Shown piece after piece: positions 1 through 64,000 of a DNA stretch of 64,000 bases (position 1 is the first letter of the stretch; the number at the start of each line of letters is the position of its first letter). The stretch covers positions 9,500,607 through 9,564,606 of the forward strand of contig NC_060258.1 of assembly GCF_921293095.1 (NCBI RefSeq), read 5' to 3'. The notes beneath the pieces are model-generated. The model was not told where the DNA came from and ran no database searches. It was given only the letters and a program-made list of their open reading frames with translations. A program made the position numbers and the translations under genes. This stretch comes from Ischnura elegans. Taxonomy: Eukaryota; Arthropoda; Insecta; Odonata; Coenagrionidae.

Positions 1-647
1 AATTTGATGCCATTTAGGAGAAAAGAATACGTAGAATATGGCTAACAATAAGTGCAAGATTTGGGGAAATTAATAGGAATCACAGAAACACTGATTGAGA
101 ATAATAGTTGATGTATTTTCCATAAAATAATAACTGTGCAGATGTTATTTAGGTTTACTCATACATATTCATTCTCTCCAGAGACGACTAAATCACTCAC
201 TTTGTCCATTGAAACACTGTTTTCATTAAAACTTCCACTTATATTAGATATGTCACAATCTGAAAAATATACAAGTCTATCTAAATTAATGATGAAAAGT
301 TTAAAATTCCACGAAACTGTCTGTTTAAGGTAACATGATTTTAGGAATGCCAGTTTTGTAAGACTTACCAAATGAGGTCAATGCCTTATTTTTGTTAGAA
401 GCACACGACTCATTTCATTAAACAGGTCACACAAAAACATGGTGAATGATTAACATATAAAAGCAATACCTAGCAACCTAACAACCAAACAAGGTTTCCA
501 TGGCAACCGTATCCTGCAACGTATGCAATCGTAGTATACATCGTGCTTATTCATGGCCCATATCAAACTTCCATCGGTTAAGTAATCTATAGACTCGAAA
601 CAGACAGATTTTATAAGTGTACAATTTTTCGTGTGCTCTTTGGGATA
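1..647. other. Unassigned AT-rich sequence
   Basis: No gene, tandem repeat or element end could be supported here. Open frames are short, overlap on both strands and resemble no family I know. Homology to the MITE at 61425-62022 starts at about 648. Confidence 0.5.
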
Positions 648-1065
648 TATATTAACAAGTCTCATAAGAAGAAGCCTCAACTTCTTGGAACCATTTATGT
701 CAAATACATTGCTGAAAATGCCAATAAATTAGCAGAATATTACTTAACAAAGAGTTATACATTATTTCCAAAAAAATCTTATAAGAATTTCTTAAATAAT
801 TATAAATTGCCAACATAAGTTACGGTGACTTAAATGCATGCCGGATAAAAACCTGAAAGTTATGTGACCTGCGCAACATTCTTATAGAATTCTATAAAAA
901 ATGCAAAGTTCTTATAAGAATTTCTGTAAGACTTATAGAATCCTATAAGAATTCTGTAAGACCTATAGAATCCTATCAGAATTCTGTAAGACTTATAGAT
1001 ATCTATAAGTCTTACAGAATTCTTATAAGAATTTCTGTAAGACTTATAAGAAATTTCCAATAGGG
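648..1065 (+). mobile_element. 5'-truncated copy of the TTATAAG-word MITE
   Basis: This stretch is alignable by eye with about 61610-62022: both contain the same text around 'cttcttggaaccatttatg', 'ctgcgcaacattcttata' and a terminal series of TTATAAGAATT/TATAGAATCC words. It ends at 1065 with CCAATAGGG, the same right end as the complete copy. The left inverted end (CCCTATTGG) is missing, so this copy has lost its left ~185 bp. The repeated words create a fake peptide series on the minus strand, which is not a gene. No target duplication can be assigned because one end is absent. Confidence 0.8.
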
Positions 1066-1534
1066 AACTTTGAACATATTTATTGATGTTTTGTTTCTAA
1101 GGTATTGCCACAACCTAGGTTACCATTAATTTTGATGTATTAAATAAAAATAAATTTTGCTGAGGTTATCGATGTCTGTTTTTTTATTACAACAATTTTT
1201 TGTTTTTGAAATATAAACCATTTCCTGAATGGGTGAATTTGCCTCGTCCAGATATTACTAGAGTTCATATGACTCCTCTTGACTCGACTAGATACCAGAC
1301 AGATCAAAAAGTACTACGCGCACATCCCTAGTTAGACGAAAACGATGGGATTTGTTCGTGAAGATCACTTTACCTTAAATAATTACGACAGAATTATGCT
1401 GAGAAATTACTTGAGCATGTGGTGCGGAGGAGGTGCAGTTGCCCCGTTTGTGCAGTACCCGCCTGTCACTTGTATTATGCTGTTTTTGATGAGTTATCGC
1501 CGCTTGAAAAAAAGGCCCTCTCAGTATCTGATGC
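1066..1534. other. Unassigned; target region of the hAT MITE
   Basis: An open stretch on + at 1345-1534 could be a remnant of coding sequence (one frame has several Cys and ends in a Leu/Ser/Lys-rich tail), but it matches no family I recognise. The hAT MITE inserted into this sequence at 1535-1542. Continuation beyond the insertion, at 2288, shows no convincing coding signal. Confidence 0.3.
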
Positions 1535-1542
1535 CTTATAAT

Positions 1543-2279
1543 CAGGGTTGATAAAAATCATGATTTTTTTCAAAAAAATCATTTTTGTTGATTTTTTTAT
1601 TGTAATCGGATTTTATTGATTTAAATTGGATTTTATTGATTTAAATGAGATTTTTATGTTTCTCCATTCATCAAAAATTCAGTTATTTGCAAAACTAACT
1701 ATTTGGGCAGCATATTGGAGAATGATCGTTTGCAGAAACAACAAGAGGCAACATACTCTAAACTCAATACAACATTTAGTCAATCAGGGGAGAGAACTAT
1801 GGAAATGCCAATGGTTTCAAATTAAAAATTACACCAGCATAATATAAAATTGCCATTGGAAGTATCAAATGTGCTATATTATGCAGTTCTAAAGTAAATG
1901 AAATTTAGAAAAATTCTGTAATTGCAACTTTGTATGGTGCCTACGCTTAGAAGTTAAATCAGAAAACAATTTTTTTCAACGGATACACTAGTATTCTAAC
2001 CAAAGCCATTTTTTTTAATTTTCATGTTACATGCATTCCTACAGTATCACTTCTATTTAAGAGGCACCATTGTGCTGATAACTGTCGATTCATTGTATTA
2101 ATTAAGAAATCAAAATCAAAATTATGCACTTACAGCTTCCTTTTCTTGACTCTTTAAAAATCAAACATATAGATCACATTATGGTTTAAATCACCTGATT
2201 TTTAAAATAAAAATCAAGTGATTTAAATCGCGATTTAAATCATGATTTAAATCAAAGTGATTTAAATCAATCAACCCTG
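1543..2279. mobile_element. hAT-type MITE with perfect 8-bp target duplication
   Basis: The element starts CAGGGTTGATAAAAATCATG and ends with the inverted form, TTAAATCAATCAACCCTG. It is flanked on both sides by the same 8-mer, CTTATAAT (1535-1542 and 2280-2287). The CAGGG terminus and 8-bp duplication are the standard signature of the hAT superfamily. The subterminal parts are rich in the word GATTTAAATC, which makes the ends able to fold back. It is 737 bp long and no transposase coding was seen, so it is non-autonomous. The intact target duplication suggests a fairly young insertion. Confidence 0.92.
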
Positions 2280-2287
2280 CTTATAAT

Positions 2288-2893
2288 TATTGTATTTTTT
2301 TGAAGTGTCAATGATTAATCATGATAAGAATACTTAAAGGGGACATACAGTAGGCTACCCTCCTTCTCTTCGAAATCAATTGATTCTCATGCATAGTATT
2401 CCAACTGAACTCCCTCGACACCATATTTGCTACCTAGAAGTGTACAATTTGTAAGAGCTCACTGGTATATAATCACGACCTCCTCCAATCAACTGACTTA
2501 GTGCCATAGGAGGAAATACAACCTGAGGAATTGATGGAAAGCCGAGTTCAGGAAAACTCCTGCCAATTGAAACCAGAATCAAAAACTGTTGGTGTTCAGA
2601 AAAAAAAACCTTCAGTATAGTGTGTTTTTCTTGGAAAAAAAGGCAGCATTGTATTTAAGAGTAGACTGTGTATTTTATTGTCAATTTGCTATCAGGAAAG
2701 ACTGGGTTACCTGTTATTGTTATGTTCAGGCAAATTAGACACAACAAATCTTTCAATATTTTAGCTCAGAATATCTCAATGTCTCACCCTCGACAGCGGC
2801 ACGATATTTTTCTGCTTCCATTATTCCGATGGCTAGTCTTTCGAAAAATCTGGTTTTTTGGGTTGACAAAAATAAGATGTTGCTTAATATGCC
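2288..2893. other. Unassigned sequence
   Basis: AT-rich, with short frames only. No repeat ends, domain or tandem structure recognised. Confidence 0.4.
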
Positions 2894-3562
2894 AATAGGG
2901 TGGTTTCCTATTATTTTTTTATTCCCTAAATCGAAAGATTATTACTCCTGGAGTACGTATTTCACGTTTTTTGATTTTTAAATGACGATCTCTATTTTTC
3001 GCGATCAAATGAAAAGTGAAAAATTTCAAGCGCGCGAAAACGCGACGCTTAAGTATGAATGTCGGGAAGTCTCTCCGCGTGACGTATTTCTGGTTCCCCC
3101 TCCTGCCCTGCGAGGTGACCTTGAGGCGAGGCTTAACGCTGATAAGACGCAGGCTGCTAGCGGCTAGCCTAGTACCCTGCTGGCTGGTAGCGCTTGGCTT
3201 AAATAAGGATTATTAATAACTAATCAAGCAAGGAAAACTTTCCGACCTTAGCCAGTTTTAATAAGTGATTGTTAAGACATGTTTCCCTGAGCTCTGCGCC
3301 TCATGCATGCAATGGTAACCTCAGACGACGTATAACTCCTATCCACTCGTATAGAAACTAGGTCCCTGTGACGTCACGCGGAGTGGCATCGCATGGGCGG
3401 CAATCTGGCCCTTTTCAAATGAGGATAAAAATGGACCATTGCCATTCGTCTAACCCGGTATTTCTAAAACAAAATAATTTGTATATTATGAATACACTAA
3501 TGGTGGGTAACGAATCGCAATCAATGCCTTTCGTTTTCTTTGATGAAGGAAACCACCCTATT
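2894..3562. mobile_element. TIR element, copy 1 (AATAGGGTGGTTTCC ends)
   Basis: A 669-bp unit with 15-bp terminal inverted repeats, AATAGGGTGGTTTCC at the left and GGAAACCACCCTATT at the right. A second copy of the same length lies at 7118-7784. The interior is relatively GC-rich and holds several short overlapping frames that are not conserved as protein between the copies. No clear target duplication was found, so the superfamily is not assigned. Confidence 0.8.
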
Positions 3563-4892
3563 CCCTTTCCTGCTTGCCTTCACATGTAGAGTCAACTATT
3601 GATTGTTTAGAAATAGACATTGAAAAACCAGGTAACCCAATTTGGCAAAGTTTAACCTGAATTGGATCATAAAAAAATAGATGTTTTTCCACTCCAGTGA
3701 GTGATATTTTCTCTTGTATGAATCAGTCTTTTCACTGTGGTTAGTACATCAAATTACGCTTACTTTATTACGCTACAATAGGTATAAAGTAAAAGAAGTG
3801 AATTGCAAAGGAAACTCTAAATCCGTTTTTTACAGTAATCAGTGCATTATACGGCTGATAGTGAAGAAAATTAGAAATAATGTTTTTCAAACGCAACTAT
3901 TTCAAAAGGAATCAGTTTCAACATTGCTATAAAATTAATGAATTGTTTGTAGCTCAAATATTTCTATCTAAACTCAATCAAAAAATAAATCGTTTGATTT
4001 TTCTTTAGAAAATTTCAGTTCGAGGGTTTATGGTGACTAGGCAATAGATAGTGTAATTCGAATAGACTGGATTTCTTCAGCAAATTCCAAAAGGCTGTGG
4101 GGTAATAGTAGATCGCGTATTCAAACTACGTGCTCACTCATTCAGTGGTAAAATTTGAGAGTTAATTAGACCACCAAGAGTTTCCAAGAATGTAGAGAGC
4201 TCTCAAGATGAAGTTAAGCTAACTAAGCAAATATGACCCATGCGGAGAGAGTAATAAGAATGGTCAGGGAATACAAGTTGCTTGTCCTTCATTCCTGCAT
4301 TGACAACCGCTTGGTGCAAAAAAGCAGGAATAGAGGATAGCTTTAAAAGACAATCACTTCAACCATAACGATATTCGGGCTCTGCCTCAATGATGGGGAA
4401 ATTTTTTAGGAAGCGACGGAAAATACTTTGAATGATTCATTTATAACCTTTTTTTAAATAAAGATGTATTTTTCATTTAAAAAACAGCGAGAGATTAGTT
4501 GCGCACCAAATACTATTTAATATAAATGATTGAATTTTGTCATACGTTTGCTAAATAGCTTATAATTATTTTGTAGGCATCTAATAGAAGTTTCATAGCT
4601 AATATTAAAAGCTGTATTATCTTATGCTTATGCCTTTCGTCAAGCAGCCACTATAAACGCGGCTCCAAAAGTGCATAACCTGTCAAAGCCTGTACACACT
4701 TCAGACAGTATGCACACAGAACACACCTTAAAACTGTACATAGTATGATGTGCATAATGTGTACAGAAAAATTACCTTAAATCTGTGCACAGAAAGCATT
4801 TCACAACATACTGAATCAAAAAGCTGATATCATACAGAGAGCAAAAAATCATAACTTGTACCATATAAACTATATTTGCACTAACTAGATGC
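3563..4892. other. Unassigned; short TGTGCACA/TGTACA word cluster near its right end
   Basis: No gene supported. Between about 4675 and 4830 the words TGTACA, TGTGCA and TGCACAC recur on both strands, somewhat like the subterminal word arrays at 54-62 kb, but no element ends could be placed around them. Confidence 0.3.
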
Positions 4893-6569
4893 ATCAGGAT
4901 GGTGAGTGAGTGAGTGGTGGTGTTGATAAGATCCCTGGTAATGTAATATACCTCAGCTATGATATGATTAAGTCTCCGTTTCTGCATCTAGTTAATGAAT
5001 CTCTGAGACTTGGAATTTTTCCAAACTCGCTCAAAGTGTCTAAGATTGTGCCCTCTTATAAGAATAAAGGTAATACTGATGATTTGAATAACTATAGGCC
5101 AATTGCACTGCAAAACGCATTTTCCAAAATTTTTGAAAAAATAGTCTACTCAAGATTTGTATCATTTTTAGATTAACATAACCTACTTTCTAGCAATCAA
5201 CATGGGTTTACAAAAGGAAAATCCACAGTTACTGCTATTACTCATGCAATTGATAAAATACTGGTATCCATTGATAATAGAAATGAAACTATGGCTTTAT
5301 TCTATGATTTTATTAAAGCATTTGATCTTGTAAATCATGACCAGCTATTGATTAAACTTTATAGATTGGGCATTAGGGGTATTCCGCATCAATGGATAAA
5401 ATCATATCTACACAATAGATCTCAGGTGGTGACCATAAAATTTGATGGAGTCAAATATACTTCAACTGCTCGTCATTCAACAGTGGGTGTTCCACAAGGT
5501 TCAACTCTTGGTCCACTGTTATTTTTATTATATGTAAATGACCTTTCATCATCCTTATCTTGTAATCACAATAATACACCAGTTTTATATGCTGATGACA
5601 CGACAGTGATAGTGTCATCCAATTCTGAACAATCATTGATTGATCAAGCTCAGTTAATTTCAAATGAGATCAGTAAATGGCCAAAGGATAACTTTTTAAT
5701 TATTAACCCTAACAAAAGCAATTTAATGCACTTTAAGACTAGTGGCCCACCATCAGAAAACATCAGTGTAAGTCTGAACAGTAAACCTATTGATCAAGTG
5801 GATAACTGTAAATTCTTAGGAATACATCTGGATTACAAAATGTCCTGGGCAGACCACATTGTATATATCAGCGGCAAACTTAGTTCTACTTGTTACTTGC
5901 TGAGACAGCTCAGTTCCACAGTGGAAAGTAAAACTTTACTAAACCTATATTACAGTGACTTTTATTCACATGTTACTTACAGTGTAATTTTCTGGGGATC
6001 AACTTATAAATCCATTAAAATATTTTGTCTACAAAAACGGGCCATGAGAATAATTGCTCATAAAGGCTATAGGTCTCCCAGTAGACCAATATTTAAAGAA
6101 TTGCTTGTACTACCTATTCCGTGTGTATATATATTGTTAACTGTTATGTATGTAAAGAATAACCTTAAAAATTTCACTTTGAATAACAGTGTACATAGTC
6201 ATTACACTAGGTCACAAAGTGATATTCATCACAATTTTGTACGCACCAGAGTTACTAAAACGGGGCCCACAGAAATGGGCATCAAACTTTTTAACAAATT
6301 ACCGACAGATATTAAAAATGTAAATAATTCTAATTTGTTTAAAGCCAAGTTAAAAAAACTACTTCTGGCTAAAATGTATTATTCAGTTGATGAATACTTT
6401 GACGATGCATTTTAACTCTTTATGTAAATATATTAACAGGTAATTACTCCTGTTTAATTATGTATATCTGTATTTTTCTGTATTTACATGTATTATTGAC
6501 GTGCCTTATATCTTGTCCATTACTAATGTACTAGATCGTTGGGCAAATAAAGATATTATTATTATTATC
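4893..6569 (+). mobile_element. 5'-truncated non-LTR retrotransposon (Jockey/CR1-like)
   Basis: The fragment begins inside the reverse transcriptase and runs to a 3' end of the form 'gggcaaataaagat' followed by (ATT)n. The same 3' tail recurs at 39956-40037, and a related LINE end (56713-57277) also finishes in (ATT)n. Upstream endonuclease and ORF1 are missing, which is the usual 5' truncation of LINE insertions. No target duplication was identified. Confidence 0.92.
4910..6415 (+). pseudogene. LINE reverse transcriptase, C-terminal two-thirds of ORF2
   Basis: Reverse transcriptase of a non-LTR retrotransposon. Visible in order: the fingers region (GGVDKIPGNVI, then NNYRPIALQNAFSKIFEKIV), QHGFTKGKST, the palm motif KAFDLVNH, GVPQGSTLGPLLF, the catalytic YADD box at about 5588, and the C-terminal part ending near HYTRSQ...FNKLPTDI...YYSVDEYF. 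One in-frame TAA at 5174-5176, just before the QHGF block, splits an otherwise open frame: the sequence on both sides is in the same phase. The start is not native because the 5' half is gone. The motif set is LINE RT beyond doubt. The clade (Jockey, CR1 or a neighbour) is inferred from the C-terminal layout only. Confidence 0.93.
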
Positions 6570-7117
6570 AACATTTCATGCAGAAATTTTCAGCGGAGGT
6601 GGAGTAACTACTACTGTATTCGTAAAAGCTGGTCCAGTAATGGCAAAATAAACTAGAAAAAATTACCGCGAAGCCTTCACTTCTTTAATATCTGCAGCCA
6701 AAAAGTCTTTTACTTACTTTTAAAATATAATGCCATCATTAAGGAATCCACCTTTGGGAGATTATCGCAACAGTCTTTTCACGAAACCGTCTTCCATTTC
6801 GCATATATTCGATATATTCTTGTTCAACGAATACAGAAAATGGATAAAATATACTTGACGTGACTAAGTAACGTCATGAATGTCTGAGAGAAAACACGGA
6901 TTAAAAAAATACCGAAATATTCACATACTCAACGACTGCTTCCTTGTAGCTTCTGCGGCCGTACATGCTGAACGAAAACGCCGTAGGGAGAAATGACGTC
7001 ACCAACAATCAGAGCTAACTTCGCGTTTGCAGACACATTTCACTGTTTTAAATGAATTTCATGATAAAATCAATGGTCTACGAGAAGTTCGATTGGTGAA
7101 AATGGATTCCTGGTGAA
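6570..7117. other. Unassigned sequence between LINE and TIR element
   Basis: No coding or repeat feature supported. It contains no second copy elsewhere in the window that I could find. Confidence 0.35.
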
Positions 7118-7784
7118 AATAGGGTGGTTTCCTATTATTTTTTTATTGCCTAAATCAAAAGATTATTACTCCTGGAGTACGTATTTCACGCTTTTAGATT
7201 TTTAAATGACGATATCTATTTTTCGCGATCAAATGAAAAGTGAAAAATTTCAAGCGCGCGAAAATGCGACGCGTAAGTAGGAATGAAGGGAAAAAGTCCG
7301 TGCGACGCATTTCTGGTTCCCCCTCCACCCGGTGAGGTGACCTTGAGGCGAGGTTTAGCGCTGATGCGTCGCAGGATGCTAGCGGATAGCTGAGTACCTT
7401 GCTGCATGGTAGCGCTTGGCTTAAAAAAGGTTTATTAATACCTTATCAAACGAAAAAAACTTTCCGAACTTAGCCAGTTTTAATAGGTGATTATTAAGAC
7501 ATGTTTCCCTGAGCTCTGTGCCTCATGCATGCATTGGTAGCCTCTGACGATGCATAACTCCTATCCTCTCGTGTAGAAACTAGGTCCCTGTGACGTCACG
7601 TGGAGTGGAATCGCATGGGCGCCAATCTGGCCTTTTTCAAATGAGGTTAAAATTTGACCCTTGCCATTCGTCTAAACCGGTATTTCAAAAACCAAATAAT
7701 TTGTGTATTATGAATACACTAATGGTGGGTAACGAATCGCCATCAATGCCTTTTGTTTTCTTTGATGAAGGAAACTACCCTATT
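7118..7784. mobile_element. TIR element, copy 2 (AATAGGGTGGTTTCC ends)
   Basis: Second copy of the unit at 2894-3562, alignable along its whole length with scattered substitutions and small indels. It keeps the left end AATAGGGTGGTTTCC; the right end has one change (GGAAACTACCCTATT). The two copies are in the same orientation, about 4.2 kb apart, on either side of the LINE fragment. Divergence looks like roughly a tenth of positions by eye, so it is an old duplication or two separate insertions of one family. Confidence 0.8.
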
Positions 7785-7799
7785 GCTATAAGAATCATA

Positions 7800-8757
7800 T
7801 ATTATTTTGATGAAAAAAATTCCATGCAACTTCCCCATTGTGGACAGTACTGAGGGAGTCTGGGACCATTTTTGAGATGGAGTCGGATTCCATGATGGCT
7901 ACGTTCAATTCTTCACTGCCCACTTTCTTTTTTAAAAACCACTTTCCAAACAGGGAATGCTGGGTAAAAGAAGAGGGGAAAACCCTTCATAGTGGAGCCC
8001 AAGTGTGGTTCACGGATGGCTCCATGAAAGAAGGGAAAGCAGGGGCAGGTGTCTACAGCCAATCTCCTCCTAGGAGCATACATGTTCCCCTAGGAAGATA
8101 TGCCACAGTGTTTCAGGCAGAAATTTTTGCTATCCTAACCTGTGTGCACGCCATTGAGGAGACAGGTCTCTACAAGAGACCGATCCATATATGCACCGAT
8201 AGTCAGGCTGCCCTAAAAGCCATGAACTCACCTTGGTGCAGGTCCAAGCTATTGGCTGAATGCTACAATGCACTCAATATTTTGGGCAGCCATTGCAAAA
8301 TAGAACTTTTCTGGGTACCGGGACATTCAGGTATTACTGGTAACGAGAAGGCAGATGAACTGGCTAAGGCCGGCGCTGAACAGAACCCAATTGGCCCAGA
8401 ACCAATTGTGCCAGTTGCCCCCTCAATGGGGATGGATGCAATCTAGTGTGGGGATCAACCCAACACTTTCAAATATGGCGAGAAACACCGGGGCTACATC
8501 AGGCAAAACTCTAATAGGAGAGCTCTCTCCTAGACTCGAGAGAAGACTTCTCCTTATGAACAGAAGTCAAATGCGGACAGTAGTAGGCCTGCTTACAGGA
8601 CACTATCATGTAATGAGACATATGCACCTGCTGTGGGTAACAGACTCAGATAGGTGCAGATGGTCTAAGATCGGAGAAGAAACAACCACCCATCTAATAT
8701 GCGAGTGCCCCGCAATCATGAGGACTCGTTATAGACACCTAGGGGGGTGTGCTTGAA
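7800..8757 (+). pseudogene. R1/I-like LINE fragment: RNase H and C-terminal zinc knuckle
   Basis: The C-terminal end of a non-LTR retrotransposon ORF2. The RNase H domain keeps its acidic residues: VWFTDGSM (first Asp), QAEIFAIL (Glu), ICTDSQAAL (second Asp), followed by the FWVPGHSGITGNEKADELA block with the conserved His and last Asp. After it come LLTGHYHVMRHMHLL and a Cys/His-rich tail (DRCRWSKIGEETTTHLICECP), the C-terminal knuckle of R1/I/Jockey-type LINEs; the usual second Cys of CxxC is Ser here. A change of frame separates RNase H from the tail at about 8420-8450. The RT domain upstream is missing. This is a different LINE lineage from the one at 4893-6569, which has no RNase H. Confidence 0.9.
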
Positions 8758-8941
8758 TCGCTCGTGATTAATTCCGGCACAGAATAATCCCGATCTCTCA
8801 TTCCGTGCCGGAATCTTTTTGCTCGGGATTTGGTGTGCTTGAAATTTTCAAACTGATTGTCGGTTTCGAGGGTTGCTATCTAGATTCAACCCGAGCGATA
8901 GACGTGGCAACGTCGGGATGAGGACGTAAATACAGACGCTG
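8758..8941. other. Short unassigned spacer
   Basis: GC-richer than its surroundings, with a repeated phrase GTGTGCTTGAA. No feature assigned. Confidence 0.3.
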
Positions 8942-8945
8942 TTAA

Positions 8946-9726
8946 CCCTTTCGCGCCGAATCCCGCACCTGTGCGGCGAGGATTTTTTTTCCTCAACTAC
9001 GAATGCCACTCCAGTGCGTCCTGAATGTTCTTACCCTAACCAACGAATGCCGCGCCTGTGCGGCACAGGTCGAAAAAAGTGACCGTGGCGGACACAATAG
9101 ACCCACGGGCGCGGTCGCCCCTTGTGATCCGCCTTAGCGCGAGCCCAGTCCCTTCTTCGGCCACTCAGGTCGACCCTTTCCTATCCTCTCCACACGGTCA
9201 ACTACTGTTATTTGCAGTGTGTTTTCCAAAAAAATATTTGTTGCGTACTTTTGAAATTCAATGCTAGAAATGAATTCGTCTTTTTTCTGACCACATGGAA
9301 ATTTCAAACAAAATTCTAACGTTAATATCAACGGATTTACAGACCAACTAATAAATATACTAAATCCGTCTATATCAACGTTACAACTTCATTTAAAATT
9401 TCGGCACGCTCAGAAAAACAACACAAAATTCATTTTGAATGTAACAAATCGATGCGAGCAACAAATATTTGCATATACTTTGCATTAACATTTTAGCCAG
9501 TTGACCGCGAACTCGTGCTAGGAAGGGGCTTTTAATCCCTCTAGGGTCTGGGACAGAGGCCGAGGAAAAGGATCGGCGCCCCACTGAGTTGGGTCCAAAA
9601 ATGGTTAGGGAGGGAACCACTGCCTTTAGTCGACGCGGAAAGGCTTCGTACAGAGGAGTAAAGAAAACTTTCAAGAGACTCGTATTGAGGAAGAATTTCC
9701 TTCAACGAAGGTCCGGCACGAAAGGG
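8946..9726. mobile_element. TTAA-flanked piggyBac-like MITE 1
   Basis: The element is bordered by TTAA on both sides (8942-8945 and 9727-9730) and has inverted ends CCCTTTCGCGCCG and CGGCACGAAAGGG. TTAA targets with CCCT-type ends are characteristic of piggyBac elements. It is 781 bp, GC-rich inside, with GCCGCGCCTGTGCGGC-like palindromes near the left end. No transposase domain is visible, so it is non-autonomous. It lies 69 bp upstream of the Harbinger Myb-type start codon. Confidence 0.8.
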
Positions 9727-9795
9727 TTAAGGCCGTGTCAAAAAATATTTACAAAACAATTGACAGCAGAAAGCCAGATACCGCTCATATTAAAA

Positions 9796-12133
9796 ATGAA
9801 AATTACGATGCAGCAGAAGGAAATCCTTCTTCAATTTGTTGAAGGTAAGTAAATACAACTAATTTTTATTTTACTGCTTGTAATATATAGTTCTACATCA
9901 CTATTTACTTTTTAGAAAATGAAAACATCAGAAAGGGGAGATTAAAAAGCACTTTTACGGCCAAAGACGCCGCAAAACTTTGGGAGGAGGTGACACATAC
10001 TTTAAATGGGTGTATGGGACCGAAGAGGTCATGGAAGGAGTGGAGAAAGGTAAGTTTGAAAATTGAATGTAAGCATATGTTGCGATTTTTTTCATTTTTA
10101 ACCATGAATCATCGACAAGGCGTGTTTTTAACCCTTTCGAGACCGCGGAGTTTTCGTCTTAGCTTGACTGCTGTACCGAGCCCGAAGAGACTCTTCTTTC
10201 TCGTGGTACGGAGCATTTTTGGAGGGCATTCGTTAAGAAGGGTCTCGCTGAACCTTTTTCGACCCCTCCACGGTGGGACTCCGCATTATCTCGGACTCTG
10301 AGAGTAGTTGTGCTCCCTCCTTTCCGGGTTTACGACCATACCTGCGGCATTGGTTCGCGGTCAACTTATGCATTGCTTATATGTATTTAGCAAATGGATA
10401 ATTGTTGCTTGCACGTAAATTACAGACATAGAATATAATTCCTCATTTTTATCTGAGCATTTTTAAATTTTAAACGAAGTTCTAAGGCCATTATCAAAGC
10501 ATTTAACGCAGCAACAATTTCCATGTTGATGTTTATACATAACTCGAGATATAAGTTAATATTTGTCGTAGAATTTCGTTTAAAAATTGTAAACGCTGCT
10601 CAAATGACAAACAATTCAATTCTTAGAATTCAATTATTTCTTAAGAAATGAACAAATATTTATTTCGAAAATTGACTCTATAAACAATTGTATGACCGCT
10701 GTCCCTTACCGCTGAGAGGGGTTATAAAAAACGAAGGGTCCGGGTACCTGCTCCCGGATTCGGAGGGTTAATCCTAAACCCTGAAGCTTTGGGTCCCGAG
10801 ACAAAGGCGACCTAAACCCACGATCGTCCTGAAAGGGGGAGAGCTAGAAAACGTATTTATACAGGTTTCGTTTTCTTGACCGGGAAAATCTCACACGTAT
10901 ACATACGCCCGTGGTCTCCCGGGTCAGGAAACGTCCACACGTATATATACGTGTACGGTAGGGAAAAGGTTAAATTTTTCGACTCATAAATGATAAAGAC
11001 GTTTTCGATTAATGAAGCGTTGCTCAAATTTGTTTAGCGATAATGTTAACAGCTATTAATTGAACATCATAGTGGTATCATGACAGACATATCTCTTTAC
11101 AGTCTTGGCAAGATATCAAATCCGCAGCAAAGGGCAAGGCAGCAGCCCTTATAAATGACATTGCTCACACTGGGGGTGGGCCTCCAGTGGCTCTGGAACT
11201 GAGTGAGTTCCAGAGGCGGGTGGCAAACATCATCGGATCAAATGCCATTCATGGTCACCAGAATATTAAGGAGTCACTGATTATTTTTGATGAGGTGAGG
11301 TTTTTTAAAGTTGTCCTTTCAATGATGCATTATCAATAAAAATGTTAGTTCTGCAATATCATACTGAAATTGCTATCATTAGTGTAAAGTGCTATTATAC
11401 CATGTAGTATATTAATTTCAATACTATTAATATATTCTCATTTTTAAGTCGAGCACCTTACAAAAGTAAATTGTTAATTGAAATGAATGTTTAACTGTGG
11501 ACAAAAAGAAGTTTTGTAAGATATAGTGTGAACAACCTAATTGCATACATATTCATGTTGTTTTCAGGGCGCATTTAATTCGCACTTTACTCCTTCCATT
11601 TCAGAACACTAAAGAAATTTCTATAGATTCAGCATCCCCTCCAACCCCTCAATTAAGTTTCAGTGAAAATGATCCTGGCCCTTCCACTTCATCTGTTCCC
11701 TTGCTCCCTGAATATCCATCTGCCACATCAATCCATCACCAAATAAATGCCGATCCTCCTCCATCCTCCTCAGCCACGAAGACACAAAACAAACCCTGTG
11801 GCAAGAGTAAGTGATTTTTTTACGGACAAGCTCATTTTATCAATTGGTTTAAACAGTACTCCACATTAACATTATAAACTTGAAGAACCTGCAGTGATCT
11901 TTTTCTAAATATTGTATTATTTACAAAATAATATATTTCAGGTACCAACAGCAGTGTAGAAAATTTTAAATCCATGCAGGAGAAGCTCATTTCCCTAAAG
12001 GAGAAGTCTTCTCCTGAGGGAAAAAGAAATAGAAGAGGTAAAAAAATTTCATCAGGAATTACAATCCATAGAAAGAGAGAAATTAGAGATGTTGAAGAGA
12101 ATTGTGGTGAAGATTGATAACATTAATTTTTAG
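9796..12133 (+). pseudogene. PIF/Harbinger accessory protein with Myb/SANT-like domain
   Basis: The DNA-binding partner encoded by Harbinger transposons. In this superfamily it brings the HARBI1-type nuclease to DNA and the nucleus. Five exons with GT-AG introns can be read: 9796-9844, 9916-10049, 11103-11294, 11605-11806 and 11942-12133. The trihelix-like Myb region runs from MQQKEILLQFVEG through DAAKLWEEVTHTLNG and RSWKEWRK to SWQDIKSAAKGKAA, followed by the family hallmark HTGGGPP. The middle is Pro/Ser-rich. The last exon should end in a coiled coil, and EIEEVKKFHQELQSIEREK is present, but a 1-nt frame change in the run of A near 12020-12030 puts it out of phase with the exon start. Intron 2 carries a TTAA element (10132-10969). 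The start ATG is the only one upstream of the domain; a fuller 5' end may be lost. Confidence 0.85.
10132..10969. mobile_element. TTAA-flanked piggyBac-like element 2, in an intron
   Basis: Flanked by TTAA at 10128-10131 and 10970-10973. The left end reads CCCTTTCGAGACCG and the right end, reversed, CCTTTTCCCTACCG, so the inverted repeats are imperfect. It is 838 bp and lies entirely within intron 2 of the Harbinger Myb-type gene. Near its right end CACACGTATATATACGTG forms a perfect palindrome. No transposase coding was seen. Confidence 0.65.
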
Positions 12134-12566
12134 ATATGTACTAAGTGTTGTATTTTATTGTGAATTTAATATAAAATTGAGTTCTATCATTGGGTTATTA
12201 ATTATTTAATATGAAGTCCTCTCCTATAACCACTAACTATATTGTATATATCCATGCATATTGAATTCTCAATAACCATATGTATTCATTTAAGTAAATT
12301 TTTCTCTAATAATATTCCATAGAAAAAGTAAGTACCTATACATAACGCCAGGAATAATAGGGTAAAAATAATTGAGAGTGTTTCTGGGAAAGGTGACATT
12401 AAATGAAATCTCTAAATTAAACAAGAGTTTTTATTTGACTCACTGTAAATACAGTATGCAATTGCATTTTATTTATAATTTAGAGTCACTGAATACAGAA
12501 ATTTTTCATCACAAAGTGCAGTAAATGTTAGGCATCTAACTATTATAATAAAGTAATTTTGCTTAA
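12134..12566. other. 3' flank of the Myb-type gene
   Basis: AT-rich, probably the 3' untranslated and intergenic part of the outer Harbinger. No other feature seen. Confidence 0.35.
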
Positions 12567-13143
12567 GGCCCATATCGTCAGTCGCTCCTTCAGATCTCGT
12601 CTTCACTTAGGATTCCTTCGGCGGCCTCCTTCGCGAAGGACGTGATTACGTTCGAGAGACGATCCTCAGTGAAGCTCTTCTTTATCTTCCGACTTAAGCT
12701 GGTCTTTTGGATCATTTTCGTCGCTCATGGAATGTCCGGTTCTGTGATCCGTTCATCCAGTCAAACAAAGACGAAGCATAATTCACCTAGCGTCACATGG
12801 GTCACAAAATATGCAGAAATGGAGCGAATTGGTTACGCGGAAAGAGTTTTTCTGTTTAATTTGGTAATCAAACATAGGGATATTCAAGAAAATAAGAAAA
12901 CGGACGCAGTGACAGTATGTATTGGAATCAGAAATTAAATTAACCGAAAATTCATAGATAATTCATACTTCAAATATAAAACAGACCGAAGCGTGGGAAA
13001 AAAGCAACAAGTTTCCTCAGTTAGATGATTAGTAAATATCAACTATAGTCTTTAGTAGTCGAAACGTACACCTAAACAAAACCAGCATTAACGTAAGCCA
13101 ACATGATGATTAAATAATTCCTGGGGTGTAGGTAATATAATGC

Positions 13144-13512
13144 AAAAAGTTGTTTGCCAACGTGTTGTTTTATTTTAAAGCCTTCATCAGGGCTATGAAT
13201 GAAAAAATGAGAGAACAACGATGCACAATATTGATACATAAATAAAGGTTACAAAAAAGCTTTTATACAACAATATAATTAAAAAATGGGAAAGGAATAC
13301 ACAAGAATTTTGACATTAAAAAAATATCAAAAATATTTTTTTAATGTCAAAATTCTTGTACATTCCTTTCTCATTTTTTTATTGTAATATTGTAAAACAA
13401 GTGTTTTGTAACCTTCATGTATGTATCAATATTGTATATTATTGTCGTCTCATTTCTTCATTCATAGCCCTGATGAAGGTTTTAAAATAAACCGAAACAC
13501 TGGCAAAAAAAC
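13144..13512. repeat. Large foldback (inverted repeat) element
   Basis: Two arms of roughly 170-180 bp face each other around a centre near 13327. The outer left arm reads AAGTTGTTTGCCAACGTGTT and the outer right arm mirrors it as CACTGGCAAAAAAACTT. Both arms contain the phrase CCTTCATCAGGGCTATGAAT or its reverse. The central 40 bases (TGACATTAAAAAAATAT and its reverse) pair almost perfectly. The arms differ at some positions, so this is an old palindromic MITE-like insertion, not an assembly artefact of identical strands. Confidence 0.8.
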
Positions 13513-13611
13513 TTAATCGTACGCGGAAAAAAGGTTTAGTTAGAACTATGAATTCTGATGAAATTTATCAAACTTTTCGGTCGTCATATGGCTCATTGAA
13601 AAATTTAGTAA

Positions 13612-13660
13612 CAATTACCAAACCAATTTGATAAATTATATCAAATTGGTTTGGTAATTG
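13612..13660. repeat. Perfect 22-bp hairpin with 5-nt loop
   Basis: CAATTACCAAACCAATTTG followed by ATA, loop AATTA, then the exact reverse complement. It lies just right of the foldback and is AT-rich. No terminator or RNA function is implied; it may be a micro-inversion or a tiny palindromic insertion. Confidence 0.85.
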
Positions 13661-13851
13661 ATACCGAAATGGCCACAGCAGTTCGATAAAAACAATCAAA
13701 ATCAAAAGATAATAAAACATACGAAGCGTGCACATGTGAAAGATTTTCAATCCAGAAAACACTCTTATGATTTAAAATCATAAAATTAATAGTTTCACGT
13801 AAGTTTATGCCAAAAACATACAAAAAAAAGTTAAAAAAATAACCCGTCGGC

Positions 13852-13924
13852 AAGCAGCATCGAACGTGGGCCCTCCGCATGGTAGCGTCGAGCGCTTACC
13901 ACTAGGCTAACTCGGTTACTGTAC
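13852..13924 (-). repeat. tRNA-derived SINE head or tRNA-like relic
   Basis: Read on the minus strand, the segment has an A box (TAGCCTAGTGGTAAGCGC) and a B-box-like GCCCACGTTCGATGC, with tRNA-like spacing and a CCATGCGGAG stretch where the anticodon arm would be. The acceptor stem pairs only at AACC/GGTT. The poor acceptor and the setting inside a transposon argue for a SINE head or tRNA relic and against a working tRNA gene. Confidence 0.55.
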
Positions 13925-14673
13925 CAACTGCCCACACAAAGATAGTAATATTTTATTAATGTAAATAATCAACCTTTGCGTTGAAATGTGAATAAGACGT
14001 GATTGAACTTTCCCTTTGTAAGCTTAAGAGTAATACTCGATGCACACAATTGCAGTAAGTAGTTACCCCATATTCATATCTAGTGCATATGCGCAAGAAA
14101 ATTTTACTTGTAGGCTTTTTACATCGATGTAGAGATGATTTTAACGTGCTGGGTGATATCCTTAGCATGGATTGAGTCTATAGTATGACGACTTTTATCA
14201 CGTCATTCAACATGATCGCGAATGATTATACCTCAGGAATACCTCCAATTAAGGTTTTTATGTGTCGAAATACACAAACATCTCCTAACAGCTTTAATAT
14301 CCATGATAATACGCTGTTCAATCATTGTCTTTGATGCACCAGCTTACGGATAGCATCGCAATGTAAATCAGAAATAAACAGAAAAATGAACGTAAACAAA
14401 ATTAAAACGTTATCGCCATCACAAATAATAAAAACAAAATCATTTCTACCAACCTATCTTTCATGTAAGGCCTGTTTAAAAATCTTTAAAGTGATGAAAT
14501 GGTTGTGAAGTGGATGTGAAGGTTGGGTCAGACCAACCTACGCTGGCGAGGAGTCCTTCACCAGCAAAGTGCGCTGAAGAAGACCTTCGGACGTCTCTCG
14601 AACTGAAATCTATCCTTTAGGAGCCGAGGAAGATGAAGGATGGCTAAAGAAGCGACTGACAATACGGGCCTAA

Positions 14674-15932
14674 GTCAACAATTATTCTTTATATAAATCA
14701 ACCAAGCTTCTAGAACTTCTACTTAGTGATCAACATGTGGTAGCTATGAAAGTTAGTTAGTGTATGTAATGATTAGGTGTGGAATTACACAAAATAATTT
14801 CTGGCTATGTATAGTATGAACTTCTGCAAAATTAAGATAGAGGTGAATGCTTAACAGGCAATTAGTTCAAGACTTGATACTTCATAATGCTGAAGAAACC
14901 ATGCATTACATGCAATGATATGGCCACAAAAAAGTTTGTAGTTATGCAATCAGACAATAAATTTTTAGTATAGACCATTGATAACTAGTTATTTTAAACA
15001 TGCAATGATCATAATAGGTATCACTCAAAGGGATCCAAGTGAAAAAATAAGAAGCACCATAAAGAATGCAAATAACAATGGCAACTTATGCATTTAACAC
15101 AAGTATACACTAAAGGTAAAATTATCTTTCAATTAGCAAGTCTTACTTGCCTCTATAATTATAATACCTTGAGTGTGCACGACAGGATAGAGAAATACGT
15201 CACAAGAAATGACAGCACTTTTTGGGAAGGCTACATTAAGTAAAAGGGTTTGTGATGAAGAGCTATTCACATCACAAGAACATTGGATTGCACTTGATCA
15301 TACATGCAGAGAAACACCTTCATATTCTGAACAGCCCAGTTCCGTTTTATTTATTTTTTTTTTTTGTTGAAGGTATTCCAGCAGTGAAGATGGGTTCAAA
15401 TTGAGACTTTTTACATATCATCCTGATCAACCCTATTCCACATTAGACATCTCTATTAAATTTTAGTGACACCATTTTCCTATAAAAATCTGAGTGTAAT
15501 CGATGAAACAGAATTGTGAAGTACACCAACTCAATAATTATTGACCCTAAACCTTATGTGTTCTAGTTAAAAATATATAGCTAGAGCCTAAAGTATATCC
15601 TACTCATTTGTTTACTTTATGCATGGGATATAGATAATTTTTGATTGAACACTAAGCCTTGTAAAATATAAACATATACTGCAAACAACTTCAAATTATG
15701 ATCCCACTGAATGGAATGATTCATGATATCAAATGCACTCTAACATGAGTGCAATAACAAAATAAATGAAAACCATGAATAGATAACAATAGTAGGATAA
15801 TTAGTAAGGTAATCATCGCTAGAAATATTTAAATGAACAATATAAGCACTATTTGGACAAAAAAGTGCCAAAAAACTATGTACACAGGCAGTAAAAAGTA
15901 AAATCAAAAGTGAACAATGAAAAAATTAACAT
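14674..15932. other. Unassigned AT-rich spacer downstream of the nuclease gene
   Basis: Lies between the nested Harbinger-type element and the 3' end of the HARBI1-type gene. It includes a poly-T run near 15352. No coding or repeat boundary was supported. Confidence 0.35.
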
Positions 15933-16741
15933 TCAAGTAAAATGAGTGGCAATTAGCCTGTTTCTTATGTCCCGCCCTCGCTGATTCCCAAGTACATTTT
16001 GGTCAGGGACTACATCAACTCCTAATTCCTCCAACTCTACCATGTCTTCAGCATTTAGGGGCAAACCTTCTTCGACACACGTGTTGTGCAGTACAGCACA
16101 GCTATTGACAATTCTGCTCACTTTGTCCGGCAAATAGTGTAATACTCTATGTTTCAAGAGGCATCTCCACCTGCTCTTTAATACCCCTATGCACCTTTCA
16201 ACCGTGCTGCGTGCTCTCGTCAAGGAACGGTTGAAGTTGTCCTCTGGGGTGTTAGGAGCAAAATAACCTGGGACAGGTGTCATCAGCCAGGGGGCAACAG
16301 GGTATCCACTGTCACCTATAGAAATAATTACAGACCAAGTTAATTCTTGTGTCACTAACCTAATAGTCGAAGAAATTAAAATCTTCTATTTTGAAAGTGT
16401 GATAAAATTCCAAAGGGCATATCTGATGGTTTGAATCCAATATTGCTTAGTAAATATGATAACTATGATGTAATGAATAGTACATATTATGTAACCACCG
16501 AGTAGGAATGTTTACCTCAAAATTACAAATAAAATAAAAAGATTAAGATACACCCATTCAAATCATGACTGAGAAACATGGAAAAATAGGCATGTCTATT
16601 ACCCAAGAGCCACACATTGTACCGCTCATATGCTTGAGTGAGGGCTGGCTTTAAAGCAGAATGAGATATGATGTAAGCATCATGAGTCGAGCCACAGTAC
16701 CGAGAGTTGATGTTTGTTATTTTAAGGTCCATGTCACACAC
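15933..16741 (-). pseudogene. PIF/Harbinger nuclease (HARBI1-like), 3' exons
   Basis: DDE-type transposase of the PIF/Harbinger superfamily, minus strand. Exon 16603-16741 encodes VCDMDLKITNINSRYCGSTH followed by DAYIISHSAL; the Asp after GSTH is the second catalytic acid. Exon 15933-16315 continues GDSGYPVAPWLMTPV, then the ARSTVERCIGVLKSRWRCL block with the last catalytic Glu, and CAVLHNTC near the end. The intron 16316-16602 is GT-AG and joins in phase between LLG and DSGYP. The N-terminal exons, with the first catalytic Asp, are not found: a pogo/Tigger element begins at 16960, only 220 bp upstream, and no matching exon was seen beyond it. Paired in opposite orientation with the Myb-type gene at 9796-12133, as is common in Harbinger elements. 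Confidence 0.9.
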
Positions 16742-16959
16742 CTAGAAAAATAATTTCATGCATCTAAATTAGCATTTCAGGTATTGAACTTGATTGAGCC
16801 ATAAGAAGAGTGAGACTTACAATTAAAAATATTACCAATTCCATTCAAATAATGAATTTCAGTAAGTTTTAATCAAGACCAAGGATAGTTTTTTTCTCGG
16901 CAAACATGGCCAGTTAATAGTAACACTATGACTATCTTTGAAAAATATATATATAAGTA

Positions 16960-18935
16960 CAGTGGAACCTCGATCTGTCGTTTTTCAGGGGGATGGATGA
17001 AAAGAACGATGAATGCGGGAAAACGTTAAATGCGGGAATGGTTGTCCGGGTTGCCTATGTCCCAGGATCAGCTGGATTTTTGCGAATTATGACATTCATT
17101 AATGGATTCAAACGAGATTTCAGCTGATTACAGGAATATTATTACTTTATCGAAACACTTAGATCATATTGTTGATTCGACTTATCTCTCTTTCTAAAAT
17201 CCTAAAGGAACAATAGGCCGCCTTGCTAAAAAATGTTTGCACTCCACTCGGAATTTTCACGGCTATTATGCATTTCTTTCTGATGTAAAAATTCTTATCC
17301 ATTAAATGCCATTTCAAGTACGCGTATTTACGAGAGAAATGTGCGTGTTATGCCTCAAACAACTGATTTCGCCGTCGCAGTTATTGGTTATGAAATGGAT
17401 CAAGAAGGCCAAAAATAGTTTATTATTTGAAATGTTCCTTTCTAGCAATTAAATTTTTAATATGATTGAGGCAATGTGGCGTTAATCGTCAGCGGCACGC
17501 CCACCTGATCCTCGGCTTCATCCCACTTCTTGTTTTCACCAGGGATCTCGCTCTACCCCCACCCCTGCCGTCATGTCCTACCGGACATACCGAAGCGTTC
17601 TGCAATATTCACGCATTCTAGCCCGGATTCTTTTCTTCATCATCAATTATTTTCAGTCCATCTTTTAAAGTTCTCACTTGTGTCTTCGGAAGGGCCATGG
17701 TCCGAAGACGAATAAGAATAAAACTAATAAAAATGAAAACGGACTCCATTGAACCCACACAGAAAACACTCGCTAGTTTTAAGTCAACCCACCCCGGAAA
17801 GTACGGAACCACTCGTACGAGGTGAGGTTCAGCACTAATGCTATCGCGTACGGCGTAGGCATAGCTTACTGCAGAGGGTGAAGCAAGACCATATGACTGC
17901 GCAATGAAATTTTTTATCCTATAGAGAAGGCAACTTATCCACTCATTTCTAACAATAAGTTGCTTAGCTCTGGATGAGCAGATGAATTCAGATTGCTAGT
18001 CGAGAGAAACAAAATATCTTGAGAAGATATCGCTTCGTTAACAACTCAGACAAGTGAAACTTGTAGCATAACTCGTAAATTGTAACCAGACGTTCTGTTT
18101 TCGAAAAAAATCGCATCAACTGCCGTGAAGCTCACTATCAGCTGCGAGGATATCGTTATTCGCCAGAAATCACCATTGTATTATTCCAACTCTTTCCTTG
18201 CTTAAAATGCTTAAATAACGTTAGAAATACGTCATGTTTAGTATCAATCTTTACTGAATTACGTGCATATTACTAATATCTCAATATAATAAAAGTATAA
18301 CACCAATTGCCGAAATTCATTTCTACGCACCTTTTGAGCTAATCGGTGATTCATGCAGCAGTTGACCTCCAGAGGTGGGGATCTTTGAAGCGAGTCAGCT
18401 AAAAAAAAGTCAGTGGTCGAGAAAGGGGGAAGCGTGAAAAAGGTTTCTTTTGTTCTCGAGTAACTTGATATTTTCTTTCCAAGCTAAGGTCTTCGTAATA
18501 CAATCCCTGCTCGAGCTGGGACCTTTTTTTTATTTCGCAGAAGAGGAAAGCTTCAGACAGGGAGAGGCGAGTGCTAAATGGAGGGGGATACCGGATATTG
18601 GGAAATGCGATAATGTGACTATCCCACGGCACTCAGTTTCTCCCTATCGCATTTCAATCTCCTGGGGAAGATTCAAACTATGTGTCTGTTGTGATTAGCC
18701 ATAATTAACACGTTGTAAACACTTCGTCTCATTTTTATCAAACGATGAATGCGGGAAAATTATTCGACGGGACCGCGATCTTCAAACGATAAATGCGGGA
18801 AAACGATACTTCGGGGAACGATAGATGCGGGAAAAAATTACATTGTCTTTATGGAACTTAATTTGGGACCAGGAGCGGCGAACGATGAATGCGGGAAAAC
18901 GATGAATGCGGGAACGATAAATCGGGGTTCCACTG
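16960..18935 (-). mobile_element. pogo/Tigger-type element with TA duplication
   Basis: Left end CAGTGGAACCTCGATCTGTC and right end ATCGGGGTTCCACTG are inverted, and both sides carry TA (16958-16959 and 18936-18937). These are Tc1/mariner-pogo features. Near the right end the unit 'gaacgatgaatgcgggaaa' recurs about five times, and one such unit is also present near the left end. A short remnant of a pogo-type helix-turn-helix gene lies inside on the minus strand (17573-17698). The element is 1,976 bp, too short and too eroded to be autonomous. Confidence 0.85.
17573..17698 (-). pseudogene. pogo/Tigger transposase N-terminal remnant
   Basis: From an ATG at 17698 the minus strand reads MALPKTQVRTLKDGLKIIDD, then EEKNPG, a good match in style to the start of the CENP-B/pogo helix-turn-helix of Tigger proteins. 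After a stop, the other half of the helix-turn-helix continues in a shifted frame as CVNIAERFGMSGRT. The rest of the DNA-binding region and the DDE domain are not visible in the element. The remnant supports the pogo assignment made from the ends. Confidence 0.6.
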
Positions 18936-18937
18936 TA

Positions 18938-19635
18938 ACTTGAAATTGCAAGGAAAATTAAACTGCTCATTACATATACATATTGAAGCTGCCATAAGCA
19001 CATAGTCTTACCACTTGTACAGTGGCGGAAAAAATTAACGCAAAGCTCGTTGGCGTCTGAGAGCGGCCAGTTTAGGAACTACTTGTCTTCCAAAATTTTT
19101 CCCTCGTAATGCTCTCATACACCGGGAGTTTTAATAGCAATACATCCCTTATACCGGGGAAATAATCATGCCCATCACATTATGACAAGGCGCAAAAGAT
19201 CCAGCTACGAATTCTTCGCCATATTCTACGAAGTATGCTTCGCCCTCGACTCACCTACAATGGAATCTGCTCTCGTCGGCACATCGTGGACACAGCCAAC
19301 ATATTGAGCATTGAGACTGCCAAGAACCCAATCCTTCCGGTGGTGTAGTGGATAAAGTATCATGCTTCGAATCAGAGGTTCCACAGATCAAGTCCCAGTG
19401 ATGGATGACTTGACGCTGCACACACACTGTAAACATTTTTCAGATCCTAAAACTTCGCAATACCTATCAATAGGTCCATAGGATGATGCATGGCTATTGA
19501 ATTCTTACGCGGTTATTTATTTGTTGAAGTTCAACCACCATATTGCATAGCCATTTGGGCAGTTGACTGTAGAGTGAATTTTGACTACCATTTCCGCGTC
19601 GTCCAACCCAGCTTCAAGTATCCAATCAATTGATT
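18938..19635. other. Spacer before the satellite, with a tRNA-like segment
   Basis: At 19335-19400 the plus strand has an A-box-like TGGTGTAGTGGATAAAGT and a B-box-like CAGATCAAGTCCC, like a decayed tRNA-derived SINE head. No gene is supported. The sequence immediately before the satellite, near 19605, reads CCCAGCTTCAAG. Confidence 0.35.
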
Positions 19636-22600
19636 GGTATTAGATTGGATTCCGTTTTCACATAGATCCAAGATTCACATGAAATCAAGATTCAGATGGA
19701 TACAGGGTTTAAATACTTTGTATATCCATACGTATTCAAGATAATTATGAATTATTGATTCACTTGGATATCTGATTCCGCTGGATTGAGGGATCACGTG
19801 GATTTAAAAACACACATGTTTTCGACACAACCTGGAATCGAAATTTTAATGGATTCGAGACCTTATGGATAGGTAATAGATTGGATTCCATATTCAGATA
19901 GACCCTAGATTCACATGAAATCAAGATTCAGATGGATACAGGGTTTAAATAGTTTGTATATCCATATGGATTCAAGATAATTATGAATTATTGATTCACT
20001 TGGATAACTGATTCAGCTGGATTGAGGGATCATGTTGATTTAAAAACACACATGTTTTCGACACAACCTGGAATCAAAATTTTAATGGATTCGAGCCCCT
20101 TATGGATAGGTATAAGATTGGATTCCATATTCACATAGATCATAGATTCACATGAAATCAAGATTCAGATGGATAAAGGGTTTAAATAGTTTGTATATCC
20201 ATATGGATTCAAGATAATTATGAATTATTGATTCACTTGGATAACTGATTCCGCTGATTTGAGGGATCACGTGGATTTAAAAACACACATGTTTTCGACA
20301 CAACCTGGAATCGAAATTTTAATGGATTCGACCCCCTTATGGATAGGTATAAGATTGGATTCCATATTCACATAGATCATAGATTCACATGAAATCAAGA
20401 TTCAGATGGATAAAGGGTTTAAATAGTTTGTATATCCATATGGATTCAAGATAATTATGAATTATTGATTTACTTGCATAACTGATTCAGCTGGATTACA
20501 TGGATTTAAAAACACACATGTTTTCGTCACAACCTGGAATCGAAATTTTAATGGATTCGAGCCCCTTATGGATAGGTATTAGATTGGATTCCATATTCAC
20601 ATAGATCCTAGATTCACATGAAATCAAGATTCAGATGGATAAAGGGTTTAAATAGTTTGTATATCCATATGGATTCAAGATAATTATGAATTATTGATTC
20701 ACTTGGATAACTGATTCAGCTGGATTGAGGGATCACGTGGATTTAAAAACACACATGTTTTCGACACAACCTGGAATCGAAATTTTAATGGATTCGAGCC
20801 CCTTATGGATAGGTACTAGATTGGATTCCATTTTCACATAGATCCTAGATTCACATGAAATCAAGATTCAGATGGATACAGGGTTTAAATAGTTTGTATA
20901 TCCATATGGATTCAAGATAATTATGAATTATTGATTCACTTGGATAACTGATTCAGCTGGATTGAGGGATCACGTGGATTTAAAAACGCACATGTTTTCG
21001 ACACAACCTGGAATCGAAATTTTAATGGATTCGAGCCCCTTATGGATAGGTACTAGATTGGATTCCATTTACACATATATCCTAGATACACATGAAATCA
21101 AGATTCAGATGGATACAGGGTTTAAAAAGTTTGTATATCCATATGGATTCAAGATAATTATGAATTATTGATTCACTTGGATAACTGATTCAGGGATCAC
21201 AGGGATTTAAAAACACACATGTTTTCGACACAACCTGGATTGAAATTTTAATGGATTCGAGCCCCTTATGGATAGGTACTAGATTGGATTCCATATTCAC
21301 ATAGATCATAGATTCACATGAAATCAAGATTCAGATGGATAAAGGGTTTAAATAGTTTGTATATCCATATGGATTCAAGATAATTATGAATTATTGATTT
21401 ACTTGCATAACTGATTCAGCTGGATTACATGGATTTAAAAACACACATGTTTTCGACACAACCTGGAATCGAAATTTTAATGGATTCGAGCCCCTTATGG
21501 ATAGGTATTAGATTGGATTCCATTTTCACATAGATCCTAGATTCACATGAAATCAAGATTCAGATGGATACAGGGTTTAAATAGTTTGTATATCCATATG
21601 GATTCAAGATAATTATGAATTATTGATTCACTTGGATAACTTATTCCGCTGGATTGAGGGACACGTGGATTTAAAAACACACAGGTTTTCGACACAACCT
21701 GGAATCGAAATTTTTATGGATTCGAGCCCCTTATGGATAGGTATTAGATTGGATTCCATTTTCACATAGATCCTAGATTCAAATGAAATCAAGATTCAGA
21801 TGGATACAGGGTTTAAATAGTTTGTATATCCATATGGATTCAAGATAATTATGAATTATTGATTCACTTGGATAACTGATTCAGCTGGATTGAGGGATCA
21901 CGTGGATTTAAAAACACACATGTTTTCGACACAACCTGGAATCGAAATTTTAATGGATTCGAGCCCCTTATGGATAGGTACTAGATTGGATTCCATTTTC
22001 ACATAGATCCTAGATTCACATGAAATCAAGATTCAGATGGATACAGGGTTTGAATAGTTTGTATATCCATATGGATTCAAGATAATTATGAATTATTGAT
22101 TCACTTGGATAACTGATTCAGCTGGATTGAGGGATCACGTGGATTTAAAAACACACATGTTTTCGACACAACCTGGAATCGAAATTTTAATGGATTCGAC
22201 CCCCTTATGGATAGGTATTAGATTGGATTCCATATTCACATAGATCCTAGATTCTCATGAAATCAAGATTCTGATGGATACAGGGTTTAAATAGTTTGTA
22301 TATCCATATGGATTCAAGATAATTATGAATTATTGATTCACTTGGATAACTGATTCAGCTGGATTGAGGGATCATGTTGATTTAAAAACACACATGTTTT
22401 CGACACAACCTGGAATCGAAATTTTAATGGATTCAAGCCCCTTATGGATAGGTATTAGATTGGATTCCATTTTCACATAGATCCTAGATTCACATGAAAT
22501 CAAGATTCAGATGGATACAGGGTTTGAATAGTTTGTATATCCATATGGATTCAAGATAATTATGAATTATTGATTCACTTGGATAACTGATTCATCTGGA

Positions 22601-25600
22601 TTGAGGGATCACGTGGATTTAAAAACGCACATGTTTTCGACACAACCTGGAATCGAAATTTTAATGGATTCGAGCCCCTTATGGATAGGTACTAGATTGG
22701 ATTCCATTTTCACATAGATCCTAGATTCAAATGAAATCAAGATTCAGATGGATACAGGGTTTAAAAAGTTTGTATATCCATATGGATTCAAGATAATTAT
22801 GAATTATTGATTCACTTGGTTAGCTGATTCAGCTGGATCACATGGATTTAAAAACACACATGTTTTCGACACAACCTGGAATCGAAATTTTAATGGATTC
22901 AAGCCCCTTATGGATAGGTATTAGATTGGATACCATTTTCACATAGATCCTAGATTCACATGAAATCAAGATTCAGATGGATACAGGGTTTGAATAGTTT
23001 GTATATCCATATGGATTCAAGATAATTATGAATTATTGATTCACTTGTATAACTGATTCAGCTGGATTGAGGGATCACGTGGATTTAAAAACACACATGT
23101 TTTCGACACAACTTGGAATCGAAATTTTAATGGATTCAAGCCCCTTATGGATAGGTATTAGATTGGATTCCATATTCACATAGATCCTAGATTCACATGA
23201 AATCAAGATTCAGATGGATACAGGGTTTAAATAGTTTGTATATGCATATGGATTCAAGATAATTATGAATTATTGATTCACTTGGATAACTGATTCCGCT
23301 GGATTGAGGGATCATGTGGATTTAAAAACACACATGTTTTCGACAGAACCTGGAATCGAAATTTTAATGGATTCGAGCCCCTTATGGATAGGTACTAGAT
23401 TGGATTCCATTTTCACATAGATCCTAGATTCAAATGAAATCAAGATTCAGATGGATACAGGGTTTAAAAAGTTTGTATATCCATATGGATTCAAGATAAT
23501 TATGAATTATTGATTCACTTGGTTAGCTGATTCAGCTGGATCACATGGATTTAAAAACACACATGTTTTCGACACAACCTGGAATCGAAATTTTAATGGA
23601 TTCGAGCCCCTTATGGATAGGTATTAGATTGGATTCCATTTTCACATAGATCCTAGATTCACATGAAATCAAGATTCAGATGGATACAGGGTTTAAATAG
23701 TTTGTATATCCATATGGATTCAAGATAATTATGAATTATTGATTCACTTGGATAACTCATTCCGCTGGATTGAGGGATCACGTGGATTTAAAAACACACA
23801 TGTTTTCGACACAACCTGGAATCGAAATTTTAATGGATTCGAGCCCCTTATGGATAGGTATTACATTGGATTCCATATTCACATAGATCCTAGATTCAAG
23901 TGAAATCAAGATTCAGATGGATACAGGGTTTAAAAAGTTTGTATATCCATATGGATTCAAGATAATTATGAATTATTGATTCACTTGGTTAGCTGATTCA
24001 GCTGGATCACATGGATTTAAAAACACACATGTTTTCGACACAACCTGGAATCGAAATTTTTATGGATTCGAGCCCCTTATGGATAGGTATTAGATTGGAT
24101 TCCATTTTCACATAGATCCTAGATTCAAATGAAATCAAGATTCAGATGGATACAGGGTTTAAATAGTTTGTATATCCATATGGATTCAAGATAATTATGA
24201 ATTATTGATTCACTTGGATAACTCATTCCGCTGGATTGAGGGATCACGTGGATTTAAAAACACACATGTTTTCGACACAACCTGGAATCGAAATTTTAAT
24301 GGATTCAAGCCCCTTATGGATAGGTATTAGATTGGATTCCATATTCACATAGATCCTAGATTCAAATGAAATCAAGATTCAGATGGATACAGGGTTTAAA
24401 TAGTTTGTATATCCATATGGATTCAAGATAATTATGAATTATTGATTCACTTGGTTAGCTGATTCAGCTGGATCACATGGATTTAAAAACACACATGTTT
24501 TCGACACAACCTGGAATCGAAATTTTTATGGATTCGAGCCCCTTATGGATAGGTATTAGATTGGATTCCATTTTCACATAGATCCTAGATTCAAATGAAA
24601 TCAAGATTCAGATGGATACAGGGTTTAAAAAGTTTGTATATCCATATGGATTCAAGATAATTATGAATTATTGATTCACTTGGTTAGCTGATTCAGCTGG
24701 ATCACATGGATTTAAAAACACACATGTTTTCGACACAACCTGGAATCGAAATTTTAATGGATTCGAGCCCCTTATGGATAGGTATTAGATTGGATTCCAT
24801 ATTCACATAGATCCTAGATTCACATGAAATAAAGATTCAGATGGATACAGGGTTTGAATAGTTTGTATATCCATATGGATTCAAGATAATTATGAATTAT
24901 TGATTCACTTGGATAACTCATTCCGCTGGATTGAGGGATCACGTGGATTTAAAAACACACATGTTTTCGACACAACCTGGAATCGAAATTTTAATGGATT
25001 CAAGCCCCTTATGGATAGGTATTAGATTGGATTCCATATTCACATAGATCCTAGATTCACATGAAATCAAGATTCAGATGGATACAGGGTTTGAATAGTT
25101 TGTATATCCATATGGATTCAAGATAATTATGAATTATTGATTCACTTGGATAACTGATTCAGCTGGATTGAGGGATCACGTGGATTTAAAAACACACAAG
25201 TTTTCGACACAACCTGGAATCGAAATTTTAATGGATTCGAGCCCCTTATGGATAGGTATTAGATTGGATTCCATATTCACATAGATCCTAGATTCACATG
25301 AAATAAAGATTCAGATGGATACAGGGTTTAAATAGTTTGTATATCCATATGGATTCAAGATAATTATGAATTATTGATTCACTTGGATAACTGATTCAGC
25401 TGGATTGAGGGATCACGTGGATTTAAAAACGCACATGTTTTCGACACAACCTGGAATCGAAATTTTAATGGATTCGAGCCCCTTATGGATAGGTATTAGA
25501 TTGGATTCCATATTCACATAGATCCTAGATTCACATGAAATCAAGATTCAGATGGATACAGGGTTTAAATAGTTTGTATATCCATATGGATTCAAGATAA

Positions 25601-28600
25601 TTATGAATTATTGATTCACTTGGATAACTGATTCAGCTGGATTGAGGGATCACGTGGATTTAAAAACGCACATGTTTTCGACACAACCTGGAATCGAAAT
25701 TTTAATGGATTCGAGCCCCTTATGGATAGGTATTAGATTGGATTCCATATTCACATAGATCCTAGATTCACATGAAATCAAGATTCAGATGGATACAGGG
25801 TTTAAATAGTTTGTATATCCATATGGATTCAAGATAATTATGAATTATTGATTCACTTGGATAACTGATTCAGCTGGATTGAGGGATCATGTGGATTTAA
25901 AAACACACATGTTTTCGACACAACCTGGAATCGAAATTTTAATGGATTCGAGCCCCTTATGGATAGGTACTAGATTGGATTCCATTTTCACATAGATCCT
26001 AGATTCACATGAAATCAAGATTCAGATGGATACAGGGTTTAAATAGTTTGTATATCCATATGGATTCAAGATAATTATGAATTATTGATTCACTTGGATA
26101 ACTGATTCCGCTGGATTGAGGGATCATGTGGATTTAAAAACACACATGTTTTCGACACAACCTGGAATCGAAATTTTAATGGATTCGAGCCCCTTATGGA
26201 TAGGTACTAGATTGGATTCCATTTTCACATAGATCCTAGATTCACATGAAATCAAGATTCAGATGGATACAGGGTTTAAATAGTTTGTATATCCATATGG
26301 ATTCAAGATAATTATGAATTATTGATTCACTTGGATAACTGATTCAGCTGGATTGAGGGATCACGTGGATTTAAAAACACACATGTTTTCGACACAACCT
26401 GGAATCGAAATTTTAATGGATTCGAGCCCCTTATGGATAGGTATTAGATTGGATTCCATATTCACATAGATCCTAGATTCACATGAAATCAAGATTCAGA
26501 TGGATACAGGGTTTAAATAGTTTGTATATCCATATGGATTCAAGATAATTATGAATTATTGATTCACTTGGATAACTGATTCAGCTGGATTGAGGGATCA
26601 CGTGGATTTAAAAACACACATGTTTTCGACACAACCTGGAATCGAAATTTTAATGGATTCGAGCCCCTTATGGATAGGTACTAGATTGGATTCCATTTTC
26701 ACATAGATCCTAGATTCACATGAAATCAAGATTCAGATGGATACAGGGTTTAAATAGTTTGTATATCCATATGGATTCAAGATAATTATGAATTATTGAT
26801 TCACTTGGATAACTGATTCCGCTGGATTGAGGGATCATGTGGATTTAAAAACACACATGTTTTCGACACAACCTGGAATCGAAATTTTAATGGATTCGAG
26901 CCCCTTATGGATAGGTACTAGATTGGATTCCATTTTCACATAGATCCTAGATTCACATGAAATCAAGATTCAGATGGATACAGGGTTTAAATAGTTTGTA
27001 TATCCATATGGATTCAAGATAATTATGAATTATTGATTCACTTGGATAACTGATTCAGCTGGATTGAGGGATCACGTGGATTTAAAAACACACATGTTTT
27101 CGACACAACCTGGAATCGAAATTTTAATGGATTCGAGCCCCTTATGGATAGGTATTAGATTGGATTCCATATTCACATAGATCCTAGATTCACATGAAAT
27201 CAAGATTCAGATGGATACAGGGTTTAAAAAGTTTGTATATCCATATGGATTCAAGATAATTATGAATTATTGATTCACTTGGTTAGCTGATTCAGCTGGA
27301 TCACATGGATTTAAAAACACACATGTTTTCGACACAACCTGGAATCGAAATTTTAATGGATTCGAGCCCCTTATGGATAGGTATTAGATTGGATTCCATA
27401 TTCACATAGATCCTAGATTCACATGAAATCAAGATTCAGATGGATACAGGGTTTAAAAAGTTTGTATATCCATATGGATTCAAGATAATTATGAATTATT
27501 GATTCACTTGGTTAGCTGATTCAGCTGGATCACATGGATTTAAAAACACACATGTTTTCGACACAACCTGGAATCGAAATTTTAATGGATTCGAGCCCCT
27601 TATGGATAGGTATTAGATTGGATTCCATTTTCACATAGATCCTAGATTCACATGAAATCAAGATTCAGATGGATACAGGGTTTAAAAAGTTTGTATATCC
27701 ATATGGATTCAAGATAATTATGAATTATTGATTCACTTGGTTAGCTGATTCAGCTGGATCACATGGATTTAAAAACACACATGTTTTCGACACAACCTGG
27801 AATCGAAATTTTAATGGATTCGAGCCCCTTATGGATAGGTATTAGATTGGATTCCATTTTCACATAGATCCTAGATTCACATGAAATCAAGATTCAGATG
27901 GATACAGGGTTTAAATAGTTTGTATATCCATATGGATTCAAGATAATTATGAATTATTGATTCACTTGGTTAGCTGATTCAGCTGGATCACATGGATTTA
28001 AAAACACACATGTTTTCGACACAACCTGGAATCGAAATTTTAATGGATTCGAGCCCCTTATGGATAGGTACTAGATTGGATTCCATTTTCACATAGATCC
28101 TAGATTCACATGAAATCAAGATTCAGATGGATACAGGGTTTAAAAAGTTTGTATATCCATATGGATTCAAGATAATTATGAATTATTGATTCACTTGGTT
28201 AGCTGATTCAGCTGGATCACATGGATTTAAAAACACACATGTTTTCGACACAACCTGGAATCGAAATTTTAATGGATTCGAGCCCCTTATGGATAGGTAC
28301 TAGATTGGATTCCATTTTCACATAGATCCTAGATTCACATGAAATCAAGATTCAGATGGATACAGGGTTTAAATAGTTTGTATATCCATATTGATTCAAG
28401 ATAATTATGAATTATTGATTCACTTGGATAACTCATTCCGCTGGATTGAGGGATCACGTGGATTTAAAAACACACATGTTTTCGACACAACCTGGAATCG
28501 AAATTTTTATGGATTCGAGCCCCTTATGGATAGGTATTAGATTGGATTCCATATTCACATAGATCCTAGATTCACATGAAATCAAGATTCAGATGGATAC

Positions 28601-31600
28601 AGGGTTTAAATAGTTTGTATATCCATATGGATTCAAGATAATTATGAATTATTGATTCACTTGGATAACTGATTCAGCTGGATTGAGGGATCACGTGGAT
28701 TTAAAAACACACATGTTTTCGACACAACCTGGAATCGAAATTTTAATGGATTCGAGCCCCTTATGGATAGGTACTAGATTGGATTCCATTTTCACATAGA
28801 TCCTAGATTCACATGAAATCAAGATTCAGATGGATACAGGGTTTAAATAGTTTGTATATCCATATGGATTCAAGATAATTATGAATTATTGATTCACTTG
28901 GATAACTGATTCCGCTGGATTGAGGGATCATGTGGATTTAAAAACACACATGTTTTCGACACAACCTGGAATCGAAATTTTAATGGATTCGAGCCCCTTA
29001 TGGATAGGTACTAGATTGGATTCCATTTTCACATAGATCCTAGATTCACATGAAATCAAGATTCAGATGGATACAGGGTTTAAATAGTTTGTATATCCAT
29101 ATGGATTCAAGATAATTATGAATTATTGATTCACTTGGATAACTGATTCAGCTGGATTGAGGGATCACGTGGATTTAAAAACACACATGTTTTCGACACA
29201 ACCTGGAATCGAAATTTTAATGGATTCGAGCCCCTTATGGATAGGTATTAGATTGGATTCCATATTCACATAGATCCTAGATTCACATGAAATCAAGATT
29301 CAGATGGATACAGGGTTTAAATAGTTTGTATATCCATATGGATTCAAGATAATTATGAATTATTGATTCACTTGGATAACTGATTCAGCTGGATTGAGGG
29401 ATCACGTGGATTTAAAAACACACATGTTTTCGACACAACCTGGAATCGAAATTTTAATGGATTCGAGCCCCTTATGGATAGGTACTAGATTGGATTCCAT
29501 TTTCACATAGATCCTAGATTCACATGAAATCAAGATTCAGATGGATACAGGGTTTAAATAGTTTGTATATCCATATGGATTCAAGATAATTATGAATTAT
29601 TGATTCACTTGGATAACTGATTCCGCTGGATTGAGGGATCATGTGGATTTAAAAACACACATGTTTTCGACACAACCTGGAATCGAAATTTTAATGGATT
29701 CGAGCCCCTTATGGATAGGTACTAGATTGGATTCCATTTTCACATAGATCCTAGATTCACATGAAATCAAGATTCAGATGGATACAGGGTTTAAATAGTT
29801 TGTATATCCATATGGATTCAAGATAATTATGAATTATTGATTCACTTGGATAACTGATTCAGCTGGATTGAGGGATCACGTGGATTTAAAAACACACATG
29901 TTTTCGACACAACCTGGAATCGAAATTTTAATGGATTCGAGCCCCTTATGGATAGGTATTAGATTGGATTCCATTTACACATATATCCTAGATACACATG
30001 AAATCAAGATTCAGATGGATACAGGGTTTAAAAAGTTTGTATATCCATATGGATTCAAGATAATTATGAATTATTGATTCACTTGGTTAGCTGATTCAGC
30101 TGGATCACATGGATTTAAAAACACACATGTTTTCGACACAACCTGGAATCGAAATTTTAATGGATTCGAGCCCCTTATGGATAGGTATTAGATTGGATTC
30201 CATATTCACATAGATCCTAGATTCACATGAAATCAAGATTCAGATGGATACAGGGTTTAAAAAGTTTGTATATCCATATGGATTCAAGATAATTATGAAT
30301 TATTGATTCACTTGGTTAGCTGATTCAGCTGGATCACATGGATTTAAAAACACACATGTTTTCGACACAACCTGGAATCGAAATTTTAATGGATTCGAGC
30401 CCCTTATGGATAGGTATTAGATTGGATTCCATTTTCACATAGATCCTAGATTCACATGAAATCAAGATTCAGATGGATACAGGGTTTAAAAAGTTTGTAT
30501 ATCCATATGGATTCAAGATAATTATGAATTATTGATTCACTTGGTTAGCTGATTCAGCTGGATCACATGGATTTAAAAACACACATGTTTTCGACACAAC
30601 CTGGAATCGAAATTTTAATGGATTCGAGCCCCTTATGGATAGGTATTAGATTGGATTCCATTTTCACATAGATCCTAGATTCAAATGAAATCAAGATTCA
30701 GATGGATACAGGGTTTAAAAAGTTTGTATATCCATATGGATTCAAGATAATTATGAATTATTGATTCACTTGGTTAGCTGATTCAGCTGGATCACATGGA
30801 TTTAAAAACACACATGTTTTCGACACAACCTGGAATCGAAATTTTAATGGATTCGAGCCCCTTATGGATAGGTACTAGATTGGATTCCATTTTCACATAG
30901 ATCCTAGATTCACATGAAATCAAGATTCAGATGGATACAGGGTTTAAATAGTTTGTATATCCATATTGATTCAAGATAATTATGAATTATTGATTCACTT
31001 GGATAACTCATTCCGCTGGATTGAGGGATCACGTGGATTTAAAAACACACATGTTTTCGACACAACCTGGAATCGAAATTTTTATGGATTCGAGCCCCTT
31101 ATGGATAGGTATTAGATTGGATTCCATTTTCACATAGATCCTAGATTCAAATGAAATCAAGATTCAGATGGATACAGGGTTTAAATAGTTTGTATATCCA
31201 TATGGATTCAAGATAATTATGAATTATTGATTCACTTGGATAACTTATTCCGCTGGATTGAGGGACACGTGGATTTAAAAACACACATGTTTTCGACACA
31301 ACCTGGAATCGAAATTTTTATGGATTCGAGCCCCTTATGGATAGGTATTAGATTGGATTCCATTTTCACATAGATCCTAGATTCAAATGAAATCAAGATT
31401 CAGATGGATACAGGGTTTAAATAGTTTGTATATCCATATGGATTCAAGATAATTATGAATTATTGATTCACTTGGATAACTGATTCAGCTGGATTGAGGG
31501 ATCACGTGGATTTAAAAACACACATGTTTTCGACACAACCTGGAATCGAAATTTTTATGGATTCGAGCCCCTTATGGATAGGTATTAGATTGGATTCCAT

Positions 31601-34600
31601 TTACACATATATCCTAGATACACATGAAATCAAGATTCAGATGGATACAGGGTTTAAATAGTTTGTATATCCATATGGATTCAAGATAATTATGAATTAT
31701 TGATTCACTTGGATAACTGATTCAGCTGGATTGAGGGACACGTGGATTTAAAAACACACATGTTTTCGACACAACCTGGAATCGAAATTTTTATGGATTC
31801 GAGCCCCTTATGGATAGGTATTAGATTGGATTCCATTTTCACATAGATCCTAGATTCACATGAAATCAAGATTCAGATGGATACAGGGTTTAAATAGTTT
31901 GTATATCCATATGGATTCAAGATAATTATGAATTATTGATTCACTTGGATAACTGATTCAGCTGGATTGAGGGACACGTGGATTTAAAAACACACATGTT
32001 TTCGACACAACCTGGAATCGAAATTTTTATGGATTCGAGCCCCTTATGGATAGGTATTAGATTGGATTCCATTTTCACATAGATCCTAGATTCACATGAA
32101 ATCAAGATTCTGATGGATACAGGGTTTAAATAGTTTGTATATCCATATGGATTCAAGATAATTATGAATTATTGATTCACTTGGATAACTTATTCCGCTG
32201 GATTGAGGGACACGTGGATTTAAAAACACACATGTTTTCGACACAACCTGGAATCGAAATTTTTATGGATTCGAGCCCCTTATGGATAGGTATTAGATTG
32301 GATTCCATTTTCACATAGATCCTAGATTCAAATGAAATCAAGATTCAGATGGATACAGGGTTTAAATAGTTTGTATATCCATATGGATTCAAGATAATTA
32401 TGAATTATTGATTCACTTGGATAACTTATTCCGCTGGATTGAGGGACACGTGGATTTAAAAACACACATGTTTTCGACACAACCTGGAATCGAAATTTTT
32501 ATGGATTCGAGCCCCTTATGGATAGGTATTAGATTGGATTCCATTTTCACATAGATCCTAGATTCAAATGAAATCAAGATTCAGATGGATACAGGGTTTA
32601 AATAGTTTGTATATCCATATGGATTCAAGATAATTATGAATTATTGATTCACTTGGATAACTGATTCAGCTGGATTGAGGGATCACGTGGATTTAAAAAC
32701 ACACATGTTTTCGACACAACCTGGAATCGAAATTTTTATGGATTCGAGCGCCTTATGGATAGGTATTAGATTGGATTCCATTTACACATATATCCTAGAT
32801 ACACATGAAATCAAGATTCAGATGGATACAGGGTTTAAATAGTTTGTATATCCATATGGATTCAAGATAATTATGAATTATTGATTCACTTGGATAACTG
32901 ATTCAGCTGGATTGAGGGACACGTGGATTTAAAAACACACATGTTTTCGACACAACCTGGAATCGAAATTTTAATGGATTCGAGCCCCTTATGGATAGGT
33001 ATTAGATTGGATTCCATATTCACATAGATCCTAGATTCACATGAAATCAAGATTCAGATGGATACAGGGTTTAAATAGTTTGTATATCCATATGGATTCA
33101 AGATAATTATGAATTATTGATTCACTTGGATAACTGATTCAGCTGGATTGAGGGATCACGTGGATTTAAAAACACACATGTTTTCGACACAACCTGGAAT
33201 CGAAATTTTAATGGATTCGAGCCCCTTATGGATAGGTACTAGATTGGATTCCATTTTCACATAGATCCTAGATTCACATGAAATCAAGATTCAGATGGAT
33301 ACAGGGTTTAAATAGTTTGTATATCCATATGGATTCAAGATAATTATGAATTATTGATTCACTTGGTTAGCTGATTCCGCTGGATTGAGGGATCATGTGG
33401 ATTTAAAAACACACATGTTTTCGACACAACCTGGAATCGAAATTTTAATGGATTCGAGCCCCTTATGGATAGGTATTAGATTGGATTCCATTTACACATA
33501 TATCCTAGATACACATGAAATCAAGATTCAGATGGAGACAGGGTTTAAAAAGTTTGTATATCCATATGGATTCAAGATAATTATGAATTATTGATTCACT
33601 TGGTTAGCTGATTCAGCTGGATTGAGGGATCACGTGGATTTAAAAACGCACATGTTTTCGACACAACCTGGAATCGAAATTTTAATGGATTCGAGCCCCT
33701 TATGGATAGGTATTAGATTGGATTCCATATTCACATAGATCCTAGATTCACATGAAATCAAGATTCAGATGGATACAGGGTTTAAATAGTTTGTATATCC
33801 ATATGGATTCAAGATAATTATGAATTATTGATTCACTTGGATAACTGATTCAGCTGGATTGAGGGATCACGTGGATTTAAAAACGCACATGTTTTCGACA
33901 CAACCTGGAATCGAAATTTTAATGGATTCGAGCCCCTTATGGATAGGTATTAGATTGGATTCCATATTCACATAGATCCTAGATTCACATGAAATCAAGA
34001 TTCAGATGGATACAGGGTTTAAATAGTTTGTATATCCATATGGATTCAAGATAATTATGAATTATTGATTCACTTGGATAACTGATTCAGCTGGATTGAG
34101 GGATCACGTGGATTTAAAAACACACATGTTTTCGACACAACCTGGAATCGAAATTTTAATGGATTCGAGCCCCTTAAGGATAGGTACTAGATTGGATTCC
34201 ATTTTCACATAGATCCTAGATTCACATGAAATCAAGATTCAGATGGATACAGGGTTTAAATAGTTTGTATATCCATATGGATTCAAGATAATTATGAATT
34301 ATTGATTCACTTGGATAACTGATTCCGCTGGATTGAGGGATCATGTGGATTTAAAAACACACATGTTTTCGACACAACCTGGAATCGAAATTTTAATGGA
34401 TTCGAGCCCCTTATGGATAGGTACTAGATTGGATTCCATTTTCACATAGATCCTAGATTCACATGAAATCAAGATTCAGATGGATACAGGGTTTAAATAG
34501 TTTGTATATCCATATGGATTCAAGATAATTATGAATTATTGATTCACTTGGATAACTGATTCAGCTGGATTGAGGGATCACGTGGATTTAAAAACACACA

Positions 34601-37600
34601 TGTTTTCGACACAACCTGGAATCGAAATTTTAATGGATTCGAGCCCCTTATGGATAGGTACTAGATTGGATTCCATTTACACATATATCCTAGATACACA
34701 TGAAATCAAGATTCAGATGGATACAGGGTTTAAAAAGTTTGTATATCCATATGGATTCAAGATAATTATGAATTATTGATTCACTTGGTTAGCTGATTCA
34801 GCTGGATCACATGGATTTAAAAACACACATGTTTTCGACACAACCTGGAATCGAAATTTTAATGGATTCGAGCCCCTTATGGATAGGTATTAGATTGGAT
34901 TCCATATTCACATAGATCCTAGATTCACATGAAATCAAGATTCAGATGGATACAGGGTTTAAAAAGTTTGTATATCCATATGGATTCAAGATAATTATGA
35001 ATTATTGATTCACTTGGTTAGCTGATTCAGCTGGATCACATGGATTTAAAAACACACATGTTTTCGACACAACCTGGAATCGAAATTTTAATGGATTCGA
35101 GCCCCTTATGGATAGGTATTAGATTGGATTCCATTTTCACATAGATCCTAGATTCACATGAAATCAAGATTCAGATGGATACAGGGTTTAAAAAGTTTGT
35201 ATATCCATATGGATTCAAGATAATTATGAATTATTGATTCACTTGGATAACTGATTCAGCTGGATTGAGGGATCACGTGGATTTAAAAACGCACATGTTT
35301 TCGACACAACCTGGAATCGAAATTTTAATGGATTCGAGCCCCTTATGGATAGGTATTAGATTGGATTCCATTTACACATATATCCTAGATACACATGAAA
35401 TCAAGATTCAGATGGATACAGGGTTTAAAAAGTTTGTATATCCATATGGATTCAAGATAATTATGAATTATTGATTCACTTGGTTAGCTGATTCAGCTGG
35501 ATCACATGGATTTAAAAACGCACATGTTTTCGACACAACCTGGAATCGAAATTTTAATGGATTCGAGCCCCTTATGGATAGGTATTAGATTGGATTCCAT
35601 TTTCACATAGATCCTAGATTCACATGAAATCAAGATTCAGATGGATACAGGGTTTAAAAAGTTTGTATATCCATATGGATTCAAGATAATTATGAATTAT
35701 TGATTCACTTGGTTAGCTGATTCAGCTGGATCACATGGATTTAAAAACACACATGTTTTCGACACAACCTGGAATCGAAATTTTAATGGATTCGAGCCCC
35801 TTATGGATAGGTATTAGATTGGATTCCATTTTCACATAGATCCTAGATTCAAATGAAATCAAGATTCAGATGGATACAGGGTTTAAAAAGTTTGTATATC
35901 CATATGGATTCAAGATAATTATGAATTATTGATTCACTTGGTTAGCTGATTCAGCTGGATCACATGGATTTAAAAACACACATGTTTTCGACACAACCTG
36001 GAATCGAAATTTTAATGGATTCGAGCCCCTTATGGATAGGTACTAGATTGGATTCCATTTTCACATAGATCCTAGATTCACATGAAATCAAGATTCAGAT
36101 GGATACAGGGTTTAAATAGTTTGTATATCCATATTGATTCAAGATAATTATGAATTATTGATTCACTTGGATAACTCATTCCGCTGGATTGAGGGATCAC
36201 GTGGATTTAAAAACACACATGTTTTCGACACAACCTGGAATCGAAATTTTTATGGATTCGAGCCCCTTATGGATAGGTATTAGATTGGATTCCATTTTCA
36301 CATAGATCCTAGATTCAAATGAAATCAAGATTCAGATGGATACAGGGTTTAAATAGTTTGTATATCCATATGGATTCAAGATAATTATGAATTATTGATT
36401 CACTTGGATAACTTATTCCGCTGGATTGAGGGACACGTGGATTTAAAAACACACATGTTTTCGACACAACCTGGAATCGAAATTTTTATGGATTCGAGCC
36501 CCTTATGGATAGGTATTAGATTGGATTCCATTTTCACATAGATCCTAGATTCAAATGAAATCAAGATTCAGATGGATACAGGGTTTAAATAGTTTGTATA
36601 TCCATATGGATTCAAGATAATTATGAATTATTGATTCACTTGGATAACTGATTCAGCTGGATTGAGGGATCACGTGGATTTAAAAACACACATGTTTTCG
36701 ACACAACCTGGAATCGAAATTTTTATGGATTCGAGCCCCTTATGGATAGGTATTAGATTGGATTCCATTTACACATATATCCTAGATACACATGAAATCA
36801 AGATTCAGATGGATACAGGGTTTAAATAGTTTGTATATCCATATGGATTCAAGATAATTATGAATTATTGATTCACTTGGATAACTGATTCAGCTGGATT
36901 GAGGGACACGTGGATTTAAAAACACACATGTTTTCGACACAACCTGGAATCGAAATTTTTATGGATTCGAGCCCCTTATGGATAGGTATTAGATTGGATT
37001 CCATTTTCACATAGATCCTAGATTCACATGAAATCAAGATTCAGATGGATACAGGGTTTAAATAGTTTGTATATCCATATGGATTCAAGATAATTATGAA
37101 TTATTGATTCACTTGGATAACTGATTCAGCTGGATTGAGGGACACGTGGATTTAAAAACACACATGTTTTCGACACAACCTGGAATCGAAATTTTTATGG
37201 ATTCGAGCCCCTTATGGATAGGTATTAGATTGGATTCCATTTTCACATAGATCCTAGATTCACATGAAATCAAGATTCTGATGGATACAGGGTTTAAATA
37301 GTTTGTATATCCATATGGATTCAAGATAATTATGAATTATTGATTCACTTGGATAACTTATTCCGCTGGATTGAGGGACACGTGGATTTAAAAACACACA
37401 TGTTTTCGACACAACCTGGAATCGAAATTTTTATGGATTCGAGCCCCTTATGGATAGGTATTAGATTGGATTCCATTTTCACATAGATCCTAGATTCAAA
37501 TGAAATCAAGATTCAGATGGATACAGGGTTTAAATAGTTTGTATATCCATATGGATTCAAGATAATTATGAATTATTGATTCACTTGGATAACTTATTCC

Positions 37601-39948
37601 GCTGGATTGAGGGACACGTGGATTTAAAAACACACATGTTTTCGACACAACCTGGAATCGAAATTTTTATGGATTCGAGCCCCTTATGGATAGGTATTAG
37701 ATTGGATTCCATTTTCACATAGATCCTAGATTCAAATGAAATCAAGATTCAGATGGATACAGGGTTTAAATAGTTTGTATATCCATATGGATTCAAGATA
37801 ATTATGAATTATTGATTCACTTGGATAACTGATTCAGCTGGATTGAGGGATCACGTGGATTTAAAAACACACATGTTTTCGACACAACCTGGAATCGAAA
37901 TTTTTATGGATTCGAGCGCCTTATGGATAGGTATTAGATTGGATTCCATTTACACATATATCCTAGATACACATGAAATCAAGATTCAGATGGATACAGG
38001 GTTTAAATAGTTTGTATATCCATATGGATTCAAGATAATTATGAATTATTGATTCACTTGGTTAACTGATTCAGCTGGATTGAGGGACACGTGGATTTAA
38101 AAACACACATGTTTTCGACACAACCTGGAATCGAAATTTTTATGGATTCGAGCCCCTTATGGATAGGTATTAGATTGGATTCCATTTTCACATAGATCCT
38201 AGATTCACATGAAATCAAGATTCAGATGGATACAGGGTTTAAATAGTTTGTATATCCATATGGATTCAAGATAATTATGAATTATTGATTCACTTGGATA
38301 ACTGATTCAGCTGGATTGAGGGACACGTGGATTTAAAAACACACAGGTTTTCGACACAACTTGGAATCGAAATTTAAATGGATTTGAGCCCCTTATGGAT
38401 AGGTATTAGATTGGATTCCATATTCACATAGATCCTAGATTCAAATGAAATCAAGATTCAGATGGATACAGGGTTTAAATAGTTTGTATATCCATATGGA
38501 TTCAAGATAATTATGAATTATTGATTCACTTGGATAACTGATTCAGCTGGATTGAGGGATCACGTGGATTTAAAAACACACATGTTTTCGACACAACCTG
38601 GAATCGAAATTTTTATGGATTCGAGCCCCTTATGGATAGGTATTAGATTGGATTCCATTTACACATATATCCTAGATACACATGAAATCAAGATTCAGAT
38701 GGATACAGGGTTTAAATAGTTTGTATATCCATATGGATTCAAGATAATTATGAATTATTGATTCACTTGGATAACTGATTCAGCTGGATTGAGGGACACG
38801 TGGATTTAAAAACACACATGTTTTCGACACAACCTGGAATCGAAATTTTTATGGATTCGAGCCCCTTATGGATAGGTATTAGATTGGATTCCATTTTCAC
38901 ATAGATCCTAGATTCACATGAAATCAAGATTCAGATGGATACAGGGTTTAAATAGTTTGTATATGCATATGGATTCAAGATAATTATGAATTATTGATTC
39001 ACTTGGATAACTGATTCCGCTGGATTGAGGGATCACGTGGATTTAAAAACACACATGTTTTCGACACAACCTGGAATCGAAATTTTAATGGATTCGAGCC
39101 CCTTATGGATAGGTATTAGATTGGATTCCATATTCACATAGATCCTAGATTCACATGAAATCAAGATTCAGATGGATACAGGGTTTAAATAGTTTGTATA
39201 TGCATATGGATTCAAGATAATTATGAATTATTGATTCACTTGGATAACTGATTCCGCTGGATTGAGGGATCACGTGGATTTAAAAACACACATGTTTTCG
39301 ACACAACCTGGAATTGAAATTTTAATGGATTCGAGCCCCTTATGGATAGGTACTAGATTGGATTCCATTTTCACATAGATCCTAGATTCACATGAAATCA
39401 AGATTCAGATGGATAAAGGGTTTAAATAGTTTGTATATCCATATGGATTCAAGATAATTATGAATTATTGATTCACTTGGATAACTGATTCAGCTGGATT
39501 GAGGGATCACGTGGATTTAAAAACGCACATGTTTTCGACACAACCTGGAATCGAAATTTTAATGGATTCGAGCCCCTTATGGATAGGTACTAGATTGGAT
39601 TCCATTTTCACATAGATCCTAGATTCACATGAAATCAAGATTCAGATGGATAAAGGGTTTAAATAGTTTGTATATCCATATGGATTCAAGATAATTATGA
39701 ATTATTGATTCACTTGGATAACTGATTCAGCTGGATTGAGGGATCACGTTGATTTAAAAACGCACATGTTTTCGACACAACCTGGAATCGAAATTTTAAT
39801 GGATTCGACCCCCTTATGGATAGGTATTAGATTGGATTCCATATTCACATAGATCCTAGATTCACATGAAATCAAGATTCAGATGGAGACAGGGTTTAAA
39901 TTGTTTGTATATCCATATGGATTCAAGATAATTATGAATTATTGATTC
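19636..39948 (+). repeat. ~20.3-kb satellite array, ~237-bp monomer
   Basis: About 86 head-to-tail copies. Measured spacings give three monomer lengths: 237 bp (contains GATTGAGGGATCACGTGG), 236 bp (GAGGGACACGTGG) and 229 bp (GGTTAGCTGATTCAGC followed by TGGATCACATGG). Within a monomer the word GATTCA or GGATTC recurs many times, so the monomer itself seems to have grown from a shorter motif. Monomers at both edges are the most diverged and those in the middle nearly identical, as expected from homogenisation by unequal exchange. Some copies give 69-71-residue frames that are by-products. The right edge meets a LINE 3' tail within about 8 bp. Confidence 0.97.
28903..38108 (+). repeat. Multi-monomer higher-order duplication inside the satellite
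   Basis: A block of about 4.0 kb (28903-32940) recurs at 33605-38108. Private variants keep a constant offset: 4,702 bp at 29621/34323, and 5,168 bp at 30961/36129 (a CCATATTGAT variant), 31941/37109 and 32743/37911 (a TTCGAGCGCC variant). The change of offset, 466 bp, equals one 237-bp plus one 229-bp monomer, so the right copy gained two monomers. A shorter three-monomer period of 711 bp is visible at 26106/26817 and 28910/29621. Confidence 0.85.
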
Positions 39949-39955
39949 CCTGGAA

Positions 39956-40037
39956 ATAATTGACGTGCCTTATATCATGTATATAACTCAATATGTAAAA
40001 TCTTCTCTAGGCAAATAAAGAGTATTATTATTATTAA
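39956..40037 (+). mobile_element. LINE 3' tail (dead-on-arrival insertion)
   Basis: About 80 bp matching the 3' end of the LINE at 4893-6569: TTGACGTGCCTTATATC, then GGCAAATAAAG and (ATT)n. Everything upstream is missing. It directly borders the end of the satellite. Confidence 0.8.
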
Positions 40038-40423
40038 CTTCACATTAGAAATTACGTCACCGAAAGAGTCCTTTCCTCAGCATCATAAGCTCCGTTAGTT
40101 GTCACACTGTCAGCTAAAGCATCTCCCACAACAGCACTTTCAAGACGTTGTTCCCTCAGTGATGGCACCACCCTGGTCTACTTCGAAGCGGAAAAGTAAG
40201 GGACATCAGGGAAGACCCTTGGGATATGGCACCATCCTTCATTTTTGGCCAGTCATTAGATTTCCTGACTTCTCATCGAGGCATGAGCTTTTAACTACCA
40301 CATCTTCAAACAGGCAATACCGGACGAACACCTTAAAATAGAGATAATTTCATTACACAGACAAACAACTGTATTTCAAGTGAAGATTACCTTCGTCCGA
40401 TACGGATGTCGCAAAAAAAGGCT
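40038..40423. other. Unassigned sequence
   Basis: A frame of 80 codons on + (40099-40341) has no recognisable domain and is not supported as a gene. Confidence 0.3.
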
Positions 40424-42767
40424 TAAAGGCCTGGTTACACGGTGCATTAACCCGTACGGGTTAATGTCTAAATGTATGAACGCGAGAATGAACGGAAAAA
40501 TTCACCGTGTAACCACCCCAAAATGTACAAATGCATGAACGCGTGAACGGAAAATAGAACATGTTCTAATTTCGTTCATGCATTCGCACAAGTTGATAAC
40601 AGAGCCACCTGGTGGGAAACGACACATTTAGTTGTCATCTGCAGGGCTATTCCACGGCCGTCTTGGCTATTCAGTAACTCTTTACGCGTATTTGTTCATT
40701 TGTACTGTATCGTAAGTGCTTGAATCCTACCACAAACTCACCATTTGCATCTACACTAATATTTGCATAGATTATCCTTGTATGTATGCCGGACATACCA
40801 AGTTTATGCCTATGGTATCTTATTGGTTGTATTATGCCGGAACAAAACAATCGATGAGGTTGTCACAGAGTTTTCAATACGACATTTGTGAAATACAACG
40901 GCAATCATACGACTTATAGAACACATTTAAACATAATTAATATCATACGAATTAACGACAATTCTACCTTTTATACGTCCGAGGTGGGAATGCGCTGGCT
41001 CACCACAAAAATACGACTCACATTACGCAAGTTCATAAATCGGCAAGACCTCTAAACCAACATCTTTTCCATCAACAGCAAATATCTTCTTAACTTTATA
41101 ACCGTCCCGGACAAAAGTAGAACAAAGTATTAAAAATATCTACTCTCATACATCATCTACACTCAGTGAAACAGGTGACAGAAAAATGTCTAGTGAACAC
41201 GGCTTAAAAACAAGATGCGTCTACAAATTTTCAGCCTAAGTATTAACTTTGATAACGGTTTGAAATAAATAGAGTACTATTGAGATATAGCATTAAGCGA
41301 GCGTTAACGATAAATATTAAATATAAATAAATATTACTGGCACGAAATGAAACAACATCGGCAACTACAATGAAAACCACTGTTTACACGGCAGCGCAAA
41401 TATATTACCAGTATGTGTAATTTCCTGGTCCTACAGGAAACAACGAAAAGGGAATTATTTTCTGGTAGGTATCGTCTGCTTCCTACCTAATGATACTGTT
41501 TTCACATTTAAATTTTGCGCACTGTAAAGGGAATAAACAAAAACTAAACGCCTCGCGTTACGAGAAAATGTGTGAAAACTTGTGCGAACGCATGTACCGC
41601 ATACATGGGACACTCAATACTAAAAAACGGGACCAGCGTTTGTAGCGCCACTGTGGGCGGAAGGGAACTATCAGCAGTAGAGCGATTTAGCCCCGCCCCC
41701 TTTCGTAGTGCAAGATGCCTACTTTATAGGATACCTCAATTGCCGCGTATTTCGAAAGGGAAAATGAGAACACAAAATAACATGTACTTGTTTTATTGCT
41801 CAAAAATCACATATCATGTAGTTACAAGCAGGATATCAGAAATAAACCACAAAACATGAAAGCAAACATCCAAATCATGTCGTAACACATGCAAAGTTAA
41901 AATGCGGTACAATGAAATCGAGTTAAATTTTAAGAATAACAGTAGTTCATTATACATCCCATAAAGTACAATACTAAGTTTTATCCTAGCGCATCATGAA
42001 TTTAAGCGCTAATATGAATAAGACTTCTACACCAAATACAAGTAACAGTTAGTAACATTCTTTAGGAAAGTTACATATTACAATACCACCCATAAAATAT
42101 CACGTATTAAAGTCAGTTATAATTATGGAAGGCCATAAAAGCATATGGATGTTTAAATACAAGGAGGTTTCAGTGTTGGAAAGTCACATCATAACACTCA
42201 TTACCATTCATAAAAAATACTTTTGAATTAGGCTTATCATGAAAGCCATCAAAGCGTGGATATTTAAATACAAGAAGATTTCAGTTTTGCAAAGTGGTAT
42301 TTTGATAACACTTTAAACTTACAAGGTAAGTAGCATTCGAAGGAAGGCTTATAACAATAGCATCACAAAGTGGTTGTGAAAACACAACATGCAGGCTTCA
42401 GTGTTATCAGCACCAATACTAACTCCTAACATTATAAATCACCAAGTGAACCAGGGATGGCCAACCTATATGACAAATGTAACTGTTGTAAGCCATTTAA
42501 TTACAAAAATGTAATTATAAATACTGGCAAAATCCGTCAGTACTCGTCAATTACCACGAGTAAATGGTGAATTATATTGGTTATCGATCATTTTCACCAG
42601 TAATAGGTGTATGTTTAAAGATAACTGATTATCTGTACAAGTTTTTTAAAAATTAGTTAATTCTTCTGTATTGATCAGTTTTTAGGTTCAATTTAGTACC
42701 ACCACTAAAAATAGATTTATTAATGATATTAGATTGGCCACCCATGTTCAAAATTTATAATCCTAAG

Positions 42768-42853
42768 GAATGTGTCGATGCCTAAAGTTATTGATTCTCG
42801 ATACCGATACCAAGTATAGGAATCAATGGTATTGAGAATCGACACATCCCTAA
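42768..42853. repeat. Short foldback (AATGTGTCGAT ends)
   Basis: GGAATGTGTCGATGCC at the left is mirrored by GAATCGACACATCCC at the right, and GATTCTCGATACC is mirrored by GGTATTGAGAATC. The whole palindrome is about 85 bp. It lies inside the 4.2-kb TIR element. Confidence 0.7.
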
Positions 42854-43207
42854 TCGTAATCCTATGAAACAATTACTTGGGGTAGGACTTGTGAACTACA
42901 TCTATGACCCACTTGTTTTACATTAGAAATTTAAATTAAATGAAACACAGATATACTCATGATACAAATGATAATAGAAAACCACTATTTTATGAAAAAT
43001 GAAATATATTGAAAACAAATAACCTTTCAATGAAATTGAAATCAAAGTGGAAGCAGAAGCACGACTTGGAAGCACGTTCGAGCATCATATCGAAACCCAT
43101 AGCTTCGAATGCTCCCACACTTATTTTCAAGTGGATCTGGATTTAAATTCCTTGGGGTAAGGTTCTTAAATCCAATGCTGTGTAAAGTTTGCCAAAGGGC
43201 CTTAATA

Positions 43208-43467
43208 TTACTTCCTAGTCCTACCCCAATTAATTAAAGAGGGAGTCCTACTCTCCTTCTGCCCATGAATGAACACTATTGACTGCAGGAGTTTCTGAGC
43301 CTCACCCCAAAATTGCACATGCTGAGATGAAGGAGACACTGCACACCGTAATGGCTTCCCAGCAGGTGGCTTCAGGGAATCACCATTTATGCTATCAAAA
43401 AGCCTGTCGAAGAAGTATAGGTGCTCAGCTGTCTCCCCGGCTTCGACTCCCAGATCTCCATTTGCAG
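43208..43467 (-). pseudogene. P-element/THAP9-type transposase, C-terminal exon
   Basis: Minus-strand exon with acceptor CTATTTTTCCAG just upstream of 43467. It encodes GETAEHLYFFDRLFDSING, then GKPLRCAVSPSSQHVQFWGE, AQKLLQSIVF and PSLINW, the order of blocks in P-element and THAP9 transposases downstream of the catalytic core (the FFDRLFDSING and FW.EA..LL.S blocks). It ends at a TAA at 43208-43210 shortly after the PSLINW block, earlier than full-length relatives. Upstream minus-strand exon-like pieces (about 43750-43820 and 43935-44140, each with GT-AG-like borders) could belong to the same gene but were not recognised. Confidence 0.7.
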
Positions 43468-43639
43468 CTGGAAAAATAGCATGGAAATTGCCATAAAAAT
43501 AAGGGACATTGTTGTCTATCAAATAGATATGAGGAGAAAAGGTCTTATTTAGAGGCAGAGTTCAATTGCTACTTCATCATTACAATCCTGAATGCATGTG
43601 TGTGATAAAAATTTAATTTTATGGATTTTAAGAACATTT

Positions 43640-43935
43640 TGTAATTTAGCAGGCTTCCCCACTTTTTAACACAAACTAAAAACAAAACAGACTCAATAAT
43701 AAACATATGTATTCAAATATCTGAATAATACTCACGCAAGAGAGAAGGTATATATCCCACTGGAGGTGGAAGGGACTTCTTTCATTATAACCTCTCTAGC
43801 GGCATCCAATGGGGAATCTAAGAGAAAAGGCAAATGGAAATTTAGCAGGCCTCCCCACTTTTTAAAACAGACTAAAAACCAAACAGACTAAATAATTAAC
43901 TGATGTATTCAAATCACTGAATAATACTCACGCCA
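43640..43935 (-). repeat. Local duplication of an exon-intron junction
   Basis: The phrase GCGTGAGTATTATTCAG, followed by about 100 bp including AAAAAGTGGGGA and GCCTGCTAAATT, occurs twice on the minus strand, about 193 bp apart. Each copy directly follows an exon-like open stretch and looks like the same splice donor and intron start. It is a small tandem duplication within the 4.2-kb element. Confidence 0.6.
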
Positions 43936-44629
43936 ATGCCCGAGTAATATTAAAGGTTTCTTCTTGTGAGAGCTGGGGAGTAGTTTCACTAAATCAAGCC
44001 CGATATTAAAAATTGCATTCTTCACTTGATCTTGACGACATTTTTGAAAACTGTCTGCCTTTTCGTCAATTCCATATACTCCCGGCAGCCATGTAACTGC
44101 TCCAAATCGGATGGCGAATGTGATAGTCTGAAACGGTATAATGAATAATAAAGATTTCAATGACAATATTTTAGGTTCACGCTTAGTGAAAAGTACGGCC
44201 GAATTTCAACGAACCTAACATTGAAACAATACACTGGATCACTTACCTTGTTCACAAATATCTGGCCTCCTGAGATGCTCTCCCTGCTTGAATCCGCCGG
44301 CGACCGTTAACAACCGTTAACGCCGGTTCCACCACCCTCCTTCTCGGCCTCCCAAATTTGAACTGCCTGTTTGTATTACTGCGCATGCGCGAAATTTCCT
44401 TCCAAATTCCAAGAGAGCTCATGTAGTACCCTTCCATACGTGCCTACTGCCCTGGCGCTAGCGTCGCGGGGGCAACTTCGGGAAGGGGAGTGCGCCCTGT
44501 ATGATGTACCGTGTAACCGCTCATTCATGCTCCTCGTTCACGCAAACGTCCATGAATTCAGACATGCAAACAGACACGCATTCATACATTAACCCGTACG
44601 GGTTAATGCACCGTGTAACCAGGCCTTAA

Positions 44630-47094
44630 ATGATTCTCTGTGCACACAACGGTGGTTATAACTACCGTAAGTTTCAATGTCACTTCAGTAGATGTATCAA
44701 TCTAATAAAAACTTGAAAGTCCTGCCAAATCACCAGCATAAAAATATGTATAAAGAATATGATATCTCTTAAATCACATCTCAGCTCTTACCATGCATGA
44801 AGACATCACCACAATGAATTTTAGTGGCAGGAAAGAAAAAACACAGAATTAAAATACAGATATTTTATATTTTCATTATTCAATCACAATAATAGTTGCC
44901 ATTCTCTCTTGTTGCCATGAACTACTTTGCTGAAACAAATACTGTCATTCTCTTTTGATCAAAAATTATTTTAAGTGCATTGGCAGAAGCCATACTATCT
45001 TCAATAGTTACTCCAACGAATGTCTATTGTCACATCATCCACAGTCGATCGGTACCTTTAATTCAACACGAATTATCACCCCATCTTGTCGTGCAAGGCC
45101 ACAGATTCTTTTCTGATATCACTCGATGTGAAGTGCAGCTCACACACCTAAATTAATAAATAAGAAAATAGCTACTAAATTACTGTCTTTCATTTTCAAT
45201 TTAAGGCATTTCTGAACGAGAAATATATCTAATGACTTGGCTGGTAAATATAGAAGGTAACTATACATACCTCAATGATTTTTTATATAAAACTAGATAC
45301 AAGCATAAGATAATTTGAGATGATGAAAGCCGGACACAGCTAAATTCCGGTTCATTGCACCACTCATGATTGTAAGAGAAAAACGCATATTTTCACTAAC
45401 GGCGGTTCATCCACACTACTTAATAACATACACAATTTTCTGACGAGACTCGATGAATTCCTCATCATTGCTTTCCATCCAACTCATTAAGTGATCATTC
45501 AAAGAAAGTTAACAAAAATACTAGTCACTGTGTGGATATGTTACAAACACTGAATCCGCAATCATCTGACAAGAAAAAGATTTGTAAAAAAATTTCAATA
45601 TCTCCTACCATCACCTGCTAAATACTTCCTAAAATCGATGCGACAGATTTTTTCTATGCTACATTCATCAATTATATTTATCGCTTCCTCAAGTACAGTC
45701 AGGAGAATACATTATATGTGTAATGTATTAATCATGAGTACAGACAGACAGCGATAGATACTAACAAAAAAATATCAGCTGAAAGACGATTTGCGCCTTT
45801 TGCATGACGTTTTATGAAACGATGAAACGGCCGTTATTCGCACTGTGTAAACGGGAAATTATGATCATACCATTGTGGTGTAAACGGGAAAGTATAGATG
45901 TGACCATGGTCGACACTTTTGTAGTGTATAGGATAGGCTAACTCTATACAAATTGCGCAGGATGCTATGGCCTGGGGTCCGGTGGATCGGCCTCTCAGCT
46001 GTTGACGTTGTGTGATGTAAATACGGATGGACCTCCGTTCACCCTCCCTAAAGTTAAGATAAAAACTACGGTAGGGTTGAGTTATTCGAGTGGTTGTATT
46101 TCGTATTATAACAGCTATTTATTAAAGGTAATCGTGAGAACTAATAACAAGGCAAGGGATACGAGAGATTATGAACGGAAATATATTTTAGTACTGCGAT
46201 CGACGACCCAGAAATTCAGACCAAGAAGGCAATACCGTTTAGTTTACTGCTTAACCCATTGGTTGTTTATATAGAAGAGCACCCTATATAATTTATTGGC
46301 TTAGAAATAAAGAGCGGCTTTAAAATAAACATCATTTCACCTCCCTGGATAACCTAAAAAATTAACATGTTAAAAAGTAATGCGTTATTTTCTAGCACCT
46401 TTCGCCGCGGTATTTCAGGAGAGAAAAAATGTATGAAGTTTAACAACATTTATTTAAAATAAAACAGATAAATACATTTTCCGGTAAACATTTCATATTG
46501 AAGAGGTCAAACAACATATCAAACCTCACAATGTCACAAGACATGGCCATCAAAGCATAAATATTACTCCAGAAAGTGGAATAAATAAAAGCTGCCACAG
46601 GTTCTTAATTTCAATTTCAGCCGGAAACAACCTCCATATATCGTGCCATTTGAAGTTAACCGATGAACCGTCACCAGCAACAGCTATCAGTTTCACAGGC
46701 ACATTATCTGATGGAAAAATTTGATAAAAAAACATGATCAGTACAAATGTAAGGACTAATTAGAAAACTTTATGTGATATTACAAAAAAACTAGTCTTAA
46801 CATTCTATATATTAGACAACAATGTTTAAAAAATATGAAGCCATAAGGAAGATAAATATATTGTCAATCTTATATTTCTAAACACCAAGACCAGTATAAT
46901 GAAATAATAATGACTTCCGAATTGGAGAAATGTCTCAACAAATAACATTATACTACCGTATAACTCAATACTGATTAAAATCAAATCAAATTTCACAAAC
47001 GAGAGGAAATTATTGAATTAATCTCGATAATGGTAGCCACACCAGGTTCTTCACAATTGATTATAAGACCAAATTTTCAAAGTTCACTCTAAAG
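44630..47094. other. Unassigned; possible eroded minus-strand exons
   Basis: No gene is firmly supported. At 46550-46707 a minus-strand stretch after a good acceptor (TTTTTCCATCAG) reads VPVKLIAVAGDGSSVNFKW, which could be a transposase core piece, but the match is too weak to name. The phrase GTGTAAACGGGAAA occurs twice near 45850-45890. Confidence 0.3.
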
Positions 47095-47926
47095 GAAGTT
47101 TTAGCTGCAGAGAAAATTATTATGGTGTTCTAAATACCACATATATACATAATTCCACTCAGCACTCATGGATTTTCCAATATACCTACTGTATTGGAGG
47201 CGGCTAGACGTCAATTTACTAAGTCTTTTCAATATGAGAACTTATATCGTCATTTCCTCAGTAGTTCTTTCATGTTCCACTAATTCATACAATATTCGTT
47301 CATTTCATCTCCAAGAAATACTTCATCTTTAATTATTTCCACAGATTTTCATGCTTCACTGATCACAATAAGGAGTTTTACCTGCAAGAGAATGAATGGA
47401 TTATTTAAAAAATACCACGCATAGATATGATATCACTCAGTACCCTTGGATTTTCAACATACCTAGAGTATAGTAAGGCAGATAAATATCAATTACGGTA
47501 CCCTTATCGATACGAGAACAAGTATTGACATTTCATCAGATGATCTTTCATGTTCCACTGATTCATAAAATATTTGTTGGTCTCATTTCCAAGATCTTAT
47601 CTACTTATGTTCACAGGTTTTCATAATTCACTGATCACAACAAGAAGTTTTACCAGGAAGGGAAAGATGAATTAGTTCAAAATACCACTTATATATCCCA
47701 TATCACTTAGTAGCAATTGATTTTCCAATGTACCTTCAGTATTAGAAGGCGGCCAGATGTCAAATTAGCATGTCTTTCGGAAATAAAGATATATATTGTC
47801 ATTTCATCAGCAGTCTTTTCATGTTCCACTGATTCATACAATATTTCCTGATTTAATTTCTTAGAAGTACAACTCATCTACTTATGTTCACAGAATTTCA
47901 TGGTTCACTGATCACAATAAGAAGTT
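47095..47926. repeat. Three diverged tandem units of ~272-277 bp
   Basis: The phrase TTCACTGATCACAA (allowing one change) followed by (A/G)GAGTTTTA or AGAAGTTTTA appears at 47361, 47633 and 47910, giving periods of 272 and 277 bp. Other shared phrases are TTTCATGTTCCACT and GATTCATA, each once per unit. The units differ at perhaps a fifth of positions. The array ends at the 3' end of the THAP exon. Confidence 0.8.
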
Positions 47927-48226
47927 TTAAGAAGAGGAGAGGGCCTGAAACACTGTGGGAGTAGCACCAGGGGACAACTTTAGGCGATCTAACTCGTAAC
48001 TTTTCACTTCACCGTTCTTATTCATGTAAGTTACTCGGTGTAGGATATCCCGCTCAGCAAAATGCTTGACGCAAACTATTGCACTTGAAGAAAGATTCCA
48101 ATCCTTCCGAGGGATATTCTTCAGCCACTTCTGTCTACTGCGTTCATCTTTGGTGAACTGGAACACTGTCACATACCCCTTGTTCTTGGTGGATAAGTAG
48201 TTGCTTCTGCAATATGCACACAACAA
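47927..48226 (-). pseudogene. THAP domain exon
   Basis: THAP is a C2CH zinc-binding DNA-binding domain, used by P-element-type transposases and by host THAP proteins. On the minus strand the exon gives CAYC (the first zinc ligands), VTVFQFTKDERSRQKWLKNI with the conserved Trp, SSSAIVCVKHF (the last Cys and His), and ends with the PTVF box typical of THAP C-terminal ends. A stop follows ten codons later. The frame is open upstream to an acceptor-like TTTCATTTAAG just after 48237, so the initiating Met is probably in another exon. It lies 4.5 kb upstream, on the same strand, of the P-transposase fragment at 43208-43467. They may be pieces of one element, but the 4.2-kb TIR element's boundary lies between them. 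Confidence 0.8.
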
Positions 48227-48654
48227 CGCTTGGGTCCCTTAAATGAAAACAATGGAAAGTTGCATTAATAAAGATAGTTTCGCTGATCACAGAAAAAAAG
48301 GAGTGCATTATAATAAGTTTGGAAAATATGAATAACATCAGTACCTGGAGACACATATTAACAGAGTTAACGAGTAGCCATTCGTCGTTCAATAATATAC
48401 GACGTTATTATAAACACAACTACACATAGTTATTCATAAGGCACACCAAATATAGCAATCAGTGATAACCCGAGAATAATATAAATATTGTAAAAACAAC
48501 GCAGCATTTATATACCCGACAAATACTCCTCGTTTCATTTGTGTGCTCTCAAGGTTACTTCGTGGCCGGCCGCCAAGAGACGCTATGCTTTTGATGAAAT
48601 ACTGCTGAATATCCACTCACAATTCACTGAGAATATCATTAAGCTATTTTACTT

Positions 48655-48834
48655 ACCGTAAGGCAAAACAGTACAAAAAATTAATTCTTGTTCCCCCTTT
48701 TAAACCAGTATTGTTGCACTCTCAATTCCCCTCCATTAATGGCCGGCCGGCATGTGATCGCACCACTTTTGAAGTAATAAACGTGATTTCCTTACTTCAG
48801 CTCCCAAAAATTATCTTCAAACTATTGTACGTAC
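48655..48834 (-). repeat. Decayed duplicate of the exon end at 48835-49016
   Basis: On the minus strand, about 60 bp ending GTTTTGCCTTACGGTAAGT resemble the end of the neighbouring exon, TATTGGCTTAAGGTACGT, including the donor site. The surrounding sequence aligns loosely. It appears to be a tandem duplicate that no longer codes. Confidence 0.45.
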
Positions 48835-49016
48835 CTTAAGCCAATATAATATCTACAAAAGAAGTCCAGTTCTGCCTTTTTAACAAGAGATTTAATGCTT
48901 CTATGGTTACACGGATACTCTTCACGCATAAGTCGCCATGCTCTCAAACAAACACGATAGGACCCCGGCACAGCGTTGCGAAAATTCCATGTTCCAGCCT
49001 GTTTAAAGTTGGCCAT
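48835..49016 (-). CDS. Hypothetical first coding exon
   Basis: An ATG at 49016 on the minus strand opens 61 codons (MANFKQAGTWNFRNAVPGSY..., ending RYYIGLR) up to a strong donor, AAG|GTACGT, at 48835. I do not recognise the protein. It is moderately rich in Arg, Tyr and Cys. A decayed duplicate of its end lies downstream. It is the best candidate in the window for a non-transposon exon, but a transposon origin is equally possible. No partner exon was identified. Confidence 0.35.
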
Positions 49017-49112
49017 GTTTTAACACTAATTAGGTCACCTGTAAGCGAAGAGTAGCTTTTCGTTGAGTTTTTCGAGAGGCTGGCAGAAAACTATTCCAAG
49101 AAGAATAAATTC

Positions 49113-50098
49113 ACTATTAATTCAAAATAATATCACTTATGTCGTATTATAATGTCGTATCCCAGGGACAAATATAATTTTCCTCGAGCGAGAATGTCAA
49201 AAGCATTTAAGTCTGTGGTAAGAATGTATTGAGAAATAATTAAAACTATTAATTATTGAAGCAATTATACACAAACAATATTAAAATCAACCTCCAAATA
49301 CACTCGCGCGTAGATTTTTTTCGAGAAACCAACACTAATTCGTCCACCGATCGATGCTTACATGAAATCTCTTTGTAAATCACTTTTAATAACGATATAA
49401 ATTACCAATTTACTAGGATATCCCTGAATAATAGTGGAGTTCAAAATGAAATAAAAGGATAGAAACCCACCTAGGAATTTCTGTCGGCTGGAACTCGTTT
49501 CTTGGATTGGCCATCGAAGAATCTTACATGGAATGGCAAGTATCATTAAATATCTACCAGATGCATAGGAATATGTCTATTTAATGGAAGTATTTCTGCT
49601 GCTTACTATTAATTCAAAATAATATCACTTATGTCGTATTATAACGTCGTATCCCAGGGACAAATATAATTTTCCTCGAGCGAGAATGCCAAAAGCATTT
49701 AAGTCTGTGGTAAGAATGTATTGAGAAATAATTAAAACTATTAATTATTGAAGCAATTATACACAAACAATATTAAAATCAACCTCCAAATACACTCGCG
49801 CGAAGATTTTTTTCGAGAAACCAACACTAATTCGTCCACCGATCGATGCTTACATGAAATCTCTTTGTAAATCACTTTTAATAACGATATAAATTACCAA
49901 TTTACTAGGATATCCCTGAATAATAGTGGAGTTCAAAATGAAATAAAAGGATAGAAACCCACCTAGGAATTTCTGTCGGCTGGAACTCGTTTCTTGGAGT
50001 GGCCATCGAAGAATCTTACATGGAATGGCAAGTATCATTAAATATCTACCAGATGCATAGGAAGGATGTCTATTTAATGGAAGTATTTCTGCTGCTTT
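49113..50098. repeat. Recent tandem duplication, 493-bp unit
   Basis: 49113-49605 and 49606-50098 are nearly identical. I count about six differences by eye (for example AATGTCGTATCC against AACGTCGTATCC, and GGAATATG against GGAAGGATG), about 1 percent. Each copy contains a minus-strand open stretch reading AIPCKILRWPIQETSSSRQK followed by a donor-like GGTGGGT. No protein family was recognised. Confidence 0.95.
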
Positions 50099-50597
50099 AT
50101 CGTACCGTAAAAAATACCGTAATTTTAAATACTGATAGTAATTTCTAAAAAAAATATTTGAAGAAATGATACATACTTGAAAATTAAAAAAAATTTTGAT
50201 GAAAAAGAAGCCGTCGATAGTTTCTGCAGAATTTATTATCATTAAACGCATTTAATAAATCAAAAATGATAGATGACTGTTAACTGTCTCAGTTTCACGA
50301 TGGTTCTACGTATCCACGTCCTTTAGAAAATAGAACACCCTTCGTAACGTACTCGGGTACCGTAGGTATATTTTTCACTTAAAGCGCAATAAAAACGATT
50401 CTCACATTTCATTTGTCGTTTAAGTCTAAAAAGTCGCCGCCAGGGGGCCAAAGAGTTTCAGTACTCATTTGTTTTTAGTGTCGCCGGGGGTGGCGTGAGG
50501 GGACATAAAAACGGGCATTTCAAACCTCATTTGTTTTCAGTTTACAATGTTGACAAAAGGGCGCTGTCCCCTAACGACGTATTGCTCGGTTTTTATA
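50099..50597. other. Unassigned sequence upstream of the TTGGG array
   Basis: No gene supported. It includes a GC-rich stretch near 50430-50500 with CGCCAGGGGG and CGCCGGGGGTGG. Confidence 0.35.
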
Positions 50598-51157
50598 GGG
50601 TTGGGTTGGGTTGGGTTGGGTTGGGTTGGGTTGGGTTGGGTTGGGTTGGGTTGGGTTGGGTTGGGTTGGGTTGGGTTGGGTTGGGTTGGGTTGGGTTGGG
50701 TTGGGTTGGGTTGGGTTGGGTTGGGTTGGGTTGGGTTGGGTTGGGTTGGGTTGGGTTGGGTTGGGTTGGGTTGGGTTGGGTTGGGTTGGGTTGGGTTGGG
50801 TTGGGTTGGGTTGGGTTGGGTTGGGTTGGGTTGGGTTGGGTTGGGTTGGGTTGGGTTGGGTTGGGTTGGGTTGGGTTGGGTTGGGTTGGGTTGGGTTGGG
50901 TTGGGTTGGGTTGGGTTGGGTTGGGTTGGGTTGGGTTGGGTTGGGTTGGGTTGGGTTGGGTTGGGTTGGGTTGGGTTGGGTTGGGTTGGGTTGGGTTGGG
51001 TTGGGTTGGGTTGGGTTGGGTTGGGTTGGGTTGGGTTGGGTTGGGTTGGGTTGGGTTGGGTTGGGTTGGGTTGGGTTGGGTTGGGTTGGGTTGGGTTGGG
51101 TTGGGTTGGGTTGGGTTGGGTTGGGTGGGGTTGGGTTGGGTTGGGTTGGGTTGGGTT
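50598..51157 (+). repeat. (TTGGG)n array, ~112 copies
   Basis: About 560 bp of uninterrupted pentamer with a single base change (GGGTGGGG at 51124-51130). The pentamer is GGGTT on this strand. TTGGG is one of the variant insect telomere motifs reported in beetles, and is one base from the common insect TTAGG. Runs of three G every five bases can form G-quadruplexes. Apparent long Val-Gly-Leu-Gly-Trp and Pro-Thr-Gln-Pro-Asn frames on the two strands are by-products of the pentamer. Confidence 0.98.
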
Positions 51158-51405
51158 AGATGGCAGCACCTGTACGAATAAGTTCAGATTTTGCCCGTCG
51201 AGTGGCAGTATATGCGTGCATTAACTGCGCAGTTCTCTATGTGTTCCGTGCTTCTCTTGTGCACCCACTCGCTGTGGTTGGGTTATGTGGCAGCACCTGT
51301 ACGAATAAGTTCAGATTTTGCCCGTCGGGTGGCAGTAAATGCGTGCATTAACTCCGCAGTTCTCTATGTGTTCCGTGTATTTTCTGCGCACCAACTCGCT
51401 TTGGT
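51151..51405 (+). repeat. 127-bp direct repeat, two copies, adjoining TTGGG array
   Basis: GGCAGCACCTGTACGAATAA starts at 51162 and again at 51289, giving a period of 127 bp. The copies agree over about 120 bp with a few differences. The second copy is also preceded by GGTTGGGTTA, the same sequence as the end of the TTGGG array, so the pentamer belongs to the repeat unit. Confidence 0.9.
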
Positions 51406-52587
51406 CCGGCATATGAACGGCATCTATATGATACTGACGATCTATTTCATTTTATGTTTGTAATATATCCACAGAGTGAGTACGATTTTTTATACTTTTC
51501 TTTGGATGACTCTCCTTTTGAAGAAATTCATTGTCGTGACAACTCCTCGGACTGAACCATTCCAACATTTGTTATCTAGTACTTTTCCTATAATTTCCTT
51601 CTGTGAACTTGTATTTTATAAATGCTGAGAGTTTCGGTTACCCGTAAATGGCAGAGTTAACAATCTATAGACAGCACACGTTCATGGAATCCATGGTGGA
51701 AAAGAGATGGATGTATCCATGACCCTTATGGAATTATTGGAGTCCTGAGGAATCCTCAGGATTCGCTAACAGTCGTATACCTATTCACAAGGATTCACTG
51801 AGATCACTGAGAATCTTTAGGACTCATAAGGATTCACTCGCCGATTCATGTGTTTTCATATGGGGATGGATAAAAGGAATGGAAATTTCCAAATTTCCAT
51901 CTTCACTTCAATGGAAATGTAACCATGGATTCCATTTTAATTCCATCTACATTCCATGAAGCAAGTTACCAAAGTCAAACAATATATTCTCATAAGCATT
52001 TTAATGATGGGCGATTTCTTTGTAAATTTTACGTTCTTAAAAAAATACCGACAAATTTCATTTTAAAATTAGTTCTGTCCTGAATTCCACCTCTCGAAAA
52101 AAGTTGTCAACCCGATGACTGGAGAAGTACTGTTTTCCGTTGGGGTTTTGGTCATTTCCGTCCGAATCTTCATGATTTGGTGAGCGTGTGTCGATGGTGT
52201 TAGGTGATTCGAAGTTCCACAGTAATTAAATCTGCATCTGCTGCATCTTGGGAGGAGTTTCCAACCAGGGAAGCATTAAGCAACTGGAGAATTAGTTTCC
52301 GACCTTGCTGAAATTAGTTCTGAGGTGGGCCACAGCCTGTAATTGTGGAATATTTAGAACCTGGTTGCACCATGTAAGTACAACATTCGTTAATATGCTT
52401 TAGATTAAAATTAGTTGCTGCTTGATGATTCGCTTTCCACCAGTGATGATATAGATCGGCTACAAGTCGGCGAATTCCTCGTCGGTTTGCGGTTAATTTC
52501 TATATTATAATTCCGGATTTCATTACAGTGGGTGACACTAGCATTCTATTCGAAGAATTACTGACCGATTTCATCCACTATGCAATC
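51406..52587. other. Unassigned; palindromic GGATTC/CCATGG word cluster at 51684-51966
   Basis: Between 51684 and 51966 the words GGATTC, GAATCC, CCATGGA and TTCCAT recur in both orientations (CATGGAATCCATGG at the left, ACCATGGATTCCAT at the right). This resembles a decayed word-array element like those at 54-62 kb, but the ends could not be fixed. The rest shows no feature. Confidence 0.4.
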
Positions 52588-53290
52588 CGCCTGTTTGATA
52601 TTCACACGCATTGAATAAACGATATATTAATGCATGCTAGTCTGTATTAGCCGCTCTGAAAGCATTTGCTATTGACTTAATACTGCTTTTTAATTCATCG
52701 CCAGAGATTTCTTATTATTCACGGAATAATTTCTTAATTTCAGGCAATCCATATAGATAGACCACTAATAAGGTTGTACATGAAATATTCTCCAATATAT
52801 TGATGACTCTTGCCATAAAGTGAAGGGTATCTGATTTTTTATTTGTCGGTTATCGCCTGTCTGATATTCACACCTATTGAATAGACGATATATTGATGCA
52901 TGCGAGTCTGTATCAGCCGCTCTGAAAGTTTATTCGGGATTGCCACCGGATAAGGTTCTCCATCTCTGCCGACGTTTCGATGGCCGAGTCGTCCATCGAA
53001 ACGTCGGCTGAGATGGAGAACCTTATCCGGTGGCAATCCCGAATAAACTTCAACAACATCATACGCCGGGAAAACCTCAGATCTTTCTTCGCTCTGAAAG
53101 GATTTGATAATAACTTATAATTCTGCTTGTTAATTCATCGCCCGAGATTTATTATATTCACGGAATAATTTCTTCATTTCAGGTAATCCATATACCGCTA
53201 ATAAGGTTTTACAGGAAATATTCTTCAATATATTGATGACTCTTGCCATAAAGTGAAAGGGTATCTGATTTTTTAACTTTCAGTTATCGA
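52588..53290 (+). repeat. Tandem duplication, ~268-bp unit, second copy interrupted
   Basis: 52588-52855 is repeated at 52856-53290. Shared phrases include ATTCACACCTATTGAAT/ATTCACACGCATTGAAT, AGCCGCTCTGAAAG, and TTGATGACTCTTGCCATAAA. The second copy is longer because a hairpin insertion (52929-53090) interrupts it. The duplicate ends about 60 bp before the EnSpm-like transposase ATG and may be part of that element's left end. Confidence 0.85.
52929..53090. mobile_element. 162-bp hairpin insertion with 10-bp target duplication
   Basis: The insert is flanked by GCTCTGAAAG at 52919-52928 and 53091-53100. Most of it is a near-perfect inverted repeat: arms of about 56 bp (52927-52983 and 52993-53049), one mismatch, loop CCGAGTCGT. 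The inner arms read CCGACGTTTCGATGG and its reverse. The remainder, after the right arm, is about 40 bp ending AGATCTTTCTTC. No poly-A tail. The uninterrupted copy of the target at 52588 confirms the boundaries. Confidence 0.85.
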
Positions 53291-53349
53291 TAGATTGAGG
53301 GTTTGACTACGCTCGTTACATCAGTATTATCTCATATCGCTTTCCAGTC

Positions 53350-54773
53350 ATGCCTAAAACCAATTACAAGCCTTGTGATGAAGTGTGCCCGAGGCACAAA
53401 CGCAGACTACGGTTTAAGAAAGTGTTACCTGAATCTGTTTCCATGCAATACGCTGATGTAAGTGCTGTCAGTGAAAATGTTCCAGATGTGCATGTTCCGG
53501 AGACATCTAAAGAATGCAATATGCCACAGTGTGGTCACGCGGAATACATCGAGACGACTGACGTATTGATGGATAGAACTGAGCCTGTTACAGATTCGGA
53601 AGATTCAGATGGAGAAGCAGGTTTCGATTTCGAAAATTTCAAGGCTCAGTTAGCCGTTTGGGCAGGAAGTGATAGCATTACTCAAAGTAAAGTGAATGAT
53701 CTTCTTAAAATTTTAAAATCGCACCCTGATTTATCCGAGTTACCTTCGGATTGCAGGTCCCTGTTAAACACACTTCGTAAAACTGTAATAGGAACCGTTG
53801 CCAGTGGGCAGTATCAGCAGTATCTAGGTATACAGCGATCGTTGGTAATAGCATGTGCCGGTTCAGATGTGCTGTTGATATCAGACTGTGATTGGGGGCT
53901 ACAGTTCAATATTGACGGTTTGCCCATTGCTAAAAGTAGTGGCAGCCAAGTGTGGCCTATTCTTGTGGGAATTGTCGTATTTCCCTTGGATTGATCCATT
54001 TGTAGCTGGTCTCTACCATGGTTCTGTGAAACCCAACTCGTGTGACGAATATCTTAGTGAATTTGTCAGTGAATTGCAGGATCTGCTACAGAATGGTTTA
54101 TTGATTGATAGCCATAAAGTTTCAATCCACATCCATTCCTTCATTTGTGATGCTCCGGCTCGCTCTTTTATCACCCAAACTAATGTCAGGGTGTCATGAG
54201 AAAAATGTTGTTGTCATTCATAAATGGTTGCAGCCTTGTGAAAATGAAAAGGTGTGAAAGAGATATTGTCAACACTAGACTCGTGAAAATGTCTGCATTC
54301 ATTCCGTGTGAGTTTGCGAGGAAGTCTAGATCAACTGATGACCTGCTAAGGTGGAAGGCCACTGAGTTTCGCCTTTTTCTGCTCTACCTAGGACCGTTAG
54401 TGTTGAAGAATGCTTGTAATAATTCCTTGTATGTTCATTTCCTGTGCTTGCATTTTGCAGTAAGGATATTAGTGAGTGAGAAAATGATTACAGATGGCCT
54501 TGATTATGCGAATGAATTGCTACATTACTTTGTTACCACCTTTGGGCAACTATATGGACCAGAGAAATTGTCATATAATGTTCATTGTCTAACACACATA
54601 GCCTCTGATGCAAGGAAGTTTGGCACATTGGACAAATTTTGTGCTTTTAGATATGAAAACAAATTGAAATCAATCAAGAATCATTTAAAAAAATTTGATA
54701 AACCGCTGCAACAGATACACAGGAGAATATCAGATAGGAATTATGTGGCAAAGAATGTCAGGAAATGTAGGCA
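53350..54773 (+). pseudogene. EnSpm-like transposase, N-terminal part
   Basis: Transposase of the animal EnSpm/CACTA-like (tnp2-related) type. From an ATG at 53350: a Cys/His- and acid-rich N-terminus, then DLSELPSDCRSLLNTLRK, FNIDGLPIAKSSGSQVWPIL, GLYHGSVKPNS, EYLSEFVSEL, and FICDAPARSF, all hallmarks of the family. After about 54196 it resumes with MSAFIPCEFARKSRS, DLLRWKATEFRLFLLYLGPL, YGPEKLSYNVHCLTHIASD and PLQQIHRRI. The blocks that should lie between CDAPAR and IPCEFARK (a Cys-rich region and FP.DYMHL..LG) are missing, so an internal deletion is likely. There is a frame change near 53960 and another near 54190. The coding is cut at 54773 by a 5.5-kb insertion and resumes at 60272. Confidence 0.85.
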
Positions 54774-55863
54774 CCCCAGTGAAAATTTTGTATACAATTT
54801 ATATACAGGATGTATACAATGTACACATTTTGTATACAATTGTATACAGCTGTATAGAATGTATAAAATGTGTAAATTGTACACAATGTATACAATTTTA
54901 TACAGAATGTGTACAATGTGCACATTTAGTATACAATTGTATACAGCTGTATAGAATGCATAAAATGTGTAAATTGTATACTATGTATACAATTTTATAC
55001 AGAATGTGTACAATGTGCAAATTTTGTATGAATTTGTATAAAGCTGTATAAAATGTTTACTTTGTATAAATTTTATACATTTTATGAAAATTTATACAGT
55101 TGTGTAGGCTGTATAAAATTTGTACATTTTATACAATGTAAAGGTATGCGTACATCAATGTGTAAATATCTGGGTTTGGGAGTTAAAGCACCACAACTAT
55201 GCTCATTTTCTATTCTTTACATCGTAACGCATTTTTACTTTAAAAAATGGTGTTAAAATTGTTGCTAATTATTTTTAAACTTAAGAAATTATTATAAACA
55301 CCAAAGAGTTCCAATAAACCATTCCTTTATTGTTGGTTAACCGAATTAAATTAAAGAAATTGTAATATTTTGAAAATGTTTCTAAAATTGTTGCTAACTT
55401 GGTTTAAACATTAGTAATCGTTATAAACATAATAGAATAAGAGTATCACTCATTCCACGTTTCTCAACCGTATAAAATGTGGGAATTCTTAATTTTTGTA
55501 AAAGTTGCTAAATTTGTTTACATTTAAGTAATTGTTATAATCAACAAAAAGGCTCAGCCAACTCTTCTCAACCATACAACATGCGGAAATTGTCACATTT
55601 TTAAAAGTTGCTAGCTTTATTTAAACTTTACATTTTCTTATGAACAATGTAGATTAATAAGTTATTAATTTGCTGTTTTGTAACCCGTAAGGTATGTAGA
55701 AATCGTTAATGCTGGTAAATGTTATTAGCATTGTTGCTAACTTTGTTTAAACTTAGTTAATTGTTATAAACAATAGTAAACTTCAAAATAGCATTCATTT
55801 GTTGTTCTGAAACTATAGAAGGGGTGAAAATGTAAAAAAATAATTTCTCGCATAAAATCTCGC

Positions 55864-55994
55864 AAGTGAGCACGCTTCTTATTCCCGCCGATTATATTCA
55901 AATAATCGATTATGCAAAATAATCGGATGTCCATAATCGATTCAATAATCGCAATAATCGAAAGCAAATAATCGATTATTACGTACAATCGATT
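55864..55994. repeat. AATAATCGATTATT word cluster
   Basis: ATAATCG or CGATTAT occurs about nine times in 130 bp, including the palindrome AATAATCGATTATT. Possibly one end of a decayed word-array element; no inverted partner was located. Confidence 0.5.
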
Positions 55995-56712
55995 TCTTTG
56001 CCCATCTTTTGTTACCGTTATTTTGTGATGGCGAATTTAGCTGTCATGAACATGCTTAGCTGTGATGAAAAATATTGATTAGTAGCAAATATACGTTGAA
56101 GTATGCTATGGAAGAAGAAAATAATCCGTGCTTCGTAGTGAATACTGACAAAAAGGGATTGAAAGAATACTGTTTCATGCACAATTGAATCAACGCCTGA
56201 ATAAGTTTTTGAATTCCCGGAAACAGTGGCTTTTAGCGTCACGAAGAGATTTAAGAAGTTGCCATTGTCAGCATCAACCCATCTCTGCTGTGCTGCATGT
56301 TAATGTAAGTAAATGGAACATTTTTTTTCCATTCGATACTTATGTATGATTAATGAACCGCCAATTACTATCCATTAATTATTTAAGATTACTCATTATT
56401 TTATTCTCAGGGTAATTACAATTTAGCATGGTCTTTACTTTCGCTGGAATAGTGAAAAGAATCCATTCAGACGGTTAAAGTTGAAATATCAGGGTTCTCG
56501 CAGTAGAATCCACTTTGTTAACAGTTCTTTATGACATTAGTCTCAACCTCAATTAACTCATTTATGAATGATTTATCTTGAAAATGAGTAACTATTTGGA
56601 ATATGTCGAGGAATAATAGCAATTAATAAGCTGTTCTAAACATAGCCATCAGTTGAACTCTCTCCGATCGTTATAATTTAGGCATTGATTTGTGCTTTAG
56701 TACATTTTAACA

Positions 56713-57277
56713 GACAATCCACTTGGCTTATTGTGTAGTTTTATGGGGAAACACAAGTGCTGCTGCTAGAGCATTCTCTATGCAAAAAAGAGCCTTGAAA
56801 GTTATGGCAAATGTGTCCATCAGGTCTCCTGGAAAGCCATTATTTCTAAAATATAATATAATGACACTACCAAGTATGTACATTTTTTACTGTGCATTAT
56901 TTGTAAAAAAGAACCCTACCTTATTTTTACCAAACTCCTCGGTTCATGCCTATCTGACCCGTGGGAGTGAAAATATACATATTTTACAACAATTATGTGC
57001 CAAAAGAGGTCCACATCACTCTGCCTCGCTTATTTTTAACAAATTGCCTACGAGTATAAAACATATTTCAAATATTAATGTTTTTAAGACAGAATTTAAA
57101 AAATTTTTACAGCCTAAGGGTTATTATAATGTAAACGAATTCTTGTCTGATATTGTATGACAACATGTATGTTTTGATGTTCTATGTCACATGTTCTATG
57201 TCTGTTCTATGTCTCCCTGACAATGTTCTATGTCACATGTTTGACCCATGGAACAATAAAGATATTATTATTATTAC
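56713..57277 (+). mobile_element. Second 5'-truncated LINE, C-terminal coding and 3' tail
   Basis: Coding from about 56713 to 57160 (AYCVVLWGNTSAAARAFSMQ, KRALKVMAN, VHAYLTRGSENI, LIFNKLPTSIKHI, KGYYNVNEFL) aligns block by block with the C-terminal end of the LINE at 4910-6415 (VTYSVIFWGST, KRAMRIIAH, FNKLPTDIKNV, YYSVDEYF) and is open throughout. After the stop, the 3' end GGAACAATAAAGAT plus (ATT)n resembles the other tail but is not identical, so this is a related subfamily. It is inserted in the 5.5-kb element and therefore younger than it. Confidence 0.88.
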
Positions 57278-57577
57278 ATATTGCACTCAAGGGCATAAGT
57301 AACACGTTTCTAAGTTGTTTCTGTACAATAAGATTGCAATCCTTAAAATTTTTGTTATGTAATCAATTACTCGTGTTTGTTGATAGAAAAATTAGTGGTA
57401 TATTAAAATCTATGGTTATCACCTGTTTGATAAGCATGTAGGCAGGATTTATGATGATTAAGTACCAAGTCTGCTAAGGAAGTATAATGTAAGCAAATCA
57501 ATTGGTATTAGTGTATTTATAACAATTTTATATTTACAGGCTGCAGTAAATTAAAACAACATAATAGCCAGTGCCTC

Positions 57578-57772
57578 ATGTGGATGGGAGGAATGGCACC
57601 TGGGTTTTCTCACTTGGAGAGGAAAGTAGGTGCTTTATTGGCTTGTGACCCAAAGCAAAAGGGTGCTGCTGTGGAGGAGATGAAATTCAGCCAATTGCCA
57701 TTGACATCAGATGAGGATTTCATCAAACTCTGCCGTAGGATAAGTGAAGATCCCTCATTTGAGCCAAAGGTG
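57578..57772 (+). pseudogene. DUF4806-like exon
   Basis: An ATG at 57578 opens MWMGGMAPGFSHLERKVGAL and continues to MKFSQLPLTSDEDFIKLCRR, ISEDPSFEPKV, ending at a donor GTAAGT at 57773. The pattern F..LPL.S.EDF..L...I..DP.F...VV is like the start of the DUF4806 domain, which sits at the C-terminal end of proteins found in transposon-rich insect genomes. A further coding-like stretch at 58474-58570 (DASDVELKGCLSNWLNQAK in one frame) may be the next exon, but the splice phase does not fit simply. The matching N-terminal type of sequence is found outside this element, at 61025. Confidence 0.45.
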
Positions 57773-59394
57773 GTAAGTGAATAATGATAATTTGTGTGCT
57801 GCCATCCTGATTCAAATAATGTATGATTTTTTAAATGAAAGAACAATTAAGTTTTTGTAAGAAAGTTTCATAAGAGTTTCATTTGTAAGAAAGTTTCAGA
57901 AGTATATCTTGAGCTCGCCAGACATTCGTAGGTGCTTGGAATTCCAACTGCTATAAAAATACTCAAGTACAACATAATTTTGAAGTGGGTATGGATTAAT
58001 GTCCAATGAAATATTAAAAAATTATGGTATGATTGGATTTTTGTTATTTCATATGCACTTGTGCACGCATACTACATGTGCATACTAACCATGACAACTG
58101 TGTTAATTTCATTGGTGAATTTTTCTTCTGGCTGAAAACATGATTTTTATTATTCTTGTATTAGCTGTTAACTCTTCATTGATTTGGTCTTTTTTATCTC
58201 TAGATGCAATGTTTGGTAGCAGTTGAATGAGCACTTCTACAAAATATGTTGCGTCGTCTTAGAATGACAATGTAGCAGAGCTGTAAGCCCTTACAGGCAA
58301 ACTTCAGAAGAATTCGGTTAAGAAATCATTTTATAGCACTCCAGTGTGTCCTGTTATTTTTTGTGAGTGCATCCAACAAGATATTCTAAGATTATTATAA
58401 TAATTGATCATTGAAATGAACTTTTAACTTATTACATTAAGTGATATTAACAATGTTTTTTATAATTTTATAGGTGTATGCAGAAGGGTCGACCGTGATG
58501 CATCAGATGTGGAGCTGAAAGGGTGTCTGAGTAATTGGCTCAACCAGGCTAAAGTCGGGAAAATAAGATAGTAAGTAGTTGCTTCTCATTTCTCTGCCAC
58601 ACTAATTCGATCATCCCAGACATTTTCTTCATATTTTCCATTCCCTCTTACAATAGGTATACACTATAATGTTCCATGATATATCATTTCACATGGAGTA
58701 ATTACTATTTTCTCTTCAGGGATTGGCAGGATAAACAGACTGAGGATCAGGCTGATGAAGACAATAATTTTGCTTAATAAGTTCATCAGTAACGATCTAT
58801 AAGTATGTAACCATGTAAGTTCCATGCGCAACCTTGTACTCCCATAACTAAACAAGAATTCAAAAGAATGAAGTTTTAATTTTACATTCTCACAGCCAAT
58901 CAGCATACTTGTGAATGTTTTGATGAAATTCGAGCAATATGTTTTTACCTTTTGAAGATTTCTGTATTTTAGTTATTACCATGTGTGGCCTAGGGGGTCA
59001 TAAATTTTTTAAAGTGTTTCTGTCTTTGATGTTTCCTATTCAGTTTGTAAGTATTTCACTCACTTCATTAATAATGATTAACTATCGATGACTAGATATC
59101 TACTTTCGGTATGTCCACCGCTGCCTCAGCATGTACATAATTAATGAGAAAAATAAATTCTTCAGCATTTATTTGTTGCCCATTTTATTAAATAAATTTA
59201 GCTCCCAAATTCTGTGCATGTGAAATGACTAACAATTGATAGAGTGGAAAATTTTAAATTTTGTTGTTCTAAATTAATCATTATTTAGGAGAGCATTTTA
59301 AAAGCAGAAATTTTAAGTCAGTTTTTCCTCAGCAAGTGTCACTACAGAAATGGTAGGTGTGGAACTAGTTTTCCTAGTATGTAGCAATGTGACA

Positions 59395-59596
59395 CTACAC
59401 ATTTTCAGCAGGTGTGATGTGACAAGTTTGATGCGACAAGTTTGCTGCAAGTTTGATGCGACAAGTGTGCTGCATGTTTGAAAAAGCATAACAAGGCGGT
59501 TTGATTCAAGCTTGCAGGCTTGTCATGACAAGCTTTCTGCAAACTTACAACTATGTCGTGACAAGCTTGCAGCAAGTTTAGCATGCTATCTGGGAT
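59395..59596. mobile_element. Partial word-array element, GACAAGTTTG/CTTGTCATGACAAG
   Basis: The words GACAAG, CTTGTC, GCTTGCAG and CTGCAAG recur in both orientations over 200 bp. The right end reads AGCATGCTATCTGGG, so reversed it starts CCCAGATAGC, similar to the CCCAG ends of the other elements here. No matching left end was found; this copy appears truncated. It lies within the 5.5-kb element. Confidence 0.55.
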
Positions 59597-60271
59597 CAAT
59601 GTTAACACACATAAAGAACTCAGAACAATATTTCAATTGCCAGCTCACTGAAGAGTCGATGAACTAATATTGTCCACCAACAAGAAGATAAAGGTATCAC
59701 CAATTATCAATGGGAACACAAATTAAGAACTCAAAAGAGTAATCTAATTGCCAGCTCACTGAAGAGTCCATCAGCTAACATTGTTCATCACAGGAAGCTA
59801 AAGTTCTAAATACAAATGTTTACAATTTTATACAGGATTTCCTGTATAAAACTGTACACAATTGTATACAAAATGTGTACATTGTATACAAATTTGCCTT
59901 CATACAATTGTATACAGTGTATACAATTTACACATTTTCATACACTGTATACAATTGTATACATTTCATACAATTGTATACGTTTCATACATTTGTATAC
60001 ATTTCATACAATTGTATACATTTCATACAGTTGTATACATTTCATACAATTGTATACATTTCATACAATTGTATACATTTCATACAATTGTATACATTTC
60101 ATACAATTGTATACAGTGTATGAAAATGTGTAAATTGTATACACTGTATACAATTGTATGAAGCCAAATTTGTATACAATGTACACATTTTGTATACAAT
60201 TGTGTACAGGTTTATACAGGAAATCCTGTATGAAATTGTATACAATTGTATACAAAATTTTCACTGGGGCA

Positions 60272-60674
60272 GCAAAGCTATGATGATGAATGCATCATTG
60301 ATACAAGCCATCCTCAAGTATTACCCCAGGGATTCAAGTTACCGTGCTACTCAAGCATCAGATTGAATGGTTTCAAAGTAACCACTCAAATCCCAAATAA
60401 CTGTAATATTGAAAGACAATGGCATTGTTGTAGTGGAATTTATTGGACCAGATGATTCAGGAATAGCATTTTTTGGCAAGAGATTCCAAAATGTTGAAGA
60501 TTATTATAGTAGCCCTCAGTCTTCATTGGATGTCGGCATTTACAAGGCATCTAATTTATCGGATGTCTTGGTGAAATGTTCTATTGCGGAAATGAAATGC
60601 AAAGCAATGATGTTTCCGTATGAAGAAAATGGTGCGGGTGGTGTATCTTTCATTGCGGAAATAATTCATCAGTG
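60272..60674 (+). pseudogene. EnSpm-like transposase, C-terminal part
   Basis: Continuation of the gene interrupted at 54773. In phase with the upstream part it reads QQSYDDECIIDTSHPQVLP, then LPCYSSIRLNGFKVTTQIPN and NC. A 2-nt loss near 60400 changes frame, after which VILKDNGIVVVEFIGPDD, GKRFQNVEDYYSSPQSS, LDVGIYKASNLSDV and MKCKAMMFPYEENG follow to a stop at 60672-60674. The blocks F...DYY..P..SS..GIY..S.LS......S...CK....PY are the typical C-terminal end of animal EnSpm-like transposases. Confidence 0.82.
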
Positions 60675-61024
60675 AGCCTCGTGATTCGAAGGCAGACTGA
60701 TCTGACAGAAGCTATAATGGTAAGGCTGATCCCATTCACTTGCACTCATGTGGTTCAGGGATATTCTTAAGAAGCTTTCATTCAATTACAAGACCTTAAA
60801 TCTCATCCTCTTAATGACTAATATTGAACAATGTCCTGATACTTAGTTGATTAAATAATAGTATGTACATGGTTCCTAATGTAAAACATAATTTTAATAC
60901 ACATGTAATATTCACTGTTGGTTCTGTACATCTGCGATTGATATTAGAATGTATTAATTCTCTCCTGGTCCATCACATATCATTGTATTACACTGTCTAA
61001 AACAGCTAACTTCTCCATTTCCAG

Positions 61025-62306
61025 GGCAAAGTGGGTGATAGTCAAGTTTCTAGATTTGCTTGATGATGAGGAGCCTGCTTTTACATTCTGCGTTATTCCG
61101 ACGTCATGGCTGGAAACAGATGATGGGGCAGACTATGCCAGATGGCCTCCATCTATAAATTCCCAGAAGGAATTGAAAGCTATCGAAAAAATGATACAGG
61201 ATGGTACCCCAGCATGTATTGAGTGGCCCATCCACATTGTTATTGAAAAAACTCCAGAAATTGGTGAGTTTGTGTGTGGAATAACTTTAAAGCAACCTAT
61301 ATTTACTGCAACCTACCTTTTAATTTTTGTTGTTATGGCTGGAAAATTTTATACAAACCTTTGTCAAAATCTCTTTAAGTGTTTACATTGCATCCTTTCT
61401 TTAGACACATACAAAGAGGCTAAGCCCTATTGGAAAATTCTTATAAGAAAATTTCCTATCAGAAATTGGGCATTTTTCTTATAAGTAAATTTCTTATAAG
61501 AATTTTTCTATAAGAAAATTTCTTATCAGAAATTGGACGTTTTTCTTATAAGAATTTTTCTTGTAAGAATTTTTTCTTATAAGAAAATTTCTTATAAAGT
61601 AAGGCTTATATAATATTAACAAGTCTGATAAAAAGAAGCCTCCACTTCTTGGAACCATTTATGTCAAATACCATGCTGAAAACGCCAACAAAGAGTAATA
61701 CATAATTTCCAAAACAAATCTTATAAGAATTTCTTAAATAATTAATTATCAATTGCCAAACATAAGTTATGGAGACCTAAATGCATGCTGGATAAAAACC
61801 TGAAAGTTATGCGACCTGCGCAACATTCTTATAGAATTCTATAAGAAATGCAAAGTTCTTATAAGAATTTCTTTAAGACTTATAGAATCCTATAAGAATT
61901 TCTGTAAGAATTATAGAATCCTATAAGAATTCTGTAAGACTTATAGAATCCTATAAGAATTCTGTAAGACTTATAGAATCCTATCAGAATTCTGTAAGAC
62001 TTATAAGAAATTTCCAATAGGGAGGAGTATGAAAAATGCATTGGAAAGCTGGGGCAAGGCCGGAACCTGCTCAAAGGCTATGAGGCAAGGCAACAAGTTC
62101 TCCTAAATAAAAAAAGGGTTGTCTACCCCAACAAGAAGGCATTTCCAGCGGAAGAGTTGTGTTCCGATGACGACAGTATATTTTTGTTGCCTGAACTTTC
62201 CCCAGTTACCAAGAGGAAGAAAATTGATACAGGCAAGAATACCGTTGCATTCCAGAGATATTCTTTCATGGCTTTGTGCAAACACTATCCTATGTCAATG
62301 CTTATT
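61025..62306 (+). pseudogene. Second gene of the EnSpm-like element (DUF4806-protein N-terminus)
   Basis: After an acceptor (TCCATTTCCAG, exon from 61025) the sequence gives AKWVIVKFLDLLDDEE, CVIPTSWLETDDG, ARWPPSIN, and ends at donor TTG|GTGAGT (61262). The intron 61263-61404 is GT-AG, and the next exon starts DTYKEAK. This WVIV.F...VIP.SWL...RWPP...TY..A order is the N-terminal pattern of insect DUF4806-containing proteins. At 61425 a MITE interrupts the codon series; beyond it, EYEKCIGKLGQGRNLLKGYE, VLLNKKRVVYPNKKAFP and SDDDSIFLLPELSP follow in phase if one AG is removed with the MITE. A second MITE begins at 62307. It lies 350 bp downstream of the transposase stop, same strand. The first exon was not placed. 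Confidence 0.6.
61425..62022. mobile_element. 598-bp MITE, CCCTATTGG ends, TTATAAG word arrays, AG duplication
   Basis: The ends are CCCTATTGGAAAATTCTTAT and the mirror TAAGAAATTTCCAATAGGG, 22 of 23 bp matching. AG lies on both sides (61423-61424 and 62023-62024). Both subterminal zones are packed with TTCTTATAAGAA and TATAGAATCCTATAAG words. It is inserted in an exon: removing it with one AG restores GCT AAG GAG TAT GAA in the frame of the exon on either side. A 5'-truncated copy lies at 648-1065. Confidence 0.88.
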
Positions 62307-62795
62307 CCCAGTGAGAAATGGGTGGTGGAATCCACGTGGAACCCACGTGGAAATGTAACGTGGATACCACGTGTTTTTGGTCGTGGAATCAACGTGGAAC
62401 CCACGTGGAAATATGGTGGAAAAATTAAAACAGCAGTAGGTGCTGTCCTAAAACCATTAAAACCTCAACCACTCTATATCTAAACCTTCTATATATGTGT
62501 CTACGATTTTTCATGTGCTCTCATGGCTGCCTTTCCACGAATTATATAAAAATAGAATGTGCGATACATTTTCACATAACTAGCGTGGTTTCAGGATGAT
62601 AAATGACGAAATGTCACCAGAGAGTTAAGTTCCACAAATTAGAAATTCTGTTTAACATTTTATGCTAATCACCACAAATCCACTTGAAATCAACGTGGAT
62701 TCCACGTGGGTCCAACCACTCAATATCCACCACCACCAAATATCCACCACTCAACGTGGGTTCCACGTGGATTCCACCACCCATTTCTCACTGGG
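62307..62795. mobile_element. 489-bp MITE, CCCAGTGAG ends, CCACGTGG words, TT duplication
   Basis: Perfect 42-bp inverted ends, starting CCCAGTGAGAAATGGGTGG at the left and mirrored to CACTGGG at 62795. TT lies on both sides (62305-62306 and 62796-62797). The subterminal words are CCACGTGGAA and AACGTGG. It lies in the tail of the second gene of the EnSpm-like element. Its first bases (CCCAGTGA) nearly equal those of the 5.5-kb element (CCCCAGTGAAAA). Confidence 0.9.
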
Positions 62796-62853
62796 TTATA
62801 TTGCAACCATTAACCCTGGTGCATGCATGGGTGAACACATGACCACTACTTAA

Positions 62854-64000
62854 CCCCTCAACGCCGTCATGCGTACCCAGTACGCGCCCTTTAAATTTCG
62901 TATGCCGCCGTCATGCGTACCCAGTACGCTTCCTGACCTACTGTATATAATATTTTTTCTACGCGAGACATTGCATGTTAAATTAAAACTAATTACTCTA
63001 TCATTTGAAGAAATGTTTTTCCTCTCCAATAAAATATTCATAACGGCTTTATACCTTCAAGATGTTTTTAAAATGCTTCGATAAAATTCCGTTTTAAACC
63101 AGCGCGTTGACGACTGCGGTCCAAAAACTCAACGCCTTCCTTCGACTGTTCTATCATGACAAAATCCGCCTATTCTGCTTGAGAGACGCCAGGAAGGGTC
63201 AGCTACTTAAGCTTGAGATATGGTATCTTCTAAGCTGAATGCCTTCTCTCCGTCTTCTCCTTGTCTGTCGTCACCTCGAGCCCCAAGTGTGTTTGGCCCG
63301 CCTCGTTAGTCCTTAGCGTTCTAGGCGAAGGGGCCATATGCTTTGCTCTGCATTTATTTTTTTATATTTTTTTCTGGACAGTAATCAACGAAGATAAGAT
63401 TCCATCTAAACAGTCAGCATATACCAGGGCCCCTTCGAGATATTTTCTCGTCTCTTGAGGGAGCTTCTAAACCACGAGCTTCAGTCCACTAGAGTCATTC
63501 ATACTGTGTGGTGTTCTTTCAGGCAGTGTGTTGAAATTCTCATCAAGTTTACTTCCTGTGAGTGGTATTTTTTTATAATTGGCGATCCTACAAAATGGGA
63601 ATAGTATTGAAAGGCAAAATAGAGACTCGGAAGTCTGTTTGTGTGTTAGGTTATAGTAAATTCATTGGTGGGGTGAATTTCAAGGACCTGTTATTGCATT
63701 CGTAACTAATGGAAAGAAAACGCCATTACAAGTAGTGTATGAAGTTATTTAGGAGACTATTGAATGCGGAAATCCTAAATTCATATGTTGATCATAGGAA
63801 AAACACGTATAAAAATTTGACTTATCATTTCGCGTGCCATTGGTCGAGGTAGTATTTTTGAAATATCCAACGTCATACGAACTGTTTGGACATGGCCTTC
63901 ACTCATTACACAATTTAGTACCAAGACTCACAGAAATACATTTCCTAAAGACAATTCCTCAGCTGGGAAGAAATCAAAGTCTCAAAGGAGGTGTGCAGTT
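62854..64000. other. Left end of a TTAA element and unassigned sequence
   Basis: At 62850-62853 TTAA is followed by CCCCTCAACGCCGTCATGCG and two copies of GTCATGCGTACCCAGTACGC, in the style of the two TTAA-flanked elements near 9-11 kb. The opposite end was not found before 64000, so the length is unknown. Nothing else in the last kilobase is supported as a gene; short frames there have no domain. Confidence 0.4.

What the first reader, a model, noticed from the sequence alone, without database searches (positions are those of the whole stretch)
53350..62797. One EnSpm-like transposon hit three times by CCC...GGG elements with 2-bp target duplications
Seen: inserts at 54774-60269 (CA), 61425-62022 (AG) and 62307-62795 (TT) each have inverted ends beginning CCC and a 2-bp direct repeat at the border. 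For the first two, deleting the insert plus one 2-bp repeat rejoins coding sequence in the same phase (AGG CAG CAA; GCT AAG GAG TAT), which independently confirms boundaries and duplication length. Known: 2-3-bp duplications occur in the CMC/EnSpm group, but its ends are usually CACTA/CACTG; TA and TTAA families are excluded. Inference: the three inserts belong to one superfamily, perhaps an under-described one, that often lands in this element.
Basis: partly seen in the sequence, partly recalled or inferred. Interest (0 to 1): 0.8.

Follow-up and report, generated by a model that had tools for sequence, protein, structure and literature searches.

The report
Three nested non-autonomous DNA transposons
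A decayed transposon has been interrupted three times by other DNA transposons that copy two bases of their target on landing; the insertions are real and cleanly bounded, but nothing seen here shows a new kind of element.

Summary
I1 (54774-60269), I2 (61425-62022) and I3 (62307-62795) have inverted ends starting CCC and identical 2-bp flanks (CA, AG, TT). For I1 and I2, dropping the insert plus one 2-bp copy keeps the reading frame; I3 offers no frame test. A second I2-family copy ends with the same bases at 1065 before different DNA, confirming I2's right end.

I1 and I2 ends are alike beyond chance (16 of 24 positions; 0-1 of 688 CCC-starting controls do as well); I3 resembles I1 only with a one-base gap. 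No pair meets Repbase's published end rule. The reading frames scanned in the inserts gave no transposase. ISL2EU, piggyBac, Tc1/mariner and PIF/Harbinger fail on duplication or ends. CMC/EnSpm fits the 2-bp duplication, not its usual CA/CAC ends. The host's EnSpm label rests on a sub-threshold DUF4218 match plus recalled motifs. No genome was held, so empty sites and full-length relatives could not be sought. Best reading: nested non-autonomous cut-and-paste elements, superfamily unassigned.

The parts
53350..62830 (+). Decayed host transposon, coding parts only (53350-54773, 60270-61424, 62023-62306, perhaps on to about 62840); both ends not found
   Evidence: Open frames 53299-53994, 53879-54199, 54184-54773, 60234-60455, 60382-60675, 60948-61424, 62025-62306; DUF4218 below cut-off at 54352-54773; no end pair starting CACTA or CACTG reached the cut-offs used
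54774..60269 (.). Insert I1, 5496 bp, ends CCCCAGTGAAAATTTT, 2-bp duplication CA
   Evidence: Ends and flanks; frame rejoins
54772..54773 (.). left CA of the I1 target duplication
60270..60271 (.). right CA of the I1 target duplication
54785..55140 (.). I1 left subterminal repeats, palindromic TGTATACA motif
59810..60260 (.). I1 right subterminal repeats; a large fold-back of the same motif
56711..57160 (+). LINE reverse-transcriptase tail lying inside I1
   Evidence: 38% identity over 146 aa, E 2e-37, to the LINE at 5180-6412
61264..61404 (+). probable intron of the host's second gene, 141 nt (a multiple of 3), 20 nt before I2
   Evidence: GTGAGT donor and TTTAG acceptor by reading the sequence; length
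61425..62022 (.). Insert I2, 598 bp, ends CCCTATTGGAAA, duplication AG (61423-61424 and 62023-62024)
638..1065 (+). Second, 5'-incomplete copy of the I2 family; right end TTTCCAATAGGG shared, flank differs
   Evidence: 84.5% over 440 columns between 61608-62022 and 645-1065; alignment; ends
62307..62795 (.). Insert I3, 489 bp, ends CCCAGTGAGAAATGGGTGG, duplication TT (62305-62306 and 62796-62797)

Best explanation
Three non-autonomous cut-and-paste DNA transposons inserted one after another into a transposon that was, or became, inactive. A transposase supplied in trans, from elements outside the window, binds the CCC-starting ends and probably the subterminal repeats, cuts the element out, and joins it to a target at two positions 2 bp apart; host repair of the gaps makes the 2-bp duplication. 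Shown: ends, duplications, and frame continuity for I1 and I2. Inferred: mobilisation in trans, the 2-bp staggered cut, and a shared transposase type for I1 and I2. I3 may use the same or another transposase. The superfamily cannot be assigned here.
For: Exact ends and 2-bp flanks; 0 of 200 simulated windows had three such pairs; frames rejoin for I1 and I2 with a 2-bp, not a 0-bp, duplication; a second I2-family copy stops at the same right end in other DNA; I1 and I2 ends 16 of 24 alike, 0-1 of 688 controls; no Pfam family at or above its cut-off in the 20 stretches of I1 scanned (two of them parts of others) or the 7 stretches in or overlapping I2 and I3.
Against: No empty site or full-length relative was seen, as no genome was held. 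The second I2 copy lacks a left end in the window: the only CCC on its strand in 1-640, at 557, does not start a matching end. The end likeness of I1 and I2 is weaker over 11 bases (26-27 of 688 controls) and both are AT-rich. I1 carries exon-like reading frames (57551-58780) of no recognised family, so that it is non-autonomous is an inference from missing matches, not proof; not every short frame was scanned.
Confidence: 0.8

Rival explanations
1. All three inserts are members of CMC/EnSpm with unusual ends, mobilised by an EnSpm transposase like that of the host.
For: 2-bp duplications are recorded for CACTA elements, and CMCT lineages make 2-5 bp duplications (passages of PMC6004678, and PMC12730594). 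All six subterminal regions hold more 8-bp palindromes than their shuffle mean, though only two (I1 right, I3 left) exceed the most of 100 shuffles; EnSpm elements are known for subterminal repeats (recall).
Against: The ends are CCC..GGG, while the papers give CAC..GTG for CACTA and CA..TG for most CMCT lineages. Shifting I1 or I3 inward to a CA start destroys the duplication (by reading the flanks). No transposase was found in the inserts.
Confidence: 0.35
2. I1 and I2 share a superfamily, and I3 belongs to a different one; the common CCC and 2 bp are partly coincidence.
For: I3 against I2: 11 of 24 ungapped, matched by 68-123 of 688 controls; I3 against I1: 10 of 24, matched by 146-184. I3's repeat motif CCACGTGG is unlike the AT-rich motifs of I1 and I2.
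Against: With a one-base gap I1 and I3 share CCC(C)AGTGA; 13-14 of 688 controls are as good over 16 bases.
Confidence: 0.35
3. ISL2EU (PHIS) elements, the other well-known 2-bp group of animals.
For: 2-bp duplication; a PIF/Harbinger-type DDE_Tnp_4 fragment lies elsewhere in the window (E 2.8e-17).
Against: ISL2EU makes AT duplications at A|AT|T and usually begins GG (PMC4482050, first of four parts read); here CA, AG, TT and CCC.
Confidence: 0.05

Closest known systems
CMC/EnSpm (CACTA) non-autonomous elements, such as CMC-NA_1 and CMC-NA_2 of Glypta fumiferanae ichnovirus (passage of PMC6004678)
   Same: Short non-coding elements with inverted ends and 2-bp duplications
   Different: Those end CAC..GTG; these end CCC..GGG
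piggyBac and its MITEs (passages of PMC2872659)
   Same: Ends starting CCC or CCY
   Different: TTAA duplication; here CA, AG, TT
ISL2EU (PMC4482050, part 1 of 4)
   Same: 2-bp duplication in animals
   Different: AT duplication, ends usually GG
Repbase families named DNA2-N (unclassified non-autonomous elements with 2-bp duplications; recalled, from no call)
   Same: Class by duplication length without a known transposase
   Different: Ends not compared, since Repbase is not held

Membership tests
CMC/EnSpm | 2-5 bp target duplication | tested here: met
   2 bp at three of three inserts; range
CMC/EnSpm | CA..TG or CAC..GTG ends | tested here: not met
   CCC..GGG; feature, said to hold in most cases
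CMC/EnSpm | DDE transposase with C(2)C and H(3-4)H motifs | tested here: inconclusive
   No Pfam family at cut-off in the frames scanned of the inserts; a full-length relative could not be sought
one superfamily by the Repbase rule | same duplication length and at most 1 mismatch over end positions 1-11 | tested here: not met
   3, 6 and 4 mismatches for I1-I2, I1-I3, I2-I3 ungapped; rule
ISL2EU | AT duplication and GG ends | tested here: not met
   CA, AG, TT; CCC
piggyBac | TTAA duplication | tested here: not met
Tc1/mariner | TA duplication (recalled) | tested here: not met
   CA, AG, TT
PIF/Harbinger | TWA 3-bp duplication | tested here: not met
   no 3-bp match at any of the three; feature
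host element as EnSpm | EnSpm-type transposase with DUF4218 region | tested here: inconclusive
   DUF4218 E 0.044 and 0.031, about 14 bits, cut-off 27; no other Pfam or NCBIfam support; ends not found

The most novel reading that the evidence does not exclude
The inserts are members of an under-described superfamily with CCC..GGG ends, freely variable 2-bp duplications and dense palindromic subterminal repeats, whose members spread as non-autonomous elements from 0.5 to 5.5 kb.
Probability: 0.15. Interest if true: 0.55.

Novelty: new member of a known kind. Interest (0 to 1): 0.25.

Why it matters
Insertions into a coding sequence fix both the element's ends and the duplication length from a single copy, which is rare without a genome-wide alignment. 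If a full-length relative were found, these three loci would say at once which transposase makes 2-bp duplications with CCC ends. As it stands it is ordinary transposon nesting.

Tried and rejected
Own-genome search: no genome is held. End words of the three inserts in viral contigs: 0 matches each. Host transposase pieces in viral contigs (two queries) and genome contigs (one): no relatives. DUF4806 was my guess for the host's second gene and for an exon in I1; Pfam gave no such match for either, and the two do not align with each other, so it is dropped. A search of papers for the six end words gave 64 papers, 30 listed; the titles seen are about other subjects and look like primer matches. 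Other paper searches gave no CCC-ended 2-bp superfamily in the listings and passages that I saw; that is not proof of absence from print. Host ends: several 12-base pairs with at most one mismatch, none starting CACTA or CACTG, none convincing. Rfam: no match at gathering score. Target preference for the host was considered and not claimed, because the region was picked for its insertions.

Full report
What is there. I1 (54774-60269, 5496 bp), I2 (61425-62022, 598 bp) and I3 (62307-62795, 489 bp) lie at exactly the coordinates given. Their ends are inverted copies: I1 24 of 24, I2 22 of 24, I3 44 of 45 ungapped. Each is flanked by the same two bases on both sides: CA, AG, TT. No flank matches at 3 to 10 bases.

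Is it chance? Two random dinucleotides of this window agree with probability 0.073, three of three 4e-4. A scan for CCC..GGG pairs (11 of 12 end bases, 100-6000 bp) gave 9 pairs, 3 with a 2-bp repeat. In 200 first-order Markov sequences, 8 had 9 or more pairs, but none had three with a 2-bp repeat (0: 146, 1: 47, 2: 7). So the number of pairs alone is only mildly unusual; the pairs with matching flanks are not chance.

Independent evidence from reading frames. Dropping I1 and one CA carries a 196-codon frame into one open for 61 codons; dropping only I1 meets a stop after 31. Dropping I2 and one AG carries the frame into one open for 152 codons, 94 of them before I3; dropping only I2 meets a stop after 27. 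I2 lies 20 nt after a probable splice acceptor; the intron read from the sequence, 61264-61404, is 141 nt, so the frame is the same read through or spliced. I3 has no such evidence: its right-hand frames close after 5, 18 and 14 codons.

A second copy. The right 415 bp of I2 match 645-1065 at 84.5% over 440 columns. Both end TTTCCAATAGGG and then differ (AGGAGT against AACTTT), which confirms I2's right end from an independent locus. The left end of that copy is missing: likeness fades near 638, and the only CCC on that strand in 1-640, at 557, is not a matching end. No second copy of I1 or I3 was found in the window at E 1e-4.

Inside the inserts. I1 has arrays of the palindromic TGTATACA motif at both ends, I2 of CTTATAAG and AGAATTCT, I3 of CCACGTGG. 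All six subterminal regions have more 8-bp palindromes than the shuffle mean, but only two (I1 right, 34 against at most 16; I3 left, 3 against at most 2) exceed the highest of 100 shuffles. I1 also holds a LINE tail, 38% identical over 146 aa to the LINE at 5180-6412, and exon-like frames at 57551-58780 of no recognised family. Pfam was run on 20 stretches of I1 (two of them parts of others) and 7 in or overlapping I2 and I3. Nothing reached a family's cut-off; the sub-threshold rows (NdhS 0.045, SipL 0.073, DUF5847 0.024, YthB 0.099, Sas-6 0.86) look like chance. Frames shorter than about 40 aa, and some low-complexity frames in the repeat arrays, were not scanned.

Do they belong together? 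Against 688 CCC-starting 40-mers of the window (both strands, satellite and the inserts' own ends left out), the I1-I2 likeness of 16 of 24 is reached by 0-1; over 16 bases by 0-7; over 11 bases by 26-27. I3 against I1 ungapped (10 of 24) is reached by 146-184, and with gaps over 16 bases by 13-14. I3 against I2 is reached by 68-123 ungapped over 24 bases and by 176-218 gapped over 16 bases. So I1 and I2 probably share a superfamily; I3 is open. The published Repbase practice, at most one mismatch over positions 1-11 with equal duplication length (passage of PMC4455052), is not met by any pair (3, 6 and 4 mismatches).

Which superfamily? ISL2EU makes AT duplications and usually starts GG (PMC4482050, first of four parts read). 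piggyBac makes TTAA. PIF/Harbinger makes TWA. CACTA elements with 2-bp duplications exist but end CAC..GTG (passage of PMC6004678), and CMCT lineages mostly end CA..TG (passage of PMC12730594). CMC/EnSpm therefore stays possible on duplication length and is unsupported by the ends.

The host. DUF4218, a domain of EnSpm transposases by my recall, matches at E 0.044 and 0.031 but at 14 bits against a cut-off of 27. Other likenesses to EnSpm transposases that I see in the reading frames (such as the DG..WP stretch near 53900) are recalled, not tested. Its ends were not found, and it is decayed: its frames are broken by stops apart from the inserts.

Verdict. Observation confirmed; the one-superfamily reading is half supported (I1 with I2), and preference for this host is not shown. 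Interest is low to moderate because such nesting is common and the decisive comparison needs a genome that was not held.

Noticed in passing
2898-3558: 661-bp element with 12-bp inverted ends GGGTGGTTTCCT and TA on both sides, like a Tc1/mariner-type MITE.
   Followed up: no
8946-9726: 781-bp pair of ends CCCTTTCGCGCC / CCCTTTCGTGCC flanked by TTAA, piggyBac-like.
   Followed up: no
40428-44625: 4.2-kb element with long inverted ends starting GGCCTGGTTACACGGT, flanked by TTAAA on both sides; a TTAA-type element.
   Followed up: no
5177-6415 and 7814-8446: LINE reverse transcriptase (PF00078, E 1.3e-31) and an RNase H frame (PF00075, E 3.5e-17).
   Followed up: partly
15933-16385, minus strand: PIF/Harbinger-type DDE_Tnp_4 fragment, E 2.8e-17.
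   Followed up: no
19632-39948: Satellite of about 86 copies of a 237-bp unit, 96% alike, a third of the window.
   Followed up: no
50598-51157: 112 copies of GGGTT (TTGGG); TTGGG is a telomere motif of some insects by recall, so this may be an interstitial telomere-like stretch.
   Followed up: no
52588-53290: Direct duplications and a 125-bp 96% inverted repeat just before the host's first frame; perhaps its subterminal repeats.
   Followed up: no
494-507: GTTTCCATGGCAAC, which by recall looks like an RFX X-box promoter site, upstream of the second I2 copy.
   Followed up: no
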